Below, one piece after another: positions 1 to 64,000 of a stretch of DNA of 64,000 nt. The stretch is taken from assembly GCF_001700965.1 (NCBI RefSeq), contig NZ_CP016756.1:2532501-2596500 (forward strand). The letters are read 5' to 3'. The translations under genes were made by a program, and so were the position numbers. Source of the DNA: Stenotrophomonas nitritireducens (GTDB lineage: Bacteria > Pseudomonadota > Gammaproteobacteria > Xanthomonadales > Xanthomonadaceae). A model generated the notes under the pieces. It did no database searches, was not told the DNA's origin, and was given only the letters and a program-made list of their open reading frames with translations. Each line of letters starts with the position of its first letter. Within the stretch, counting starts at the first letter, position 1.

Positions 1-528
1 GCGGTGCTGGCGGCGTCGTGCGCGCTGCTGTGGTGGCTGGGCGGCTCGGTGTGGGCCTGGATGCTGTTGCTGGCCCCGCCGGTGGTGTTCCCGTTGCTGG
101 TGGCCTGGGGCTTCGCCCGCTCCCTGCTGCCTGGGCAGGTCCCGCTGATCACCCGCATCGTGCGCGCGCTGTATGCGCGTGCCGGGATGCCGCTGACGGC
201 GCCGCTGGAGCGTTACAGCCGGCGCCTGAGTGCCGCCTGGGCGGGCGTGCTGGTGGTGCTGGCGCTGATCAACCTGGGCCTGGCGATGAGCGCCGTGCCG
301 GATGGCCTGCTGGCTGCGTTCGGCGTCCAGCCGTGGTGGCCGGTGACCCATGAACAATGGTCCTGGTGCGCCAACATCGCCGATTGGGGGCTGATCGGCG
401 GCTTTTTCGCGCTGGAGTATGCGGTGCGTTCGCGGCTGTTTCCGCAGCGCCCGTACCGCAATGCCTGGGATTTCATGCGCCAGATGGGCCAGCTGGGCCC
501 GGCGTTCTGGCGCGACCTGCTGCGCTGA
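1..528 (+). CDS. Aryl-polyene cluster integral membrane protein (COG4648-like), 5' end outside window
   Basis: The reading frame is open from base 1, so the gene starts upstream of the window; about 175 codons are visible. The protein is very hydrophobic, with at least three membrane segments (near visible residues 5-40, 75-100 and 120-140), and ends in a basic-aromatic cytoplasmic-looking tail (YRNAWDFMRQMGQLGPAFW). Predicted membrane proteins of this size recur in aryl-polyene and xanthomonadin gene clusters, and the next six genes fit that setting. The family assignment rests on context and hydropathy, not on a diagnostic motif, and its biochemical role is not known. It lies 51 bases before the dehydratase gene, probably in the same operon. 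Confidence 0.6.
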   Translation, partial: AVLAASCALLWWLGGSVWAWMLLLAPPVVFPLLVAWGFARSLLPGQVPLITRIVRALYARAGMPLTAPLERYSRRLSAAWAGVLVVLALINLGLAMSAVPDGLLAAFGVQPWWPVTHEQWSWCANIADWGLIGGFFALEYAVRSRLFPQRPYRNAWDFMRQMGQLGPAFWRDLLR

Positions 529-579
529 CACGCAGCGCTGCCGGTATCCTGTCGCCCAAATTTGCGGATATAGCACGCC

Positions 580-879
580 ATGCGCTTCACCATTCCTTCC
601 GACCACCCCTGTTTACCCGGGCACTTCCCGGGCAGGCCGCTGGTGCCCGGGGTGGTGTTGCTGGAGCAGGTGCTGCTGGCGGTCGCCGCCGAGACCGGGC
701 AGGCCATCGGCGCCCTGCGCCTGCCGCAGGTCAAATTCATGGCGCCGTTGCTGCCCGATGAGGAGGCAAGGGTGGAGCTGGAAGGCCAGGCGCCGCGCTG
801 GAAGTTCCGCGTGCTGCGTGCAGAGCAGCTGCTGGTGCGCGGTGAGCTGGTGCTGGCCGGGGCTGGTCTGCCGGCATGA
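580..879 (+). CDS. FabZ/ApeI-like 3-hydroxyacyl-ACP dehydratase (hotdog fold)
   Basis: A 99-residue single hotdog domain. The segment DHPCLPGHFPGRPLVPGV at residues 8-25, followed by LLEQ, matches the FabZ/FabA dehydratase signature, with a histidine and a glutamate in the expected active-site positions. It would dehydrate 3-hydroxyacyl-ACP during assembly of the polyene chain. It is shorter than housekeeping FabZ (about 150 residues), as is usual for the ApeI-type subunit of aryl-polyene clusters, which in Escherichia coli works with ApeP; an ApeP-like gene lies at 4738-5169. The stop overlaps the next start by four bases (ATGA), so the two genes are translationally coupled. Confidence 0.8.
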   Translation: MRFTIPSDHPCLPGHFPGRPLVPGVVLLEQVLLAVAAETGQAIGALRLPQVKFMAPLLPDEEARVELEGQAPRWKFRVLRAEQLLVRGELVLAGAGLPA

Positions 880-1850
880 ACGACACCGACTGGAAACATC
901 GCCCCGAGGGCGGCGGGCGCTTTGCGGTCCGTCTGATCGGCGGCATTGCCCGCCATGGCGGGCGCGGCATCGCCCGTGCCTGCCTGTATCCGATCACCCT
1001 GTACTTCTTTTGCGTGCGCGGCGCCGAGCGGCGCGCCTCGCGCGACTACCTGCAGCGCCTCCGGGGCCACCGCGTGGGCGCCTGGCAGGTGGCCCGGCAT
1101 ATCCACACCTTTGCCGCCACCATTCTTGACCGGGTGTTTCTGCTGGCCGGCCGTACCGCGCTGTTCGATATCCGCAGCAGTGGCACCGAGCCGCTGCTGC
1201 AGCTGCTGGACGAAGGCCGCGGCGTGCTGGTGTTCGGCTCCCACCTGGGCAGTTTTGATGCCCTGCGGGTGCTTGCCAGGATGCGCCCGGACCTGAAGCT
1301 GCGGGTGCTGATGGACCGCTCGCACAACGCCGCCATCACCGAGCTGTTGGCCGAACTCGACCCCAGGCTTGCGGACTGCATCATCGATGCGGGGCAGGAC
1401 GGCACCGCGGTCGTGCTGGCCATCCAGCACGCGCTGCAGGAAGGTGCGATGGTGGCCCTGCTGGTGGATCGGGCGCGGCCCGGCGAGCCCAGCATCGCCG
1501 CGCCGCTGCTGGGTGCCGATGCCGCGTTTCCCGCCGCGCCATGGCTGATCGCCAGTGCGCTGAAGGCCCCGGTGATGCTGGCATTCGGCCTGTATCGCGG
1601 TGGCAACCGCTATGACCTGCGCTTCGAATCGTTTGCCGAGGTGGTGGATATCCCACGCCCCCGCCGTACCGAACTGTTGTCCGCGCTTATCCACCGTTAT
1701 GCCGGCAGGCTGGAGCATCACCTGCGGCAGGCCCCCAACAACTGGTTCAATTTCTATGATTTCTGGCATTCCCAAGCTCCTGCGGCAGCGGCTCGCCGGC
1801 CTGCTGACCGCCCTGCTGATCAGCAGCCCGGCCCTGGCCAGCGGCATTGA
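876..1850 (+). CDS. LpxL/HtrB-type lysophospholipid acyltransferase of the pigment cluster
   Basis: A 324-residue protein of the lipid A biosynthesis acyltransferase family. The catalytic HX4D box is visible as SHLGSFD near residue 125, and a conserved MDRS block follows (DRSHNAAI). A basic N-terminus precedes a hydrophobic segment typical of an inner-membrane anchored enzyme. In aryl-polyene and xanthomonadin clusters such acyltransferases are thought to transfer the polyene acyl chain to a lipid or glycolipid acceptor. It starts inside the dehydratase stop (ATGA overlap), and its 3' end overlaps the next gene by about 95 bases. The exact acceptor is inferred, not shown. Confidence 0.82.
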   Translation: MNDTDWKHRPEGGGRFAVRLIGGIARHGGRGIARACLYPITLYFFCVRGAERRASRDYLQRLRGHRVGAWQVARHIHTFAATILDRVFLLAGRTALFDIRSSGTEPLLQLLDEGRGVLVFGSHLGSFDALRVLARMRPDLKLRVLMDRSHNAAITELLAELDPRLADCIIDAGQDGTAVVLAIQHALQEGAMVALLVDRARPGEPSIAAPLLGADAAFPAAPWLIASALKAPVMLAFGLYRGGNRYDLRFESFAEVVDIPRPRRTELLSALIHRYAGRLEHHLRQAPNNWFNFYDFWHSQAPAAAARRPADRPADQQPGPGQRH

Positions 1851-2415
1851 TGCGGCCTGGATCCTGCGCCAACTGGCGCAGCCGGCGCCAAGCCAGACCA
1901 ACTTCGTCGAGCTGCGGGGCTCGGCACTGCTGAAGGAACCGCTTCGGGTGGAAGGCCAATACCGCCGCCCCGATGCCGGCACCCTGGTGCGCGAGGTGCG
2001 CGCGCCGTATGCCGAAACCACCACCATTGCCAATGGCCAGGTCAGCATTGCCCGTGCCGGCAAGCCGCCGCGGGTATTCGCGCTGCAGCGGGTGCCCGAG
2101 CTTGCCGATCTGCAGGCCAGCTTTGGCGCCATGCTGTCCGGTGACCTGGCCGCGCTTGAACAGAGCTACCGGCTGCAGGCCTCGGGCAGCGCACAACACT
2201 GGCAGCTGCAACTCACGCCCAAGGCCGATGCCTTGGCCCGGCGCGTACGTGCGGTGACCCTGCATGGACAGAACGCGGAACTGCGCTGCATTGAAACCCA
2301 GCCAGCCAAAGGCGATGTGCAACGCACACTGCTGGGCGGCGCCGCCACGGCTGCGGCCACTGTGACGCAAGCCGCTGCACTGAACGGCCTGTGCGCTGCC
2401 GGTGCCACGCCTTGA
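1756..2415 (+). CDS. LolA-like outer-membrane lipoprotein carrier protein of the pigment cluster
   Basis: A 219-residue protein. The start at ATG 1756 gives a convincing Sec signal peptide (MISGIPKLLRQRLAG, then a hydrophobic stretch ending SSPALASG), although this start lies 95 bases inside the upstream gene. The mature part has the LolA-like pattern of a hydrophobic beta half-barrel (VELRGSALLKEPLRVEGQYRRPDAGTL). LolA-like proteins are regular members of aryl-polyene clusters and are thought to ferry the pigment-lipid through the periplasm. The gene ends with TTGA, overlapping the likely TTG start of the MMPL exporter, which fits a carrier-exporter partnership. Confidence 0.75.
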   Translation: MISGIPKLLRQRLAGLLTALLISSPALASGIDAAWILRQLAQPAPSQTNFVELRGSALLKEPLRVEGQYRRPDAGTLVREVRAPYAETTTIANGQVSIARAGKPPRVFALQRVPELADLQASFGAMLSGDLAALEQSYRLQASGSAQHWQLQLTPKADALARRVRAVTLHGQNAELRCIETQPAKGDVQRTLLGGAATAAATVTQAAALNGLCAAGATP

Positions 2416-4751
2416 AGCTGACTTCCACCGGCCGCATCGGCCTTGCCATTGTCTGGTTGCTGCTGCTCGGCGTGCTGGGCATGTGGGTCAGCAGCCGCAT
2501 CCAGGTCAGTGGCGACCTGCGCAAGTTCATGCCCGATGCGCGCACGCCGGCGCAGAAGCTGCTGCTGGACGAGCTGGGTGAAGGCCCCGGCGCGCGCCTG
2601 TTGCTGGTGGCGCTGTCCGGCGCCGCACCCGAGCAGCTGGCGCAGCAATCGCGCGCATTGCGTGAGGCCCTGGCCAGCGATGCCCAGTTCGAGCTGGTCG
2701 CCAATGGCGAGCAGGCCGGGCTGGAGGCGTTTCCGGAGCAGCTGCTGCCGTATCGCTACCTGATCGATGCATTGCCGGCGGATGCGTTTTCCAGCGCCAC
2801 CCTGGGCGAGGAACTGCAGGCACGCCTGCAGGACCTGGGTTCACCTGCCGGTGGCCTGATCGAGCCGCTGCTGCCCTCCGATCCCACCCTGCAGGTGCTG
2901 CGCGTGGCCGAAGCGCTGCAGCCGGCCAACGCGCCGCAGCGTATCGACGATGTGTGGTTCGACCGCGCCGGCAAGCAGGCCCTGCTGCTGGTGCAGACCC
3001 ATGCCGCAGGCTTTGATCCCGGCGCGCAGCAGTTGGCAGTGGACACCATCAACGGCAGCTTCACCGCAATTGCCGGTGACAGCGGCAGCCGCATCGAACT
3101 CAGTGGCCCGGGCGCGTTCTCGGTGAAGATCGGCAACCGCACCGCCAGCGAGGCCGGCATGATCGGCACGCTGGACACCATCGGCATGATCCTGCTGCTG
3201 TGGTTTGCCTACCGCAGTTGGAAGATGCCGATCCTCGGCTTCCTGCCGCTGGCCAGCGCCGGCCTTGCCGGCCTGTGCGCGGTGGCGCTGGGCTTTGATG
3301 GCGTGCACGGCATCACCATCGCCTTTGGCTTCACCCTGATCGGCGTGGTGCAGGATTACCCCATCCATTTCTTCAGCCACCAGCGGCCGGGCCGCTCGGC
3401 GTGGGACAACGTGCGCGCGCTGTGGCCGACCTTGGGCACTGGTGTGATCGCGACCTGCATCGCCTATTTGACCTTCCTGTTCTCCGGCGTGGATGGCTTG
3501 AAGCAGCTGTCGGTGTTCACCATCACCGCGCTGGCCACGGCCGCATTGGCCACGCGTTACCTGCTGCCGGCGCTGATCGATCCGGCCACGCGTGATTTCG
3601 CCGATTCCGTGCGGTTGGCGCGTCTGTGGCAGCACACCCAGCGGCTGCCACGGCCGCGCTGGTCGTTGGCGGTGCTCGCCGGCCTGGCGCTGGCGGTGAT
3701 GGCGCTGGCGCCCGGCGCGTTCTGGCAGAACGATCTGGGCCGGCTGACGCCAGTGGATCCGCAGGATCTGGCGCGCGATGCGCAGCTGCGCAGTGAGCTG
3801 GGGGCGCCGGACGTGCGATACCTGATCACCGTGCGCGGCGATGACGCGCAGTCCGCACTGGCCGCCAGCGAGCAGCTGCGGCCTGCGCTGGACGCGCTGG
3901 TCGCCAATGGCGAGCTGGAGCGTTACGACATGGCGGCGCGTTATCTGCCCAGCGCGGCCACCCAGCGCCAACGCCAACAGCAGCTGCCCGACGAGGCGAG
4001 CTTGCGTGCGGCATTGGCCAGCGCGGTGGCAGGCACGCCGTTCATCGATGATGCCTTCGCACCCTTCGTCGCCGACGTGATGCGCGCGCGCACTGCGCCA
4101 CCGCTGCAGCCCGCCGACCTGCACGGCACGCCGCTGGCCACCGCAGTCGACGGCCTGCTGGTGCAGGGCGAGGACCATGCCATCGCACTGGTCTCGCTCA
4201 GTGGCCTGCGCGACGTGGCCGCAGTTGCAAGCACCGCACGCCTGCATGGCGCGCAGCTGCTGGACATGAAACAGGCCTCCGAATCGCTGGTGGCCGACTA
4301 TCGCAGCCGTGTGCTGCTGGCGCTGGCCGTTGCCGTGCTGCTGCTGGCGCTGACCGTGGGCATCGCATTGCGCTCACCACGACGGGTGCTGCGGGTACTG
4401 CTGCCGATGCTGCTGACCACCTTGCTGGTGCTGGCGGTACTGCGCGGGCTGGGCGTGGAATTGAACCTGTTCCATCTGATTGGTCTGATCCTGGCTGCCG
4501 GGCTTGGCCTGGACTACGGCCTGTTCTTCGAGCATGCCGGCGACAGCCATGCCGACCAGCTGCGCACGCTGCACGGCCTGCTGGTGTGCAGCGTGATGAC
4601 GCTGCTGGTGTTCAGCCTGCTTGGTCTTTCATCGATCCCGGTGCTGCGTGCGATCGGCAGCACGGTGGCGCTGGGCGTGGTCTGCAATTTCGTATTGGCC
4701 TTGTTGATATCGCGGCATCCGCTGCAGGAGGGTGGCAATGCTGGGGCGTGA
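2412..4751 (+). CDS. MMPL/RND-type exporter of the pigment cluster
   Basis: About 779 residues with RND half-transporter topology repeated twice. There is an N-terminal membrane anchor, a large periplasmic loop (roughly residues 40-240), a block of five to six helices (TIGMILLLWFAYRSW onward), a second periplasmic loop, and a second helix block (VLLALAVAVLLLALTV onward). This is the COG4258/MMPL exporter type found in aryl-polyene and xanthomonadin clusters, predicted to move the lipid-linked pigment out of the inner membrane. TTG 2412 is chosen because TTGA overlaps the LolA-like stop. GTG 2391 in the same frame is an alternative. The gene's end overlaps the next start region. Confidence 0.85.
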   Translation: MKLTSTGRIGLAIVWLLLLGVLGMWVSSRIQVSGDLRKFMPDARTPAQKLLLDELGEGPGARLLLVALSGAAPEQLAQQSRALREALASDAQFELVANGEQAGLEAFPEQLLPYRYLIDALPADAFSSATLGEELQARLQDLGSPAGGLIEPLLPSDPTLQVLRVAEALQPANAPQRIDDVWFDRAGKQALLLVQTHAAGFDPGAQQLAVDTINGSFTAIAGDSGSRIELSGPGAFSVKIGNRTASEAGMIGTLDTIGMILLLWFAYRSWKMPILGFLPLASAGLAGLCAVALGFDGVHGITIAFGFTLIGVVQDYPIHFFSHQRPGRSAWDNVRALWPTLGTGVIATCIAYLTFLFSGVDGLKQLSVFTITALATAALATRYLLPALIDPATRDFADSVRLARLWQHTQRLPRPRWSLAVLAGLALAVMALAPGAFWQNDLGRLTPVDPQDLARDAQLRSELGAPDVRYLITVRGDDAQSALAASEQLRPALDALVANGELERYDMAARYLPSAATQRQRQQQLPDEASLRAALASAVAGTPFIDDAFAPFVADVMRARTAPPLQPADLHGTPLATAVDGLLVQGEDHAIALVSLSGLRDVAAVASTARLHGAQLLDMKQASESLVADYRSRVLLALAVAVLLLALTVGIALRSPRRVLRVLLPMLLTTLLVLAVLRGLGVELNLFHLIGLILAAGLGLDYGLFFEHAGDSHADQLRTLHGLLVCSVMTLLVFSLLGLSSIPVLRAIGSTVALGVVCNFVLALLISRHPLQEGGNAGA

Positions 4752-5169
4752 GCAAATCCTGCAATTGGTCCCGCACCAGGGCGGCATGTGCCTGTGGGAC
4801 GAAGTAGTGGACTGGTCGGCGCAGGACATCGTGCTGCGGGCCTATAACCACCGCGATCCGCAGCATCCCCTGCGCTGCGACAACCAGCTGCGTGCCATCC
4901 ACCTGTGCGAGTACGGTGCGCAGGCGATGGCCGTGCACGGTGGCCTGCGCGGCCGCGAACACGGCGGCGCGGTGCGGCCGGGCGTGCTGGTGGCGCTGCG
5001 TGATGTGCAGCTGCACGTGGCCCGCATCGATGACCTGCCCGATGCGCTGGAGGTCAGCTCGCAGGTGCTGGTGGAAGGCGAGGGCAGCCAGCAATACGCC
5101 TTCCGCATCCATCATCGCGGGCAGCTGCTGGCCGAGGGGCGTGCGGCGGTGATGCTGCAGTTGCCGTGA
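4738..5169 (+). CDS. ApeP-like 3-hydroxyacyl-ACP dehydratase (COG4706)
   Basis: A 143-residue hotdog protein with the ApeP-type beginning (REQILQLVPHQGGMCLWDEV), where the PHQ histidine corresponds to the expected catalytic position, and the conserved block IHLCEYGAQAMAVHGGL. ATG 4738 is favoured by a strong Shine-Dalgarno AGGAGGG at 4726-4732, which lies within the 3' end of the MMPL gene. It is the second dehydratase of the cluster. ApeP works with ApeI in E. coli aryl-polyene synthesis, and the two dehydratase genes here would be the matching pair. Confidence 0.8.
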   Translation: MLGREQILQLVPHQGGMCLWDEVVDWSAQDIVLRAYNHRDPQHPLRCDNQLRAIHLCEYGAQAMAVHGGLRGREHGGAVRPGVLVALRDVQLHVARIDDLPDALEVSSQVLVEGEGSQQYAFRIHHRGQLLAEGRAAVMLQLP

Positions 5170-5202
5170 ACCTTCAATGAGACATAGCGGAGCAGACCAC
5201 GC

Positions 5203-5931
5203 ATGAGCAAGCAAAGACGCGCCCTGGTAACCGGCGGCAGTGGAGACCTTGGCGGAGCGATCTGCCAGAAGCTGGCTGCGGACGGCGCGCATGTGATCGT
5301 GCATGCCAACGCGAACCTGGCGCGTGCCGAGGCGGTGGTGGCGCAGATCCTTGCCGAGGGCGGCAGTGCGCAGGCGGTGGCCTTCGATGTCGCCGATGGC
5401 GGGGCGGTCGGCGCCGCGCTGGAAGCGCTGCTCGCCGATGGCCCAATCCAGATTGTGGTCAACAACGCCGGCATCCATGACGACGCACCGATGGCCGGCA
5501 TGGACGCGCAGCGCTGGCGGCGGGTGATCGACGTCAGCCTCAATGGTTTTTTCAACGTCACCCAGCCGTTGCTGCTGCCGATGGCACGTACCCGCTGGGG
5601 CCGCATCGTCAGCGTCTCCTCGGTGGCGGCGGTGCTGGGCAACCGCGGCCAGACCAACTACGCCGCCGCCAAGGCCGGCCTGCATGGCGCCAGCAAATCA
5701 TTGGCGCGGGAAATGGCCAGCCGCGGCATCAGCGTCAATGTGGTTGCGCCCGGTGTGATCGAAGGGCAGATGGCGGCCGATGCATTTCCGCCGGAGCTGA
5801 TCAAGCAGACCGTGCCGGCCGCACGCGCCGGCAAGCCGGAGGAAGTGGCTGCGCTGGTGGCATTCCTGTGCAGCGATGCGGCCGGCTACATCAACGGCCA
5901 GGTGATCGGCATCAACGGCGGCATGGGCTGA
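5203..5931 (+). CDS. FabG-type 3-oxoacyl-ACP reductase (ApeQ-like), SDR family
   Basis: A 242-residue classical short-chain dehydrogenase. The cofactor motif TGGSGDLGGAI (residues 10-20), the NNAG block, and the catalytic Ser-Tyr-Lys (SSVAAV then NYAAAKAG) are all present, and the C-terminus INGQVIGINGGMG is typical of FabG. It would reduce the 3-oxoacyl-ACP made by the ketosynthase of the cluster using NADPH. It is the last gene of the rightward pigment operon and converges on the glycosyltransferase gene only 10 bases away. Its location rather than sequence alone separates it from housekeeping FabG. Confidence 0.85.
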   Translation: MSKQRRALVTGGSGDLGGAICQKLAADGAHVIVHANANLARAEAVVAQILAEGGSAQAVAFDVADGGAVGAALEALLADGPIQIVVNNAGIHDDAPMAGMDAQRWRRVIDVSLNGFFNVTQPLLLPMARTRWGRIVSVSSVAAVLGNRGQTNYAAAKAGLHGASKSLAREMASRGISVNVVAPGVIEGQMAADAFPPELIKQTVPAARAGKPEEVAALVAFLCSDAAGYINGQVIGINGGMG

Positions 5932-5941
5932 GTGCGCTGAC

Positions 5942-6730
5942 TCAGCTGCCGGCGTCGGTGCTGTCGATGACCGGCGGATTGCGGCGGATGCTGCGGTAGA
6001 CGCGCCAGATATGGCCGTGGCGCAGGGCCAGCAGCACGATGTGGCTGGTGATGCGGTACAGGTCCTGCAGCGGTTTGAAGTGGCTGGGACGGAACTGCTC
6101 GTCGCTGTCGGCGGAGCTGTAGCGCGATTCGATCGGCACCGACACGCAGCGCGTGCCCAGCTGCCGCGCCGCCGAGATCACCACCTGCGCTTCGAACACG
6201 AAGCCTTCAGCGCTGATGTCGCGCAGGGCGATCACGCCGGCCGGGTAAAAACGCTGCCCGCTCTGGCTGTCGGCCACCTGGTAGTGCGTGCCCCAGGCGA
6301 TGCCCCAGTCGCCGAATTCGTTGGCCAGGCGCCGGTACAGGGGCTGCGAAGCGCGCTTGCGCAGGCGCGCACCGATGATGATGCAGCCCGGGTGGCGGTT
6401 GGCGCTGGCGAGCAGCCGCGGCAGGTCCGCGGCAACATGCTGGCCGTCGCCATCCAGGGTCAACACGCCCAGCAGGCCACGGCGGCTGGCTTCGGCAAAG
6501 CCGCTGCGCAACGCGTGGCCCTTGCCCATGCGCTGCGGGTGCCGCAGCACGCTGACCGGCAGGTCGGCGATGCAGGCGGCAGTGCGGTCGGTGGAGCCAT
6601 CGTCGACCACGATCACATGCGGGAAATACTGCAGCGCGCCTTCGACGACCTGGCGGATGCGCAGTTCTTCGTTAAGCGCCGGGATGACGACGGCGACGTT
6701 TTCCGGGGTGAGCAGGCGTGGCTCATTCAT
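5942..6730 (-). CDS. Family 2 glycosyltransferase of the pigment cluster
   Basis: A 262-residue GT-A fold glycosyltransferase. The N-terminus has VAVVIPALNEELRI and VVDDGSTDRT, the nucleotide-sugar signature, followed by LTLDGDGQH, the DXD-type metal site. No long C-terminal membrane domain is seen, so it resembles the dolichol-phosphate-mannose synthase-like branch. In xanthomonadin and aryl-polyene loci such an enzyme is thought to add a sugar to the polyene-lipid head. Its start overlaps the end of the upstream synthase gene by eight bases (ATGAATGA), so it is the last gene of a three-gene leftward operon. Confidence 0.8.
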   Translation of the reverse strand: MNEPRLLTPENVAVVIPALNEELRIRQVVEGALQYFPHVIVVDDGSTDRTAACIADLPVSVLRHPQRMGKGHALRSGFAEASRRGLLGVLTLDGDGQHVAADLPRLLASANRHPGCIIIGARLRKRASQPLYRRLANEFGDWGIAWGTHYQVADSQSGQRFYPAGVIALRDISAEGFVFEAQVVISAARQLGTRCVSVPIESRYSSADSDEQFRPSHFKPLQDLYRITSHIVLLALRHGHIWRVYRSIRRNPPVIDSTDAGS

Positions 6731-7526
6731 GGTGGATGCCGATCCTCAGCCATTGCGCGACGCCGGCGCGTAGCCACAGCGCCTGCTGGTCCATGGCCAG
6801 GGCTTCCAGCAACGGCAGCGCCGGGTGCATGGCGTTGTCGCCGAACAGCTGCCCAAGCGGGCCTTGTTCGTTGCGCTGCTCGGTTGCCGGCGGCGGCTGC
6901 GTGTGCACGCTGAGCTGCAGCGTGGGCAGGCCCACGCAGGCGCTGCGTGAGAGCACGAACGCGGCACCGAGCAGGCCGGTGCTGGGCGAAACCTCGGCTG
7001 CCGGGCCGCTGGCGTTGCCGTCATAGGCGACCAGCAGCACCGCTTCCTCGCCGGCGTGCAACTGCACCATGGCTTCGAGCAGGCCCTGCGCAAAGCTGTA
7101 GCTGCCGGCGCTGATCGCGGTGGCGGCGACATGCGCGCCTGCACCGATGGTCCAGTAGCCGGCGGCGGCGTTGTGTACCGAATTGTGGAATTTTGTGGGC
7201 GAGATCGCAGCCGGGTCGATAGCCAGCGTGGCGCACATGTAATCGGTGATGGTCAGCTCACCGTGGGTGGAGGTGAACACCGCCGGCAGCACGGCCGGTG
7301 CACGGTCGGCGGCCTGGCAGGCGGCCAGCGCCGCTTCCAGTGCGACCGCCACGGTGCCGGGCGCGCGGCGCCGCTCGTTGGCCGCCAGCAACTGCGGCGA
7401 AGGGCGCGCCGGCGGATCGAGCGGGCGTTCACCCTTGCGCATCCAGGCGCAGGCGCTGTCCCAGTCGGGCAGGCCGCTGCCCCAGAAACCAATACCTTCC
7501 AGCGTTGCTTCCAGCATCTGCGTCAT
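6723..7526 (-). CDS. Chain-length-factor-like beta-ketoacyl synthase homologue (ApeC-like)
   Basis: A 267-residue thiolase-fold protein resembling the N-terminal half of a ketosynthase. Aligned by eye with the neighbouring ketosynthase, the nucleophile cysteine of ATACSSS is replaced (ATAISAGS), so it should not condense acyl chains itself. This is the expected feature of a chain-length-factor-type partner, which usually forms a heterodimer with the active ketosynthase. The conserved block FHNSVHNAAAGYW is typical of the short aryl-polyene version. It starts within the ketosynthase stop (ATGA overlap) and overlaps the glycosyltransferase start by eight bases. The heterodimer role is inferred from family and gene order. 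Confidence 0.78.
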   Translation of the reverse strand: MTQMLEATLEGIGFWGSGLPDWDSACAWMRKGERPLDPPARPSPQLLAANERRRAPGTVAVALEAALAACQAADRAPAVLPAVFTSTHGELTITDYMCATLAIDPAAISPTKFHNSVHNAAAGYWTIGAGAHVAATAISAGSYSFAQGLLEAMVQLHAGEEAVLLVAYDGNASGPAAEVSPSTGLLGAAFVLSRSACVGLPTLQLSVHTQPPPATEQRNEQGPLGQLFGDNAMHPALPLLEALAMDQQALWLRAGVAQWLRIGIHHE

Positions 7527-8758
7527 CCTGCCCTGCCAAACACCAGCGAGCAGTTGTTGCCGCCGAAGCCAAAGGAATTGTTCATTGCGTAATCGATCTG
7601 CGCCTGCGCGTTTTCAAAACGGATCTGCGGGCCGCAGGCGGGATCGGGTATCTCGCTGTTGAGCGTGCCCGGCAACAGGCCATCGCTCAGCGCCAGCAGT
7701 GCGAACACCGATTCGACGATGCCGGCCGCGCCCAGGGTGTGGCCGGTCCAGCCCTTGGTCGAGCTTGCATGCAAGGTGGCGGGAAACAGCGCGGCCACCG
7801 CTGCGGCCTCGATGCTGTCGTTGGCCGGGGTCGAGGTGCCATGCAGGTTCAGGTAACCCACCGCGCCGGCGTCGATGCCGGCGCGCTGCAGCGCGGCCTG
7901 CATGGCCAGGCGTGCGCCCAGGCCTTGCGGATGGGGCGCGGACATATGGTGCGCGTCGCTGGATTCGCCATAGCCCGACAACTGCAGCGGCGTGGCCGGG
8001 CCTGCGCCGGCACGTTCCAGCACCGCGTAGCCGCCGGCTTCCCCCAGCGACAGGCCGACCCGGCGCGCATCGAAGGGCTGGCAAGGGGTAGGTGCCACCA
8101 GCTGCAGGGCGTTGAAACCGAACAACACGCTGCCGCACAGGGTGTCCACGCCGCCGACCAGGGCGGCATCGGCCAGCCCGGCGTTGATCAACCGCGCGGC
8201 CTGCGCGAAGACCTTGGCGCTCGAGGAACAGGCGGTGGCGACGGTCACGCAGGGGCCGCCGAGGCCGGTGGCCGCCTGCACGAAATCGCCCAGCGAATGC
8301 GGGGTATGAATGCGCGGGCGCTTGAGTGCCTGCGGAAAATGCAGGCTGCCATCGGCAGCGGTTTCCAGCTGGGTATAGGCTTCTTCGGTTGCGCCGATAC
8401 TGGACGTGGAGGTGCCCATGACCACCGCCACGCGGTCGGCGCCGTGACGCATGCGCACCTGCTGCACGGCCGCCAGCACGTCGTCCTGCTGCAGCGCGTG
8501 CCACGCCAAGAGGTTGTTCCTGGAAGAGAATTCCGCAAGTTCCGGCGGCAGTTCCAGGTGGTCCAGGGCGTCCACCCGGCCGATCCAGCAGGCCAGCGAC
8601 GCGTCGCCGAAGTCATTCGGTCGCAGCCCGCTGCGCTGTTCACGCAGCGCCTGCCGTTGTGCGTCCAGCCCCGCACCCAGCGCCGTGGTGGCGGAATGGG
8701 CCAGGATGTTCAGCGGCGCCAGGCGCGGCGGTGATGCAGATGTCACGGCATCTTCCAT
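7523..8758 (-). CDS. Beta-ketoacyl-ACP synthase of the pigment cluster
   Basis: A 411-residue condensing enzyme with the full catalytic triad: cysteine in TVATACSSSAKVF, histidine in LNLHGTSTPAND, and histidine in KGWTGHTLGAAG. The C-terminal NNSFGFGGNNCSLVF is the usual ketosynthase end motif. It would elongate the aryl-polyene chain with malonyl-ACP. The start at ATG 8758 (MEDAVTSASPP) is preferred over an upstream ATG because the extra 26 residues do not look like ketosynthase sequence. It is first in the leftward operon with the chain-length-factor and glycosyltransferase genes. The promoter should lie in the 205-base gap to ycgL. Confidence 0.85.
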   Translation of the reverse strand: MEDAVTSASPPRLAPLNILAHSATTALGAGLDAQRQALREQRSGLRPNDFGDASLACWIGRVDALDHLELPPELAEFSSRNNLLAWHALQQDDVLAAVQQVRMRHGADRVAVVMGTSTSSIGATEEAYTQLETAADGSLHFPQALKRPRIHTPHSLGDFVQAATGLGGPCVTVATACSSSAKVFAQAARLINAGLADAALVGGVDTLCGSVLFGFNALQLVAPTPCQPFDARRVGLSLGEAGGYAVLERAGAGPATPLQLSGYGESSDAHHMSAPHPQGLGARLAMQAALQRAGIDAGAVGYLNLHGTSTPANDSIEAAAVAALFPATLHASSTKGWTGHTLGAAGIVESVFALLALSDGLLPGTLNSEIPDPACGPQIRFENAQAQIDYAMNNSFGFGGNNCSLVFGRAG

Positions 8759-8963
8759 GGGTTCGACGGGGCGCGAGTATATCGGCAGGCGGCAGCCAGG
8801 CCATCGGACAATCGGCGGGTGGGGCCGTATGTCCACAAAATCTTGATGTAAATGAATGTATAAGGACCCTGCGAATTCATTTGCTTGTTGACGCTCCGCC
8901 TTTCAACAGCGCCGGATTTCCGACACAATCTCCGACTCCCGATGCAGGGCCAAGCCCGCTGGC

Positions 8964-9239
8964 ATGCAAGCTTACGTCTATAAAAGCCAACGCAAGCAGG
9001 ACACCTACGTGTACCTCGCCAAGCGTGATGATTTCGATGTGATCCCGGCGTCGCTGGGTAACACCTTGGCCCCGTATACCTTCGTGCTGGAGGTGGCCCT
9101 GACCCCCGAACGTCGCCTGGCCCAGGCCGACGCCGCACTGGTGCGCGCCAACCTGGCCGAGCGCGGTTTCCACCTGCAGGCGCCGCCGTTGCCATTGGCA
9201 CCGGTGAAGATCGCCCGTATCGACGGTCGCGATGACTGA
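8964..9239 (+). CDS. ycgL: YcgL domain-containing protein
   Basis: A 91-residue protein that matches the YcgL family: an N-terminal [22 protein letters not shown], a central [31 protein letters not shown], and a proline-rich tail. YcgL proteins are small cytoplasmic proteins of unknown biochemical role found widely in gammaproteobacteria. The gene overlaps the start of the ankyrin membrane protein by eight bases, so the two are probably co-translated. The upstream 205-base gap is shared with the divergent ketosynthase operon. Confidence 0.85.
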
Positions 9240-12200
9240 AGCATTACGTAGCCGCGTTGTAGCCGCCGCGCTGGGCCTTGGGGTGTTGTTGACCCTGGCC
9301 ACGGCGTTCGGCGGCGTGGCCGCGGCCGTATGTGGCGTGCTGGCCCAGCCGGCGTTCGCCTTGGCGGTGTCGTGGTGGCGGCGCAGCCGCACCGTGACGC
9401 CGACGCTGGCTACCTTCAAACGCGAGCTGCCCGGCTTGCTGGGGCTGTGGGCTGGCGGCGCGGCGGTGGTGGCGGTGCTGGTGTCCTGGCCATTGGCCGC
9501 GCTGCATGACAGCGGCAGCCTGGCGGCGGTACTGGCGCTGAGCATCGCGGTCAGCGTGGCCCTGCTCGCCTTGTGGCGTACCTGGCCGTTGTGGCATGCG
9601 ATGGAGCGTGAAGACAGCTCGCTGCGCACGCAGTGGCAGTCGCTGAGCGGTCGCAGCCTGGATTCCTGGCATGGCCTGGGCGCGGCCGCCATCGTGTTGC
9701 TGTTGTGTGCGGCCATCGTCGCGCCGGCCTGGCCTGGCCTGATTGGCGCTGGCCTGCGCTGGCCGCTGGCCATTGCCACCGCCGTGGCCGCACCGCTGCT
9801 GCATCACCTGCTGCAGTCCATGCGCAGCGCGCCGGTGGCAGCGGCCGGCAAGGGCAGCACCGTGCAGCAGCCGGCGTTTGATCCGTTCGCCGAAGCGCTG
9901 GCCGAGCCGGCACCGCTCGAGCCTATCGCCCAGCACGAACTGGTGCCGCAGCTGTACGATGCCGCCCGCAGCGGCCGGATCGACCGCGCGCTGCAGCTGC
10001 TGGATGCCGGTGCCGATCCGCATGCACCGGCCCCGGCCGGGTCGCGCGACCAGCGCAGCCTGGCAGTGCTGGCGGCGGTATTGCCGGACCTGCGCCTGCT
10101 GCGTGCGCTGATCAGCCGTGGCGTTGATGTCAACCAGGCCCATCGCGGCATGACCCCGTTGCTGGCGGCAACCCGCGACAGCTGGCATGGCCGTCCCGAA
10201 GCGGTGATGACCCTGCTGGCCAATGGTGCCGATCCGCGCACCCCGGATGCCGATGGCAATACGCCGCTGCATCACGCCGCACGCAGTTCCGATCCGGGTG
10301 TTGCCGCGCTGCTGCGCGATGCTGCTGCCGAGATCGATGCGCTCAACAATGATGGCCATAGCCCGCTGGCGGTGGCCTGCCAGGCCGGCAACTGGCGGCT
10401 GGGCAAGTTCCTGCTGGAACGCGGTGCCAAGGTCGAGCCGGCCGATGGCGTGCCGGTGCTGGTACAGGCCGCAGCCACCGACGACGACGACCCGGCCGGC
10501 GTGCAGCTGCTGCTCAAGCACAAGGCGCGGCTGGATGCGCGCGACCGTCAGCGCCGCAGCGCGCTGCACGAGGCCGCATTGGCCGGCCATGTGGATATTG
10601 TCGAAACGCTGATCAACGCCGGTGCCAATGTGGAGCCCCGCGATGCCGCCGGCCGCACGCCGTGGCTCGACGCGGCCTCGCAAGGACATGCCGCCGTGCT
10701 GGAACGCCTGCTGGCGCACAAGCCCGATGTGCATGCCGTTGATGGTGAAGGCAGCAACGCGGTGCTGCTGGCCAGCCGCGCAGAACATGTGTCGGCCGCG
10801 CTGATCCGGCGCCTGCTGGACCTGGGTATCGCCGCTGATGGGGTTGGCAGCGATGGCCGCCGCGCCATCGAGCATGCTGCTGCGGCGGGGCGCTGGAGCA
10901 TTGTCTCGCTGCTCGACCCGAGTTATCCGTTGCCGGTTGCGGTCAGTGATGCGGCCAGCAATGCCGAGGGCGCAGATGGCGATGCCGCGCCGGTGCTCAA
11001 TGACCGCGCACCGTTGGCGCTGCTGCGCGAGGCGCTGGTGTTCGGCAATGTCGATGGCATGGCGCCGCTGGCCAAGCTGTGCGTGGCCGATGAACTGGGC
11101 GGCCTGCTGCATGATCCGGAGCTGGCGCTGCAGCCGCGCGTGGTGGAATGGCTGCTGGGCCAGGGCGCTGCGCCGGAAGTGCTCGACGCCTGCGGGGATA
11201 CCCCGATGTTCGCGTTGCTGTCGCGCGGCGTCGATGCGATTCCCACCTTGCAGGTATTGCTGCAGCACGGCGTGTCGCCGGCCGGTCGCGGTGGCCTGAC
11301 CCGCTTCCTGGCCGCCTGCGCGCAGCACGACCACGGCGCACGCAGCACCGAACAGTTCGCCCTGGAGCTGCTGGAGCGTGGCGCCGATCCGTTTGCCGCC
11401 TCGCCGGCCGGTGATCCGGCCTTGTCGCTGGCCGTGCGCCTGGGCTGGTTGAAGCTGCAGCAGACGCTGCTGCTCAACGGGGTTGATCGCGAGGCCCGCG
11501 ACAGCCACGGCATGACCGCCTTGCACCTGGCCACCGCGCTGGCCCGCGAATCCGCCCTCAAGCAGCTGGTGCTGCAGGGTGCATCGCCCGATGCGCGCGC
11601 CGCCGATGGGCAGACGCCGCTGGGTGTTGCGCTGTCCAGCGGCCGTCGTGATCTTGCCGATCTGCTGGACTGGCGCGGCTGGCAGCTGCCGCTGCGCCCG
11701 CTGCGCGACGCCGACGTCGCTGCGGCGGCAATGGCCGGAGATGCCGATGCGGTGCGTCGCCTGCTCAATCTTGGTTTCGCCGTCGATGCGGTCGACGCGC
11801 AGGGCTGCACCGGCCTGTTGCGCGCGGCTGGCGGCGGTCATGGCGCGGTGGTGGACCTGTTGCTGTCGCGCAGTGCCGATCCGCAGCATGCCGCGGCCAG
11901 TGGTGCCACGCCGTTGTCGGCGGCGGTGAGCATGCGCCAGACCACGATTGTGGCGGCGCTGCTCAATGCCGGTGCCAAACTCGAACATCGCCTGCCCGGT
12001 GGCGTCACCGTCTTGATGCTGGCGGCCGCGCTGGGCCTGCCGGATATCGTCGCGCGCCTGCTCACCGCCGGCGCCGATGTGCACGCCGGTGACGACCAGC
12101 AGCTGGCGCCGCTGCATTGCGCCGCGCTCTATGGCTTCACCTCGCGTGATCGCTCTCGCCTGCTGGCCCTGCTCGACACCCTGCTGCTAGCCGGCGCCGA

Positions 12201-12570
12201 ACCGGACCAGGCTTCGGCCGGCACGGTAACGCCGCTGCTGTTGCTGCTGGGCGCACGCGCCGAGCCGGGAACGGCCTGCGACGAGAGCGTCGTACTGGCC
12301 GCCGTGGAACGCCTGCTCGACGAGGACGTGTCGCTGGAGGTACGTGATCCGCGCGGCTTCGGCCCGCTGCATCTGGCCGCGTTGCACGGCCTGCCGCAAC
12401 TGGTGCAGCGCCTGCTGCGCGCCGGTGCCGATCCGGAAATGCGCGACGCGATCAACCGCACCCCGCGCGACATCGCCATCATGCGTGGCTTCATCGACGT
12501 GGCCGGCGAGTTCGAGCCGGCAGTGCCGGGCGTGTCGTCAATGGCGCGCTTCCTGCGCGATCGAAGCTGA
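9232..12570 (+). CDS. Very large membrane-anchored ankyrin-repeat protein
   Basis: A 1112-residue protein. Residues 1 to about 205 hold four to five hydrophobic segments (for example [40 protein letters not shown] and [19 protein letters not shown]). From about residue 235 to 1095 there are more than 20 ankyrin-type repeats, seen as repeated GxTPL..A, AA..G, LL..GA motifs (for example [35 protein letters not shown] and [27 protein letters not shown]). It should be an inner-membrane protein with a long protein-binding solenoid, which the hydrophobic N-terminus would place in either cytoplasm or periplasm. Partner unknown. It is coupled to ycgL by an eight-base overlap. Confidence 0.85.
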
Positions 12571-12660
12571 TCGTATTACGTGGGCTGGTTGCAGCCCGCG
12601 AGCGACGCAGTTCCTGCAACGTGCAATGGCAGCAAGCAACGGCACTTCAAATGCAGTTAA

Positions 12661-12690
12661 AAACAAGGGCGCCAATCGGCGCCCTTGTTG
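12661..12690 (-). terminator. Bidirectional intrinsic terminator
   Basis: A perfect 12-bp inverted repeat (AACAAGGGCGCC, loop AATC, GGCGCCCTTGTT). On the minus strand the stem is followed by a T-rich run (TTTTTAACTG), so it should end transcription of the leftward lipoprotein gene, whose stop is 21 bases away. It may also serve the ankyrin gene from the other side. Confidence 0.75.
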
Positions 12691-12710
12691 TGTCAGCTCA
12701 CGCGCCAGAC

Positions 12711-13139
12711 TTACTTGCCCGCGCCCGGCGGCACCCAGATCGCCACGCCGGCGGCGCGCTTCTGCTGGGTGGGGATGCCAACGCTGAGGCCACCGGCGGT
12801 ATGGCGGCCAAAACTGCCCGCGCCCACCGACATGCCGACCGGCGAACCACCGGCGCCCACACCCATCAGGATCACGCCGTTGGCGCCGAGTGCGGCGGCT
12901 TCGCGCTTGAGCCGGGCGATGGCGGCGTCAGTCTGGCCCTGGGTACCAAAGCCGACCGCGCTGGAAGACTCCAGCTGGGCGATCTCCACCGAGCCTGCCG
13001 GCGGGGTGGAATAGATCTGCACAGTGGCCGGGTCCACCGGTGCGCGGGCCTGGCCCAGCATGACCTTGGAGGTGCTGGCGCAGCCGCCTGCAGCCAGGGC
13101 CACGCCGAGGGATAGAGCGATAGCGAACGCAGTTTTCAT
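12711..13139 (-). CDS. Small lipoprotein of unknown function
   Basis: A 142-residue protein. ATG 13139 gives a lipoprotein signal peptide, MKTAFAIALSLGVALAAGGC, with the lipobox cysteine at residue 20. A GGGGAG Shine-Dalgarno sits just upstream, which rules out the longer upstream frame. The mature part contains VQIYSTPPAGSVEIAQLES and AAIARLKREAAALGANGVILMGVG, a beta-alpha pattern reminiscent of the YbjQ/RcsF-like fold, and ends in a glycine-rich stretch (SPVGMSVGAGSFGRHTAGG). It should be anchored in the envelope. The fold resemblance is tentative and no function is assigned. It is transcribed alone and ends at a strong terminator. Confidence 0.65.
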   Translation of the reverse strand: MKTAFAIALSLGVALAAGGCASTSKVMLGQARAPVDPATVQIYSTPPAGSVEIAQLESSSAVGFGTQGQTDAAIARLKREAAALGANGVILMGVGAGGSPVGMSVGAGSFGRHTAGGLSVGIPTQQKRAAGVAIWVPPGAGK

Positions 13140-13283
13140 GGTTTCACTCCCCGGTGATCGGTAATTGCGGATGATCCATGGCATCGGCTGAATCTGTCGA
13201 GAACTTCCGGCCAGGGGGGAGGGCCTTTTGCTCGGCACCTGTTCCCGGCTATCTTGCAATCTGTATTTGGTGGAGGAAAGCAC

Positions 13284-13532
13284 ATGGGGCTGATCAGCCT
13301 GATTTGGGGAATTATTGCCCTGCTGTGGATGATTCTGGCTTTTATTCCGCTATTGGGCTGGGGGAACTGGGTTCTGATCCCGTTCGCGGCGGTGGGGGCG
13401 ATCATTGCCGCCGTTGGCCTGCTGTTCACCCACGCCAGCAAGCGCGGCCGGGCCAAGACCGGCCTGCTCCTCAACGCCATTGTCATTGTTGTCGGGGTGA
13501 TTCGTTTGAGCCTGGGCGGCGGCTTCATCTGA
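13284..13532 (+). CDS. Small membrane protein, unknown
   Basis: An 82-residue protein with three closely packed hydrophobic segments: LIWGIIALLWMILAFIPLLG, VLIPFAAVGAIIAAVGLLF and LLLNAIVIVVGVIRLSLGGG. A basic loop ASKRGRAKTG lies between the second and third. ATG 13284 is preceded by a good Shine-Dalgarno (GGAGG at 13271-13275). It is divergent from the lipoprotein gene and 109 bases ahead of the bestrophin-like gene. No family is recognised with confidence. Confidence 0.6.
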   Translation: MGLISLIWGIIALLWMILAFIPLLGWGNWVLIPFAAVGAIIAAVGLLFTHASKRGRAKTGLLLNAIVIVVGVIRLSLGGGFI

Positions 13533-13641
13533 GCCTGGGCAGGCCCAGGCCGGCGGGGTACGGCCAGGGGGCGTAAAATGACGGGGCTGGCCGGAGGCCC
13601 TCCGGCGCTGTTGGCCTGTTGCAGGCCCGTCCCGTCTCCCG

Positions 13642-15575
<1,934 letters not shown>

Positions 15576-15576
15576 G

Positions 15577-15852
15577 ATGAATGTTCCCGGCCTTGAAGGC
15601 TACAACTGGGCGGTGTGGCTGATTGGCGTGCTGGTGTTTGCCGTGGTGATCGGCGTGTTCATTGCCGCCATCGTGCGCGCCGGCAAGCGACCGCCGCAGC
15701 TGCATTCCGCCGCCGAGCGGCTGCAGCGCGAGGCAGGGCAGGGTACGGATTTGCAGGCCAAGCTGCGCGAGCTGGATCTGCGCAGGCAGGGCGGGCAGAT
15801 CAGCGAGACCGAATATGAGGCGATGCGCGCGGCGGTGTTGGCGGGGAAGTAG
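15577..15852 (+). CDS. Small membrane protein with SHOCT-like tail
   Basis: A 91-residue protein starting one base after the hemB stop, so very likely co-translated with it. One strong membrane segment (WAVWLIGVLVFAVVIGVFIAAIV) is followed by a charged helical tail whose end, KLRELDLRRQGGQISETEYEAMRAAVLAGK, resembles the SHOCT short C-terminal domain pattern (an oligomerising helix-turn found on many membrane proteins). The specific role is unknown. Confidence 0.65.
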   Translation: MNVPGLEGYNWAVWLIGVLVFAVVIGVFIAAIVRAGKRPPQLHSAAERLQREAGQGTDLQAKLRELDLRRQGGQISETEYEAMRAAVLAGK

Positions 15853-15893
15853 GGTTTGTTGGTTTGCGGGTGCTGAAAGCTTTGGGGCAGAAG

Positions 15894-16025
15894 CACCCCT
15901 CCCCAACCCTCCCCTTGGCCTGCGGCCAAAGGGAGGGGGCTGATGCCGCAGGCTGCCAAATTGCCGGGGCTGATCGCTTGTCTCCCTCCCTTTCGCGTAG
16001 CGAAGGGGAGGGCCGGGGAGGGGTG
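15894..16025 (+). repeat. Long palindromic intergenic repeat (CCCTCCCC/GGGGAGGG family)
   Basis: The left half CACCCCTCCCCAACCCTCC and the right half ending GGGCCGGGGAGGGGTG are inverted copies, and each half also contains its own small hairpin (around CTTGGCCTGCGGCCAAAG and TTTCGCGTAGCGAA). It lies between the 3' ends of convergent genes and could act as a bidirectional transcription stop. The same family recurs at 53833-53932 and as fragments near 21185, 21896, 22504, 22771 and 43291. Confidence 0.7.
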
Positions 16026-16047
16026 AGCTTTGTTGCAGCCCACCGCC

Positions 16048-16926
16048 TCAACGGCAGGAATCATCTCCATCAACCACCGGCGCCTTCATCCGGTACAGAT
16101 CCATGCCACCTGCACGTGGCGAACGAGCCTTGCCGCTGACCACCAGCTCGCCCGGCTTGTTGGCATCGATGAGTGCGCCACGCGTGTGGCTGTCGGCGGT
16201 GTTGAACGATAGATCCAGCAAGTACGGCTCGGCCCACTGACCCTGCAGGCACTGTGACAGCCACAGCTGGGTTCCACCCTGCGCATTGCTGCGGGCGACG
16301 ACCACGCCGCGTCCGCCGCCCAACCAGCTTGCATCCACTTCGTCGCCAGGCGTGTTGATGCCGGCCAGGGCGGTCACGGCGGCAAAGCCGTTACCACTGG
16401 CCCGCGCCTGCCACAGATCCCAACCGCCGCTGCCACCGCCGCGATTGCTGGCAAACAACAGCCGGCCATCGTCGGCCAGTGCCGGCGAGCGCTCATCCTG
16501 CCGGGTATTGGTGGTCGGGCCCAGATTCTGCGGCGCACCCAGGCTGCCATCGGCCGCCACTGCCGCCCGGTACAGATCAAACCCGCCGTGCCCACCCTTG
16601 CGGTTGGAGGCGAAGTACAGCCAACGGCCATCGCTGCTGAGGAAGGGGTCCAGCTCATCGGCGCTGCTGTTCAAGGCCAGTGGCTGCGGGCCGGTCCAGC
16701 GCTTGTCCTGCAGCCGTGCCTGCCACAGGTCCCAGCCGCCGGCGCCGCCGGGGCGGGTGCTGGCCCAGATGATGCGTTGCCCATCCGCCGACAGCGTTGC
16801 GCGGATTTCATCGGCGCCGGTGGAGACTATCCCCATGCCTTCGATGCCGAACTCGGAAAGCGCCGAGGCGATCGGGGTAAAGGGTAAACTCAGGCTCAGC
16901 GCGAGCAGCAAACGTCGGGTCCGCAT
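16048..16926 (-). CDS. Exported PD40/TolB-like beta-propeller protein
   Basis: A 292-residue protein with an N-terminal Sec signal (MRTRRLLLALSLSLPFTPIASALS). The rest is built from repeats of the PD40 type: FLSSDGRWLYFASNRKGGHGGFDLYR, LADDGRLLFASNRGGGSGGWDLWQAR and LSADGQRIIWASTRPGGAGGWDLWQAR, each one blade of a propeller. Proteins of this type sit in the periplasm or outer membrane and often bind cell-wall or protein partners, as in TolB. No enzymatic signature is seen. It is divergent from aroE with 52 bases between the starts. Confidence 0.75.
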   Translation of the reverse strand: MRTRRLLLALSLSLPFTPIASALSEFGIEGMGIVSTGADEIRATLSADGQRIIWASTRPGGAGGWDLWQARLQDKRWTGPQPLALNSSADELDPFLSSDGRWLYFASNRKGGHGGFDLYRAAVAADGSLGAPQNLGPTTNTRQDERSPALADDGRLLFASNRGGGSGGWDLWQARASGNGFAAVTALAGINTPGDEVDASWLGGGRGVVVARSNAQGGTQLWLSQCLQGQWAEPYLLDLSFNTADSHTRGALIDANKPGELVVSGKARSPRAGGMDLYRMKAPVVDGDDSCR

Positions 16927-16978
16927 AAGGGTCCAGCCAGTAAAGTCGCGTCCAGTCTAGGTCATGCAGAGGATCCCA

Positions 16979-17827
16979 ATGAGCGCTCCACGCTACGCAG
17001 TGTTCGGCCAGCCCATCGCCCATTCGCAGTCGCCGCGCATCCAGTCCGCGTTTGGCAAGGCGCATGGCATCGACGTGGATTACCGCGCCATCGAGGCCTC
17101 GCCGGAAGACTTCGCCGCCGCGCTGGAGGCCTTTGCCGCCGACGGTGGCGTTGGCGCCAACGTGACCTTGCCGCACAAGGAGGCCGCATTTGCCCTGTGT
17201 GCCACCACCACCTCGCGCGCGCACCGCGCCGGCGCGGTCAACACCCTGCTGCGCAAGGGCGAGCGCTGGCACGGTGACAATACCGACGGCATCGGCCTGG
17301 TGCGTGATCTCACCGGCCGCCACGGCCTGGATTTGCGTGGCCGCCGGGTATTGCTGCTCGGTGCCGGTGGCGCTGCACGCGGCGTGGCACCGGCGTTGCT
17401 GGATGCCGGCATCCTCGAACTGATCGTGGTCAACCGCTCGCCGGAACGCGCCGACGCGCTGGTCGATGCGATGAGCGAACCCGGCCGCGTCATTTCCGCG
17501 TACTGGGATGCGCTGCGCGAACAGGGCGACTTCGAACTGATCATCAATGCCACCTCGGCCGCACGCGGCGAGGGCAACGGTTTCAACCTGCCGCTGTCGC
17601 TGGTCAACAGCATGACCACGGCGGTGGACCTGAACTACGGCGAGGCCTCGATCCCGTTCCTGGCCTGGGCGCGCGCGGCCGGCTGCCGCAACAGCTTCGA
17701 TGGTCTGGGCATGCTGGTGGAACAGGCGGCCGAGAGCTTCCAGCAATGGCATGGCATGCGCCCCGAAACCGATGCGATCTACGCCGAGCTGCGCGGCCGC
17801 GACGCGCTGCTGGTCACCGCGGACTGA
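16979..17827 (+). CDS. aroE: Shikimate dehydrogenase (NADP)
   Basis: A 282-residue enzyme that reduces 3-dehydroshikimate to shikimate in aromatic amino-acid synthesis. Motifs seen in order: [13 protein letters not shown] (substrate serines), NVTLPHKE (catalytic lysine), [16 protein letters not shown] (catalytic aspartate), the NADP loop GAGGAARGV, and [13 protein letters not shown] 16979 ([10 protein letters not shown]) gives the usual AroE N-terminus, while an upstream in-frame start adds only five residues. The small membrane protein gene follows eight bases later. Confidence 0.95.
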
Positions 17828-17835
17828 GGCCGGCC

Positions 17836-18192
17836 ATGGACAGTTCGCAATTACTCAGCACCCTGCTGGTATCCGTCGGCTACCGCCTGCCGATCCTGAT
17901 CGCATTGGCGGTGGCACTGATGATGGTGCTGGACACGCCGCGCGGAAGTATCCGTACTGCAGCCTTGTCCGGCCTGTCGCTGCTGCTGGGCTGCGGTATC
18001 GTTGGTGGCCTGCTGGCGGTGTGGCCGCTGTTGCTGATCGCCAAGGGCAGCTATGGCAGCCTGGGAGCATTCAGCACCTTGATGAACATTGCCCAGTTCG
18101 CGGTGGCGTTGGTGCAGGCCGCCGGTTTCGTGTTGTTGGCCTGGGCTTTGTCGCGCGCCCTGCGGCTGGCGGGTCAGCAGGCAAAACCCTGA
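17836..18192 (+). CDS. Small integral membrane protein, unknown
   Basis: A 118-residue protein with three hydrophobic segments (LPILIALAVALMMVLD, ALSGLSLLLGCGIVGGLLAVWPLLLIA and FAVALVQAAGFVLLAWALSRAL). ATG 17836 lies eight bases after the aroE stop, so it is probably in the same transcript. No family recognised and no functional residues identified. Confidence 0.6.
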   Translation: MDSSQLLSTLLVSVGYRLPILIALAVALMMVLDTPRGSIRTAALSGLSLLLGCGIVGGLLAVWPLLLIAKGSYGSLGAFSTLMNIAQFAVALVQAAGFVLLAWALSRALRLAGQQAKP

Positions 18193-18266
18193 GTTACAGG
18201 CAGTTTCAGTGAATGCGGGCGGGTATGGGAAAATACCCGCCTTGATTGAGCTGCGGGCAGGTTGGC

Positions 18267-20366
18267 GTGACGGAAAAAGTAGAAGCACCGCGGGCGCTGA
18301 CCGAGGACATCAAAACCGGCATCCGTGACGCTTACAGCAAGCTGCAGGCGAATACGCCCGGTTTCAGTACGCGCCGTTCGCAGAGCCAGATGATCGGCGT
18401 GGTATCGCGCGCGCTGGGCACCGGTGGCGTTGGCGTGGTGGAAGCGCCCACCGGCGTCGGCAAGAGCCTGGGCTATCTGACCGCAGGCGTGCCGATCGCA
18501 TTGGCCAGCAAGAAGAAGCTGGTGATCAGCACCGGCACCGTGGCCTTGCAGTCGCAGCTGGTCGAACGCGACATCCCCAACTTCCTCAAGTCCACCGGCC
18601 TGCAGGCGACGGTGGCGCTGGCCAAGGGCCGCACCCGTTACCTGTGCACGCGCAATGCCGCCGAAGCACAGGGCGAAGGCGTGCAGGAAGGCATGTTCGG
18701 CGACGACGTGCAGCTCTACGACCGGCCGTTGGCACCGATTGAAATGGACGTTGCCGAGAAGCTGACCAAGGCCTTCATCGAAGGGCGCTGGAACGGTGAC
18801 CTGGACAACGCCCCGGAAAACGTCACCCCCACGCTGCGCATGCGCATCACCACCCCGGCTTCGGCCTGCGCCGGCCGCCGCTGTGCGTATTCGGCGCAAT
18901 GCCCGGTGTTGCGCGCGCGTACCGAAGTGCGTGATGCACAGATTATCGTCACCAACCATGCGCTGCTGCTGTCGGCGCTGTCGCTGGGTGACAGCGACAG
19001 CGGTCAGCCGCTGATCGCGCCGCCCGGCGAAATGCTGCTGGTGCTGGACGAAGGCCACCATATCGGCAACGTCGCCATCGATCAGGGCGCGGCCAATCTG
19101 CCGCTGGACGACATGGCCAAGCGCACCAGCCGCCTGCAGATCCTGATTGCCGGCGCCTACCGCGCGGTGGACAAGGACAAGCTCGGCAATCTTTTGCCCA
19201 ACGAAGCCATCGATGTGGCATCGCGGGTCAGTAAGCTGCTCAAGGCCTTCCGCGACGAGATCGGCAGCGTGTGGATTCCGCAGCCCGATGACCGCGAACC
19301 GATGTGGCGTGCCGCAAATGGCCGCCTGCCCGAGTCCTGGCGGCAGCCGATCGAAGTGCTGGCCGATGAAACCCGCACTCTGCTCAACTGGGCCACCGCA
19401 GCTGCGTCGGCGGTCGCCAAGGGCAAGCAGGACGATCCCGCCGTCGAGCGCCTGCAGCGCAACCTGGGCATGGCCCAGGAAATGATCGAGCAGCAGTACA
19501 ACCTGTGGGCCGGTTGGCGCCGCGAGGACAAGGAAGGCCAGCCGCCGATCGCGCGCTGGGTGACCCTGTCACGCGATGGCGACTACATCCTGCATTGCTC
19601 GCCGGTGTCGGCGGCGATGGTGCTGCGCAAGCTGCTGTGGGACGAAGTGGACTCGGTGGTGATGACCTCGGCAACGTTGACCGGCGGTGGTGATTTCCAG
19701 TCGCTGGCCATCGACAACGGCATTCCGGAAGAAGCGGAAATGGTGTCGCTGGCTTCGCCATTCGACCTGCCCAACCAGGCCGAGTTGATCGTGCCGCAGT
19801 TCCCGGTGACGCCGGATGACCGCGAGCGTCACCCCAAGGAAGTGGCCAAATACCTGGCCGCCGAACTGGATTGGGACAAGGGCAGCATGGTCTTGTTCAC
19901 CTCGCGCTGGAAGATGGAAAAGGTAGCCGAGCTGATGCCGGCGACGCTGCGCAAGAAGGTGCTGGTGCAGGGTGACGGCGCCAAACAGAAGATGATCGAC
20001 GAGCACATCCGGCGCACCTCGGCGGGTGAGGGTTCGGTGCTGTTCGGCTTGAATTCGTTTGGTGAGGGCCTGGACCTGCCTGGTGAAGCCTGCACCACGG
20101 TGGTGATCACCCAGGTGCCGTTCGCGGTGCCGACCGACCCGCAGACCTCGACCTTGAGCGAGTGGTTCGAGAGCCGCGGCTTGAACTCGTTCAACCTGAT
20201 CGCGATCCCGCATGCGCTGCGCACCTTGACCCAGTTTTCCGGGCGCTTGATCCGTACCTCGACCGATACCGGGCGGGTGATCATTCTGGATTCGCGCTTG
20301 CTGACGCGCAGGTATGGCAAGCGCATCATCGATTCGCTGCCGCCGTTCAAGCGGGTTATTGGCTGA
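18267..20366 (+). CDS. dinG: DinG-type iron-sulfur ATP-dependent DNA helicase
   Basis: A 699-residue superfamily 2 XPD-like helicase. It has a Q-type beginning (FSTRRSQSQMI), Walker A APTGVGKS, four candidate iron-sulfur cysteines (one in RYLCTRN and three in ACAGRRCAYSAQC), the DEGHH box, and C-terminal motifs FGLNSFGEGLDLPG and TQFSGRLIRT. It should unwind DNA 5' to 3' and resolve R-loops or stalled forks. GTG 18267 is preferred, and TTG 18246 in frame is an alternative. It lies 74 bases after the small membrane protein gene. Confidence 0.88.
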   Translation: MTEKVEAPRALTEDIKTGIRDAYSKLQANTPGFSTRRSQSQMIGVVSRALGTGGVGVVEAPTGVGKSLGYLTAGVPIALASKKKLVISTGTVALQSQLVERDIPNFLKSTGLQATVALAKGRTRYLCTRNAAEAQGEGVQEGMFGDDVQLYDRPLAPIEMDVAEKLTKAFIEGRWNGDLDNAPENVTPTLRMRITTPASACAGRRCAYSAQCPVLRARTEVRDAQIIVTNHALLLSALSLGDSDSGQPLIAPPGEMLLVLDEGHHIGNVAIDQGAANLPLDDMAKRTSRLQILIAGAYRAVDKDKLGNLLPNEAIDVASRVSKLLKAFRDEIGSVWIPQPDDREPMWRAANGRLPESWRQPIEVLADETRTLLNWATAAASAVAKGKQDDPAVERLQRNLGMAQEMIEQQYNLWAGWRREDKEGQPPIARWVTLSRDGDYILHCSPVSAAMVLRKLLWDEVDSVVMTSATLTGGGDFQSLAIDNGIPEEAEMVSLASPFDLPNQAELIVPQFPVTPDDRERHPKEVAKYLAAELDWDKGSMVLFTSRWKMEKVAELMPATLRKKVLVQGDGAKQKMIDEHIRRTSAGEGSVLFGLNSFGEGLDLPGEACTTVVITQVPFAVPTDPQTSTLSEWFESRGLNSFNLIAIPHALRTLTQFSGRLIRTSTDTGRVIILDSRLLTRRYGKRIIDSLPPFKRVIG

Positions 20367-20389
20367 GCCAGGAGGCTGCGCCTCCGTTC

Positions 20390-20669
20390 CCTCTCCCCAA
20401 CCCCCGCTCCGCGCCCCGGCCTTCGCTTACGCAAAGGCGCTCTGAGAGCAGCGAACCAATGGTTCACAAGCTGCTCTCAGTCGCCCCGTAAGGGGAGAGG
20501 GGCTCGAAGCAAAGCTGCAGTTTCAAATGATGGTTCAACCTGCAGAATCCTAGCTCCTCTCCCCTAGCGGGGTGAAAGGGGCCGGCTGACGAACCGGAGG
20601 TTCGTGGCACCTTGAACGACCTTGCGCTGGCGCAAGGGCCGGGGCGCGGAGCGGGGGTTGGGGAGAGGG
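20390..20669 (+). repeat. 280-bp palindromic intergenic element with perfect 33-bp terminal inverted repeats
   Basis: Positions 20390-20422 and 20637-20669 are perfect 33-bp inverted copies (left end begins CCCTCTCCCCAACCCCCGCT). Inside lie further stems: GAGAGCAGC/GCTGCTCTC around 20443-20481 with an inner GAACCA/TGGTTC. No coding frame with protein-like features is present. It fills most of the 375-base gap between the DinG-type gene and the next gene. It could be a non-autonomous mobile palindrome or a strong terminator-like structure. Confidence 0.7.
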
Positions 20670-20741
20670 GGGAATCTCCCAGCTGGCGCAACCCTCCGCC
20701 AACCCGTAAAGTTCGCCGCCTTTCCTTGAATCCGACCCCCA

Positions 20742-21170
20742 ATGGCCACTCCCCACGCAGCCTTTCCCTGGACTGCACAGCTACAGCGCCTGCAGCAGCG
20801 CGACAGCGCGCTGGCCATGCCGGCGGCGCTGCCCATGTTCGCCGCCGAAGACAAGGCGTTGACCGCTGCAGGGCAGGCACTGGAGCTGCTGTTGCTGGCC
20901 GGTGAACATCTGCTCAAGGCAGATGCGGACGTTGGCTTGGTCGCTGACGAGTTGCGCCGCTTCCAGAAGTTCGCGCCGCCGGGACGGCCTTCGGTACAGA
21001 TCGTGCAGTTGCGTCGGCAGCAGTCGACGGTGCAGCAGGCACAGCGGATCGCACGCCAGACATTCATTCGCAACGCCGATGGTTTTGCACGCGCGATCGC
21101 GCTGGACGTGCCGCAGAAGTTGGGCGTGGTGGAAACGGTGATGCGCTGGCTGCGCGCAAATCTCGCGTAA
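20742..21170 (+). CDS. Hypothetical helical protein
   Basis: A 142-residue protein predicted to be almost all helical, with no signal peptide, membrane segment or cysteine. Residues such as ALTAAGQALELLLLAGEHLLKADADVG and QLRRQQSTVQQAQRIARQTF form amphipathic stretches. The codon pattern fits the neighbours (GC-rich third positions). I do not recognise a family. It stands alone between two repeat-rich gaps. Confidence 0.5.
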   Translation: MATPHAAFPWTAQLQRLQQRDSALAMPAALPMFAAEDKALTAAGQALELLLLAGEHLLKADADVGLVADELRRFQKFAPPGRPSVQIVQLRRQQSTVQQAQRIARQTFIRNADGFARAIALDVPQKLGVVETVMRWLRANLA

Positions 21171-21300
21171 CGCAGTTCTTCAGCTCCCTCCCTTGCGCAA
21201 AGCGCAGGGGAGGATTGGGGAGGGGGGCCTTGGCCGTGGCTCCAGCTTTCGCAGTTGCAGTTGCAGTTGCTCTGGACTTTGACTCACCGGGCCCCTTCTG

Positions 21301-21807
21301 TAGCGACGGAGCCGGCAGACAAGACCCCGAACGGGGCGACGTGCAGGACGCACGTCGTTTTTCGACGATACAGGGATGTATCGTCGAAAAATCCTGACGG
21401 CGAAGTGGACCCGCGTCGCGTAGCGGCGCGGGCGCGGAGGCAGGGTGTGCTTTCTTTTGGTTATCTTTTCTTTGCACAAGCAAAGAAAAGTGACTCGCTC
21501 CCCGAAGGGGAGAGAAAGCCTTGGCATTGGCTTCAGTTGTTGCTGTTGCTGTTGCCAAAGCCAAAGCAAAGTGCAAGTGCAAGTGCAGAGCTTTCGCCCA
21601 CCTTCGGTGCGCGAGCACACCTTTCTTTGCTTGTGCAAAGAAAGGTGGCCCAAAGAAAGCACACCCTGCCTACGCGCCTTCCGCGCTACGCGCTCCAGGT
21701 TCACTCCGCTGCCGGGATTTTTCGACGATACATCCCTGTATCGTCGAAAAACGACGTGCGTCCTGCACGTCGCCCCATTCGGGGTCTTATCCGTCAGCTC
21801 CGTCGCT
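21301..21807 (+). repeat. 0.5-kb imperfect long inverted repeat in an 809-base gene-free gap
   Basis: Arms 21301-21490 and 21621-21807 are inverted, imperfect copies of one another. Each arm holds a 15-bp perfect hairpin (TTTTTCGACGATACA with loop GGGA or TCCC) and a second hairpin around CTTTTCTTTGC ACAA GCAAAGAAAAG. The centre is degenerate short repeats (GTTGCTGTTGCTGTTGCC; AAAGTGCAAGTGCAAGTGC). The surrounding gap 21171-21979 also has CCCTCCC-type palindromes near 21185 and 21896. I see no gene in this gap; the open frames are low-complexity repeat translations. Confidence 0.7.
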
Positions 21808-21979
21808 GCGGAAGGGGACCCGGTAGATCAAAGGCCGGAGCCACGGCAAAAGCCAAAGTCAAAGTCAAAGTCGGAGCCGAAGCTGAAGCTGAAGCTACCC
21901 CTCCCCAGCCCTCCCCTTGCCTGCGGCAAAGGGAGGGGGCTAAAGCAACAGCAGGGAGCTTCGCTACTGTCTCAGTGCC

Positions 21980-22360
21980 TTAATGCCACAAGCCCAGGAT
22001 CAGACCGAACAGCACGAACTGTACGGCGTGGTAGCCACCATCGATCGCCCACAGCTTTCCGCTGCGCTGCGCGAACTGATAGTTGATGCCGAAGCTCGCC
22101 GCGACCATGCCCAAACCCGCGACCAATCCGCATATCAGCGCCTTGCGCAGTTCCGGTGCCGGGCCGATGAACCAGGCGAACGCGAACGCCGCCAGCAGTG
22201 AAAACACGAGCGCAACCCCAAATACCTTGCCAGGATGCCCCTGTGGTACTTCGCCACCGTTTTCGCGGTTCCATGCACGGCCAAACAGCAGCGGTGAATA
22301 CCACAGGCCGCCCAGCAGAAAGCTCGACACAGCGGCCAGCACCACGGCATAGACGTTCAT
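21980..22360 (-). CDS. DUF1761-type membrane protein
   Basis: A 126-residue protein with four hydrophobic segments. The start MNVYAVVLAAVSSFLLGGLWYSPLLFGRAW contains the WYSP.LFG pattern typical of the DUF1761 family, and later helices are FGVALVFSLLAAFAFAWFIG, ALICGLVAGLGMVAASFG and AVQFVLFGLILGLW. ATG 22360 is supported by an upstream GGGGA. The function of the family is unknown. It is flanked on both sides by repeat clusters. Confidence 0.75.
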   Translation of the reverse strand: MNVYAVVLAAVSSFLLGGLWYSPLLFGRAWNRENGGEVPQGHPGKVFGVALVFSLLAAFAFAWFIGPAPELRKALICGLVAGLGMVAASFGINYQFAQRSGKLWAIDGGYHAVQFVLFGLILGLWH

Positions 22361-22421
22361 GCGTTTCCCCTGAAGCAGTGAGCGATGCCGCATCCTAGCG
22401 CCGGCGCAGGTGCTTGCGTAA

Positions 22422-22755
22422 CAACAGCGCAGCATGTGTCGCGACGGCAATGTAGGAGCGGCGTAAGCCGCGAAGCAGGCGCTGCATCAATCCGCGAAAA
22501 GCCATCCCTCCCCAACCCTCTCCTTCGCTGCATGAAAGGGAGGGCGCAGCGTAGTGCCGAGCCATGCTCGGCAAGGGGCTTTACCGGCAAGTCCAAGCCG
22601 AGCATGGCTCGGCTCTGCAACAGCGCAGCATGTGTCGCGACGTCGGTGTAGGAGCGGCGTAAGCCGCGAAGCAGGCGCTGCATCAATAACAGCGCAGCAT
22701 ATGTCGCGACGGCAATGTAGGAGCGGCGTAAGCCGCGAAGCAAGCGCTGCATCAA
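22422..22755 (+). repeat. Three copies of a 69-bp repeat
   Basis: Copies at 22422-22490, 22618-22686 and 22687-22755, each exactly 69 bases and nearly identical. The unit begins CAACAGCGCAGCATGTGTCG and ends GCGCTGCATCAA, and contains the REP-type core GTAGGAGCGGCG TAA GCCGCGAAGC. Copies two and three are directly tandem; copy one is separated by a SMAG-like element. They occupy the 571-base gap 22361-22931, which contains no gene. Confidence 0.8.
22551..22614 (+). repeat. SMAG-like GTAG palindrome, paired
   Basis: GTAG followed by TGCCGAGC CAT GCTCGGCA, a 22-base spacer, then the inverse AGCCGAGC ATG GCTCGGCT. This matches the GTAG-headed palindromes (SMAG) described from Stenotrophomonas maltophilia. 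Confidence 0.75.
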
Positions 22756-22815
22756 CACGCGGAAAGCTACCCCTCCCCAACCCTCCCCTTCGCTGCGCGA
22801 AAGGGAGGGCGCAAC

Positions 22816-22884
22816 GTAGTGCCGAGCCATCCTCGGCAAGGGGCTTTACCGGTAAGGCCCCAGCCGAGCATGGCTCGGCTCTAC
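22816..22884 (+). repeat. SMAG-like palindrome dimer, GTAG...CTAC
   Basis: The left unit is GTAG-TGCCGAGCCATCCTCGGCA and the right unit is the inverse AGCCGAGCATGGCTCGGCT followed by CTAC, so the dimer is closed by inverted GTAG tetranucleotides. It lies 47 bases past the stop codon of the leftward gene at 22932-23198. Confidence 0.8.
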
Positions 22885-22931
22885 AGCAGCGCGGCGCCGC
22901 GGCGCTGCGGTTGCACCAACCCTGCGAAACC

Positions 22932-23198
22932 TCAGTCCGCTTCGGGGCGGTTCAACGCCGAGGTCATTGCTGCTGCATCCTCGCGGTTGAGGAACAGATA
23001 CTCCAGTTCGGCGTTGCCGAACTTGTCTTCCAGTTCCTGCTTGCGCACCGGGTGGTTGCCGAAGCGGAAATGGGTGCTGCCGTCATCGACGTTTTCGATG
23101 GCATACACGCCGAAGGACGGCGGATTTGTCAGGGTGCCTTCCAGCTTCACGGAGGCCGGGTCGATGGCACGCTGGATGAGGTCTTCTAGGTCGATCAT
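22932..23198 (-). CDS. Hypothetical protein
   Basis: An 88-residue, mixed alpha-beta, cytoplasmic-looking protein starting MIDLEDLIQRAIDPASVK and ending LNREDAAAMTSALNRPEAD. The block PSFGVYAIENVDDGSTHFRFGNHPVRKQELEDKFG is not one I recognise. An upstream in-frame ATG (23258) adds a Ser/His-rich stretch unlike the rest, so the inner start is preferred. No known neighbours in the same operon. Confidence 0.5.
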   Translation of the reverse strand: MIDLEDLIQRAIDPASVKLEGTLTNPPSFGVYAIENVDDGSTHFRFGNHPVRKQELEDKFGNAELEYLFLNREDAAAMTSALNRPEAD

Positions 23199-23286
23199 GG
23201 CGTAGCAACAGGACTTATGGGGGTGTTTGGAGGAAGTGGAATCGCTGGCGCGTCCCACGTCAATGCGTTTGATGTTTCAAGTTGCG

Positions 23287-23559
23287 TCACTTGCCATCGG
23301 ATAACCACCCGATGGTCAAGGCAATACGCGGTTGTCGGGTACGGTCACGGCTGGTCTCACCTATCCATTCCACAACATCGCGTTGGTAGCGGGGTGTGAA
23401 ACCGCCAACGGCTGCCTTGGGCGCCGGTACAGTTGCCAGGGCCCCGGTGGCCGCGCCGCGGTCGCTGTGCACACGCCGGCGGAGCACGCGCAGCAGGGGC
23501 TGGGCGAAAGCAGCGGCATGGGCGATGTAGGCGTCGACGCGGGGTTCGGCTGTGGACAT
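23287..23559 (-). pseudogene. Decayed YdeI/DUF1801-type gene, internally deleted
   Basis: The frame encodes 90 residues. Its beginning, MSTAEPRVDAYIAHAAAFAQPLLRVLRRRVHS, resembles the start of YdeI/OmpD-associated (DUF1801) proteins, and its end, FTPRYQRDVVEWIGETSRDRTRQPRIALTIGWLSDGK, resembles their C-terminal domain. Full-length members are roughly 190-200 residues, so the middle appears to be missing and replaced by an Ala/Pro-rich junction (GAATGALATVPAPKAAVGG). This points to an in-frame internal deletion. The comparison is from memory of the family, and a very short active protein is possible but less likely. Confidence 0.6.
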
Positions 23560-23600
23560 GACTGGCCTCGGATGGGCGCAGCCTGCCGTCACTGGCGCAC

Positions 23601-23630
23601 TAAAACAAGCCCATCGTGACGATGGGCTTG
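23601..23630 (-). terminator. Intrinsic terminator of the amino-acid permease gene
   Basis: CAAGCCCATCG/CGATGGGCTTG hairpin at 23606-23630 with a T-run (TTTTA) on the minus strand, 22 bases past the permease stop. Confidence 0.75.
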
Positions 23631-23652
23631 CATGCCAGCTGATTTGGCACGG

Positions 23653-25029
23653 TCAGGCGCGGCGGGCGTGCCTTGCCAAACCACTGCACAGTGCGATGAA
23701 GGCGGTGAAGGCGGCCATCGACAGGAACTGCAGGCGGGTTTCCGGGGTGAGCAGCAGCAGCGCGAAGATCAACGCCAGGATCGCCAGCGCCAACACCGTC
23801 AGGAACGGGAAACCGGCCATGCGGAACGGCAGCGGTGTACCCAGCCGATCGGCGCGACGGCGCAGGATGAGCTGCGATACCAGGGTGATGGTCCAGACCA
23901 GCAGGCAGGTGGAACCGACCACGTTGAGCAGCACCGGCAGCACCTTGTCCGGGTAGATCAGCTCCAGCACGGTGGCGGCGAAACCGAACAGCACGCTGGC
24001 CAGCACCGCCACCACCGGCACCTGGCGGGTATTGGTGACGCCCAGCCAGCGCGGGGCCTCACCACGTTCGGCCAGCGAATAGATCATCCGCGAGGCGCCG
24101 TACAGGTTGGCATTGAGCGCCGACAGCAGGGCGATCACCGCGATCAGGGTGATGGCAGTGGCCGCACCCGGGATGTTGGCCACCTGCAGCACCGCAGCAA
24201 ACGGCGATTTGAGGGTGGGGCTGTTCCACGGCACCACCGCGATGATCACGCCGATCGAGCCGATGTAGAACACCAGGATGCGCCAGGCCACGGTGCGGAT
24301 GGCACGCGCCAGGCTGCGCTCCGGGTCCTGGGTTTCGGCCGCGGCCACGGCCACGATTTCGGTGCCGCCAAAGGCGAAGATCACCACCAGCAGGGCCGCG
24401 CCGATGCCGGCCAGGCCCTTGGGCATGAAGCCGTCATGGCCGGTGATGTTGGCCAGGCCCGGCGAGGGCACGTCCGGCAGCAGGCCCAGCAGCAGGGCGA
24501 TGCCGATCAGGATGAAGGCGATGATGGCGCCCACCTTGAGGATGGCGAACCAGAACTCGAACTCACCGTAATTGCGCACGCCCATCATGTTGATCACGGT
24601 GAACACCACCATGAACGCCAGCGAGGTCAGCGGCACTGAAAGCTGCGGCCATACCGTACTGAGCAGGCCGGCCGCGCCCACCGATTCGGCGGCGATCACC
24701 ACCACCAGCTGGGCCCACCACAGCCAACCCACGGTGGCGCCGGCAGTGGCGCCCAGCGCATCGGCGGCATATACCGAGAACGCGCCGCTGGCCGGCCGTG
24801 CGGCGGCCATCTCGCCCATGGCGTGCATCATGATGATGACAAGCGTGCCGGCCACCAGATAGGAGATCAGTACCGCCGGGCCGGCGGCCTGGATACCGAC
24901 GCCCGAGCCCAGGAACAGGCCGGCGCCGATGGCGCTGCCCAGGCCCATCATGATCAGCTGGCGCGGCTTCAACGCACGTTCCAACTGCTGCGACGGTGCC
25001 GGGGCCGGGGCGGAAGAAGGGTTGGGCAT
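23653..25029 (-). CDS. APC-superfamily amino-acid permease (AAT family)
   Basis: A 458-residue transporter with about 12 membrane helices. The family signature is clear: ALKPRQLIMMGLGSAIGAGLFLGSG at residues 20-44, the helix 3 region MGEMAAARPASGAFSVYA, and FAFGGTEIVAVAAAETQDPERSLARAIRTV around residues 215-245. It should import an amino acid by proton symport. Relatives include GabP, CycA and aromatic or proline carriers; the substrate cannot be told from sequence. It is a single-gene transcript ending in a good terminator. Confidence 0.85.
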   Translation of the reverse strand: MPNPSSAPAPAPSQQLERALKPRQLIMMGLGSAIGAGLFLGSGVGIQAAGPAVLISYLVAGTLVIIMMHAMGEMAAARPASGAFSVYAADALGATAGATVGWLWWAQLVVVIAAESVGAAGLLSTVWPQLSVPLTSLAFMVVFTVINMMGVRNYGEFEFWFAILKVGAIIAFILIGIALLLGLLPDVPSPGLANITGHDGFMPKGLAGIGAALLVVIFAFGGTEIVAVAAAETQDPERSLARAIRTVAWRILVFYIGSIGVIIAVVPWNSPTLKSPFAAVLQVANIPGAATAITLIAVIALLSALNANLYGASRMIYSLAERGEAPRWLGVTNTRQVPVVAVLASVLFGFAATVLELIYPDKVLPVLLNVVGSTCLLVWTITLVSQLILRRRADRLGTPLPFRMAGFPFLTVLALAILALIFALLLLTPETRLQFLSMAAFTAFIALCSGLARHARRA

Positions 25030-25170
25030 CGGCTGTGTTTCGGTGTTGAGAAGGGCGACACGATACCGCGTCCGTCCCTTGTCGTGTCCCCCGGCATGCC
25101 TGTGGCGGCCGACAAATCGCTACGATGATCGCCTCGGCGCCGATGTGCGCCTGCAGCAAGTGGTGCTGGC

Positions 25171-25923
25171 ATGCGTGGTCTGGATTTCAGCTCTTGGCAG
25201 GGTCTGCTGTCGACCTTGTTTGGCCTGGCGATCATCACCCTCATCGGTGTCGGCATTCGCCTGCTGGTGATGCAGGTGGTGCAGCAAAAGCGTGAGGCGG
25301 CCAACCGCCAGATCAACGAACGGCTGAAAACCCTGATAGCCGCCTACAAGACCCTGGGCGGCTCGTTCACCGGTGATCTGAGCGTGGACCCCAGCCATCT
25401 GCGCGACGTGCGCCGGCGCGCGGCCGAGCTGGCCGAGGGGCAGGCCGTGACCACCGCCGAAGGCACCGTGCTGCTGCCCGTGGTGGACCCGGGTGAGGCC
25501 GGTGAGCGCGCCCGCCGTACCCGTGATGCGGTGGAAGCGGCACTGTCGGATGTGATCCTGCTGGGCACCGAGCAACAGGTGCGGCTGGCCGCGCGCGCTG
25601 CCAGCGACATGGTCGAGGGGCGGCCGATCCATACCGCCGAACTGGTGATTTCGCTGCGCGATTTCATCCGCAGCGTGCTGGACCTGGAGGTGATCCCGGC
25701 TGCCGTCGCCATTCCGCGGCAAGGCCCGCTGCGCCCGGCCAGCAGTGGCGGAGGCGGCAAGGGCAGCAAGGCGGCAGACCGGGAGGGTGGTGGTGCCGGC
25801 GGCAAGGGCGGTGGCGGCGCCGGCGGTGGCATGGGTGGCATGGGGGCCGGCGTGGGCATGGGCGCCGGGCTCGGCTACGGGGCAGGGCGCAGCGGGGAAG
25901 ACGACCCCGAGCGCGCGCCCTGA
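25171..25923 (+). CDS. Membrane-anchored hypothetical protein with glycine-rich tail
   Basis: A 250-residue protein with one N-terminal membrane segment (LLSTLFGLAIITLIGVGIRLLVMQVV), followed by a charged helical domain (about residues 35-180, for example QQKREAANRQINERLKTLIAAYKTLGG and TRDAVEAALSDVILLGTEQQVRLAARAASDMVEG). The C-terminal 65 residues are low complexity, with glycine, lysine and methionine (GGAGGKGGGGAGGGMGG). The folded part should be cytoplasmic if the basic side of the helix is inside. No family recognised. It converges on the ICMT-like gene, which ends 16 bases beyond its stop. Confidence 0.6.
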   Translation: MRGLDFSSWQGLLSTLFGLAIITLIGVGIRLLVMQVVQQKREAANRQINERLKTLIAAYKTLGGSFTGDLSVDPSHLRDVRRRAAELAEGQAVTTAEGTVLLPVVDPGEAGERARRTRDAVEAALSDVILLGTEQQVRLAARAASDMVEGRPIHTAELVISLRDFIRSVLDLEVIPAAVAIPRQGPLRPASSGGGGKGSKAADREGGGAGGKGGGGAGGGMGGMGAGVGMGAGLGYGAGRSGEDDPERAP

Positions 25924-25939
25924 GCATTCGCCGCCGCTA

Positions 25940-26518
25940 CTACAGCAGCGCGGGGATCAGCATCCTCGTGCGCGCCGCATAGTCGGCGTAGGCCTGCCCG
26001 AAATGCGCAGCCAGGAAACGTTCCTCCTGGCGCAGCTTGGCCCAGAACGAAGCCAGCACGATCAGCACGGCTACCACCCCGCGCCACTCGCCAACCACCA
26101 GCGCGTTGCCGCTGAACATCAACAGCACGCCGCTGTAGATCGGGTGGCGCACCCGCGCATAGGGGCCGCTGGTGATCAGCTCATGGGCCTGCTTGATCTG
26201 CACATTGCCGCTCCAGTTGCGGCCCAGCCGCCAGCGTGCCCAGATCGCCAGGATCAGCCCGCAGAGGCATAACAGCAGACCGGTGGCGTAGATCGGCAAC
26301 GCGTGCGGCACGAACTGCTCACGCAGCCAGCCCTGCCCGAACCACGACCCCGGGCCGAGCAGCAGCACCGCCACCAGCAGCGGCAACCAATACACCAGCA
26401 GCTGTTTCCAAGGCGATTCGGTGCGCGTCACCGGCTTGGCCTGCGCCGCGCTTGCACCCCAATACACCAGCAGTATCAGCCAGCACAGCTTCACGCCCAG
26501 ATCGAAGGCAAGTGGCAT
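25940..26518 (-). CDS. ICMT/PEMT-like membrane methyltransferase
   Basis: A 192-residue integral membrane protein with four to five helices. The C-terminal part carries the isoprenylcysteine carboxyl methyltransferase-like pattern: GPYARVRHPIYSGVLLMF, then KLRQEERFLAAHFGQAYADYAARTRMLIP, where the RHP and EE residues bind S-adenosylmethionine in relatives. Bacterial members methylate small lipophilic or isoprenoid-type substrates that are mostly unknown. The gene is transcribed alone; the adjacent small unknown protein gene lies 87 bases upstream on the same strand. Confidence 0.75.
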   Translation of the reverse strand: MPLAFDLGVKLCWLILLVYWGASAAQAKPVTRTESPWKQLLVYWLPLLVAVLLLGPGSWFGQGWLREQFVPHALPIYATGLLLCLCGLILAIWARWRLGRNWSGNVQIKQAHELITSGPYARVRHPIYSGVLLMFSGNALVVGEWRGVVAVLIVLASFWAKLRQEERFLAAHFGQAYADYAARTRMLIPALL

Positions 26519-26605
26519 TGCGTATACCGAGTGGGTAAACGGATCGAAAGGCCACCTTATACCGTTGCCCGAACGCAGGTGTCACAGCGGGATGAACGCA
26601 GCACG

Positions 26606-27184
26606 TCAGGCGATGCGTTCCACCCGGCACAGCCGGCACAGCGGGTAGCTGTCCAGCAATGGCAGGATCGCCGCATGCATGCGCTGGAAGCTGTCGCCGT
26701 ACATGTACAACGCGGTTTCGGTAGGGCCTTGCCAGTGACTGTTGACCATGCCGATGCCGTCCAGGCGACGTTCGCATTCGTCGTGGACGTGGTTGGAATC
26801 GCAGATCTCGTAGATTTCCTCGGGCAACGCAGTGCCGTTGAGGTACAGGGCCAGGCCTTCATGCTGGCCCAGTGCGATGCGTTCACTGTCGTTGCCCACC
26901 GTCATGTACGAGCCCTTCGGCGCCAGCATCGCTTCGAACAAGCGCCCGACCATGGCGATCCTGTCGGGGCTGAGGTCATCCACGCGCACTTCGATGTCGC
27001 AGGCAGCCACCTCGCCGTTGTCGGCAAGCAGGGTGCCGCCGCCGACCACTTCCGCACCCAGGTCGTGCCCGTTGCAGGCATCACTGAATGCGTCTTCCAG
27101 CTCGGCACGATGCATGGGCTGCAGGCGCGCATTGAGCCTGACGATCACGATGCCCGTTCTTTTTTTCTTGAACATTCCCAGCAT
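26606..27184 (-). CDS. Hypothetical cytoplasmic protein
   Basis: A 192-residue protein with a basic start (MLGMFKKKRTGIVIVRLNARLQPMHRAELEDAF). The middle is acidic (ACDIEVRVDDLSPDRIAMVGRLFEAMLAPKGSYM). The C-terminal part has IYEICDSNHVHDECERRLDGIGMVNSHWQGPTETALYMYG and then a cysteine pair in PLCRLCRVE. The region is protein-like with no signal peptide or membrane segment. I do not recognise the family. An upstream ATG at 27223 would add 13 residues. Confidence 0.55.
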   Translation of the reverse strand: MLGMFKKKRTGIVIVRLNARLQPMHRAELEDAFSDACNGHDLGAEVVGGGTLLADNGEVAACDIEVRVDDLSPDRIAMVGRLFEAMLAPKGSYMTVGNDSERIALGQHEGLALYLNGTALPEEIYEICDSNHVHDECERRLDGIGMVNSHWQGPTETALYMYGDSFQRMHAAILPLLDSYPLCRLCRVERIA

Positions 27185-27367
27185 TGCAGACTCCGGCACC
27201 AAGGAACGGGCGTTCCCAGCCATGGCCGGTCAACATCCCCCTGGGCGCAGTATCGGCAGCGGGATGTGCAGGGTAAGTGCAGATTCTGCGAGCACGATCA
27301 CACTTGAAAGGGCCGCTTCTGTTCAGCAATGCATATCGCGCGCTGCGCGGGCGGGGCCCTGCGACAG

Positions 27368-27396
27368 GCGCATCGGACCTTGCCGGCCCGATGCGC
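27368..27396 (-). other. GCGCATCGG/CCGATGCGC hairpin after the nitrilase-fold gene
   Basis: A 9-bp inverted repeat with an 11-base loop, 24 bases past the stop of the leftward hydrolase gene. There is no clear T-run, so a role as a transcription stop is only possible. Confidence 0.35.
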
Positions 27397-27419
27397 GCAT
27401 GTGCTGGCAGCCGTGCCTG

Positions 27420-28562
27420 TTACTTCCAGCGCGACTTGCCGCGGATGTAGCGGGCGGCGTCTTCCAGCGAGGTGGGCAGGTATTCCGACCACAGGTTCGG
27501 CGGGTAGGCGTTCTGGTAGGTGTCGTAGACGTCGCGGAACAGGTCCATGTGCACCACCGGCTGGCGCTTGCGTGCACGCAGTTCGGCGATCGGCACGCGG
27601 CCCAGCACCAGGGTTTCTTCCTTGCTCTGTGCCTCGGCGATGGCCTTGCCGCTGGGGTCGTACAGGGCGGTGCCGCCTGAACCCGGGTCATCGAAGTAGG
27701 GGCCGTTGTCTGGCGAGATCGAGTTGTTGACGATGGACGAGTAGACGCCGTTGTACATCGCGCAGGCGGCCACATCCATGTCCGAGAAACCGCCCGATGC
27801 GGTGCGCAGGAATATTTCCGCGCCCTTGAACGCCATCGCCCGGAACAGCTCCGGCTCGCGCTGGGTGGAGCTGGTGCAGATGTTGCCCAGCGGCGTGCGG
27901 GTGACCGGTACCACCGCATCGCGGCCGTACATTTCAACGTAGCGGTCGAGCACGTCGTAGGTGGTGGTGGTGAACAACTCGAAATCCGGGAAGGCGCCCT
28001 TGAGGTTGCGCGCCTTCCAGTGCTTGTCCACGATCTCGCCCTTGTCGTTCATGATCGTGGTGATCGACAGCACGTGGCCCGGCCAGTCCGGATCGGTGGC
28101 GTAGGCGCCGAACACGATCCAGGTACCGTACTGGCGTGCCTTCCTGGCGATGGCCTCGGTTTCCTCGCCGGGAATGGTGATGGCGAACTTGAGGATTTCC
28201 TCGCGCGTCCACTTGCGCCAGCCGGTCAGCGGGAATTCGTGGAACTGCAGCAGGTCGGGCTTGGCGTGGTAATGCGCCTTGTCGATCAGGTCCAGCATGT
28301 GCGCCAGGTTGCCCTTGGTGGCCGACTTCCATTCGCGCGCATCGAAACTGTGTACGCGCGACTGCACCAGGCCCAGGGTCCAGGCCGGCTTGGCCAGCTC
28401 CACCGTTGCATAGGTGCCATCGGTGCGCACGTTGAGTCCATCCGGGCCCTTGCCCATGGCCGCCTGCACCGGTGCCGAGGCACCCAGCAGGGACGGGCCA
28501 ACCGCGCCCAGTGCGGCCAGGCCGGCGGCACTGCCCAGGAAATGTCTGCGGGTGTTGCTCAT
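27420..28562 (-). CDS. Tat-exported nitrilase-fold carbon-nitrogen hydrolase
   Basis: A 380-residue protein with a twin-arginine signal (MSNTRRHFLGSAAGLAALG...APVQA). The following domain fits the nitrilase superfamily: a glutamate in LLQFHEFPLTGW, a lysine in DKHWKARNLKGAF and a cysteine in GNICTSS are placed as the Glu-Lys-Cys triad. The cysteine context is unusual, so activity is uncertain. Members hydrolyse nitriles, amides or carbamoyl groups; the substrate here is unknown. Export through Tat suggests a periplasmic, possibly cofactor-independent hydrolase. It is separated from the other leftward island genes by a 395-base repeat-filled gap, and a hexamer tract lies 36 bases before its start. 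Confidence 0.75.
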   Translation of the reverse strand: MSNTRRHFLGSAAGLAALGAVGPSLLGASAPVQAAMGKGPDGLNVRTDGTYATVELAKPAWTLGLVQSRVHSFDAREWKSATKGNLAHMLDLIDKAHYHAKPDLLQFHEFPLTGWRKWTREEILKFAITIPGEETEAIARKARQYGTWIVFGAYATDPDWPGHVLSITTIMNDKGEIVDKHWKARNLKGAFPDFELFTTTTYDVLDRYVEMYGRDAVVPVTRTPLGNICTSSTQREPELFRAMAFKGAEIFLRTASGGFSDMDVAACAMYNGVYSSIVNNSISPDNGPYFDDPGSGGTALYDPSGKAIAEAQSKEETLVLGRVPIAELRARKRQPVVHMDLFRDVYDTYQNAYPPNLWSEYLPTSLEDAARYIRGKSRWK

Positions 28563-28597
28563 TGGGTACCTCGGTGGTTGATGGCGTGGATCATGTT

Positions 28598-28645
28598 GGT
28601 TGCGGTTGCGGTTGCGGTTGCGGTTGCGGTTGCGGTTGCGGTTGC
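28598..28645 (+). repeat. (GGTTGC)8 hexanucleotide tract
   Basis: Eight perfect GGTTGC units, 36 bases upstream of the start of the leftward hydrolase, followed by degenerate relatives (TTGTGCAGTTGC, then CTTCTGGCTTCTGGC) up to about 28745. It sits within the gap 28563-28957, which holds no gene but two palindromic elements. Confidence 0.85.
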
Positions 28646-28757
28646 TTGTGCAGTTGCTCTGGCTCCGGCTACTGCTTTCGCTTTTTGCTTCTGGCTTCTG
28701 GCTTCTGGCTTTAGGCTTTTGCAATTGCTTCTGCTTTTGCTTCTGCTTTTGCAGTTT

Positions 28758-28868
28758 CCCTTCTCCCGCTTGCGGGAGAAGGTGCCCCGAAGGGGCGGAT
28801 GAGGGGAGCTTTAAAGCTTTAAAAGCTTCCCCTCACCCCAACCCCTCTCCCGCGCGCGGGAGAGGGGC
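28758..28868 (+). repeat. Paired GGGAGAAG/GGGAGAGG palindromic element
   Basis: Left hairpin CTTCTCCCGC TT GCGGGAGAAG, spacer, and right hairpin CCCCTCTCCCGC GCGCGGGAGAGGGG. The same element, inverted, lies at 52151-52300, again next to hexamer-like sequence. Confidence 0.7.
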
Positions 28869-28911
28869 TTCACAGCTGCAGCTTTCAGGCAGCACTTGCA
28901 GCGTTCAAACA

Positions 28912-28939
28912 AACGCGGGGCGCCATGGCGCCCCGCGTT
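28912..28939 (-). terminator. 28-bp perfect palindrome, probable terminator of the methyltransferase operon
   Basis: A perfect palindrome centred on GGCGCCATGGCGCC (AACGCGGGG on the left, CCCCGCGTT on the right), 18 bases past the stop of the leftward lipocalin-like gene. A GTTTGTTTG run follows on the minus strand. Confidence 0.7.
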
Positions 28940-28957
28940 GATCGTCGTTGCGGAGGA

Positions 28958-29464
28958 TCAGATCGGGTCGCCGTTGAAGCTCTCGCCCTTGATCTTCTGC
29001 CAGTCGCGGCTGACGAACTTCTCGTCGATCAGCGTGCGCTGCACCAGCACGCCGTTCTTGTACCAATGCCAGATGCGGTTGCGCATCTGACCGCAATCGG
29101 AGAGCTGGATCATCTCGTACAGTTCAAGGCCTTCCTCGCCCTTGCGCTTCCAGTACAGCATGACGGTGCGGTGATGGTCGTCCAGCGGCACTTCGGCAGC
29201 CCAGCCGTAGATCAGCTCGTTGTCGAAGATCACCCGGCCAAATTCATAGCGCGTCGGGAAGTCGCGGACTTCCACCTTGCCGTCCGCCCAGCTGTAATGA
29301 TTGGTCTGGTGGTAGGGCAGGTTCTCGTCGCTGGTGAAGCGGCAGATCAGGCGCGACTTGTGCTCGTCGATCTTGTCGCCGTTGGCATCGTAGTAACGGT
29401 ACACGCCGTCCCAGACGCCTTCGTGGCGGGCCAGCAGCGGCATGTGCAGTTGCATGTTCGGCAT
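28958..29464 (-). CDS. Lipocalin-like protein (possibly DUF3598 family)
   Basis: A 168-residue protein with no signal peptide, rich in beta-strand pattern and aromatic residues: HEGVWDGVYRYYDANGDKIDEHKSRLICRF, then NHYSWADGKVEVRDFPTRYEFGRVIFDNELIYGWAAEVPLDDHHRTVMLYWKR. This layout resembles lipocalin-fold DUF3598-type proteins, but I hold that assignment loosely. It could bind a small hydrophobic ligand. It is third in a leftward operon after the methyltransferase and its small partner, 48 bases behind the latter, and ends at a strong palindromic terminator. Confidence 0.5.
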   Translation of the reverse strand: MPNMQLHMPLLARHEGVWDGVYRYYDANGDKIDEHKSRLICRFTSDENLPYHQTNHYSWADGKVEVRDFPTRYEFGRVIFDNELIYGWAAEVPLDDHHRTVMLYWKRKGEEGLELYEMIQLSDCGQMRNRIWHWYKNGVLVQRTLIDEKFVSRDWQKIKGESFNGDPI

Positions 29465-29512
29465 TACGGTTTCCCTTGTGGTCGTGTTGATGTCATCAGT
29501 TGAGGCCGGGCC

Positions 29513-29872
29513 TCATTCGTTGCGAAGTGCATCCATCACTTCTTCCATCGGCACGTCCATAGCACCGCCTTCCAAGGCCTCGGTTTCCTGCTGCACGATG
29601 CGCAGTACCCGGGCGATGTATTCCTTCATCCACAGCGTGCGCTGGGCTTCGGCCTCACGGTCCGGTCGGAACTGGTCCAGTTCTTCGCGGCTGAGCAGGC
29701 CTTTGTTTTCGATCAAGCGTTCCAGCGCATCCAGCCGCTGGTGGGTCACCGCGTTCTCCATGGCGATGGCCATGGCGATGGACAGCACACGCTCCACGTC
29801 CGGGTCCTTGAAGAAGTACGGACGCTTGCCACGGGCGCGGCTGCCGGCCAGGGCGATCGGATCGATGCTCAT
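29513..29872 (-). CDS. Small acidic partner protein of the methyltransferase
   Basis: A 119-residue, mainly helical protein, MSIDPIALAGSRARGKRPYFFKDPDVERVLSIAMAIAMENAVTHQRLDALERLIENKGLLSREELDQFRPDREAE... Its ATG lies inside the methyltransferase stop (ATGA overlap), so the two are translationally coupled and could form a complex. No enzymatic motif or signal is seen. The family is not recognised, but the tight coupling suggests a dedicated subunit or regulator. Confidence 0.6.
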   Translation of the reverse strand: MSIDPIALAGSRARGKRPYFFKDPDVERVLSIAMAIAMENAVTHQRLDALERLIENKGLLSREELDQFRPDREAEAQRTLWMKEYIARVLRIVQQETEALEGGAMDVPMEEVMDALRNE

Positions 29873-31056
29873 GCTTTCCAGGCTCCAAACATGGTCCACA
29901 GCGCAGCACGGCCGTGGTCTTCGCCGCTTTCGCTGGCGACCGGGAAGATGTCCCGATCGACCACGCCACGGACCTTGGTTTCGAAATAGCGCTCCGCCTC
30001 GAAGCCGGCCGCGGCCATCATCTGGCGCAGGTCGTATTCGTGCATCACGCTCCAGAACGGCTCGTTGTTGTTGTACGCATCCCAGTCGCGGATGAACTGC
30101 TCGTAGGGATCCATGCCGTGGTACTGCGGCTGTTCCAGGTGCGCGGTGAGGCCGCCGGCGGCAAGCAGGCGGTGGATTTCGCGCAGCTTGCGTGGCATCG
30201 CCGTGGACGAGCTCTCGTGCCAGAACATCGAGGTGGTGATCAGGTCGAACGTGCCGTCGGCATAGTCCAGTGCTTCGCCATTGGCCTGGCGGAAGCGGAT
30301 GTTGTTCACGCCAAGCGCGCGGGCACGCGCATGCGCATAGCGCAGCATTGGCGCGGCCACGTCGATGGCGATGACCTCGGCCTCCGGGAACGCCTGCGCC
30401 AGCGGCACGATGTTGTGGCCAACCGTGCAGCCGATGTCGAGGATGCGGCGTGGCTTGAATTCGGGATGCTGTTCCTGCAGCCACTGCGCAAGCGCCTGGC
30501 CACCGCCATCGTTGTAGCGGCCGAGCATGCCGCCGGTGGTGGCGAAGATGCCGCAGTCGTAGTTGGCCGCTGCCGACACGTCATCGGCCAGCAGCTCGGT
30601 GTGGTAACCGCCGGGCATGCAATGGATGTCAACGGCGCTGGAATAGCGCGGCACCTTCACCGAAGCGTCCAGCTGCAGGCCGTCGTCACTGGCATTGAGT
30701 GCGCGTGCCTTTTCGATCAGTGCATCCACCTGCTTGAGCACCAGGCCGCGGCCGGCCTGCTGGCGCATCTCCATGCTGCTGCGACGCAGGGCGCTCCAGG
30801 TCTGGTAGATGCCATCGGCGGCCATTGCCTTGCGCACTTCGTGGCGGGTTTCCGGGGCGCGGCCTTTTTCCTTCTCGAACGCCGGCTTCACCCGCTGCTC
30901 GTAGGCCAGCTTGACCTTGGGGCTGAGCTGGGTGGCCAGGTAGCCGTTGAGGTTGGCGAGGAAGTCGAAGCGGGCCGTGTCATCCAGCGCGCTATCGGGG
31001 AACACCGCGTGGCGGCCTACGTGCTGCCAACTCGGCGGCAGGGCTTGCTGGCTCAT
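29869..31056 (-). CDS. Class I SAM-dependent methyltransferase
   Basis: A 395-residue protein. The N-terminal 180 residues are helical and unrecognised. The rest is a Rossmann methyltransferase: motif I ILDIGCTVGHNIVPLAQAF, motif II VIAIDVAAPMLRYAHARA, motif III-IV FRQANGEALDYADGTFDLITTSMFWHE, and a post-motif LREIHRLLAAGGLTAHLEQ. It should methylate a small molecule, possibly carried by the lipocalin-like protein; that is inference. It begins the leftward arm of the divergent island, 46 bases from an AT-rich motif that is nearly repeated before the rightward arm. Confidence 0.8.
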   Translation of the reverse strand: MSQQALPPSWQHVGRHAVFPDSALDDTARFDFLANLNGYLATQLSPKVKLAYEQRVKPAFEKEKGRAPETRHEVRKAMAADGIYQTWSALRRSSMEMRQQAGRGLVLKQVDALIEKARALNASDDGLQLDASVKVPRYSSAVDIHCMPGGYHTELLADDVSAAANYDCGIFATTGGMLGRYNDGGGQALAQWLQEQHPEFKPRRILDIGCTVGHNIVPLAQAFPEAEVIAIDVAAPMLRYAHARARALGVNNIRFRQANGEALDYADGTFDLITTSMFWHESSSTAMPRKLREIHRLLAAGGLTAHLEQPQYHGMDPYEQFIRDWDAYNNNEPFWSVMHEYDLRQMMAAAGFEAERYFETKVRGVVDRDIFPVASESGEDHGRAALWTMFGAWKA

Positions 31057-31085
31057 GGCAACTCCTCGGAAGGCTTCAAGTTCTA

Positions 31086-31105
31086 AAGTTATATCTATAT
31101 GTCAT
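31086..31105. promoter_or_regulatory. AT-rich operator-like site A
   Basis: AAGTTATATCTATATGTCAT, 30 bases upstream of the methyltransferase start. It matches site B (31408-31427) at 16 of 20 positions in the same orientation, and stands out as AT-rich in GC-rich DNA. Confidence 0.5.
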
Positions 31106-31130
31106 GCGGATCTGGTCAGGGTCAAGCGTC

Positions 31131-31144
31131 CATTGGTACCAGTG
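31131..31144. promoter_or_regulatory. Imperfect palindrome CATTGGTACCAGTG
   Basis: A 14-bp dyad with one mismatched pair and a TGGTACCA core. It lies in the divergent control region and could be a repressor site. Confidence 0.3.
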
Positions 31145-31386
31145 TCCTGCTGCCGCCCCAAGGGCCTGGAAAACCCCGCCGCCAGCTGCTGCAGGGGCGT
31201 CGCGCATCTGCCGCTTCCCCGAATTTCTCAAATGTCCGGACAAAAATCCAGTGCCGTTTTTCACGGCATCGCCCGGTGAAATTTTGTTGCAAAGCAGCAT
31301 CTTGCGCAGTCTTGCCAAACGCCGCTGCAGCAGGGTTTTCGCCCGCCCCAGCACTGCCACGGGATCTGCGACATAGGTTCTACAAA

Positions 31387-31400
31387 TGATTGGACAATCA
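31387..31400. promoter_or_regulatory. Palindrome TGATTG-GA-CAATCA
   Basis: A perfect 6+6 dyad with a two-base centre, just upstream of site B. It may be an operator or part of a promoter. The divergent region 31057-31501 contains no gene. Confidence 0.4.
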
Positions 31401-31407
31401 TGTACTA

Positions 31408-31427
31408 ATGATATAGCTATATGACAT
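31408..31427. promoter_or_regulatory. AT-rich operator-like site B with 12-bp palindrome
   Basis: ATGATATAGCTATATGACAT, which contains the perfect palindrome ATATAGCTATAT (31411-31422). It is 75 bases upstream of the GTG start of the DUF1838-like gene and matches site A at 16 of 20 positions. Confidence 0.55.
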
Positions 31428-31501
31428 CTTTGACGGGTCGAGAGGCTCGTCTTCCGTGGTCGGAGCGCCGCAGGGGCTCCACTTCAACCGGGGGGTTGGA
31501 C

Positions 31502-32362
31502 GTGATTCGAATGTCATCGGTTTTGCTGGCTGCCGCAATTGCACTTTCGCCACAGGCAAAAGCGCTGGATCTGCAGTCCGAACAGGGCAGCGTTGAGGCA
31601 ATGGTCAAGTTGCGTTGCTCGCTGGACCCGAAGCAGGAGGAGATCCTGTGGTGGGCCGGCACCCTGTTCTCGCAGGAGCCGGGGCAGAAGCCGGCACCGC
31701 TGCTGGGCTTCGAGGGCTACAACATCTGCCGGGCCGAAAAGCAGGCCGATGGCGTGTGGCGTCTGTATACCCGCGAGCTGACCTTCTACCGCGACCTGAA
31801 GACCGGCAAGATCATCGACAGCTGGGACAACCCGTTCTCCGGCGAACGCAACGACGTGGTGCAGGTTGCCAACGACCCGGTCAACACCGTGCTCAATGCA
31901 CCGGGCCGGCCGCTGCACCTGCCGTGGGTGGAAGCAGGCGACCAGGTGATGCTGACGCTCAACATTCCGTTGGCCTATCCCAACCCGTTGCAGCCCAGCG
32001 AATTCCCCGCTGAATCTTCCGGCCCGACCTACATGGGATCGGAGCACTTCATGTTTTTCGCGCCCCGCGCGGACCTCGAAAACCCGGCGCTGAAGAGCGT
32101 GCCGGTCACCTACGGCTGGACCCGTGTCGGGCCGTGGCTCCCCTGGATGAAGCTGGGCACACGCCCGGGCAATCTGCTGTACGTCGCGCAGGGCAACAAG
32201 CGCGCCTCGGTCAGTGAACTGCCTGCCGATATCCAGGAGCTCGTCCGTACCCGCTACCCGGAGTATGCACGCGCACCTGCAACCTGGGTGCAACCCAACG
32301 TCACCAGCTGGAGCTACTACAAGCAGCTCAAGCAGGGTGCGGCGGCGAAACAGCAGGACTGA
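31502..32362 (+). CDS. Exported DUF1838-like protein
   Basis: About 287 residues. GTG 31502 gives the short signal VIRMSSVLLAAAIALSPQAKA. The alternative ATG 31511 also keeps the signal, while the upstream ATG at 31421 lies inside the putative operator. The mature sequence has KLRCSLDPKQEEILWWAGTLFSQEPGQKPAPLLGFEGYNICRAE and GTRPGNLLYVAQGNKRA, which resembles DUF1838 proteins. No catalytic motif is known for that family. It is the first gene of the rightward island operon, 89 bases before the TonB-dependent receptor. Confidence 0.65.
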   Translation: MIRMSSVLLAAAIALSPQAKALDLQSEQGSVEAMVKLRCSLDPKQEEILWWAGTLFSQEPGQKPAPLLGFEGYNICRAEKQADGVWRLYTRELTFYRDLKTGKIIDSWDNPFSGERNDVVQVANDPVNTVLNAPGRPLHLPWVEAGDQVMLTLNIPLAYPNPLQPSEFPAESSGPTYMGSEHFMFFAPRADLENPALKSVPVTYGWTRVGPWLPWMKLGTRPGNLLYVAQGNKRASVSELPADIQELVRTRYPEYARAPATWVQPNVTSWSYYKQLKQGAAAKQQD

Positions 32363-32451
32363 AGTACGGAAACACTGGACGGAACCCTCCCCCAAGACGG
32401 CGCATCCATCCTCCCAATCCATTCCGATCAAACTTTCCAGTCGGGAAACAA

Positions 32452-34884
32452 ATGAAAATCATCAAGCCAGACCTGCTGTGCTCCTCGATCGCCTTTGCAC
32501 TGATGTTGTGCGCAGGCAACGCCGCGGCCCAGGCCGCCGACGAATCGGCTGCACCGCCGGCCGCCAACAGCGATGCCGTACAGAGCCTTGACCAGATCAC
32601 GGTAACCGCGCGCGGTGTGTCCGAACCGCTGCAGCAGATGCCGCTGCCGATCACCGCCATGTCCGCGCAGACCATCGAGAAGAAGGGCCTGGTCGACGTG
32701 CGCGACATCGCCAATCTGTCGCCGAGCTTCTCGTTCAAGTCCGGCTACGGCCGCGGCTTCGACCGCCCGGTGATCCGCGGCATGTCCAACATCCAGGGCG
32801 AGTCCAACGCCTCGTTCTTCATCGACGGCATCTATGTCGAAGGTGATATCTCCAGCTACGGCCTGGAGAACATCCAGCGTGTGGAAGTGATCCGTGGCCC
32901 GCAGTCGGCGGCGTTCGGTCGCCGCACCTTCTCCGGTGCGGTCAACTTCATCACCAAGCGCCCGGGCAGCGCACCGGGCGGCAAGGTCACCCTGGGCGCC
33001 GGCAACTACGGCCAGGAGAAAATGGGCCTGTTCTATTCGGGCGCGAATGAAGACGGCTCGTTCGGTTACGACCTGAGCCTGAACAAGCGCGGCAACGATG
33101 GCGTGTTCTACAACAGCGCCTCGGGCAGCAAAGACCTCAACGGCACCGAAACCATCAGCGGCATGGCTGCCATCGCGTGGTCGCCGACCGATGCGCTGGA
33201 TATCACCGCACGCGTGATGCAGCAGAAGAGCCGCGACCAGCACTTCGCCGTTGCGCGCCTGGGCAGCGACAACCTCAACTGCTACCTGCCTGAGTACAGC
33301 GGTGTTTCGGCCGGTGGTGTGCCGATCCTCGAGTCGCGCCGCCGCGGCTACTACTGTGGTGAGCTGAAGGCACCGGCGGGATACGCGTTGAACACCAAGG
33401 AGTTCGAGAGCGCCGGCTACTTCCCGGGGCGCAAAACCGACCTGCTGCGTACCAGCGTGGTGGTGGACTATCTGTTCGCCAATGGCTGGAACCTGACCTC
33501 GACCTCGGCCTACAACAAGAGCGATACCTATTCGGCCAGCGACCAGGACTACAGCGCCATTCGCGGCTACGGCGGTGGCTTTGAAAGCTTCGCCGACACC
33601 GGCGTCAAGAACTGGTCGCAGGACATCCGCCTGACCACCGACCAGAGTCTGGCCGTGTCGGGCATGCTTGGTGCGTATTACTACAAGCAGCAGGCGCTGC
33701 CCGGCTGGGGTGGCGACCTGACCGGCTACACCATCGGTGGCAACAAGGTGGTCACCTCGGTGCCCACAGACCCTGATGACCAGACCGTCAACAAGGCGCT
33801 CTACGGCCTGATCAACTGGCGCATCAACGACCAATGGACCACCTCGCTGGAAGGCCGCTATGCGCGCGACGAAATCAGCAAGGGCGGCACCGACATCCGT
33901 GTGTTGGCCGGCAGCACCTATCGCCAGCCTTATGCATTGGCCAAGACCTTCAGCAGCTTCACCCCGCGCTGGACCTTGAGCTATCAGGCGCAGGAAAACG
34001 TCAATCTGTATGGCCTGGTGTCCAAGGGCAACAAGCCGGGCGGCTTCAACACCGACGTCTACCGTGCGGACTTCCTCGAAACCGAGCGTGACGCGCTGAT
34101 CGCGCGTGGCTTGAACACGTACAAGGAAGAAGAGGCTTGGAACTACGAGCTGGGCATGAAGAGCGATTGGCTGGACGGCACCCTGCGCGTCAACGCCAAC
34201 ATCTACCAGATCGACTGGACCAACCAGCAGCTGACCGAAACCGGCCCGGTGATCCGCAAGAACGGCTCGCTGTTCTCGACCAGCTACACCACCAACGTCG
34301 GCGAATCGCGCATCCGTGGCTTCGAGCTGGAAAGCCAGTGGGCGTTCGCGCAGGGCTGGCTGGCCAGCCTGGCGTATTCGTACACCGATGCCGAGATCCT
34401 GAAGTTCATCAGCCAGGACCAGGCCGATCTGTTCTCCAGCAACAGCGCACCGACGCTGGCTGACCCGGCCGCCGACGCTGCCGGTGCCACGCTGCCGCGT
34501 GTACCCAAGCACAAGGCGACGCTGGGTCTGATGTATGACGGCGCGCTGTCCAATGGTTGGGAATACACCGCCAACATGGATGTGAACTACGAAGGCAAGC
34601 GCTATATCCAGGTCGACAACCTGGCCTATATCGGCGCTTCCACCCGTACCAACTTCCGCTTCAGCATTCGCCCGACCGAGCAGCTGCAGGTCTCGGCCTA
34701 TGTCAACAACGCGTTCAACGACCGCACCCTGGAAGACGCACAGCGCACGATCAATCCGGACGCTTACGTCGCCGTGCCGGCAGTGCCGCCGTTGACCGGC
34801 CTGGCCGTGACCAACCTGCGCGACTTCGGTCTTACCCCGTCGTTGCCGCGCATGTACGGCGTGGAAGTCAGCTACAAGTTCTAA
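32452..34884 (+). CDS. TonB-dependent outer-membrane receptor
   Basis: An 810-residue receptor. It has a Sec signal (MKIIKPDLLCSSIAFALMLC...NAAAQA), a TonB box-like DQITVTA near residue 47, a plug domain with IRGMSNIQGESNASFFIDGIYVEG and VEVIRGPQSAAFGRRTFSGAVNFITKRPG, and a beta-barrel ending in aromatic phenylalanine (VEVSYKF). It should import a substrate that is too large or rare for porins. The plug resembles receptors of catabolic loci rather than classical siderophore receptors, but substrate cannot be told. It is flanked by the DUF1838-like and amine oxidase genes. Confidence 0.88.
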   Translation: MKIIKPDLLCSSIAFALMLCAGNAAAQAADESAAPPAANSDAVQSLDQITVTARGVSEPLQQMPLPITAMSAQTIEKKGLVDVRDIANLSPSFSFKSGYGRGFDRPVIRGMSNIQGESNASFFIDGIYVEGDISSYGLENIQRVEVIRGPQSAAFGRRTFSGAVNFITKRPGSAPGGKVTLGAGNYGQEKMGLFYSGANEDGSFGYDLSLNKRGNDGVFYNSASGSKDLNGTETISGMAAIAWSPTDALDITARVMQQKSRDQHFAVARLGSDNLNCYLPEYSGVSAGGVPILESRRRGYYCGELKAPAGYALNTKEFESAGYFPGRKTDLLRTSVVVDYLFANGWNLTSTSAYNKSDTYSASDQDYSAIRGYGGGFESFADTGVKNWSQDIRLTTDQSLAVSGMLGAYYYKQQALPGWGGDLTGYTIGGNKVVTSVPTDPDDQTVNKALYGLINWRINDQWTTSLEGRYARDEISKGGTDIRVLAGSTYRQPYALAKTFSSFTPRWTLSYQAQENVNLYGLVSKGNKPGGFNTDVYRADFLETERDALIARGLNTYKEEEAWNYELGMKSDWLDGTLRVNANIYQIDWTNQQLTETGPVIRKNGSLFSTSYTTNVGESRIRGFELESQWAFAQGWLASLAYSYTDAEILKFISQDQADLFSSNSAPTLADPAADAAGATLPRVPKHKATLGLMYDGALSNGWEYTANMDVNYEGKRYIQVDNLAYIGASTRTNFRFSIRPTEQLQVSAYVNNAFNDRTLEDAQRTINPDAYVAVPAVPPLTGLAVTNLRDFGLTPSLPRMYGVEVSYKF

Positions 34885-35043
34885 GTGGTAAACGCGGGTT
34901 GGGAGGGCGCGCTGCGTCCTCCCAGCCCTCGGTTGGTTGGCTTTACCGGTGCACCACCCGCTCGTCATTCCCGCGCTCGCGGAGATGAGGGCATTTCAAG
35001 CAAGAGCAACACCGCAACCTCCGTACCTCCGCAGGCAGCCCCA

Positions 35044-36444
35044 ATGCAACGACGCGATTTCATCAAGGGAGTTTCAGGCATGGCCGCACTGTCGTTGCTG
35101 CCGGGCATGCTGCACGCCAAAGTGCCGAGCAGCGATGTCATCGTGGTCGGTGCCGGCCTGGCCGGTTTGGCTGCCGCGCATGCGCTGGAAGCCGGTGGTG
35201 CACGTGTCACCGTGCTGGAAGCCAATCCGTGTGTTGGCGGCCGCCTGCAGACCGTGGTGCGCAATGGCATTCGTTTTGAAATCGGCGGTGTGGAAGTGGG
35301 CACCGGCTATACGCGCGTGCATGCCCACGCCAAGCGTGTTGGTGTCGGCATCGAGCCGCCGTCGGCGGCACTGCCAAACGCTGCCGGTCTGGGCTTGGCC
35401 ATCGGCGATGTCCTGGTGCCGGCCACGCAATGGGGCCAAAGCCCCCTCAATACACTGCAGGGCCGCGAACACGCTCTGCTGCCGCCGATGCTGCTGGCCA
35501 CCGCGATCGGTGAGCTGGGCCTGCCGGCGCTGGACAGCTGGCGCGACCCCAACAATCTCTCGCTGGATATCCCGCTGGCGCAGCTGATCGCCAGCAAGGG
35601 CTGGTCGCCGCAGGCGCTGCAATGGATGGATATCGGCAATAGTTTTTCCTCGTTGCAGACCATCAGCGCGCTCGATGCCCTGCGCCGCGATGCGTTGCGC
35701 CGGTTTGGTTCGAAGGGCACCGGCTGGGTGCAGGGCGGCAGCCAGGCGCTGCCGGAGGCCATGGCCGCCTCGTTGGCGCAGCCGCCGGTACTCGATGCCC
35801 AGGTCACCCGCGTGGAGTCGGTGCGTGGCACGCTGGAAGTGCGCTGCGCCGATGGCCGCCGTTTCCGTGCCGCGCACCTGGTGCTGGCCCTGCCCAGCGG
35901 GCCGCTCAGCCGCATCGCCATCGATCCGGCACCGCCGGTGGCGCAGCAGGAAGTGTGGTCGGCACGCAGCTCCAATGCGGTGACCACCGTGCACCTGCAT
36001 CCCACCTGCAAATTCTGGGAAGACGATGGCCTGCCGCTGTCACTGTGGGGCGATGGCCCGTTGCAGCGCGTGTTTGCCGTGCCGGGCGCTGATGGCCAGA
36101 TCAACCTCCTGATCGTCTGGCTCAATGGCGCCATGGCCCGGCAGGCCGACACGCTCGACCGCGAGGCGCGCTTTGCCTGGGCCATCAACGCCATGGAGCG
36201 CCTGCGCCCGGCGTCCAAGGGCGCGTTGGTGCCGCTGGAGACCCGCAGCTGGGGCAGCGATCCGCTGGCCGATGGCGCGTTCTCCGAAATCGCCCCGGGC
36301 CGCTTCGCCGAAACCCTGCGCTGGGCCAATACCCCGTTCGGCAACATCCACTTTGCCGGCGAACAGACTGAACTGCAGGTTCCGGGCATGGAAGCGGCCG
36401 TCAGCTCGGGCGAACGTGCAGCTGCAGCAATTCTTTCGGCCTGA
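35044..36444 (+). CDS. Tat-exported flavin amine oxidase (monoamine oxidase family)
   Basis: A 466-residue FAD enzyme. ATG 35044 gives a twin-arginine signal (MQRRDFIKGVSGMAALSLLPG). The mature start has the dinucleotide motif VIVVGAGLAGLAAAHALEAGGARVTVLEA and GGRLQTV, and the C-terminus has FGNIHFAGEQTELQVPGMEAAVSSGERAA, the second FAD-binding block. It should oxidise an amine or similar C-H/C-N bond in the periplasm with release of an imine or aldehyde. It follows the receptor by 159 bases and precedes the acyl-CoA dehydrogenase by 55. The substrate is unknown. Confidence 0.82.
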   Translation: MQRRDFIKGVSGMAALSLLPGMLHAKVPSSDVIVVGAGLAGLAAAHALEAGGARVTVLEANPCVGGRLQTVVRNGIRFEIGGVEVGTGYTRVHAHAKRVGVGIEPPSAALPNAAGLGLAIGDVLVPATQWGQSPLNTLQGREHALLPPMLLATAIGELGLPALDSWRDPNNLSLDIPLAQLIASKGWSPQALQWMDIGNSFSSLQTISALDALRRDALRRFGSKGTGWVQGGSQALPEAMAASLAQPPVLDAQVTRVESVRGTLEVRCADGRRFRAAHLVLALPSGPLSRIAIDPAPPVAQQEVWSARSSNAVTTVHLHPTCKFWEDDGLPLSLWGDGPLQRVFAVPGADGQINLLIVWLNGAMARQADTLDREARFAWAINAMERLRPASKGALVPLETRSWGSDPLADGAFSEIAPGRFAETLRWANTPFGNIHFAGEQTELQVPGMEAAVSSGERAAAAILSA

Positions 36445-36499
36445 TTGAACTACCTTATCCCCTACCTTCCGGGCGCGGATGCGCCTTCCAGAGACAGTA

Positions 36500-37672
36500 A
36501 TGAGCCTGAAGACACTGAACCCCTACGATTTGTTCGACGTGCGTTCGCTGCTGAGCGAGGAAGAACGCGCTGTACAGGATTCCGTCGCCCGTTTCACCGA
36601 TGAGCGCGTGTTGCCGATCATCGGCGACTGCTTCGACCAGGGCCGCTTCCCCACCGAGCTGATTGGTGAAATCGCCGACATGGGCCTGCTTGGCAGCTCG
36701 CTGCCGGAACAGTACGGCGGCGCCGGCTTGAACAGCGTCAGCTACGGCCTGATCTGCCAGGAACTGGAGCGCGGTGATTCCGGCATTCGCAGCTTCGTCT
36801 CGGTGCAGAGCTCGCTGTGCATGTACCCCATCTACGCCTATGGTTCGGAAGAGCAGCGCATGCGTTGGCTGCCGGACATGTCGCGCGGCAAGGTGATCGG
36901 CTGCTTCGGCCTGACCGAGGCACACGGCGGCTCCGACCCGGCCAGCATGAAGACCCGTGCCGTGAAGGACGGCGGTGACTGGGTGATCAACGGTTCCAAG
37001 ATGTGGATCACCAATGGCTCGGTGGCCGATATCGCCATCGTCTGGGCTAATACCGACGAAGGCGTGCAGGGCTTCGTCATCGAGAAGGGCACCCCGGGCT
37101 TCACCGCCCAGGAAATCAAGCACAAGATGAGCCTGCGCGCCTCGGTGACCGGCGCGCTGTTCTTCGACAACGTGCGCGTGCCCGATGCCAACCGCCTGCC
37201 CAACGTGAAGGGCCTGAAGGGTCCGCTCGGCTGCCTCACCCAGGCCCGTTACGGCATCACCTGGGGCCCGCTGGGCGCGGCCATCGCCTGCCTGGACGAA
37301 GTGCTGGCTTACACCAAGGAGCGCATCCTGTTCGGCCGCCCGGTTGCCGCCACCCAGAGCGCGCAGATCAAGATGGCCGACATGGCCCGCCGCATCACCG
37401 CCGGCCAGTTGCTGGTACTGCAGCTGGGCCGTCTGAAGGACGCCGGCCAGATGCAGCCGCAGCAGGTGTCGCTGGCCAAGTGGAACAACTGCCGTCTGGC
37501 GATCGATATCGCCCGCGAATGCCGCGACCTGCTCGGCGGTGCCGGCATCACCACCGAACACGGTGCGATCCGCCATGCGCTGAACCTGGAGTCGGTGATC
37601 ACGTATGAAGGCACCGAGACCGTGCACCAGCTGGTGATCGGTCGCGAGCTGACCGGCATCAACGCGTTCTGA
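36500..37672 (+). CDS. gcdH: Glutaryl-CoA dehydrogenase
   Basis: A 390-residue acyl-CoA dehydrogenase that closely follows the glutaryl-CoA dehydrogenase pattern: GDSGIRSFVSVQSSLCMYPIYAYGSEEQR (including the substrate-binding arginine), CFGLTEAHGGSDPASMKTRA, ARYGITWGPLGAA, and the catalytic glutamate in TYEGTETVHQLVIGRELTGINAF. It should convert glutaryl-CoA to crotonyl-CoA and CO2, a step of lysine, tryptophan and aromatic breakdown. ATG 36500 gives the usual length. The stop is only three bases before the next start, tying it to the MDR reductase. Confidence 0.8.
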   Translation: MSLKTLNPYDLFDVRSLLSEEERAVQDSVARFTDERVLPIIGDCFDQGRFPTELIGEIADMGLLGSSLPEQYGGAGLNSVSYGLICQELERGDSGIRSFVSVQSSLCMYPIYAYGSEEQRMRWLPDMSRGKVIGCFGLTEAHGGSDPASMKTRAVKDGGDWVINGSKMWITNGSVADIAIVWANTDEGVQGFVIEKGTPGFTAQEIKHKMSLRASVTGALFFDNVRVPDANRLPNVKGLKGPLGCLTQARYGITWGPLGAAIACLDEVLAYTKERILFGRPVAATQSAQIKMADMARRITAGQLLVLQLGRLKDAGQMQPQQVSLAKWNNCRLAIDIARECRDLLGGAGITTEHGAIRHALNLESVITYEGTETVHQLVIGRELTGINAF

Positions 37673-37675
37673 TCG

Positions 37676-38680
37676 ATGGACGGCTTGCACACGACAATGC
37701 AGGCCGTCTGCCTGCGGCAGGTTCCCCACGGCATGCCGCAGGTGCAGGACTTTGAACTGCGCCAGCTGCCGCTACCGCTCATCGGTGACGGCCAGCTGCG
37801 GGTGCAGGTGCAATGGTTGTCGCTGGACCCCTTCCTGCGTGCACAGCTCGGCGGCCGTTACGCGGTGCCATGCCCGCCGTTGGGCAGCATCGTGCCGGGC
37901 TACGGCATCGGCACGGTGGTCGAAGACCGCAGTGGCCGCTTCCAGCCAGGTGACGTGGTTACCGGCATGACCGGCTGGGCCGAGTTCGCGGCAATGGATG
38001 CAAACGCCACCTCACTGGTTGATGCGGCGCTGGCGCCAGTCAGCACCGCCGTCGGTGTGCTCGGTGTTCCGGGTCTCACCGCCTGGGCCGGTGTGCGCCG
38101 GATTCTGCAGCCCAAGGCCGGCCAGACCATCCTGGTGTCCACCGCCGCCGGTGCCGTTGGCAGCGTGGTGGGCCAGCTGTGCAAGGCCGCCGGTTGTCGC
38201 GTGGTCGGCATTGCCGGCAGCGCGCAGAAGTGCGCCATCGTCACAGACGAATTCGGCTTCGATGCCTGCGTCAGTTACCGCGATGCGGATTTCGCAGCAT
38301 CGTTGCGCGCGGCCTGCCCGGGCGGCATTGATGGTTATTTCGACAACGTCGGCGGCGCCGTGCTGGAAGCGGCGCTGTCACTGCTGCGCCTGCATGCACG
38401 GGTAGTGCTGTGCGGGCTCAGCGATCAATACAACCGCGCCGAACGCCCGGCCGGCCCCAACCTGGGCCCGGTGATTGGTGCGCGCGCACGGCTTGAAGGC
38501 CTGGTGGTTTACGACCATCTGGGCGACTTCGCGCAATGCCGCAGCGAACTGGCGCAGATGATCGCCGCCGGCACGCTGCGCTACCGCGAACACATCCACG
38601 ACGGGCTGGCCACTGCGCCGGCTGGTTTCATTGGCCTGCTCAATGGCGACAACCTGGGCAAGGCGCTGGTACGGCTCTAA
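37676..38680 (+). CDS. MDR-family NADP-dependent oxidoreductase (PTGR/leukotriene B4 dehydrogenase-like)
   Basis: A 334-residue, zinc-free medium-chain reductase. Seen are the substrate-domain start (VQDFELRQLPLPLIGDGQLRVQVQWLSLDPFLRAQL), the Rossmann loop ILVSTAAGAVGSVVGQLCKAAGCRVVGIAGS, and GYFDNVGGAVLEAALSLLR. Relatives reduce the double bond of enones or enals with NADPH. It starts three bases after the gcdH stop. ATG 37697 (MQAVCLRQ) is an alternative start and matches the family N-terminus better. Its substrate is probably a pathway intermediate. Confidence 0.82.
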   Translation: MDGLHTTMQAVCLRQVPHGMPQVQDFELRQLPLPLIGDGQLRVQVQWLSLDPFLRAQLGGRYAVPCPPLGSIVPGYGIGTVVEDRSGRFQPGDVVTGMTGWAEFAAMDANATSLVDAALAPVSTAVGVLGVPGLTAWAGVRRILQPKAGQTILVSTAAGAVGSVVGQLCKAAGCRVVGIAGSAQKCAIVTDEFGFDACVSYRDADFAASLRAACPGGIDGYFDNVGGAVLEAALSLLRLHARVVLCGLSDQYNRAERPAGPNLGPVIGARARLEGLVVYDHLGDFAQCRSELAQMIAAGTLRYREHIHDGLATAPAGFIGLLNGDNLGKALVRL

Positions 38681-38689
38681 GGAATACGC

Positions 38690-40270
38690 ATGACCCAGAT
38701 CCAACGGCGCTTCCTGTCCGTCAACGGGCGGCAGGTGCATTACCGCATTGCCGGCAGTGGCCCGGCGCTGGTGCTGATCCACCAGTCACCGCAGAACTCG
38801 CGGATGTGGGCGGCGATGATGCAGCGCTATGCCGACCGCTACACCCTGATTGCGCCGGACACGCCGGGCTTCGGTTATTCCGATGCCTTGCCCGGCAACC
38901 CGATGTCGATTGCCGATTTCGGTGCCGCCACGCTGCAGTTCATCGATGCACTCGGCCTGCCGCGCTTCGCCGTATTCGGCATGCATACCGGCGGCCTGAT
39001 CGCGACCTGGTTGGCCTGGGCCGAGCCGGCGCGGGTTGCCGCGCTGGTGGTCGATGGCTATGCCGCCTTCACCCCGGAAGAAAGCGCGCTGTACGGCGAT
39101 GCCTATCTGCCGCCGTTCGTGCCGCAGTGGGACGGCTCGCACCTGCGTTGGCTGTGGTCGCGCATGCGCGAGCAGAAGTATTACTTCCCCTGGTACGACG
39201 GCCGCGCCGAAGCGGCGATGGCGATTGCACCGCAGACCACCGACAGCAGCCGCGAGACGGTGATGGACGTACTCGACGTGGGCGATACCTACCGCGCCGG
39301 CTATGCCGCCGCGTTCCGCCACAACGATCACTTCTGGGTGCAGCAGCTGCAGATGCCGTCCTGGCTGGTGTACCGCCATGGCGATCCGCTGTTGGCGCAT
39401 ATGCCGCGCCTGCGCGACCTGCCGGCCAACGTGACGGTGCTTGAAGAGCCCAACGGTATTCCCGCCATGCACGACAGCATGGACGGCTGGTTGGCGCAGA
39501 GTCTGGCGAACGAGCCGGCCTTTGTCGAAGCTCCCACCTCTCCCGCCGCATCGAACAACTGGCAGCGCCGCATCATCGCCACCGCTGCCGGCGACATGGC
39601 GGTGTGGGAGCGCGCAGGGCAGGGGGCATTGCGCCTGTGCCTGCACGCGCCGGGCACGCGACCGTTGTCGCCACAGCAGATCGATGCCGGTGACAGCGCG
39701 TGGTTGCTGCCGGACCTGCCCGGCCATGGCGCCTCCTGCGAAAGCGACAGCCCGCTGGACGCCGCGACGCTGGTCGCCGCACTGTGTGATGTCATTCCCA
39801 CAGACAAGGCCTTGCCGCTGGTGATCGAAGCGCATGGCGCGGCCGCTGGCTACGTGCCCGCATTGGTGGATGCGCTGGGCACGCGCGTTGCCGAGGTGGT
39901 GCTGCATTCGCCCTGGCTGCTCACCGCCGAGGAACAGGCACTGCTGCTGCAGAGCCTGCCGACCACGGTCATTGACCGCGCTGGCGGCTACCTCTGCGAT
40001 GCATGGCAATGGGAGCGCGAGCGTCACCTGCTGTGGCCATGGCTGCCGCCGAGCGCTGCTGCACGCCGTCGCGTCAATGCACCTGCACCGGCCTTGGTGC
40101 ACGCCAACGTGGTCGAGCTGCTGCGCCTGGGCGCGCGTCTGCATCCCTTGTTGCGCGATGTCACCACGCCCGATCTGAGCGCACGTCTGCGCGCCCTGCC
40201 AGTGCCGCTGCGCGTGCTGACCGACGCCGAATCCGATTACCAGGGGCGCGCCGCCGCCCTGTCTGCCTGA
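38690..40270 (+). CDS. Double alpha/beta-hydrolase with non-canonical nucleophile elbows
   Basis: A 526-residue protein of two hydrolase-like halves. Residues 1-280 form an alpha/beta-hydrolase with the oxyanion motif LVLIHQSPQNSRMW, but the elbow reads FGMHTGGL, not GxSxG. Residues about 295-526 repeat the theme (LPDLPGHGASCESD), again with no serine at the elbow (VIEAHGAAAGY). GxHTG elbows occur in some hydrolase subfamilies, so the first half may still act on an ester, amide or C-C bond. The second half is probably a pseudo-domain. The gene is nine bases after the MDR gene. Confidence 0.7.
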   Translation: MTQIQRRFLSVNGRQVHYRIAGSGPALVLIHQSPQNSRMWAAMMQRYADRYTLIAPDTPGFGYSDALPGNPMSIADFGAATLQFIDALGLPRFAVFGMHTGGLIATWLAWAEPARVAALVVDGYAAFTPEESALYGDAYLPPFVPQWDGSHLRWLWSRMREQKYYFPWYDGRAEAAMAIAPQTTDSSRETVMDVLDVGDTYRAGYAAAFRHNDHFWVQQLQMPSWLVYRHGDPLLAHMPRLRDLPANVTVLEEPNGIPAMHDSMDGWLAQSLANEPAFVEAPTSPAASNNWQRRIIATAAGDMAVWERAGQGALRLCLHAPGTRPLSPQQIDAGDSAWLLPDLPGHGASCESDSPLDAATLVAALCDVIPTDKALPLVIEAHGAAAGYVPALVDALGTRVAEVVLHSPWLLTAEEQALLLQSLPTTVIDRAGGYLCDAWQWERERHLLWPWLPPSAAARRRVNAPAPALVHANVVELLRLGARLHPLLRDVTTPDLSARLRALPVPLRVLTDAESDYQGRAAALSA

Positions 40271-40283
40271 GCTGAAGGACCCC

Positions 40284-41840
40284 ATGAGCAACGACACCGC
40301 ACACGCCGTCATCGACCGCCTGCAATCCAACTGGGGCGGCAGCATCGTCACCGATGCGAGCGAGCTTGAGTACTTCTCCACCGATGTCTATTCGCAGGGC
40401 AAGCCGCTGCTGGCGGTGCTGCGGCCGAATGATGCGCAGCAGTTGGCCGATGCGGTCAAGCAGCTGACCGAAGCCGGCGTGGCGATGATCGCCCGTGGCG
40501 GCGGCATGAGCTATACCGGCGGCTATACCGCCGCGCAGAGCCCGGCGGTGCTGGTTGATACCGGCGCGCTGGACAAGATCGTCGAGATCAATCTGGAAGA
40601 CGCCTACGTCGTGGTCGAGGCCGGCGTTACCTGGCGCGCCCTGAAAGAAGCACTGGATGCCAAGGGCGTGCGCACGCCGTACTTCGGGCCGATGTCCGGT
40701 TCGCACGCTACCGTCGGCGGCGGCATGTCGCAGGGCGCGATCTTCCATGGCAGTGCCCGCTATGGCTGCTCGGCCGACGTGGTGCTCGGCCTGCAGGTGG
40801 TCACCGCCAATGGCGACATTCTCACCACCGGCTCGGCGGCTGCGGCCAATACCTCGCCTTTTTTCCGTTGGTACGGCCCGGACCTGACCGGCTTGTTCCT
40901 TGGCGATTGCGGCCTGCTCGGCATCAAGACCCGCATCGTGCTCAAGCTGATTCCCAGGCACGCGCATATCGACTACCTGTCCTGGCAGTTCCCCACCGCT
41001 GAAGGCCTGTTTGCCGCGCTGGGCGTGTTGGCGCGCAATGGCCTGGCCAGTGAAACAGCGGCCTTCGACCCGGCGCTGACGCGTGTGCGCATGCGCCGCG
41101 CCGGCCTTTCCAGCGACGTCAAGGCGCTGACCAATGTGATCAAGAAGGGCGGCCTGATCTCCGGCCTGAAGCTGGCGGTGAAGGGCCGCGACATCGTCGA
41201 TCAGGAGCAGTTCTCGCTGCACATCACCCTGGAAGGTGACAGCGCCACCGAAGTGGCCGACCGCGTCGCCCGCGCGCGCAAGCTGGTGGGCGAGTTCGGT
41301 GAAAGCGTGGAGCCGTCCATCCCCAAGATGATGGCGGCCAATCCCTTCGCCGCATGGAACTCGATGCTGGGCCCGCAGGGCGAGCGCTGGGCGCCGGTGC
41401 ACGCGCTGGTGCCGCACTCCAGGGCTACCAGCATGTTCAAGGCGCTGCAGGAACTGTTCGCGCGCGAGCAGGAAACAATGGACAGGCACGGCATCTTCAT
41501 TGGCACGCTGCTGTCCAGCGTGGGTGCACAGACAGTGGTGATCGAGCCGTGCATCTACTGGCCGGACAGCCACAATGCCTTCCACCAGCGCACCGTCGAT
41601 GCCGACCATCGCGAGCGCATCGGCTGCCAGGGTGAACACCTGGAAGCGCGCGCCGCGGCCGATGTCCTCAAGCGACAGATCGCCGACACCATGCGCGCGC
41701 ACGGTGCGGCCAACCTGCAGCTGGGCAAGTTCTACGACTACCGCGCCGGCCGCGACCCAGCCGGCCTGGCCCTGCTTGATGCGATCAAGGCTCAGCTTGA
41801 CCCCAAGGGGCTGATGAACCCGGGTGTGCTCAGCCGCTGA
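40284..41840 (+). CDS. PCMH-type FAD-dependent oxidase (GlcD/lactate oxidase-like)
   Basis: A 518-residue flavoprotein. The N-terminal PCMH FAD domain is clear: AMIARGGGMSYTGGY, VLVDTGALDKIVEI and FGPMSGSHATVGGGMSQGAIFHGSARYG. The C-terminus has the cap-type ending LDAIKAQLDPKGLMNPGVLS. Such enzymes oxidise 2-hydroxy acids or related alcohols. This one is distinct from the D-lactate dehydrogenase at 50361-52058. It is the last gene of the rightward island, 13 bases after the hydrolase, and is followed by palindromic repeats. Confidence 0.82.
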   Translation: MSNDTAHAVIDRLQSNWGGSIVTDASELEYFSTDVYSQGKPLLAVLRPNDAQQLADAVKQLTEAGVAMIARGGGMSYTGGYTAAQSPAVLVDTGALDKIVEINLEDAYVVVEAGVTWRALKEALDAKGVRTPYFGPMSGSHATVGGGMSQGAIFHGSARYGCSADVVLGLQVVTANGDILTTGSAAAANTSPFFRWYGPDLTGLFLGDCGLLGIKTRIVLKLIPRHAHIDYLSWQFPTAEGLFAALGVLARNGLASETAAFDPALTRVRMRRAGLSSDVKALTNVIKKGGLISGLKLAVKGRDIVDQEQFSLHITLEGDSATEVADRVARARKLVGEFGESVEPSIPKMMAANPFAAWNSMLGPQGERWAPVHALVPHSRATSMFKALQELFAREQETMDRHGIFIGTLLSSVGAQTVVIEPCIYWPDSHNAFHQRTVDADHRERIGCQGEHLEARAAADVLKRQIADTMRAHGAANLQLGKFYDYRAGRDPAGLALLDAIKAQLDPKGLMNPGVLSR

Positions 41841-41851
41841 GGCTGGCAAAG

Positions 41852-42007
41852 CACCCCCTCTCCCACCCCCGCGTTCGCGGGGGCACGCTCTCCCGCAAGG
41901 GGAGAGGGGTTTGGATCCTGCAGGTTGAGGCACCACTCAAAGCCGCAGCCGAGCCGCTTTAGCCCCTCTCCCCTCGCGGGAGAGGGGTTGGGGAGAGGGG
42001 GGGGGCA
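41852..42007 (+). repeat. CCCCTCTCCC/GGGAGAGGGG palindromic elements
   Basis: The left part CACCCCCTCTCCCACCCC with hairpin CCCCCGCGTTCGCGGGGG is inverted relative to the right part ending GAGGGGTTGGGGAGAGGGG. They fill most of the gap between the island and the RIO-kinase gene and probably end transcription. Confidence 0.6.
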
Positions 42008-42228
42008 GGCGAAGCCTGCCGGACCCCCGGCAATAACCCCAACCCAACGGCCAGGCCCAACGCCTGGCCGTTCGCATATAGGTCACCGCAACTGTCCAGC
42101 CTGAACCCTGTTTTGCTTCCATGGCTGGCTCGTTTACGTACCATCGGCAACAATATGCCCGCCTGATCCCACCCGGACGGCCCACGTTCGATGCAGATCG
42201 GACCGCCACCCGCATCCACCGAGACATT

Positions 42229-43089
42229 GTGAAAACACCCCAACAACTGCAGGTACTGATAGACGACGGCGTCATCGACGAGGTTCTGCGTCCGCTGAAA
42301 AGCGGCAAGGAAGCGGCGGTTTACGTCGTCCGCAGCGGCGGTGAAGTCCGCTGTGCCAAGGTCTACAAGGACATGGCACAGCGCAGCTTCCAGCAGCGCG
42401 TGCAGTACCAGGAAGGCCGCAAGGTGCGCGGCAGCCGTGAGGCCCGCGCCATTGGCAAGGCCAGCAACTACGGCCGCAAACAGCAGGAAGCGGCCTGGAA
42501 GAACACCGAGGTGGACGCGCTGTACCAGCTGCGCGACGCCGGCGTGCGCGTCCCCGAGCCCTTCGGCTATTTCCATGGCGTGCTGGTGATGGAGCTGGTG
42601 ACCGACGCCGACGGCTTCAGCGCCGCGCGCCTGGGCGAGGTGGAACTGAGTGCCGAGCAGGCGCGGGAGTTCCATGCCGTGCTGGTGCAGCAGGTCAAGC
42701 TGATGCTGTGCTGCGGCCTGATCCACGGCGATCTGTCGCCGTACAACGTACTGGTCGGGCCGGATGGCCCGGTGGTGATCGATTTCCCGCAGGTGGTCAG
42801 TGCCGGTGGCAACAATGCCGCGCGCACCATGCTGCTGCGTGACGTCAACAACCTCACCGCCAACCTCGGCCGCAGCGCGCCCGAGCTGCTGGACACCTGG
42901 TACGGCGAAGAGATGTGGGAGTTGTTCGAAGCCGGCGACCTGCTGCCCGATACCGTATTGACCGGCCAGTTCACCCCGGACGAACGCGCCGTGGACCTGG
43001 ACAGCGTGCGCCACGCCATCAACGACGCCCGCGAAGAAGCGCTGATCCGTCAGCAAGGCCGCGAAGCCGCCGCCGAAGAAGACTACTGA
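42229..43089 (+). CDS. RIO-type protein serine kinase (PA4780-like)
   Basis: A 286-residue protein. GTG 42229 (VKTPQQLQVLIDDGVIDEVLRPL) gives the start typical of the bacterial RIO family, though an in-frame ATG at 42121 would add 36 residues that look non-conserved. The kinase features are the glycine-poor loop SGKEAAVYVVR, lysine in CAKVYKDM, the catalytic loop IHGDLSPYNVL and the metal site VIDFPQ. It should be a soluble kinase with unknown targets. It is followed by a SMAG-like palindrome three bases after the stop. Confidence 0.85.
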   Translation: MKTPQQLQVLIDDGVIDEVLRPLKSGKEAAVYVVRSGGEVRCAKVYKDMAQRSFQQRVQYQEGRKVRGSREARAIGKASNYGRKQQEAAWKNTEVDALYQLRDAGVRVPEPFGYFHGVLVMELVTDADGFSAARLGEVELSAEQAREFHAVLVQQVKLMLCCGLIHGDLSPYNVLVGPDGPVVIDFPQVVSAGGNNAARTMLLRDVNNLTANLGRSAPELLDTWYGEEMWELFEAGDLLPDTVLTGQFTPDERAVDLDSVRHAINDAREEALIRQQGREAAAEEDY

Positions 43090-43091
43090 GC

Positions 43092-43114
43092 GTAGTGCCG
43101 AGCCATGCTCGGCA
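43092..43114 (+). repeat. SMAG-like palindrome
   Basis: GTAG-TGCCGAGC CAT GCTCGGCA, immediately after the RIO-kinase stop; possible mRNA 3' end. Confidence 0.75.
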
Positions 43115-43252
43115 GAGGCTTTTCAAGCCACCCCTCCCCAACCCGTCCGGCCCGAAGGCACAGCCTTCGGTCGTTCATCAGGCCACGCGCCAGTGGCGCG
43201 CAAGCAGGCCTTCTTCACCCCCTTTGCTGCGCAAAAGGGAGGGAGCAGATTT

Positions 43253-43275
43253 GTAGTGCCGAGCCATGCTCGGCA
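43253..43275 (+). repeat. SMAG-like palindrome
   Basis: Another GTAG-TGCCGAGC CAT GCTCGGCA, in the 252-base gap between convergent genes, followed by a CCCCTCCCC palindrome near 43291. Confidence 0.75.
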
Positions 43276-43341
43276 GGGGCTTTCCAAGCTACCCCTCCCC
43301 AACCTCCCCTTTGCTGCGCAAAAGGGAGGGGCGTGCAGCTC

Positions 43342-43779
43342 TCACTCCTCCCCAAGCGACGATTCCTCACGCGGATCCGCCAGCAGGAACGAATCATCAC
43401 CCGCCGCGGAAGTAAGCCGCGCGGTACCACCGTTGCGTAGCTCCCACTGCCAGGTGTCATAGCGCGTGGTCAGCGTTCCACGCGCATAACAGGGCCCGTG
43501 CAGGAAAAAATCATGTTCCTGGCGCGGGGTGATCAGCACCGCATTGCGCAGGAAGGCACGCAGCTGCAGCGGGCCGGGTTTGAATTCCTGGCACAGCGGC
43601 GCATCGCGCGCGCTGTCGACGCCGCTGCCAGTCACCACGATGTCGGACACTGCGCCCAGCGGGCCGGGGTGCGTTGCGCATGCGCCCAGCAGCAAGATCG
43701 CCAGCGGCAGCAGGCAGCGGCCGGCCAAACGGGAAGCGCGTGCTGCTGGGGTGAAGATGCAACGTATTCCATTCGTCAC
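43342..43779 (-). CDS. Putative lipoprotein, unknown
   Basis: A 145-residue protein with a long n-region and a lipobox (LPLAILLLGAC, cysteine near residue 34), so probably a lipoprotein. Mature part VVTGSGVDSARDAPLCQEFKPGPLQLRAFLRNAVLITPRQEHDFFLHGPCYARGTL contains two more cysteines that could form a disulfide. Function unknown. ATG 43779 sits close to the next unknown exported gene (43857-44282) on the same strand, which may be co-transcribed. Confidence 0.55.
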   Translation of the reverse strand: MTNGIRCIFTPAARASRLAGRCLLPLAILLLGACATHPGPLGAVSDIVVTGSGVDSARDAPLCQEFKPGPLQLRAFLRNAVLITPRQEHDFFLHGPCYARGTLTTRYDTWQWELRNGGTARLTSAAGDDSFLLADPREESSLGEE

Positions 43780-43856
43780 TGCGATCTGCTCCTTGGGTCA
43801 TCAATGCAGGCGGGCCGAGTGCAGGTACCCGCAGCACGGTTCGGCGATCTTGTCGG

Positions 43857-44282
43857 TCAGGGCTGCGCTTCGGCCTGCAACTGGTAGTGCCCGGGCGCAC
43901 CCAGAGCCACGTTGAACCTGCGCGGCGCCAGCGAATAGGCATGAACCAGGTTGAGCTGCAGCGCGGCCTCACTCAACACCACGGTTTGGCCGCGATCGGG
44001 GCAGGACCAGAAGCTGTCCGATGCTTCGACCAGTGGCACCCGGGCGACTGTGCGCAGTGGCTGGCCCGCCGCGCTGGCGGTCAGCCATTCAATCCAGACC
44101 CTGCAGGAAACATGCTCGAAGCCCACGTTCTCCAGCCGCACCCGGTAAACGCCTTGCTGCTCTTCAGACTGCCAGTGACCGGCAGTGACGATGGCCACGG
44201 TGGCAGCTTCGTCAGGTGCATCGGCTGCGACAACGGGCGTGGCAGCAAACAGCAGGCACAGCAGCATGGCGTGACGTTTCAT
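43857..44282 (-). CDS. Periplasmic protein, unknown
   Basis: A 141-residue protein with a Sec signal (MKRHAMLLCLLFAATPVVAADAP). The mature part has a beta-rich pattern (GVYRVRLENVGFEHVSCRVWIEW and YSLAPRRFNVALGAPGHYQLQ) with two cysteines. It resembles no family I know. It lies 77 bases upstream of the putative lipoprotein gene, in the same direction. Confidence 0.55.
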   Translation of the reverse strand: MKRHAMLLCLLFAATPVVAADAPDEAATVAIVTAGHWQSEEQQGVYRVRLENVGFEHVSCRVWIEWLTASAAGQPLRTVARVPLVEASDSFWSCPDRGQTVVLSEAALQLNLVHAYSLAPRRFNVALGAPGHYQLQAEAQP

Positions 44283-44391
44283 GTCGGATATCGTCCTGGG
44301 TGGAAGCAGGTGCCATCACGCTGCGATGTACCTGTGCAGGTACCGATCATATCGAAACATGTTTTCAATCGCCGCAGTCCAGGCCTCACCT

Positions 44392-44414
44392 GTAGTGCCG
44401 AGCCGTGCTCGGCA
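44392..44414 (+). repeat. SMAG-like palindrome
   Basis: GTAG-TGCCGAGC CGT GCTCGGCA, between the starts and ends of two leftward units; may end the transcript of the three-gene operon at 44488-45562. Confidence 0.7.
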
Positions 44415-44487
44415 AGCAGCCCACGCGAACCGTCAGCAGCGCTGCAGCAGCATGAAGCATGAATCCGCCAATGCGTCGGGCCAGAGA

Positions 44488-44694
44488 CTACAACCGGCTG
44501 ATCATCTTCAAGCGCACCTGCGCGGCAACAACATCATGTCGTTGAGCAGCCATCGCACACAGATGATCCAGCAAAGCCTGCGGTTGCAGCAGCAGCGGAT
44601 CGGCATCTTCCAGTTGCACGGCCAGGTGCCACCACCAGAAAGGATGGCCATCCACATAGATTTCGTAGCCGGCGATGTAGCGATGCGCGTCCAT
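44488..44694 (-). CDS. Small protein, third gene of the dehydroquinase-like operon
   Basis: A 68-residue protein, MDAHRYIAGYEIYVDGHPFWWWHLAVQLEDADP... ending in a helical stretch (LLDHLCAMAAQRHDVVAAQVRL). The start lies one base after the stop of the previous gene, so it is co-translated. Family unknown. Longer upstream starts in this frame overlap the previous gene and are rejected. Confidence 0.5.
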   Translation of the reverse strand: MDAHRYIAGYEIYVDGHPFWWWHLAVQLEDADPLLLQPQALLDHLCAMAAQRHDVVAAQVRLKMISRL

Positions 44695-44695
44695 C

Positions 44696-45145
44696 TCAGG
44701 TGCCCACGTGCACGCGTTCGCCTGCATCGCTGCAGCACAGGTGCTCCAACGCCAGCTCCAGTGCCAATGCATAACTCTGTACGCAGTAGCCCTGGGCAAC
44801 GCCAAGACGATGGCCGAGATTGGCCGGCAGCCTGGCTTGCGGTGCGTGCGGATCGTCTTCGTGTACTTCGACATAGGCGTTGTGCAGGCGAGGTAGCAGG
44901 CGTTGCAGGCGCGGGCTGTGCACGCATGCGGCCGGTGCCAGCAGGAGGATGTCGCCCGGGCAATGATCGGCCGCGCACAAGGTGTCCAGCAGTTCCTGTT
45001 CGGAACGGCAGCTGCGCTGTGCGACGCTGATGCCGGCGTCCAGTGCCCGCAGCACCAGCGCTGTCATCAGCGGCCCTGGCAGTGGCCTGCATCCGGGCAC
45101 CTGCACGTCACATGCTTCCGGCCCGCGCACGATGAAGATGGCCAT
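44696..45145 (-). CDS. Type II dehydroquinase-like protein, probably catalytically dead
   Basis: A 149-residue protein that resembles type II 3-dehydroquinate dehydratase by eye: an N-terminal strand (MAIFIVRGPE, compare ILVLNGPN), SCRSEQELLDTL, DILLLAPAACVHSPRLQRLL (compare NPGAYTHTS), VEVHEDD (compare VEVHLSN) and GVAQGYCVQSYALALELAL (compare the C-terminal helix). The two histidines are kept, but the first asparagine is arginine, the NPGA asparagine is alanine, and the lid tyrosine is not evident. A real dehydroquinase would be expected elsewhere. The resemblance is an inference from motif order. Confidence 0.5.
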   Translation of the reverse strand: MAIFIVRGPEACDVQVPGCRPLPGPLMTALVLRALDAGISVAQRSCRSEQELLDTLCAADHCPGDILLLAPAACVHSPRLQRLLPRLHNAYVEVHEDDPHAPQARLPANLGHRLGVAQGYCVQSYALALELALEHLCCSDAGERVHVGT

Positions 45146-45148
45146 GAC

Positions 45149-45562
45149 TCAGTTCTCCTGGCCGCGCTGGAGCAGGCGCGCGGTGATTGCCAGCGACAAG
45201 CGCCGGGCATCGTCATCGCCGCTGCTGCAGACCACCAGTGCGGTAGCTGCATGGCTGGGGTGCAGGTGCGCTTCCAGGGTGTCGGCATCGTGGCGTGCGA
45301 TTTCGATGTACGGCACCGGCAGCAGGTCCAGTGCGTTGCACACTGTCGCGCCGTGCGTGGCCCATTGCGCCTCGTCAGTGCTGGCATTTTCAATCAGCAC
45401 CCACTGTGGGCGGCGGGAGCCGGCTTCGCGCAGGCACGCGGCCAGTGCTTGCAATGAACTGCAGTGACAGCAGTCAAGGCGATGGCCGGCGATCTCCGCC
45501 GGCAGTTGGAAGGTATCCGGCAACACGGTTTCCCGGCTGTGTCGGATCAACAGAAGGCTCAT
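45149..45562 (-). CDS. Second, more diverged dehydroquinase-like protein
   Basis: A 137-residue protein with the same layout as its downstream neighbour: MSLLLIRHSR, HCSSLQALAACLREAGSRRPQWVLIENAS, VPYIEIARHDADTLEAHL, and a C-terminal helix ALVVCSSGDDDARRLSLAITARLL. The histidine of VEVH is alanine here. The gene overlaps nothing but lies three bases from the next one, so the two are one operon and may encode subunits of one complex. Function unknown. Confidence 0.45.
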   Translation of the reverse strand: MSLLLIRHSRETVLPDTFQLPAEIAGHRLDCCHCSSLQALAACLREAGSRRPQWVLIENASTDEAQWATHGATVCNALDLLPVPYIEIARHDADTLEAHLHPSHAATALVVCSSGDDDARRLSLAITARLLQRGQEN

Positions 45563-45757
45563 GCAACACCACGATCAAGCACCCTGCGGCGCGGTGAGGA
45601 CACGATGCGCCGGGCCGGCATAAACCTGCCATGGCGCAGGCGCTGCCGGGCGTAAAGTCTGCGTAGCAATCCGTGTGCGCGGGGGATGGCCCGGCGGCGC
45701 GGGAACTTAGCCGCTCGCCATCGGTCAATCTGCCTATCTCCCGCTTGGTGACCGGAT

Positions 45758-46378
45758 ATGAATGAGACCGCTTCTGCCGCATCAGCCCATCCCGTAGTCG
45801 ATTGGCTGCGGCGCGAAGCGCTGCCGTTGCTGGTGATGTTGTTGCTGCTGTTTGCGGCCCGTGACAGCCTGGCCAATCACTACCAGGTGCCCAGCGGCTC
45901 GATGCAGCCCACCTTGCAGCCCGGTGACCGGGTGGTGGTGGATATGCGCGCCTACGGCCTGCGTATTCCATTCACCGATGTGCAGCTGCTGGCCGGGCAG
46001 GCGCCGCAGCGCGGCGATGTGGCGGTGTTTGATTCGCCCGCCGACGGCACGCGGCTGATCAAGCGTGTGGTTGCGGTGGGCGGCGACCACGTGCAGCTGC
46101 ACGATGGCTACCTGTCCATCAACGGCAAGCCGCTGCGGCAGGAGGTTGCGCACGAGTTGTTCGGCAACAAGCAGGTGCAGTTGGACCTGGACGATGGCGG
46201 CGGCCCGGATATCAATGGCATCCGCATTCCCGCCGGCAAGTTGCTGGTGGTAGGCGACCACCGTGGTGACAGTTTCGACGGCCGTTTCTTCGGCTTGGTG
46301 GATGCCGATACGGTCTACGGTAAGGCGGTGGCGGTGTACTGGCGGCGCGGTGACGGGCCGGAGTGGCTGCGGCTGTAA
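45758..46378 (+). CDS. lepB: Signal peptidase I (short form)
   Basis: A 206-residue membrane peptidase. One N-terminal membrane helix (ALPLLVMLLLLFAARDSL) is followed by the catalytic serine at residue 48 (VPSGSMQPTLQPGD), the catalytic lysine at residue 102 (TRLIKRVVAVGGD) and the late box GDHRGDSFDGRFFG. It removes signal peptides from exported proteins. It is shorter than E. coli LepB, which has two membrane helices, so it may be a second paralogue. It ends at a textbook terminator. Confidence 0.88.
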   Translation: MNETASAASAHPVVDWLRREALPLLVMLLLLFAARDSLANHYQVPSGSMQPTLQPGDRVVVDMRAYGLRIPFTDVQLLAGQAPQRGDVAVFDSPADGTRLIKRVVAVGGDHVQLHDGYLSINGKPLRQEVAHELFGNKQVQLDLDDGGGPDINGIRIPAGKLLVVGDHRGDSFDGRFFGLVDADTVYGKAVAVYWRRGDGPEWLRL

Positions 46379-46400
46379 ACCAACACATCGATGCAAAGAG

Positions 46401-46429
46401 CCGGCGCGGAAACGTGCCGGTTTTTTTTT
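46401..46429 (+). terminator. Intrinsic terminator of the signal peptidase gene
   Basis: CCGGCGCG / CGTGCCGG stem with GAAA loop (one G-T wobble), followed by nine T. Confidence 0.9.
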
Positions 46430-46446
46430 GCCTTTCGGCCTGTGCT

Positions 46447-46560
46447 TGTGGGAGCGGCGTCAGCCGCGAAGCTGGTAGTGCCAGCGAACTGCATTGATGC
46501 ATTGGCAAACAGGGGGAGGGCTGTATTGAGGCCGGCTTCGCGGCTGACGCCGCTCCCACA
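46447..46560 (+). repeat. REP-type inverted repeat
   Basis: Two perfect 26-bp inverted arms (46447-46472 and 46535-46560), each beginning with GTGGGAGCGGCGTCAGCC-type sequence. The core resembles the unit repeated at 22422-22755. It lies between a terminator and the lldP operators. Confidence 0.8.
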
Positions 46561-46572
46561 TACGCCCGGCTT

Positions 46573-46587
46573 ATTGGTATGACCAAT
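46573..46587. promoter_or_regulatory. LldR-type operator 1
   Basis: ATTGGTATGACCAAT, a perfect dyad around a three-base centre. The TTGGT-N3-ACCAA pattern is the FadR/LldR-type half-site arrangement. Confidence 0.7.
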
Positions 46588-46669
46588 TTCCTTTAATAAC
46601 CCTATGGTCTAATAGGATCTTCGTGGGAAAGGCGATTGAATCGTGTCTCGCTGGGCGGTCTGCATGAAT

Positions 46670-46684
46670 ATTGGTAATACCAAT
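46670..46684. promoter_or_regulatory. LldR-type operator 2
   Basis: ATTGGTAATACCAAT, the same dyad, 97 bases (centre to centre) from operator 1 and 60 bases upstream of the lldP start. Two operators suggest DNA looping as reported for E. coli LldR. Confidence 0.7.
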
Positions 46685-46743
46685 GATGCGATCGCCATTT
46701 CCACCTGCGGGTGGGCCGCCTTCCGCCTTTGACGAGATCCTGC

Positions 46744-48402
46744 ATGCAGCCCTGGGAACAACTGTACGACCCCGCTGGCAACCTCTGGCTGTCCAGCCTG
46801 ATCGCGCTGTTGCCGATCGCTTTCTTCTTCGTCGCCCTTACCGTGCTGCGCATGAAGGGCTGGTTGGCCGGCACCCTTACCGTCGCCATCGCCTTGGCGG
46901 TTGCGCTGCTGTTCTACCGGATGCCGGTGGCGCAGGCCTTGGGCGCGGCCGGGTTCGGCTTCCTGTACGGGCTGTGGCCGATTGCCTGGATCATCATCGG
47001 CGCGGTGTTCCTGTACAAGATCGCGGTCAAGACCGGTCAGTTCGCCATCATCCGCGCCTCGATCCTGTCGGTGACCGAAGACCAGCGGCTGCAGATGCTG
47101 ATGGTCGGCTTTGCCTTTGGTGCCTTCCTGGAAGGCGCGGCCGGTTTCGGTGCGCCGGTGGCGATCACTGCTGCGCTGCTGGTCGGGCTGGGTTTCAAGC
47201 CGTTGTATGCGGCCGGCCTGTGCCTGATCGTCAACACCGCGCCGGTGGCGTTTGGCGCGATGGGCATTCCGATCATCGTCGCCGGCCAGGTCACCGGCCT
47301 GGATGCCTTCGAGATCGGGCAGATGGCAGGACGACAGTTGCCGTTTCTGACCATCATCGTGCTGTTCTGGATCATGGCCATCATGGATGGCTGGCGCGGC
47401 ATCAAGGAAACCTGGCCGGCGGTGCTGATTGCCGGTGGCTCGTTCGCCATCGCGCAATACCTGACCTCCAACTTCATCGGCCCGGAGCTACCGGACATCA
47501 CCGCGTCCTTGGCGTCGCTGGTGTGCCTGACGCTGTTCCTGCGCCGTTGGCAGCCCAAGCGCATCTTCCGCTTTGAAACCGAGGCCAGCAGCGAGGCCGC
47601 CGCACAGGCGCAGGAAGCACCGCGCTACAGCGCCGCGCAGATCACCAAGGCGTGGTCGCCGTTCCTGATCCTCACCGCGATGGTGACGCTGTGGAGCATC
47701 AAGCCGTTCAAGGCCTTGTTTGCCGCCGGTGGCCCGCTGGAACACTGGGTAGTGAAGCTGCCGGTGCCGGGCCTGGACCAGCTGGTGCAGAAGATGCCGC
47801 CGATCGTGAACGCGCCTACCGCCTACGAGGCGGTGTACAAGTTCGATGCGTTCTCGGCCACCGGCACTGCGATCATGCTGGCGGCGGTGATCGCCATCAT
47901 CTACCTGCGCATGCCGGTGCGTGCGGCAGTACGTACCTTCGGTGAAACCGTCAACGAACTGAAGATGCCGATCTACTCCATCGGCATGGTGCTGGCATTC
48001 GCCTTCATCGCCAACTACTCCGGGTTGTCGGCGACGCTGGCACTGGCGCTTGCCCATACCGGCAAGGCCTTCACCTTCTTCTCGCCGTTCCTGGGTTGGC
48101 TGGGGGTGTTCCTGACCGGTTCGGATACCTCGTCCAATGCCTTGTTCTCGGCGCTGCAGGCAACCACCGCGCAGCAGATTGGTGTGTCCGAGGTGCTGCT
48201 GGTCGCCGCCAATACCACCGGTGGTGTCACCGGCAAGATGATCTCGCCGCAGTCCATCGCCATTGCCTGCGCGGCCGTGGGCCTGGCCGGCAAGGAATCG
48301 GACCTGTTCCGCTTCACCGTCAAGCACAGCCTGATCTTCACCGTGATGGTCGGCCTGATCACCACCGCGCAGGCCTATTGGCTCACCTGGATGATTCCCT
48401 GA
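46744..48402 (+). CDS. lldP: L-lactate permease
   Basis: A 552-residue transporter of the LctP family. ATG 46744 gives the family N-terminus ([25 protein letters not shown]). Also seen are [50 protein letters not shown] and [19 protein letters not shown]. It should import lactate, with proton, across the inner membrane. It is the first gene of lldP-lldR-lldD-dld and lies behind two LldR-type operators. Confidence 0.93.
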
Positions 48403-48456
48403 GCCATGGCCGCGCGCATCCGCCAACGCCGCGCAGCTTCGGGCCACAATGTCGGC

Positions 48457-49221
48457 ATGAGTACGCAACGTATTTCCGACAAGGTGGCCGCGCAGTTGCG
48501 CGTGCTGGTGGACGAACAACAACTGCAGCCCGGTGACCGGCTGCCTTCCGAGCGCGCACTGGCGGTACAGCTTGGGGTCTCGCGCACCGCGCTGCGTGAG
48601 GCGATTGCCCAGCTCGGCAGCCAGGGCCTGCTGGTGGCGCGGGTGGGCGGCGGCACCTATGTGGCCGAGCCGGCCGCGCGCGCCCGGCTTGCCCTGGATG
48701 AGCCGCTGGCGCCGTATCTGCCGCTGTTCCAGGGCGATCCGGAGTACCGCTTCGACGTGCTGGAGATCCGCCACGCGCTGGAAGGCGCTACCGCCTGGCA
48801 CGCCGCGTTGCGGGCAACCGACGAAGACCGTGTGCGCATCGCGCAGGCCTTCCAGACCATGATGGATGCGCATGGCAAGGATGATCCGGCCGGCGAGGCG
48901 CGTGCCGATGCCGCCTTCCATCTGTCCATCGCCGAGGCCTCGCACAATCTGGTGCTGCTGCAGGTGATGCGTGGCTTGTTCGAGCTGCTGCAGACCAATA
49001 TCTCGCAGAGCCGCGAGAAGCTTTACACCGCCTCGACCACCTTTTCCCCCTTGTCCGACCAGCACCGCGAAATGATGGATGCGGTACTGGCCGGCGACCC
49101 CGTGCGTGCGCGTGCCGCCGCGCATACCCATCTTGAGTTCGTGCACACCACGCTGCGCACGCTCGATGAAGACGAAGCCCGGCGTGCCCGTGCTTCGCGG
49201 CTTCCTTCCCCCCACGGTTGA
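48457..49221 (+). CDS. lldR: GntR/FadR-family lactate regulator
   Basis: A 254-residue regulator. Residues 5-75 form a winged helix (SDKVAAQLRVLVDEQQLQPGDRLPSERALAVQLGVSRTALREAIAQLGSQGLLVARVGGGTYV), and the C-terminus is the FCD domain, with R.ALEGATAWHAALRATDEDR and metal or ligand histidines in HTHLEF. It should repress the operon until lactate binds. ATG 48457 gives the usual LldR length; an in-frame ATG at 48406 is an alternative. The operators at 46573 and 46670 fit this family. Confidence 0.88.
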   Translation: MSTQRISDKVAAQLRVLVDEQQLQPGDRLPSERALAVQLGVSRTALREAIAQLGSQGLLVARVGGGTYVAEPAARARLALDEPLAPYLPLFQGDPEYRFDVLEIRHALEGATAWHAALRATDEDRVRIAQAFQTMMDAHGKDDPAGEARADAAFHLSIAEASHNLVLLQVMRGLFELLQTNISQSREKLYTASTTFSPLSDQHREMMDAVLAGDPVRARAAAHTHLEFVHTTLRTLDEDEARRARASRLPSPHG

Positions 49222-49224
49222 CCC

Positions 49225-50364
49225 ATGATCATCTCCGCCTCCACCGATTACCGTGCGGCCGCGCAGCGTCGTCTGCCGCCGTTCCTGTTCCACTACATCG
49301 ATGGCGGCGCGTATGCCGAACACACGCTCAAACGTAATGTTTCCGATCTGTCCGACATCGCGCTGCGCCAGCGCATCCTGCGCAACATGTCCGATCTCAG
49401 TCTGGAAACCGAGCTGTTCGGCGAAAAGCTGGCCATGCCGGTGGCGCTGGCGCCGGTCGGCCTGACCGGCATGTATGCGCGCCGCGGCGAAGTGCAGGCC
49501 GCGCGTGCGGCGGAGAGTCGCGGCATTCCGTTCACGCTGTCGACGGTGTCGGTGTGCCCGATCGAGGAAGTGGCGCCGGCCATCAAGCGGCCAATGTGGT
49601 TCCAGCTGTATGTGCTACGCGACCGTGGCTTCATGCGCAACGCGTTGGAGCGCGCGCAGGCAGCAGGCGTGACCACGCTGGTGTTCACCGTGGACATGCC
49701 GGTGCCGGGCGCGCGCTATCGCGATGCGCATTCGGGCATGAGCGGTCCGAATGCCGGCATGCGCCGCATCGGCCAGGCCATTACCCATCCGCGTTGGGCC
49801 TGGGATGTGGGCTTGCGTGGGCGCCCGCATGACCTGGGCAACATCTCCGCCTATCGCGGCAGCCCGACCGGATTGGAGGACTACATCGGTTGGCTGGGCA
49901 GCAACTTCGATCCGTCGATTTCGTGGAAGGACCTTGAGTGGATCCGCGAATTCTGGAAGGGCCCGATGGTGATCAAGGGCATCCTCGATCCGGATGACGC
50001 GCGCGATGCAGTGCGCTTTGGTGCCGATGGCATCGTGGTCTCCAATCACGGTGGTCGCCAGCTCGATGGCGTGCTGTCCACCGCGCGCGCCTTGCCGGCC
50101 ATTGCCGACGCGGTGCAGGGCGATCTGAAGATTCTGGCCGACTCCGGCATCCGCACTGGTCTGGACGTGGTGCGCATGCTGGCGCTGGGCGCCGACAGCG
50201 TGCTGCTGGGTCGCGCCTTTGTCTATGCGCTTGCCGCCCAGGGCGAGGCCGGCGTCGCCAATCTGCTCGACCTGATCGCCAAGGAAATGCGCGTGGCGAT
50301 GACGCTGACCGGTGCACGCCGCATTGCCGATATCAGCCGGGACTCGCTGGTCAATCTGGCATGA
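49225..50364 (+). CDS. lldD: L-lactate dehydrogenase, FMN-dependent
   Basis: A 379-residue FMN alpha-hydroxyacid dehydrogenase of the membrane-associated LldD type. Key parts are the start [84 protein letters not shown], and the catalytic histidine in [12 protein letters not shown] with [25 protein letters not shown] for phosphate binding. It oxidises L-lactate to pyruvate and reduces quinone. It is three bases after lldR and overlaps dld by four. Confidence 0.94.
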
Positions 50365-52058
50365 GTACGAATGACACGCTGTTGGCGCAGTTGCGCGCCG
50401 CGGTTGGCGATGCGCACGTACTGACCGGCGACAAGGCGACGCGACGTTTCCGCAAGGGCTATCGCTTCGGTGATGGCGCGGTGCTGGCGGTGGTGCGTCC
50501 GGGCACGCTGCTGGAAATGTGGCGCGCCCTGCAGGCAGCGGTGCAGGGCGGGGCGGCGATCATCCTGCAGGCGGCCAATACCGGCCTGACCGGCGGCTCC
50601 ACGCCGGATGGTGACGACTACGGCCGGCCGATTGTATTGATCAGCACCTTGCGGCTTAGCGGCGTGCAGCTGCTTGATGAGGGGCGGCAGGTGGTGTGCC
50701 TGCCAGGTGCCACCCTGGATCGGCTGGAGCAGACCTTGGCGCCGTTGGGGCGCGAGCCGCATTCGGTGATTGGCTCCTCCTGCATTGGCGCCTCGGTGCT
50801 GGGAGGCGTGTGCAACAACTCCGGCGGCTCGCTGGTGCGGCGCGGCCCGGCCTATACCGAGATGGCGCTGTATGCGCAGGTCGATGCGCACGGCCAGCTG
50901 CAGCTGGTCAATCATCTCGGCATCGCCCTGGGCGATACGCCGGAGGAAATCCTGCAGCGCCTGCAGGCAGGCGACTACACGGCTGCCGATGTGCAGGTTG
51001 ATGGGCAACGTGCGGGCTCCGATCCGCGCTACGCCGAACAGGTGCGGCAGGTGGATGCGGCAACGCCGGCGCGCTTCAATGCCGATCCCAGCCGCCACTA
51101 TGAAGCGGCCGGTTCGGCCGGCAAGCTGGCGGTGTTCGCAGTGCGCCTGGATACCTTTGCCAAGGAAGCGGCCGAGGTTTTCTATATCGGCAGCAACCGC
51201 ACCGACAGCCTCACCGCCATCCGCCGCCAGCTGCTGACCGGCTTCGAGCGGCTGCCGATTTCCGGCGAATACATTCACCGCGTTGCCTATGACATTGGCG
51301 AGCGCTACGGCAAGGACACCTTCCTGCTGATCGACAAGCTGGGCACCGCGCGGGTGCCGGCGGCGTTTGCGCTCAAGAGCAGGGTCGATGGCTGGTTCGA
51401 GCGGCTGGGCCTGCGTGCGGTCACCGACCATGCACTGCAGCTGTTGACTGGCTTGTTGCCGTCGCATCTGCCCAAGCGCATGGGTGAGTTCCGCCAGCGT
51501 TATGAGCATCATCTGCTGGTGAAGGTATCGGCGCAGGATGCCGCGGCAACCGAAAGCTGGTTGCGTGGCTTCTTCGCCGAGCACGAGGGCGGCTATTTCC
51601 ATTGCACACCGGACGAAGGCCGCAAGGCCTTCCTGCACCGCTTTGCGGTGGCAGGTGCGGCGGTGCGTTACCGCGAAGTGGACCGTGCACAGGTGCAGGA
51701 CATCGTTGCCCTGGATATCGCGCTGCGGCGCGATGACCGTGATTGGTTCGAGCAGCTGCCAGCCGAACTGGATGCACGGCTGTTGCACAAACTCTATTAC
51801 GGCCACTTCCTGTGCCATGTTTTCCACCAGGACTACATCGCCCGCAAGGGTGAAGACCCGATGGCGATCGAGCATGCCATGTGGAAGCTGCTGGATGCGC
51901 GTGGCGCCGAGTACCCGGCCGAGCACAATGTCGGCCACCTGTATCCGGCCAAGCCGGCGCTGGCGCAGTTCTACCAGCAGCTGGACCCAAGCAATACCTT
52001 CAATCCCGGCATTGGCCAGACCAGCAAGCAGCCGGGCTGGAAAGGCTGTGATTGCTGA
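50361..52058 (+). CDS. dld: D-lactate dehydrogenase, quinone-dependent
   Basis: A 565-residue FAD enzyme of the Dld type. The PCMH domain includes [28 protein letters not shown], and [33 protein letters not shown] is characteristic. The C-terminal membrane-binding/cap region has [19 protein letters not shown] and [14 protein letters not shown]. It oxidises D-lactate to pyruvate at the membrane. It overlaps lldD by four bases (ATGA), closing the lactate operon. Confidence 0.93.
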
Positions 52059-52078
52059 GGCGCAAAGCGCCTGCTGAG

Positions 52079-52300
52079 GCTTTTGATCGGGCTGGGGCTT
52101 TTGCTTTTGCTCAAGCTCTTGCTCGGGTTTTTGCTCAAGCTTTTGCTAAAGCCCCTCTCCCGCTTGCGGGAGAGGGGTTGGGGTGAGGGGAAGCTCTTGG
52201 CTGATGAAGCCAGAAGCCAAAAAGTGCAGAAGCAAATGCCAGAGCCAAAAGCTCCCCTCATCCGCCCTTCGGGCACCTTCTCCCGCAGGCGGGAGAAGGG
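52079..52300 (+). repeat. Hexamer tract plus paired palindromic element
   Basis: Degenerate repeats of CTTTTGCT/CTCAAGCT type (52079-52150) are followed by the inverted counterpart of the element at 28758-28868 (52151-52300: GCCCCTCTCCCGC TT GCGGGAGAGGGG ... CTTCTCCCGC AG GCGGGAGAAGG). It occupies most of the gap between dld and the MFS gene; the rest, 52301-52497, shows nothing clear. Confidence 0.7.
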
Positions 52301-52497
52301 ATGCTTCTCGCCCAGCTGCTTGACTGCGGCGGCTGTGCAGTTCCATGCAAGTTCTTCCAGCAGCGACCTCCTTACCCGCTGAATCAATACGTAAAAAGTA
52401 TCAATCAGTACACAGCAGGTTATGGATCGACTCGATCCGCAGGTTCAAGCTATCCCGCATCCCACTCAAGCGGCCCGCCAACGCAGGCCAAGATGCA

Positions 52498-53793
52498 ATG
52501 CAACGCGAACCGAACAACACACCCGCCTGCAATGAATCCCTCGCGCCGGTCACGCCGCCAAACGCGATAAGCGAACAAACCCACATCCGCCAAGGCAGCC
52601 CCGAATTCCGGCGGGCGGTGCTGGCGCTGTTCATGGCCGGCTTCGCTACGTTCGGCGTGTTGTATTGCGTGCAGCCCTTGCTGCCGGGCTTCAGCAGCCA
52701 CTTCGGTATCAGCGCCGGCAACAGCGCGCTGGCCTTGTCGGCAAGCACTGGCGTGTTGGCGGTGGCCATGCTGTTCGCGGGCATGGTTTCCGATCGGGTA
52801 GGGCGGCGGCCGGTGATGGTGGTTTCGCTGTTGAGTTCGGCATTGTTGACGCTGGCCATCGCCCTGGTCGATGACTGGAGCACGCTGCTGGTGCTGCGCA
52901 CCTTGCTGGGGTTGAGTTTGAGTGGCGTACCGGCGGTGGCGATGACCTGGCTGGTCGAGGAAATGGACAGCCGCTCGCTGGGCCTGGCCATGGGCCTGTA
53001 TATCGGCGGTAACGCGGTCGGCGGCATGAGCGGCCGTTTGATTGCCGGTGTGGTGGCGGACCAATGGGGCTGGCGTGCCGGCATTGCCGCGGTCGGTGTG
53101 ATCGCGTTGTTGGCGACCCTTGCGTTGTGGACGCAGCTACCGGCATCACGCCACTTCCGCGCGAAGCGCGCCGAGCCGATGCGGATGCCCGCGCGCTTTG
53201 CCGGCTTGTTTGCCGATGCAGCGCTGCCCTGGCTGTTTGCCTGCGGCTTCCTGCTGTTGGGCGTCTTCGTGACGCTCTACAACTATCTTGGCTATCACCT
53301 GTTGGCGCCGCCGTATGGGCTGAGCCAGACCGTGGTGGGATTGATCTTCAGCGTCTACCTGGTGGGCAGTGTCAGCTCGGCGTGGATGGGGCAGTTGGCC
53401 GGGCGGGTGGGGCGCGGGCCGGTGTTGGCATTGTCATTCGGCTTGGTGCTGGCGGGCATCGTGTTGCTGGCGATGCCGTGGTTGCCGGCGATGGCGGCGG
53501 GTATCGCGCTGGCCACGTTTGGATTCTTCGGCGGCCATTCGGTGGCCAGCAGTTGGGTGGGTGTGCGTGCCGGCGCGCTGCGTGCGGAAGCCTCGGCCTT
53601 GTATCTGTTTTCGTATTACCTGGGTTCCAGCGTGCTCGGCGCCGCAGGCGGGGTGCTCTATACGCAGTGGGGCTGGGCGGGAGTTTGTGTTTTCTGCCTG
53701 CTGCTGACGCTGGCTGGGTTGGCTGCGGCTTGGCGTTTGTGGCATCTGCTGGAAGGAGATGCGCGTTCGGAGCTGCTGGAGGCGAAGGGCTGA
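52498..53793 (+). CDS. MFS efflux transporter (YnfM-like)
   Basis: A 431-residue transporter with 12 predicted helices. The A-motif GMVSDRVGRRPVMVVSLL is between helices 2 and 3, and later helices include LLGLSLSGVPAVAMTWLVEEMDSRSLGLAMGLYIGG. The YnfM-like group contains drug or sugar exporters of the same topology. ATG 52498 is preferred because the longer frame lies in repeat DNA. It converges on a LysR-type regulator gene; no direct pairing can be claimed. Confidence 0.82.
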   Translation: MQREPNNTPACNESLAPVTPPNAISEQTHIRQGSPEFRRAVLALFMAGFATFGVLYCVQPLLPGFSSHFGISAGNSALALSASTGVLAVAMLFAGMVSDRVGRRPVMVVSLLSSALLTLAIALVDDWSTLLVLRTLLGLSLSGVPAVAMTWLVEEMDSRSLGLAMGLYIGGNAVGGMSGRLIAGVVADQWGWRAGIAAVGVIALLATLALWTQLPASRHFRAKRAEPMRMPARFAGLFADAALPWLFACGFLLLGVFVTLYNYLGYHLLAPPYGLSQTVVGLIFSVYLVGSVSSAWMGQLAGRVGRGPVLALSFGLVLAGIVLLAMPWLPAMAAGIALATFGFFGGHSVASSWVGVRAGALRAEASALYLFSYYLGSSVLGAAGGVLYTQWGWAGVCVFCLLLTLAGLAAAWRLWHLLEGDARSELLEAKG

Positions 53794-53832
53794 GCGCTGA
53801 GAGCTGAGGCTAAAGCTAAAGCTAAAGCTAAA

Positions 53833-53932
53833 GCACCCCTCCCCAACCCTCCCCTGCGCTACGCGCAAGGGAGGGGGCCAAGCTCAGCCCCCTCCCTTTG
53901 CCGGAGGCAAGGGGAGGGTTGGGGAGGGGTGC
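53833..53932 (+). repeat. Palindromic intergenic repeat with perfect 23-bp arms
   Basis: 53833-53855 and 53910-53932 are perfect inverted copies (beginning GCACCCCTCCCCAACC), each with its own inner hairpin. It is preceded by four or five copies of GCTAAA (53809-53832). It separates the convergent MFS and LysR genes. Confidence 0.8.
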
Positions 53933-53974
53933 TTTCGTACCTGGCTGTTGTTGCTCTTGCTATTGCCTTGGCCC

Positions 53975-54883
53975 TCAACCGGCCACTTCCCGCTTCAACA
54001 AGGCAATGAACTGCCGCAACAACGGCGTCACCGCCTCGCGGCGCCAGGCAAGTTGAATCTCCGACGCAGCACCGCGGTCGGCCAAGGCGACAAAACATGC
54101 GCCATCAACCTGGATATGGCTGCACGAGGAGGGCAGCACGCAGACACCCAAGCCTGCTGCGACCAGACTGATCAGGGTCGAGGACTCGCCGGCCTCCTGC
54201 ACGATGCGCGGGCTGAAGCCGGCGTTGCGGCAGAGGCTGATCACATGGTCGTGGATGCCAGCGCCTGAGTCGCGCGAGAAGCCGACGAAGGGATCCAGCG
54301 CGAACGGCTTCAAGGACAGACGCGCCGTTGCCGGGTCCTTGCCGCGCAGTGCCGGGTGGCTGGCATGCACCACCAGGGCCAGCGGGTCATCGAACAGATG
54401 CTGTGCAACCAGTTCATCCGGCAGTACCCGTTTGCGGATGATGCCAACGTCCAGCTCATCGGCCAGCAGCGCGTCGATCTGGCGCAGGCTGTTCATTTCG
54501 CGCAGCTGCATCTGCACCTGCGGGTGCTGCTGGCGGTAGGCGTAGATCGCGCGCGGAATCTGCGGTGACAGCGGGGTGGCGCGGGTCAGGCCAATGCGCA
54601 GTTCGCCGCTCTCGCCGCGTTGTGCGCGTTGCACCGTGTCGACGGCCTTGTCCATGCGCTGCAGGATGTCGCGGGCCTGTTCCAGCAGGACTTCGCCGGC
54701 GGGGGTGAGCTGCACGCGGCGATGGCTGCGTACGAACAGCTGCGCGTCGAGCAGGCTTTCCAGCTGCCGGATCTGCTGACTGAGTGGCGGCTGCGACATG
54801 CCCAAGCGCTCGGCGGCGCGGCCGAAGTGCAGGGTGTCGGCGACGGCCAGGAAGTAGCGCAGGTGGCGGAGTTCCAGAGACAT
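53975..54883 (-). CDS. LysR-family transcriptional regulator
   Basis: A 302-residue regulator. The helix-turn-helix is in the first 60 residues (LRHLRYFLAVADTLHFGRAAERLGMSQPPLSQQIRQLESLLDAQLFVR), and the co-inducer domain begins near residue 90 (GELRIGLTRAT). It belongs to the CatR/BenM-like group with LRYFLAVADTLHFGRAA. Its target is unknown, because its promoter-side neighbour is another LysR gene rather than an enzyme. Confidence 0.85.
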   Translation of the reverse strand: MSLELRHLRYFLAVADTLHFGRAAERLGMSQPPLSQQIRQLESLLDAQLFVRSHRRVQLTPAGEVLLEQARDILQRMDKAVDTVQRAQRGESGELRIGLTRATPLSPQIPRAIYAYRQQHPQVQMQLREMNSLRQIDALLADELDVGIIRKRVLPDELVAQHLFDDPLALVVHASHPALRGKDPATARLSLKPFALDPFVGFSRDSGAGIHDHVISLCRNAGFSPRIVQEAGESSTLISLVAAGLGVCVLPSSCSHIQVDGACFVALADRGAASEIQLAWRREAVTPLLRQFIALLKREVAG

Positions 54884-54949
54884 GGCGGCAGTCTAGGCGG
54901 CTGCGGTGTTGTCGACCAACTGCTGTGCTGCCCGCTGCCGATGCAAGGC

Positions 54950-55918
54950 CTAGCGCTCCGAATGCCCGGTATCGTCGTACTGCCGTGGCGCAAACAGGTC
55001 CGGCTGGATCAGCTCCACAAATGCCCGCGCCTGCGGCGACAGTACCTTGCCTCGCCGCACCACCACGCCGTAGCTGCGCGACGGGAAGTAATCGCTCATC
55101 GCCCGCGTGGCCAGCTTGTCGCGGTCGCCATCGTTCAAGCACAGCGCGGTGACGATGCTGATGCCCATGCCCATCGCCACGTATTGCTTGATCACCTCCC
55201 AGCCGCCCACTTCCAGCGCCACGGTGTAGGGCACGCGGTGCTGCTGGAACACCAGATCGACCAGCCGCCAGGTGATCTGCCGGCGCGGTGGCAGGATCAG
55301 CGGCCACGGCGACAGGTCTTCCAGCGTCAGGTTTTTCTTCTTGGCCAGCGGGTGGTCGGGCGGGGTGATCAGCACCTGGTCGAAGCGGTAGACCGGCGCG
55401 TAGCTGAGGTCGGCTGGCACATCCATCATCGAGCCGATGGCCAGATCGGCGGCATCGCTGCGCAGCAGGTCGGTGCCGTCGGCGCTGATCGCGTTGTGCA
55501 GGGTCAGGCGCACATCCGGATGCAGTTTGCGGAAGTTTTCGACGATCTTGGGCAGGAGATACAGGATGGTCGACGAATTTGCGGCGATATTGAGCTCGCC
55601 CGCGTCCAGCCCGCTGACCTTCTCGCGGAACCGAGGCAGCAGCCCGTCCAGGCTTTCCACCAGCGGTTGGGCCATGTCGTACAGCAGCTGGCCCTCGCGG
55701 CTGGGCACCAGGCGGCGTCCGCTGCGCTCGAAAAGCACCACCCCAAGCTCCCGTTCCAGCGCCTGCAGCTGCAGGCTCACCGCCGGTTGGCTGACAAAAA
55801 GCGCCTCCGACGCACGTGAAACCGAGCCCAATCGCACCGTCTGCAGGAACGCCCGCAACGGCTTGAGCCGGTCAGACTTGTAGGAAAAACGCGGGGTTAC
55901 GGGCGGCTTGCTGGGCAT
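54950..55918 (-). CDS. LysR-family regulator (CysB-like), divergent from aceB
   Basis: A 322-residue regulator. The helix-turn-helix is PLRAFLQTVRLGSVSRASEALFVSQPAVSLQLQALERELGVVLFERSGRR near residues 19-68, and the effector domain contains LNIAANSSTILYLLPKIVENFRKLHPDVRLTL. ATG 55918 is chosen over upstream in-frame starts because the extra residues would lie in the promoter region. It is divergent from aceB with 107 bases between, so it most likely controls the glyoxylate-shunt operon, perhaps with acetate or a CoA thioester as signal. This is inference. Confidence 0.85.
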   Translation of the reverse strand: MPSKPPVTPRFSYKSDRLKPLRAFLQTVRLGSVSRASEALFVSQPAVSLQLQALERELGVVLFERSGRRLVPSREGQLLYDMAQPLVESLDGLLPRFREKVSGLDAGELNIAANSSTILYLLPKIVENFRKLHPDVRLTLHNAISADGTDLLRSDAADLAIGSMMDVPADLSYAPVYRFDQVLITPPDHPLAKKKNLTLEDLSPWPLILPPRRQITWRLVDLVFQQHRVPYTVALEVGGWEVIKQYVAMGMGISIVTALCLNDGDRDKLATRAMSDYFPSRSYGVVVRRGKVLSPQARAFVELIQPDLFAPRQYDDTGHSER

Positions 55919-55941
55919 GATGTGGCAAGTATTAGCACAAC

Positions 55942-55951
55942 TTATAGATAA
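55942..55951. promoter_or_regulatory. LysR-type operator candidate in the aceB divergent region
   Basis: TTAT-AG-ATAA, a 10-bp dyad inside an AT-rich stretch, between the LysR gene start and aceB. LysR boxes normally follow T-N11-A dyads, so the assignment is tentative. Confidence 0.4.
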
Positions 55952-56025
55952 CATTGCAAAAACTGTTTTGTTAAATATATGCCTGTGGCCGCAGGTTGGA
56001 GTCCCCGACACACGCAGGAACTCCC

Positions 56026-57669
56026 ATGTCCGCCGTCGCCCACGCTGTCGCTACGCCGCAGTCCGCCCCCCGCCCGACCCCGGGCATCACCCTGACCACC
56101 CAGCTCGCCGGCCAGTCCGCGCTGCTGCCGGCCGGCGTGCTGGGCCTGCTTGTATCGCTGCACCGTGCGGTCGAGCCGGGTCGCCAGGCCCGTTTGGCCG
56201 CCCGCCGCGAGCGGCAGGCCTTCTTCGACCAGGGCGGCCTGCCGGATTTCCGCGCCGATACCCGCGCCATCCGTGAAGAGGACTGGAGCGTGGCGCCGAT
56301 CCCGGCCGCGCTGCAGGACCGCCGCGTCGAGATCACCGGCCCCACCGATCCGAAGATGGTCATCAACGCGCTGAACTCCGGCGCCAAGGTGTTCATGGCC
56401 GACTTCGAGGATTCGACCTCGCCGACCTGGCGCAACGTGCTGGCCGGCCAGCAGACGATGAAGGCGGCGGTGCGCGGTGACCTGGACTTCACCGCGCCAG
56501 CCACCGCCAAGGGCCCGGGCAAGCACTACACGCTGCGCCCGGCCGACGAGCAGGCGGTGCTGATCGTGCGCCCGCGCGGCTGGCACCTGGACGAGAAGCA
56601 CGTACTGATCGATGGACAGCCGATTGCCGGTGGCCTGTTCGACGCGGCGCTGTTCGCCTTCCACAACGCGCAGACCCTGATGGACAAGGATCGCGGCCCG
56701 TACTTCTACCTGCCCAAGCTGCAGTCGATGGAAGAGGCGGCGCTGTGGGAGACCGCGCTGTCGCATATCGAGGGCATGCTGGGCCTGCCGCATGGGCAGA
56801 TCAAGGTCACCGTGCTGATCGAGACGCTGCCGGCGGTGTTCGAGATGGATGAGATCCTGCATGCGCTGCGCGAGCGCATCGTTGGCCTGAACTGCGGCCG
56901 CTGGGACTACATTTTTTCCTACCTGAAGACCTTCCGCCGGCACGCCGACAAGGTGTTGCCGGAGCGTGGCCAGGTGACCATGACCCAGCCGTTCCTGAAG
57001 GCGTATTCGGAACTGCTGATCAAGACCTGCCACCGCCGCGGTGCGCATGCGATGGGCGGCATGGCCGCGCAGATCCCGATCAACAACGACGCTGCCGCCA
57101 ACGAGCAGGCGATGGCGCGGGTGCGCGCCGACAAGCTGCGCGAAGTCACTGCCGGCCACGACGGCACCTGGGTGGCGCACCCGGCGCTGATCCCGGTGGC
57201 CCGCGCCATCTTCGACGAGCACATGCCCGGTGCCAACCAGCACAACGTGCTGCGTCGTGACGTGCAGGTCAGCCGTGATGACCTGATCGCGCCGTGCAGC
57301 GGCACCGTCACCCGCGCCGGCTTCGAGAACAACGTTGAAGTCTGCGTGCGCTACCTGGCCGCCTGGCTGGACGGCAATGGCTGCGTGCCCATCCACAACC
57401 TGATGGAAGACGCCGCCACCGCCGAGATCAGCCGCAGCCAGATCTGGCAGTGGCTGCATGCCGGCAACCAGCATCTGGACGACGGCACCGCGATCGATTT
57501 CGCGCTGCTGGCAGCCACCCTGCGCGCGCTGCCGGCGCGGCTGGGCGACACCTCCGCGCTGCCCGGTGGCGGCCGCATCACCCAGGCCATCGGCCTGCTC
57601 GACCAACTCAGCCGCGCTGATGACCTGGCCGAGTTCCTGACCTTGCCGGCCTACCGGCAGATCGATTGA
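56026..57669 (+). CDS. aceB: Malate synthase A
   Basis: A 547-residue enzyme of the glyoxylate shunt that condenses glyoxylate with acetyl-CoA to give malate. Features are [32 protein letters not shown] (an active-site region), [60 protein letters not shown] (Asp-Glu metal site), and [19 protein letters not shown] 56026 gives the normal A-type length. It is followed 41 bases later by aceA. Confidence 0.95.
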
Positions 57670-57710
57670 CCCTCCCCTTGGCACCGACTATTTCTTTCGA
57701 GGACGACACG

Positions 57711-59042
57711 ATGAGCACCTACCAGCAACAGATCGACGCCCTGCAGCAGGACTGGGACACCAACCCGCGTTGGAAGGGTTTGGAACGCACCTACAGTGCC
57801 GCCGACGTGGTGCGCCTGCGCGGCAGCGTGCAGCCGGAACACACCCTGGCCAAGCGCGGCGCCGAACGCCTGTGGGAGCTGGTCAATGGCAGCTCGAAGA
57901 AGGGCTACGTCAACGCCTTCGGTGCGATCAGCGCCGGCCAGGCCATGCAGCAGGCCAAGGCCGGACTGGAAGCGGTGTACCTGTCCGGCTGGCAGGTGGC
58001 CGCCGATGGCAACACCTCTGAAACCATGTACCCGGACCAGTCGCTGTACGCCTACGACTCGGTGCCGACCATGGTTCGCCGCATCAACAACACCTTCCAG
58101 CGCGCTGATGAAATCCAGTGGAAGAACATCATCGACGGCAAGGTCAAGGCCGAGGACGCGATCGACTTCTTCTTGCCGATCGTCGCCGACGGCGAGGCTG
58201 GCTTCGGCGGCGTGTTGAACGCCTATGAGCTGATGAAGAACATGATCGTGGCCGGCGCTGCTGCGGTGCACTTCGAGGACCAGCTGGCGGCGGTGAAGAA
58301 GTGCGGTCACATGGGTGGCAAGGTGCTGGTGCCGACCCAGGAGGCGATCCAGAAGCTGTCGGCCGCGCGCCTGGCCGCCGACGTGCTGGGCGTGCCGACC
58401 ATCGTGCTGGCCCGCACCGACGCCGAAGCCGCCAACCTGCTGACCAGCGACTTCGACCCGAACGATGCACCCTTCATCACCGGTGAGCGCACCGCCGAAG
58501 GCTTCTACAAGGTCAAGAACGGCCTGGAGCAGGCGATCAGCCGCGGCGTCGCCTATGCCCCGCATGCCGACCTGGTGTGGTGTGAAACCGGCACCCCGGA
58601 CCTGGGCTTCGCCCGCGAGTTCGCCCAGGCCGTGCATGCCGCCAGCCCCGGCAAGCTGCTGTCCTACAACTGTTCGCCCTCGTTCAACTGGAAGAAAAAC
58701 CTGGACGACAAGACCATCGCCAGGTTCCAGGACGAGCTGGCCGCGCTGGGCTACAAGTACCAGTTCATCACCCTGGCCGGCATCCACATCAACTGGTTCA
58801 ACACCTTCAAGTTCGCCCACGACTACGCCCGCGGCGAGGGCATGCGCCACTATGTGGAACAGGTGCAGGAACCGGAGTTCGCCGCCCGTGAAAAGGGCTA
58901 TACCTTCGTCTCGCACCAGCAGGAAGTGGGCGCGGGCTACTTCGACGATGTGACCACGGTGATCCAGGGCGGCGCGTCCAGTGTGACCGCGCTGACCGGC
59001 TCCACCGAGGAGGAGCAGTTCCAGGCTGAAAAGGCTGCCTGA
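57711..59042 (+). CDS. aceA: Isocitrate lyase
   Basis: A 443-residue enzyme that splits isocitrate into glyoxylate and succinate. The signature [14 protein letters not shown] (residues about 200-213) contains the catalytic cysteine. Other parts are [24 protein letters not shown] and [17 protein letters not shown]. It is co-transcribed with aceB and closes the operon with a good terminator. Confidence 0.95.
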
Positions 59043-59064
59043 GGGCGCTTATAAGGTCGTTTCA

Positions 59065-59093
59065 AAGGGGCTCTTACGAGCCCCTTCTTTTTT
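59065..59093 (+). terminator. Intrinsic terminator after aceA
   Basis: AAGGGGCTC loop TTAC GAGCCCCTT, followed by CTTTTTT. Confidence 0.9.
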
Positions 59094-59203
59094 GCGCCCC
59101 GACCTAGTGTGAAATAGTGGCCTGGCGCACAAATTGATTTATTTTGATGATAGGCTCGCGAGATTACTCGTCTGGCATGGACGGGCGGTCCATGAGGCAG
59201 GGA

Positions 59204-60280
59204 ATGAGCGGCATGGGAACAGGGGGTCTGGCACTGGAGTCTGAGCTTCCCGCCGCTATGTCGGCCGGGGATGCCGCGCTGCGCGCGCAATTGTCGCCGG
59301 TGGAATTTGACCTGTTTGCCCAGTACGGGGTCCGCCGCACGTTGCAGGCCGACGAACTGCTGTTCCGCCGTGGCGATCTGGGCAGCTCGATGTTCATCAT
59401 TGTCAGCGGCACCGTCAGCCTGGACTTCGGTGCCGGCCTGGCGCCCAAGCCCATGGGCAGCAGCGACTTCTTCGGCGAGCTTGGTCTGTTGATCGAGCGC
59501 CACCCGCGCTCCTGCGACGCCCGTGCCAACTGCGACAGCGTCCTGCTGGAAATCACCCATGCCAACTTCCATCGCCTGATCGACCAGGACCCGGCGATGG
59601 TGGTGTTTTTCCTGCGGCGCACGCTGTCGCGGGTGGTGTCCAGCGAACAGCGGCTCATTGCCCAGCTCAGCCGCCGCAACCACGAGCTGGAATCCGCGCT
59701 GGGCAACCTGTACAGCACCAACCACGAACTGCACCACACCCGCGAGCTGGTCTACAGCGATGACCTGACCGGGCTCAGCAACCGCCGGGCGCTCACCGCC
59801 TACCTGAAGAAATCACACCGTTCCGGCCATCGCCCGCGCGGCCTGCTGCTGATCGACTGCGACGACTTCAAGGGTTTGAACGACTCTTACGGTCACCTGG
59901 CCGGCGACCACGCATTGCAGTGCTTCGGCCGCATCCTCGCCTCGGTGGCCGGCAAGGACGACATCGCCTGCCGCCTCGGTGGCGATGAATTCTGCGTGCT
60001 GCTGATGGACGCCGACGCCGACGGCCTGCAGCGTACCGCCGACTTCGTGCTGGACGCGGTGCGCCACCTGATCGCCTATCCCGGCGCCACGGTGGGTGCA
60101 TGCTCGCTGAGCATCGGCATGGTGTTGATTGATGAAGACCATCACTGGAACGATTCGTATTCCCGCGCCGACAAGGCGCTGTACGAAGCCAAGCGCGATG
60201 GTGGCAACCGTGCGCAGTGGTGCCGGGAAGGATTCGAAGGCCTTGAAGCATTCGGTGTAGATCATGTCCAGCGAGACTGA
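59204..60280 (+). CDS. cNMP-binding GGDEF protein, cyclic GMP-responsive diguanylate cyclase (XC_0249-like)
   Basis: About 358 residues. The N-terminal half has a cyclic-nucleotide-binding fold (QADELLFRRGDLGSSMFIIVSGTVSLDFG, then SDFFGELGLLIERHPRSCDARA). A helix (QRLIAQLSRRNHELESALGNLYSTNHELHHTRELVYSDDLTGLSNRRAL) links it to an intact GGDEF domain with RLGGDEFCVLL; the allosteric RxxD site is not evident. In Xanthomonas campestris the homologous pair XC_0249/XC_0250 works this way: cyclic GMP binds the cNMP domain and raises cyclic di-GMP synthesis. Upstream in-frame starts (59144, 59177, 59192) exist; 59204 is preferred because of GAGG at 59193. It overlaps the next gene by 17 bases. Confidence 0.85.
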   Translation: MSGMGTGGLALESELPAAMSAGDAALRAQLSPVEFDLFAQYGVRRTLQADELLFRRGDLGSSMFIIVSGTVSLDFGAGLAPKPMGSSDFFGELGLLIERHPRSCDARANCDSVLLEITHANFHRLIDQDPAMVVFFLRRTLSRVVSSEQRLIAQLSRRNHELESALGNLYSTNHELHHTRELVYSDDLTGLSNRRALTAYLKKSHRSGHRPRGLLLIDCDDFKGLNDSYGHLAGDHALQCFGRILASVAGKDDIACRLGGDEFCVLLMDADADGLQRTADFVLDAVRHLIAYPGATVGACSLSIGMVLIDEDHHWNDSYSRADKALYEAKRDGGNRAQWCREGFEGLEAFGVDHVQRD

Positions 60281-62873
60281 CGCCGCCTCATCCGATCGTC
60301 AGCTCAAGACGCTGGTGCTGACCGATCTATGCGACTCAGTGGCGCTGACCGCACGCATTGGCGATGCGGCAGCGGCCGAGCTGTTCCGAAGCCTGGATGT
60401 GCGCGTACTGCAGCTGCTGCAGCGCTGGAAAGGACGTTTGATTGATCGCTCCGATGGCATGCTGCTGCTGTTCGATGTGCCTGTGCACGGCCTTGGTTTT
60501 GCTCTGGATTATCTGGACGCGCTGGCGGAGATCGGCAAACAGCGGCAATTGCCGCTGCAGGCACGGATCGGCATCCATGTCGGTGATGTGCTGTTCTGGC
60601 GCAATGATGACGATGCGGTAGCGGCGGGCGCCAAACCATTGGATGTGGAGGGCGTAGCCAAGCCAACCGCCGCCCGACTGATGGCGCTGGCGCGACCAAA
60701 CCAGATCCTGCTCTCGGCAGTGGCCGAAGGCCTGCTGCGTGCCAGTCAACGTGAGCTGGGCGAACGCGGTACCGGCTTGCAATGGAAGTCACACGGCCGC
60801 TGGTGCTTCAAGGGCCTGCCAACACCGCAGGAAGTGTTTGAAGTGGGTGTTGCCGGCCGCGCTCCATTGCGCGCGCCGGCACGTTCGAGCAAGGCCTGGC
60901 GTATGTTGCCGCTGTGGCGGAGGCCAGTGGCCTTGGTCGCTGAGTTGATGCTGGTCGTGGTTGCTGTTGCCGTGGTCTGGATACTGGTACGTCCAGAACC
61001 AGCCATCGCCTTCACCGAGCGCGATTGGATAGTGGTGGGAGATCTACGCAACCTAACCGGGCAGACGGTTCTCGATGAATCGCTGCGGCAGGCGTTCCGG
61101 ATCAGCCTGGAACAATCGAAGTACGTCAACGTACTCAGCGACTTGAAGGTCCGCGACACGCTGTCGCGGATGAGGAAGGACCCAGAGAAGGTTCTGGTTG
61201 ATCGCGCGGTTGCCTCCGAAGTCGCGTTGCGGGATGGCGCGCGTGCAGTTGTGCTTCCGCTGGTGTCGGAGGTGGGCGGGCGCCTACGTGTCACCGTGGA
61301 GATCGTTGACCCGGTTACGCAGAACACGGTGTATACGGAATATGCCGACGGACGTGGACTCGATTCTGCCTTGGCTTCGGTAGACCAGGTAACTGCGCGT
61401 CTGCGGGGCCGTCTCGGTGAGGCGATTGCATCGATCGGGCGTGACTCCAGGCCGCTGCCAGAAGTCAGTACTCGCGATCTAGACGCTTTGCGAGCCTATG
61501 CGATGGGTCAGGAGGCCTTTGGCAAAGGACAGTACAAGCAAGCATTGGGGCTGTATGAGCATGCGGTTTCCTTGGATAAGGATTTCGCGCTGGCGCACCT
61601 GGGGATGCTGCGTGCACTCAACGCAACCGAGCAGCTTCCCAAGGGATTGCTGAGTCTGCAGAAAACCCAGGCGATGACCAGTCGCCTCTCGCCCAGGGAG
61701 GCCATGTACATGCAGGCTTGGGAAGTACAGATCAACAACCCTGGTGACGCATATCAAAAATGGCGTCAGATGTCCGACCTCTATCCAGACTTCTACGCGG
61801 CTGCTGCCAACGTCGGGTATGCCTTGGAAATGGAGAACCGGTACCAGGAAGCACTTCCCTATATCCGTCGCGCTTCGGAGTCGCGCTATGAGTTCGCTCC
61901 GCTCTCGCAGGAAGCGCTTGGGCGCATGTCCTTGGCGTTGGGAAACTATGGAGATGCAGCAACCGCATTTTCAAGAGCGTCAGAAAGTGGATTGGTGACC
62001 GCCGCGGTGTGGCAGGCCAACCTGAATGCTGCCCAAGGTAATTTCCAAGAGGCGGAGCGCTTGTGGCCGCGAGATACAAAGCTGGCAGCGCCCCACTTTG
62101 ATCACGTCTCTCATTTCCTGGACAAGGGTGAGCTGCAAGCTGCTTCCTTGGAGGCGCAGCGGTTGCTGCAGGCATTGCCCACCGATGGCAGTAGATTCCG
62201 GCAAGGGCAGATACAACTTGCTGTGTTGCAGTGGATGTCCGGTAATCGAAGGGGTGCCTTGGGCATTACTCGGAATATTGTTCGCGATTCGATGGTAGCG
62301 CTTGATGGGGCTGCAGGTCTTACCGCGCGTGGCGAGGCCATTACTGCGGCTTACGGTGCGATCCTGGCGCAGCGTCTCGGCGATCACGAACTGGCCCGGC
62401 AGCTGATTGTGCGCCTGGAGCAGTCGCCGCAGATTGTAGCCATGCAGCCGGTGGGCGGGTTCCTGCAGGTCCTCAAGGCACGCGAATCCATGGCTTCCGG
62501 TAACGCAGGGTTGGCGCTGGAGGGGTTGGTTTCCACTCTCGGACAGCATGAGTCATTCCAGCTGCGGGAAGCATTGATGGAAGCCTACGTGGCGGAGGGC
62601 AAACCCGAAGCTGCTTTGCGCCAGGCTGACTGGATGGTGTCGCACCGGGGCTGGGCATATGTCGAGCATGGCGGATGCGGATGGTGTGGCCAGAGCCTCA
62701 ACATCGCCGATTCCAATCTGGCACGTCTCAGGAAAATTGAGTTGCTGGCACAACTTGGGCGCCGCGAAGCGGCGCTCAAGGAACTCCAGTCGTTTGATGC
62801 CTACTGGAAAAATCGGACATTGCCCGACTACTTGCGGGTCCGCCGCGAAGCGCTGCCTTCCACATTCAGTTGA
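60264..62873 (+). CDS. Class III nucleotidyl cyclase/TPR membrane protein (XC_0250-like, peptide modification system cyclase type)
   Basis: An 869-residue protein. Residues 10-190 form a class III cyclase domain with candidate metal aspartates D21 (LTDLCDS) and D64 (DRSDGM) and an AARL block (residues 136-139). The residue usually asparagine four places before the arginine is proline (P134). A membrane helix lies near residues 225-248, followed by a FlgO/TolB-like domain (about 255-400) and several TPR-like repeats. In X. campestris the linked XC_0250 makes cyclic GMP. Cyclases of this layout are also known beside modified-peptide genes. The 3' end overlaps the precursor gene on the other strand by 46 bases. 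Confidence 0.82.
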   Translation: MSSETDAASSDRQLKTLVLTDLCDSVALTARIGDAAAAELFRSLDVRVLQLLQRWKGRLIDRSDGMLLLFDVPVHGLGFALDYLDALAEIGKQRQLPLQARIGIHVGDVLFWRNDDDAVAAGAKPLDVEGVAKPTAARLMALARPNQILLSAVAEGLLRASQRELGERGTGLQWKSHGRWCFKGLPTPQEVFEVGVAGRAPLRAPARSSKAWRMLPLWRRPVALVAELMLVVVAVAVVWILVRPEPAIAFTERDWIVVGDLRNLTGQTVLDESLRQAFRISLEQSKYVNVLSDLKVRDTLSRMRKDPEKVLVDRAVASEVALRDGARAVVLPLVSEVGGRLRVTVEIVDPVTQNTVYTEYADGRGLDSALASVDQVTARLRGRLGEAIASIGRDSRPLPEVSTRDLDALRAYAMGQEAFGKGQYKQALGLYEHAVSLDKDFALAHLGMLRALNATEQLPKGLLSLQKTQAMTSRLSPREAMYMQAWEVQINNPGDAYQKWRQMSDLYPDFYAAAANVGYALEMENRYQEALPYIRRASESRYEFAPLSQEALGRMSLALGNYGDAATAFSRASESGLVTAAVWQANLNAAQGNFQEAERLWPRDTKLAAPHFDHVSHFLDKGELQAASLEAQRLLQALPTDGSRFRQGQIQLAVLQWMSGNRRGALGITRNIVRDSMVALDGAAGLTARGEAITAAYGAILAQRLGDHELARQLIVRLEQSPQIVAMQPVGGFLQVLKARESMASGNAGLALEGLVSTLGQHESFQLREALMEAYVAEGKPEAALRQADWMVSHRGWAYVEHGGCGWCGQSLNIADSNLARLRKIELLAQLGRREAALKELQSFDAYWKNRTLPDYLRVRREALPSTFS

Positions 62874-63169
62874 ATGGGGATCATGGAAAGGCCATCTGTC
62901 AGCATTTTCCTGATTTCTTTACGGGACTTGGCGATGCTTTCTTTAGTTGCCAAGCGTTCCACTGAGAGACTGGCGCGCAGGTAGTCAAGCTCAGCGGTGG
63001 GATCATTCCCGGCTGGCGCATGCCCAATTTGGAGAAGGGCGGCGGCAGGGTCTTTTTTGAAGGCGCGCCTGAAGCCGTTGTCTGTGCTCAAAAGGTCGAG
63101 AAGATGATCGGCAATGGTGGGTTTGAGTGCGATATGTGTTGTTGGCATGCCGGGTTTCTTCGTTGCCAC
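62828..63169 (-). CDS. Putative ribosomally made modified-peptide precursor (nitrile-hydratase-leader type)
   Basis: A 113-residue protein from GTG 63169, with AAGGA six bases upstream. Residues 19-49 (IADHLLDLLSTDNGFRRAFKKDPAAALLQIG) show the F..DP..AL...G pattern typical of nitrile-hydratase-like leader peptides. The C-terminal part is basic and Ser/Thr-containing, ending GSASRRTRK, and has no cysteine. It lies between the cyclase (overlapping, convergent) and a divergent SagB-like dehydrogenase, the neighbourhood expected for a putative modified peptide. The core region and final product are not known. Confidence 0.65.
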   Translation of the reverse strand: MATKKPGMPTTHIALKPTIADHLLDLLSTDNGFRRAFKKDPAAALLQIGHAPAGNDPTAELDYLRASLSVERLATKESIAKSRKEIRKMLTDGLSMIPIQLNVEGSASRRTRK

Positions 63170-63286
63170 GTTGTTTCCTTCGCTGCAGACTTCTGGTTGT
63201 GGTGAGGGGGCGCGGGAGTGGCGTCTGACCGGCTTGTTCCGCTCTCATTCAGGAATCTTGCAACTATACGACTGAGGAGCGGGTGT
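63170..63286. promoter_or_regulatory. Divergent control region of the peptide cassette
   Basis: 117 bases between the start of the precursor (leftward) and the start of the dehydrogenase (rightward). It contains a shared AT-richer centre (GAATCTTGCAACTATACG near 63252-63270) and the Shine-Dalgarno GAGGAG at 63274-63279 for the rightward gene. No clear operator is seen. Confidence 0.5.
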
Positions 63287-64000
63287 GTGAAGGTGAGGCG
63301 TTGTTCAATCCTGCATCTGGAGCCGCGGGAGCAGGTCGAGTTCAATCTGGCTGCATTGCTGTCGGGCGGGGATGGCTTGAAACGCAACTGTTATTGGGTT
63401 GCTCTTGCCCCGCATCTTGACAATGAGGTGATCGTCGATGAGGCCGAGTGCATACTGCTTGGGCGGCTCAGTCCGGAGGCGTGGACCGATGGCGCCGACT
63501 TCAGAAAGAACGCCGGCGCATCGTTGCGCTCATTGTTGCGGAAAGGTCTGGTTATCGGCCGGCACGCACGCTATTTGGCGTTCCGCCGGCAGGACGAGCG
63601 GATAAGGAATGCTCATTGGCACCCGCTTGCGGCAACCTTCAATGCATTCACGCGGTGGAGGGATGCCGATGCCGTACAGGCGATGGTGGATACCGGAACT
63701 TCCACTGCAGCGGAGCTGAGGCAGCAGCTCGGATCGCCCCCGGCAGAAGTCGTAAACCGCGTCGCGGAAAGCGAGCGCCTTCCGCTTCCTGATCATCAGG
63801 GAAACGCGTTCGATCTTTTGTTGGGACAGCGCGTTACCTGCCGCAACTTCGATTCGTTGCGTCCACTGCCAGCGACGATGCTGTCGCGCCTGCTCGGGCG
63901 GGTCTTCGCCGCACGTTCCTCGGTGAGGGTGACGGAAGATACCGTCTTCCTGAAGAAGAGCAGCCCTTCGGGTGGTGGCTTGCATCCTATCGAGGCATAC
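63287..64000 (+). CDS. SagB-like peptide maturation dehydrogenase, 3' end outside window
   Basis: 238 codons are visible from GTG 63287, with Shine-Dalgarno GAGGAG at 63274-63279; the frame is open to the window end. Residues 1-150 include LHLEPREQVEFNLAALLSG and a helical region (LRQQLGSPPAEVVNRVAE). The end, TCRNFDSLRPLPATMLSRLLGRVFAARSS...LKKSSPSGGGLHPIEAY, matches the start of nitroreductase-fold SagB-type dehydrogenases (FMN-binding SPSGGxLHP). SagB enzymes oxidise azolines to azoles in modified peptides. It is divergent from the precursor gene. No YcaO cyclodehydratase is seen in the window. Confidence 0.75.
   Translation, partial: MKVRRCSILHLEPREQVEFNLAALLSGGDGLKRNCYWVALAPHLDNEVIVDEAECILLGRLSPEAWTDGADFRKNAGASLRSLLRKGLVIGRHARYLAFRRQDERIRNAHWHPLAATFNAFTRWRDADAVQAMVDTGTSTAAELRQQLGSPPAEVVNRVAESERLPLPDHQGNAFDLLLGQRVTCRNFDSLRPLPATMLSRLLGRVFAARSSVRVTEDTVFLKKSSPSGGGLHPIEAY

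Follow-up and report, generated by a model that had tools for sequence, protein, structure and literature searches.

A mosaic locus joining a cyclic GMP to cyclic di-GMP relay with a modified-peptide cassette: a candidate self-signalling circuit

Introduction

Does a relay from cyclic GMP (cGMP) to cyclic di-GMP take its input from a modified peptide encoded beside it? The question is raised by four genes at the right end of the window, by which we mean the whole stretch of 64,000 nucleotides of Stenotrophomonas nitritireducens DNA that was analysed. In Xanthomonas, XC_0250 makes cGMP, and cGMP raises the synthesis of cyclic di-GMP by XC_0249 (An et al. 2013, PMC3770947). That paper's account of the pathway names no input signal, and its main text makes no mention of a peptide, XC_0251, XC_0252, a nitroreductase, an operon or the periplasm. 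Both this paper and a 2019 review (PMC8042644), in its part on the pathway, describe an action on biofilm and virulence in Xanthomonas; in that part of the review the TPR domain is still termed uncharacterized and the input is again left unnamed.

Gene content of the locus

The features of the locus, in window coordinates, are as follows.

59204..60280, + strand: cNMP-binding and GGDEF diguanylate cyclase of the XC_0249 type, the fixed output half of the locus (PF00027, PF00990)
60264..62873, + strand: class III nucleotidyl cyclase of the XC_0250 type, 869 aa, with TM helix, domain read as CsgG/TolB-like, and TPR repeats (TIGR04510)
60306..60851, + strand: cyclase catalytic domain, residues 15-196 (Foldseek), which goes with the locus backbone and not with the peptide type
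60924..60986, + strand: single TM helix, residues 221-241 (hydropathy, model), from which divergence between types climbs onward
61023..62870, + strand: predicted periplasmic sensor, alpha/beta domain (read as CsgG/TolB-like) 254-394 and TPR solenoid 406-868 (model, identity comparisons)
62828..63148, - strand: NHLP-related RiPP precursor, 106 aa, ATG start, without Cys (TIGR04509)
62831..62902, - strand: variable C-terminal tail of the precursor, residues 83-106, motif PIQLN, putative core region (tail motifs shared within sensor types)
63149..63286, no strand: divergent promoter region of precursor and dehydrogenase (gene orientation)
63287..64000, + strand, continuing to 64468 beyond the window: SagB-like FMN peptide dehydrogenase, 393 aa, GTG start at 63287 (TIGR04511)

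HMM searches placed the cyclase (1030 bits against TIGR04510, cut-off 400), the precursor (77 bits against TIGR04509, cut-off 34) and the dehydrogenase (550 bits against TIGR04511, cut-off 240) well above the curated NCBIfam cut-offs. The dehydrogenase also scored 133 bits against the SagB model TIGR03605 (cut-off 78), and the protein encoded upstream of the cyclase matched Pfam cNMP_binding (60 bits) and GGDEF (129 bits). With three adjacent proteins over their cut-offs, three of the four window genes are, compared by model names, clear members of the NCBI "putative peptide modification system" TIGR04509/TIGR04510/TIGR04511. These searches bore out the relay of the XC_0249/XC_0250 kind, the nitrile-hydratase-leader-like precursor and the SagB-like dehydrogenase proposed in an earlier, sequence-only reading of the window; neither a missing hit for precursor or dehydrogenase nor an unrelated nitroreductase turned up. 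When a precursor-family profile was run on the window ORFs of at least 40 aa, the precursor ORF was returned at E 3e-25 and the runner-up at 0.09, the window's own precursor being among the 101 seeds from which the profile was built.

The cNMP-GGDEF ORF spans 59144..60280 on the plus strand, with ATG 59204 or 59213 as its probable start, and overlaps the cyclase/TPR ORF by 17 bases. The four genes are neighbours, as had been read, but the precursor gene lies on the minus strand, opposite to the other three. It is convergent with the cyclase gene, the 3′ ends of the two overlapping, and divergent from the dehydrogenase gene. Reading past position 64000, as had been advised, revealed that the dehydrogenase gene is intact beyond the window edge and ends at 64468 (6788..7969 of locus L002), in a genome consisting of one 4.54 Mb contig. 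Clp feedback on the promoter between precursor and dehydrogenase was considered and rejected, since no enrichment of Clp/CRP boxes was seen in 80 precursor-dehydrogenase intergenic regions.

Distribution of the locus

The combination is not special to the window's genome. It proved widespread in the taxonomic order to which that genome belongs, and three of its four families are already modelled by NCBI as one system. TIGR04509, TIGR04510 and TIGR04511 each passed their cut-offs in 82 of the 299 genomes of the order, and all three did so in 80; the dehydrogenase was over its cut-off in 81 of the 82 genomes having the precursor. Among the 82 dehydrogenase genomes, 54 had exactly the arrangement cyclase> <precursor dehydrogenase>, 8 carried two precursors, 6 had the dehydrogenase inverted and the remaining 14 displayed tandem, scattered or incomplete arrangements. 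A cNMP-GGDEF gene was located upstream of the cyclase at 73 of 81 loci (80 others plus the window's own), the eight without it being L060, L071, L076, L079, L080, L087, L107 and L108, of which L080 and L108 run into contig ends. Because the same gene order and orientations recur in many genera, the cassette is not a chance assembly.

In a phylum sample of 398 genomes, 8 passed the dehydrogenase cut-off, every one from the same order. In two Streptomyces records (L016, L017), one or more precursors and a dehydrogenase passed their cut-offs and stood divergently as in the order, and the 21 and 18 kb examined contained no match to the cyclase or to cNMP-GGDEF; genome G278 had the relay with precursor and dehydrogenase absent. 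Given these cases and the co-occurrence counts, the relay and the peptide genes form two modules that can be separated, although in the order they almost always occur together. Upstream genes for isocitrate lyase and for malate synthase were each found in 17 of 27 genus representatives.

From 119 loci, 102 with all four genes in range were used for the statistics, and these were dereplicated to 94 for the Mantel and within-genus tests. One of the four genes was not in range at the eight loci just listed and at L016, L017, L018, L020, L066 and L148, which were left out together with the broken L146 (= G321) and with L030 and L135, where no precursor or dehydrogenase lay inside the distance limits. 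At multi-copy loci the best cyclase and the nearest precursor and dehydrogenase were taken.

Conservation of the relay

The best PDB match of the cNMP-GGDEF protein was the 5h5o cNMP domain. The window's protein retains the cGMP contacts F73, E90, L91, H98, V142 and E146 (XC_0249 numbering), and N145 of the N-E dyad is S; across 102 loci this residue was N in 74, S in 20 and G in 8. The GG[DE]EF motif was present in all 73 cNMP proteins found at 81 loci, and in the 102-locus residue comparison it was an inclusion condition. The window's cyclase retains the metal Asp residues D41 and D71 as well as A150, L157 and A161, both Asp and A150 being invariant at 102/102 loci. Its residue at the L73 position is M (L 73, F 12, M 9, V 7 and Y 1 among the 102). 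In Foldseek comparisons the catalytic part of the cyclase model resembled the Rv1900c and Ma1120 cyclases. Conserved residues thus predict for this locus the cGMP synthesis and cGMP-activated diguanylate cyclase that are published for Xanthomonas only. Membership in Pycsar or another defence system was rejected: the cyclase is not of the PycC pyrimidine cyclase type and, like the precursor and the dehydrogenase, had zero PADLOC matches (E 0.01 for the cyclase), and the cNMP-GGDEF protein drew four weak ones (23-30 bits) through its cNMP domain.

In the AlphaFold model of the cyclase (mean pLDDT 82.5, pTM 0.58), the catalytic domain (15-196) is followed by the TM helix (221-241), the alpha/beta domain (254-394) and, as far as the end, a solenoid of helical repeats. 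We read the alpha/beta domain as CsgG/TolB-like from its fold and from an LpoB match below threshold. A TM segment exceeded the hydropathy threshold at 101 of 102 loci, with an additional segment over threshold at 6, and K/R was commoner before than after it at 101 of 102. On account of this segment and this bias, the sensor domain of the cyclase is predicted to be extracytoplasmic and to lie in the periplasm. At 50% identity the sensors of the 102 loci formed 38 clusters. A conserved CxxC in the sensor, initially expected, was discarded as a feature, a CG.C motif being present at only 25 of 102 loci and in 5 of 38 sensor clusters.

Close counterparts of the Xanthomonas pair were found in genus g5, which is probably Xanthomonas itself: we take it as such because in locus L034 the residues and their numbers agree with those published. 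The L034 cyclase (886 aa, the same length as XC_0250) carries D41, D71, L73, A150, L157 and A161 at the XC_0250 positions, and its cNMP protein, counted from an internal Met, carries F73, E90, L91, H98, V142, N145 and E146 as does XC_0249. At this locus, a close orthologue of XC_0249/XC_0250, precursor and dehydrogenase are present in the usual order. A close cNMP orthologue was detected in 29 of 35 g5 genomes. The dehydrogenase was over cut-off in 28 of these 29, split or partial in G305 and G321, the exception being G325 with a truncated gene, and in none of the 6 genomes without the orthologue. The window's locus shares with the XC_0249/XC_0250 pathway of Xanthomonas campestris the kinds of protein, their adjacency, the domain order and the catalytic and cGMP-contact residues, apart from M for L73 and S for N145.

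Precursor and dehydrogenase

The precursor tail, residues 83-106, is likely to be the core region. Tail motifs were shared within sensor types, and some types recurred across genera; the four tail-motif classes were defined after the tails had been viewed, and 26 of 102 tails fall outside all four. Cys, absent from the window's precursor, was found at 89 of 102 loci and missing at 13.

The fold of the dehydrogenase, taken from a model of the L010 orthologue (mean pLDDT 82.2), matched ThcOx, BmdC and McbC. In this model an N-terminal beta-sheet is followed by helices, a domain that we read as compatible with a RiPP recognition element. A WKYR motif, the KY of which we take to be the catalytic pair in McbC, was present in the dehydrogenases of 98 of 102 loci. 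In fold, WKYR motif and N-terminal sheet-and-helix domain the protein is like the azoline dehydrogenases McbC, SagB and ThcOx of TOMM systems. In contrast to those systems, which combine a YcaO protein with azoline chemistry at Cys, the window's genome had 0 matches to a YcaO cyclodehydratase and the window's precursor has no Cys; the reaction is therefore unlike the usual oxidation of an azoline at Cys, and TOMM (azole RiPP) membership was rejected. Around distant relatives of the dehydrogenase (L121-L128), no precursor-like ORF rose over noise in stretches of 3.3-3.8 kb (best E 0.018).

Block replacement of sensor, precursor and dehydrogenase

Comparison of 25 g5 loci, 24 typed and one untyped, separated the locus into a fixed and a variable part. 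Identity of the cNMP-GGDEF protein was 88-92% within types and 89-94% between them, and that of the cyclase catalytic domain 90-95% and 91-97%. Sensor TPR identity, in contrast, was 60-82% within types (the type B value being lowered because the broken G321 is included) and 20-33% between; the corresponding figures were 72-81% and 20-37% for the precursor and 77-80% and 32-49% for the dehydrogenase. The border was seen at the DNA level in G243 and G175, two genomes of one genus. Nucleotide identity was 96.5-96.7% on the left, to roughly codon 269 in the cyclase gene, and the right flank, starting 250 (G243) or 370 (G175) bases past the dehydrogenase gene, was 99.1% identical; the sensor-precursor-dehydrogenase DNA between the flanks could not be aligned. 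The drop in identity falls inside the cyclase gene, from the TM helix onward.

The window's own locus showed both sides of this pattern. Compared with Stenotrophomonas sp. PS02298 (L026), identity was 87% for cNMP-GGDEF and 89% for the catalytic domain, and 33% for the sensor, 45% for the dehydrogenase and 34% for the precursor. With Stenotrophomonas sp. ATCM1_4 (L010), the same proteins gave 69, 70, 77, 73 and 71%. The cassette of L026 is a different one, but a split dehydrogenase with 79-80% identity to that of the window persists behind it; in L009 an additional precursor and dehydrogenase (76%), of the same type as in the window, follow another cassette. Loci L058 and L059 carry a sensor of 641 residues that lacks the catalytic domain, is 67-73% identical to that of L023 and differs in type from their own cyclase; besides such orphan sensors, whole cyclase-precursor-dehydrogenase duplicates exist. 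Genes left beside newer cassettes are apparent relics of replaced ones. It seems that incoming cassettes enter close to the TM border and displace the old receptor or peptide.

Co-variation was then quantified. Within genera (417 pairs), identity of the precursor followed that of the sensor, with an r of 0.96, and that of the dehydrogenase, with 0.91, but not that of the catalytic domain (0.35) or cNMP-GGDEF (0.28). In partial Mantel tests on the 94 loci, the correlation given cNMP-GGDEF was 0.73 for sensor and precursor, 0.78 for sensor and dehydrogenase and 0.15 for catalytic domain and precursor; cNMP-GGDEF and precursor gave 0.19 when sensor was controlled, and sensor and precursor still gave 0.44 when both cNMP-GGDEF and dehydrogenase were. 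For each of these five values, 0 of 1000 permutations was as high. Precursor and dehydrogenase given sensor and cNMP-GGDEF gave 0.25, below the 0.44 of sensor and precursor. The fixed half (cNMP-GGDEF and catalytic domain) is not wholly free and retains some association with precursor type.

Pairs of loci with at least 85% identity in cNMP-GGDEF numbered 183 with the sensor below 55% (138 in g5, 24 in g1, 13 in g8, 5 in g6, 3 in others) and 66 with the sensor at 55% or more. When 22 g5 loci with five types were placed on a tree built from the DNA of their fixed half, we counted 10 type changes, the minimum possible being 4; shuffles averaged 10.7, and 76 of 200 were as low as the observed 10. 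A single clade was rejected for T1 (p 1e-10), T4 (1.5e-5) and T5. Top neighbours agreed for sensor and precursor at 47 of 94 loci and for sensor and cNMP-GGDEF at 27. As looked for in a pheromone cassette, the sensor co-varies with the peptide gene and the output domains hardly do. The exception was L065, whose sensor is 64-66% identical to those of L088 and L093 and whose precursor is just 31-32% identical to theirs.

Discussion

We consider it rather probable that the locus is a self-signalling circuit, in which a polymorphic RiPP pheromone is read by a receptor guanylate cyclase and relayed to cyclic di-GMP. The SagB-like dehydrogenase, of which gene, fold and motif are observed, would modify the precursor in the cytoplasm, and the trimmed product would reach the periplasm. 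There the mature peptide would bind the alpha/beta and TPR sensor of the membrane cyclase, as type-locked swapping suggests, upon which the cytoplasmic cyclase domain would make cGMP. Binding of cGMP to the cNMP domain of the cNMP-GGDEF protein would then raise cyclic di-GMP, a step published for Xanthomonas and suggested here by conserved residues. Between strains, sensor, precursor and dehydrogenase are swapped as a single cassette, and the output half stays fixed. The sequence-only reading had allowed that the peptide feeds the cyclase or that the cyclase gates maturation; because sensor, precursor and dehydrogenase swap as a block, the former is favoured. We counted against the circuit that physical linkage alone lets neighbours co-inherit, along with the absence of a recognised exporter or peptidase nearby, the L065 mismatch, the residual association of the fixed half with the precursor, the agreement of sensor and precursor top neighbours at only 47 of 94 loci, G278, the two Streptomyces records, S for N145 and the restriction of the statistics to 102 of 119 loci.

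Conversely, the relay might sense an environmental or host cue and, through cGMP and cyclic di-GMP, switch on production of a peptide, such as a bacteriocin, that is its output. Being transcribed in opposite directions, the cyclase and precursor genes do not form one transcription unit, which would suit such a scheme, as would the many transcripts altered in the XC_0250 and XC_0249 mutants according to the main text of PMC3770947. However, an external ligand gives no ground for a sensor locked to precursor type, and the 80 intergenic regions, examined for Clp/CRP boxes alone, were not enriched in them; we judge this reading unlikely, though the least so of the alternatives weighed here. The strongest sceptical reading is that only precursor and dehydrogenase are matched, as substrate and enzyme, and that the adjacent sensor hitch-hikes by recombination between conserved flanks. 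It draws on the adjacency of the genes and on the homologous flanks at both ends, but it sits poorly with a sensor-precursor association given dehydrogenase (0.44) that exceeds that of precursor and dehydrogenase given sensor (0.25), with an identity drop placed within one gene from the TM helix onward, and with the orphan sensors and whole duplicates. We regard it as improbable.

Block swapping and apparent relics would equally be produced if the locus served competition or kin discrimination, the peptide being a toxin that the periplasmic domain senses or neutralises, since negative frequency-dependent selection would drive swapping and likewise yield many alleles. Yet the domain forms one protein with a conserved cyclase catalytic domain whose metal Asp residues are intact at 102/102 loci, and cyclase, precursor and dehydrogenase have no PADLOC match; of the three alternatives this appears the least probable. 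Signalling from peptide to receptor is favoured because neither an environmental ligand nor a mere product would tie the sensor to precursor type.

In the agr and comQXP pherotypes of Gram-positives, the precursor of the ligand, the enzyme that modifies it and the sensor domain are exchanged together and the output domain stays, as in the present locus; by this analogy the mosaic pattern bears the signature of polymorphic peptide-pheromone systems. Those systems use a histidine kinase, whereas here a Gram-negative RiPP is predicted to bind a membrane guanylate cyclase, and pherotype-like RiPP signals are known mainly from Gram-positives. Rap receptors are TPR proteins linked to peptide genes as here, but are cytoplasmic and not cyclases, unlike the membrane cyclase of this locus. 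In the part of PMC5199041 on Rap-Phr, peptide receptors linked to peptide genes are described with horizontal transfer and intralocus duplication of the peptide gene, which resembles the traces of cassette replacement seen in this study. We give about an even chance to the wider proposal of a Gram-negative peptide-pheromone receptor guanylate cyclase that reads its ligand in the periplasm and has dozens of allelic specificities swapped between species of the order.

NCBI models for three of the genes were known already; for the mosaic swapping and the peptide-cGMP link, which we believe to be new, we found no description in titles and abstracts among the matches listed, where of this system the XC_0249/XC_0250 pair alone was described, most subscription literature lying outside the search. 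A search on the TIGR family names gave one paper only, in which a peptide maturation dehydrogenase comes up in a different context. If the circuit holds, a self-made peptide would be the input to the Xanthomonas-type cGMP pathway, and these bacteria would have a pherotype-like RiPP signal and an analogue of the peptide receptor guanylate cyclases found in animals. Three "putative" NCBI families would gain a function, and specificity could be tested with matched versus mismatched types.

As regards export, none of 11 other ORF clusters common to at least 5 of 27 genus representatives was an exporter or peptidase by Pfam, 5 of the 11 having no Pfam match, and no C39 peptide exporter was found in the window's genome. 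A dedicated C39 exporter was rejected, the only C39 peptidase found in the genome being a 259-aa protein without ABC part, encoded away from the locus. In what may be an amyloid-type cluster, this peptidase adjoins a 513-aa Asn/Thr-rich repeat ORF and a 443-aa ORF that weakly matched a Pfam family of outer-membrane type.

Loci with the peptide module alone, damaged or enlarged

In two Streptomyces records, a TIGR04509 precursor, or precursors, and a TIGR04511 dehydrogenase were divergently arranged:

L016, 9407-11206: precursor(s) and dehydrogenase, divergent
L017, 6455-8509: precursor(s) and dehydrogenase, divergent

The dehydrogenases of both records were 54-56% identical to that of the window, and no match to the cyclase or to cNMP-GGDEF was detected within the 21 and 18 kb examined of the two records. 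The presence of the peptide module in these two records is likely due to cross-phylum transfer.

The dehydrogenase gene was broken or cut down in three genomes (G305, G321 and G325; loci L135, L146 and L148) of a genus that we take to be Xanthomonas. The cNMP-GGDEF ORF was whole in all three and the cyclase ORF was full-length in two of them, as if the peptide side went before the rest.

Enlarged loci were also found. A 20-kb cluster (L087, genome G237) carried nine TIGR04509 matches, four full dehydrogenases plus a partial one and a single full cyclase, with no cNMP-GGDEF found inside this stretch. At L060 (genome G091), five near-identical precursor ORFs in tandem preceded a dehydrogenase gene. 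A cyclase came next, and its match to TIGR04510 begins no earlier than profile position 126.

Sequence features of the relay genes

Among the 102 loci with all four genes in range, the RxxD inhibitory site expected ahead of GGDEF was missing from the cNMP-GGDEF proteins of 101, which suggests that these proteins would lack product inhibition. Upstream of the same gene, a CRP/Clp-like box (TGTGA-N6-TCACA, at most two mismatches) was present at 22.5% of the 102 loci, counted regardless of kinship, compared to 6.3% in mononucleotide shuffles.

The TPR part of the cyclase carried a cysteine motif:

62676-62687 of the window: CGWC, cyclase residues 805-808

The CG.C form occurred at 25 of the 102 loci (13 of sensor type T0, all five of T4, all five of T5, and one each of T16 and T18), and perhaps constitutes a disulfide or metal site.
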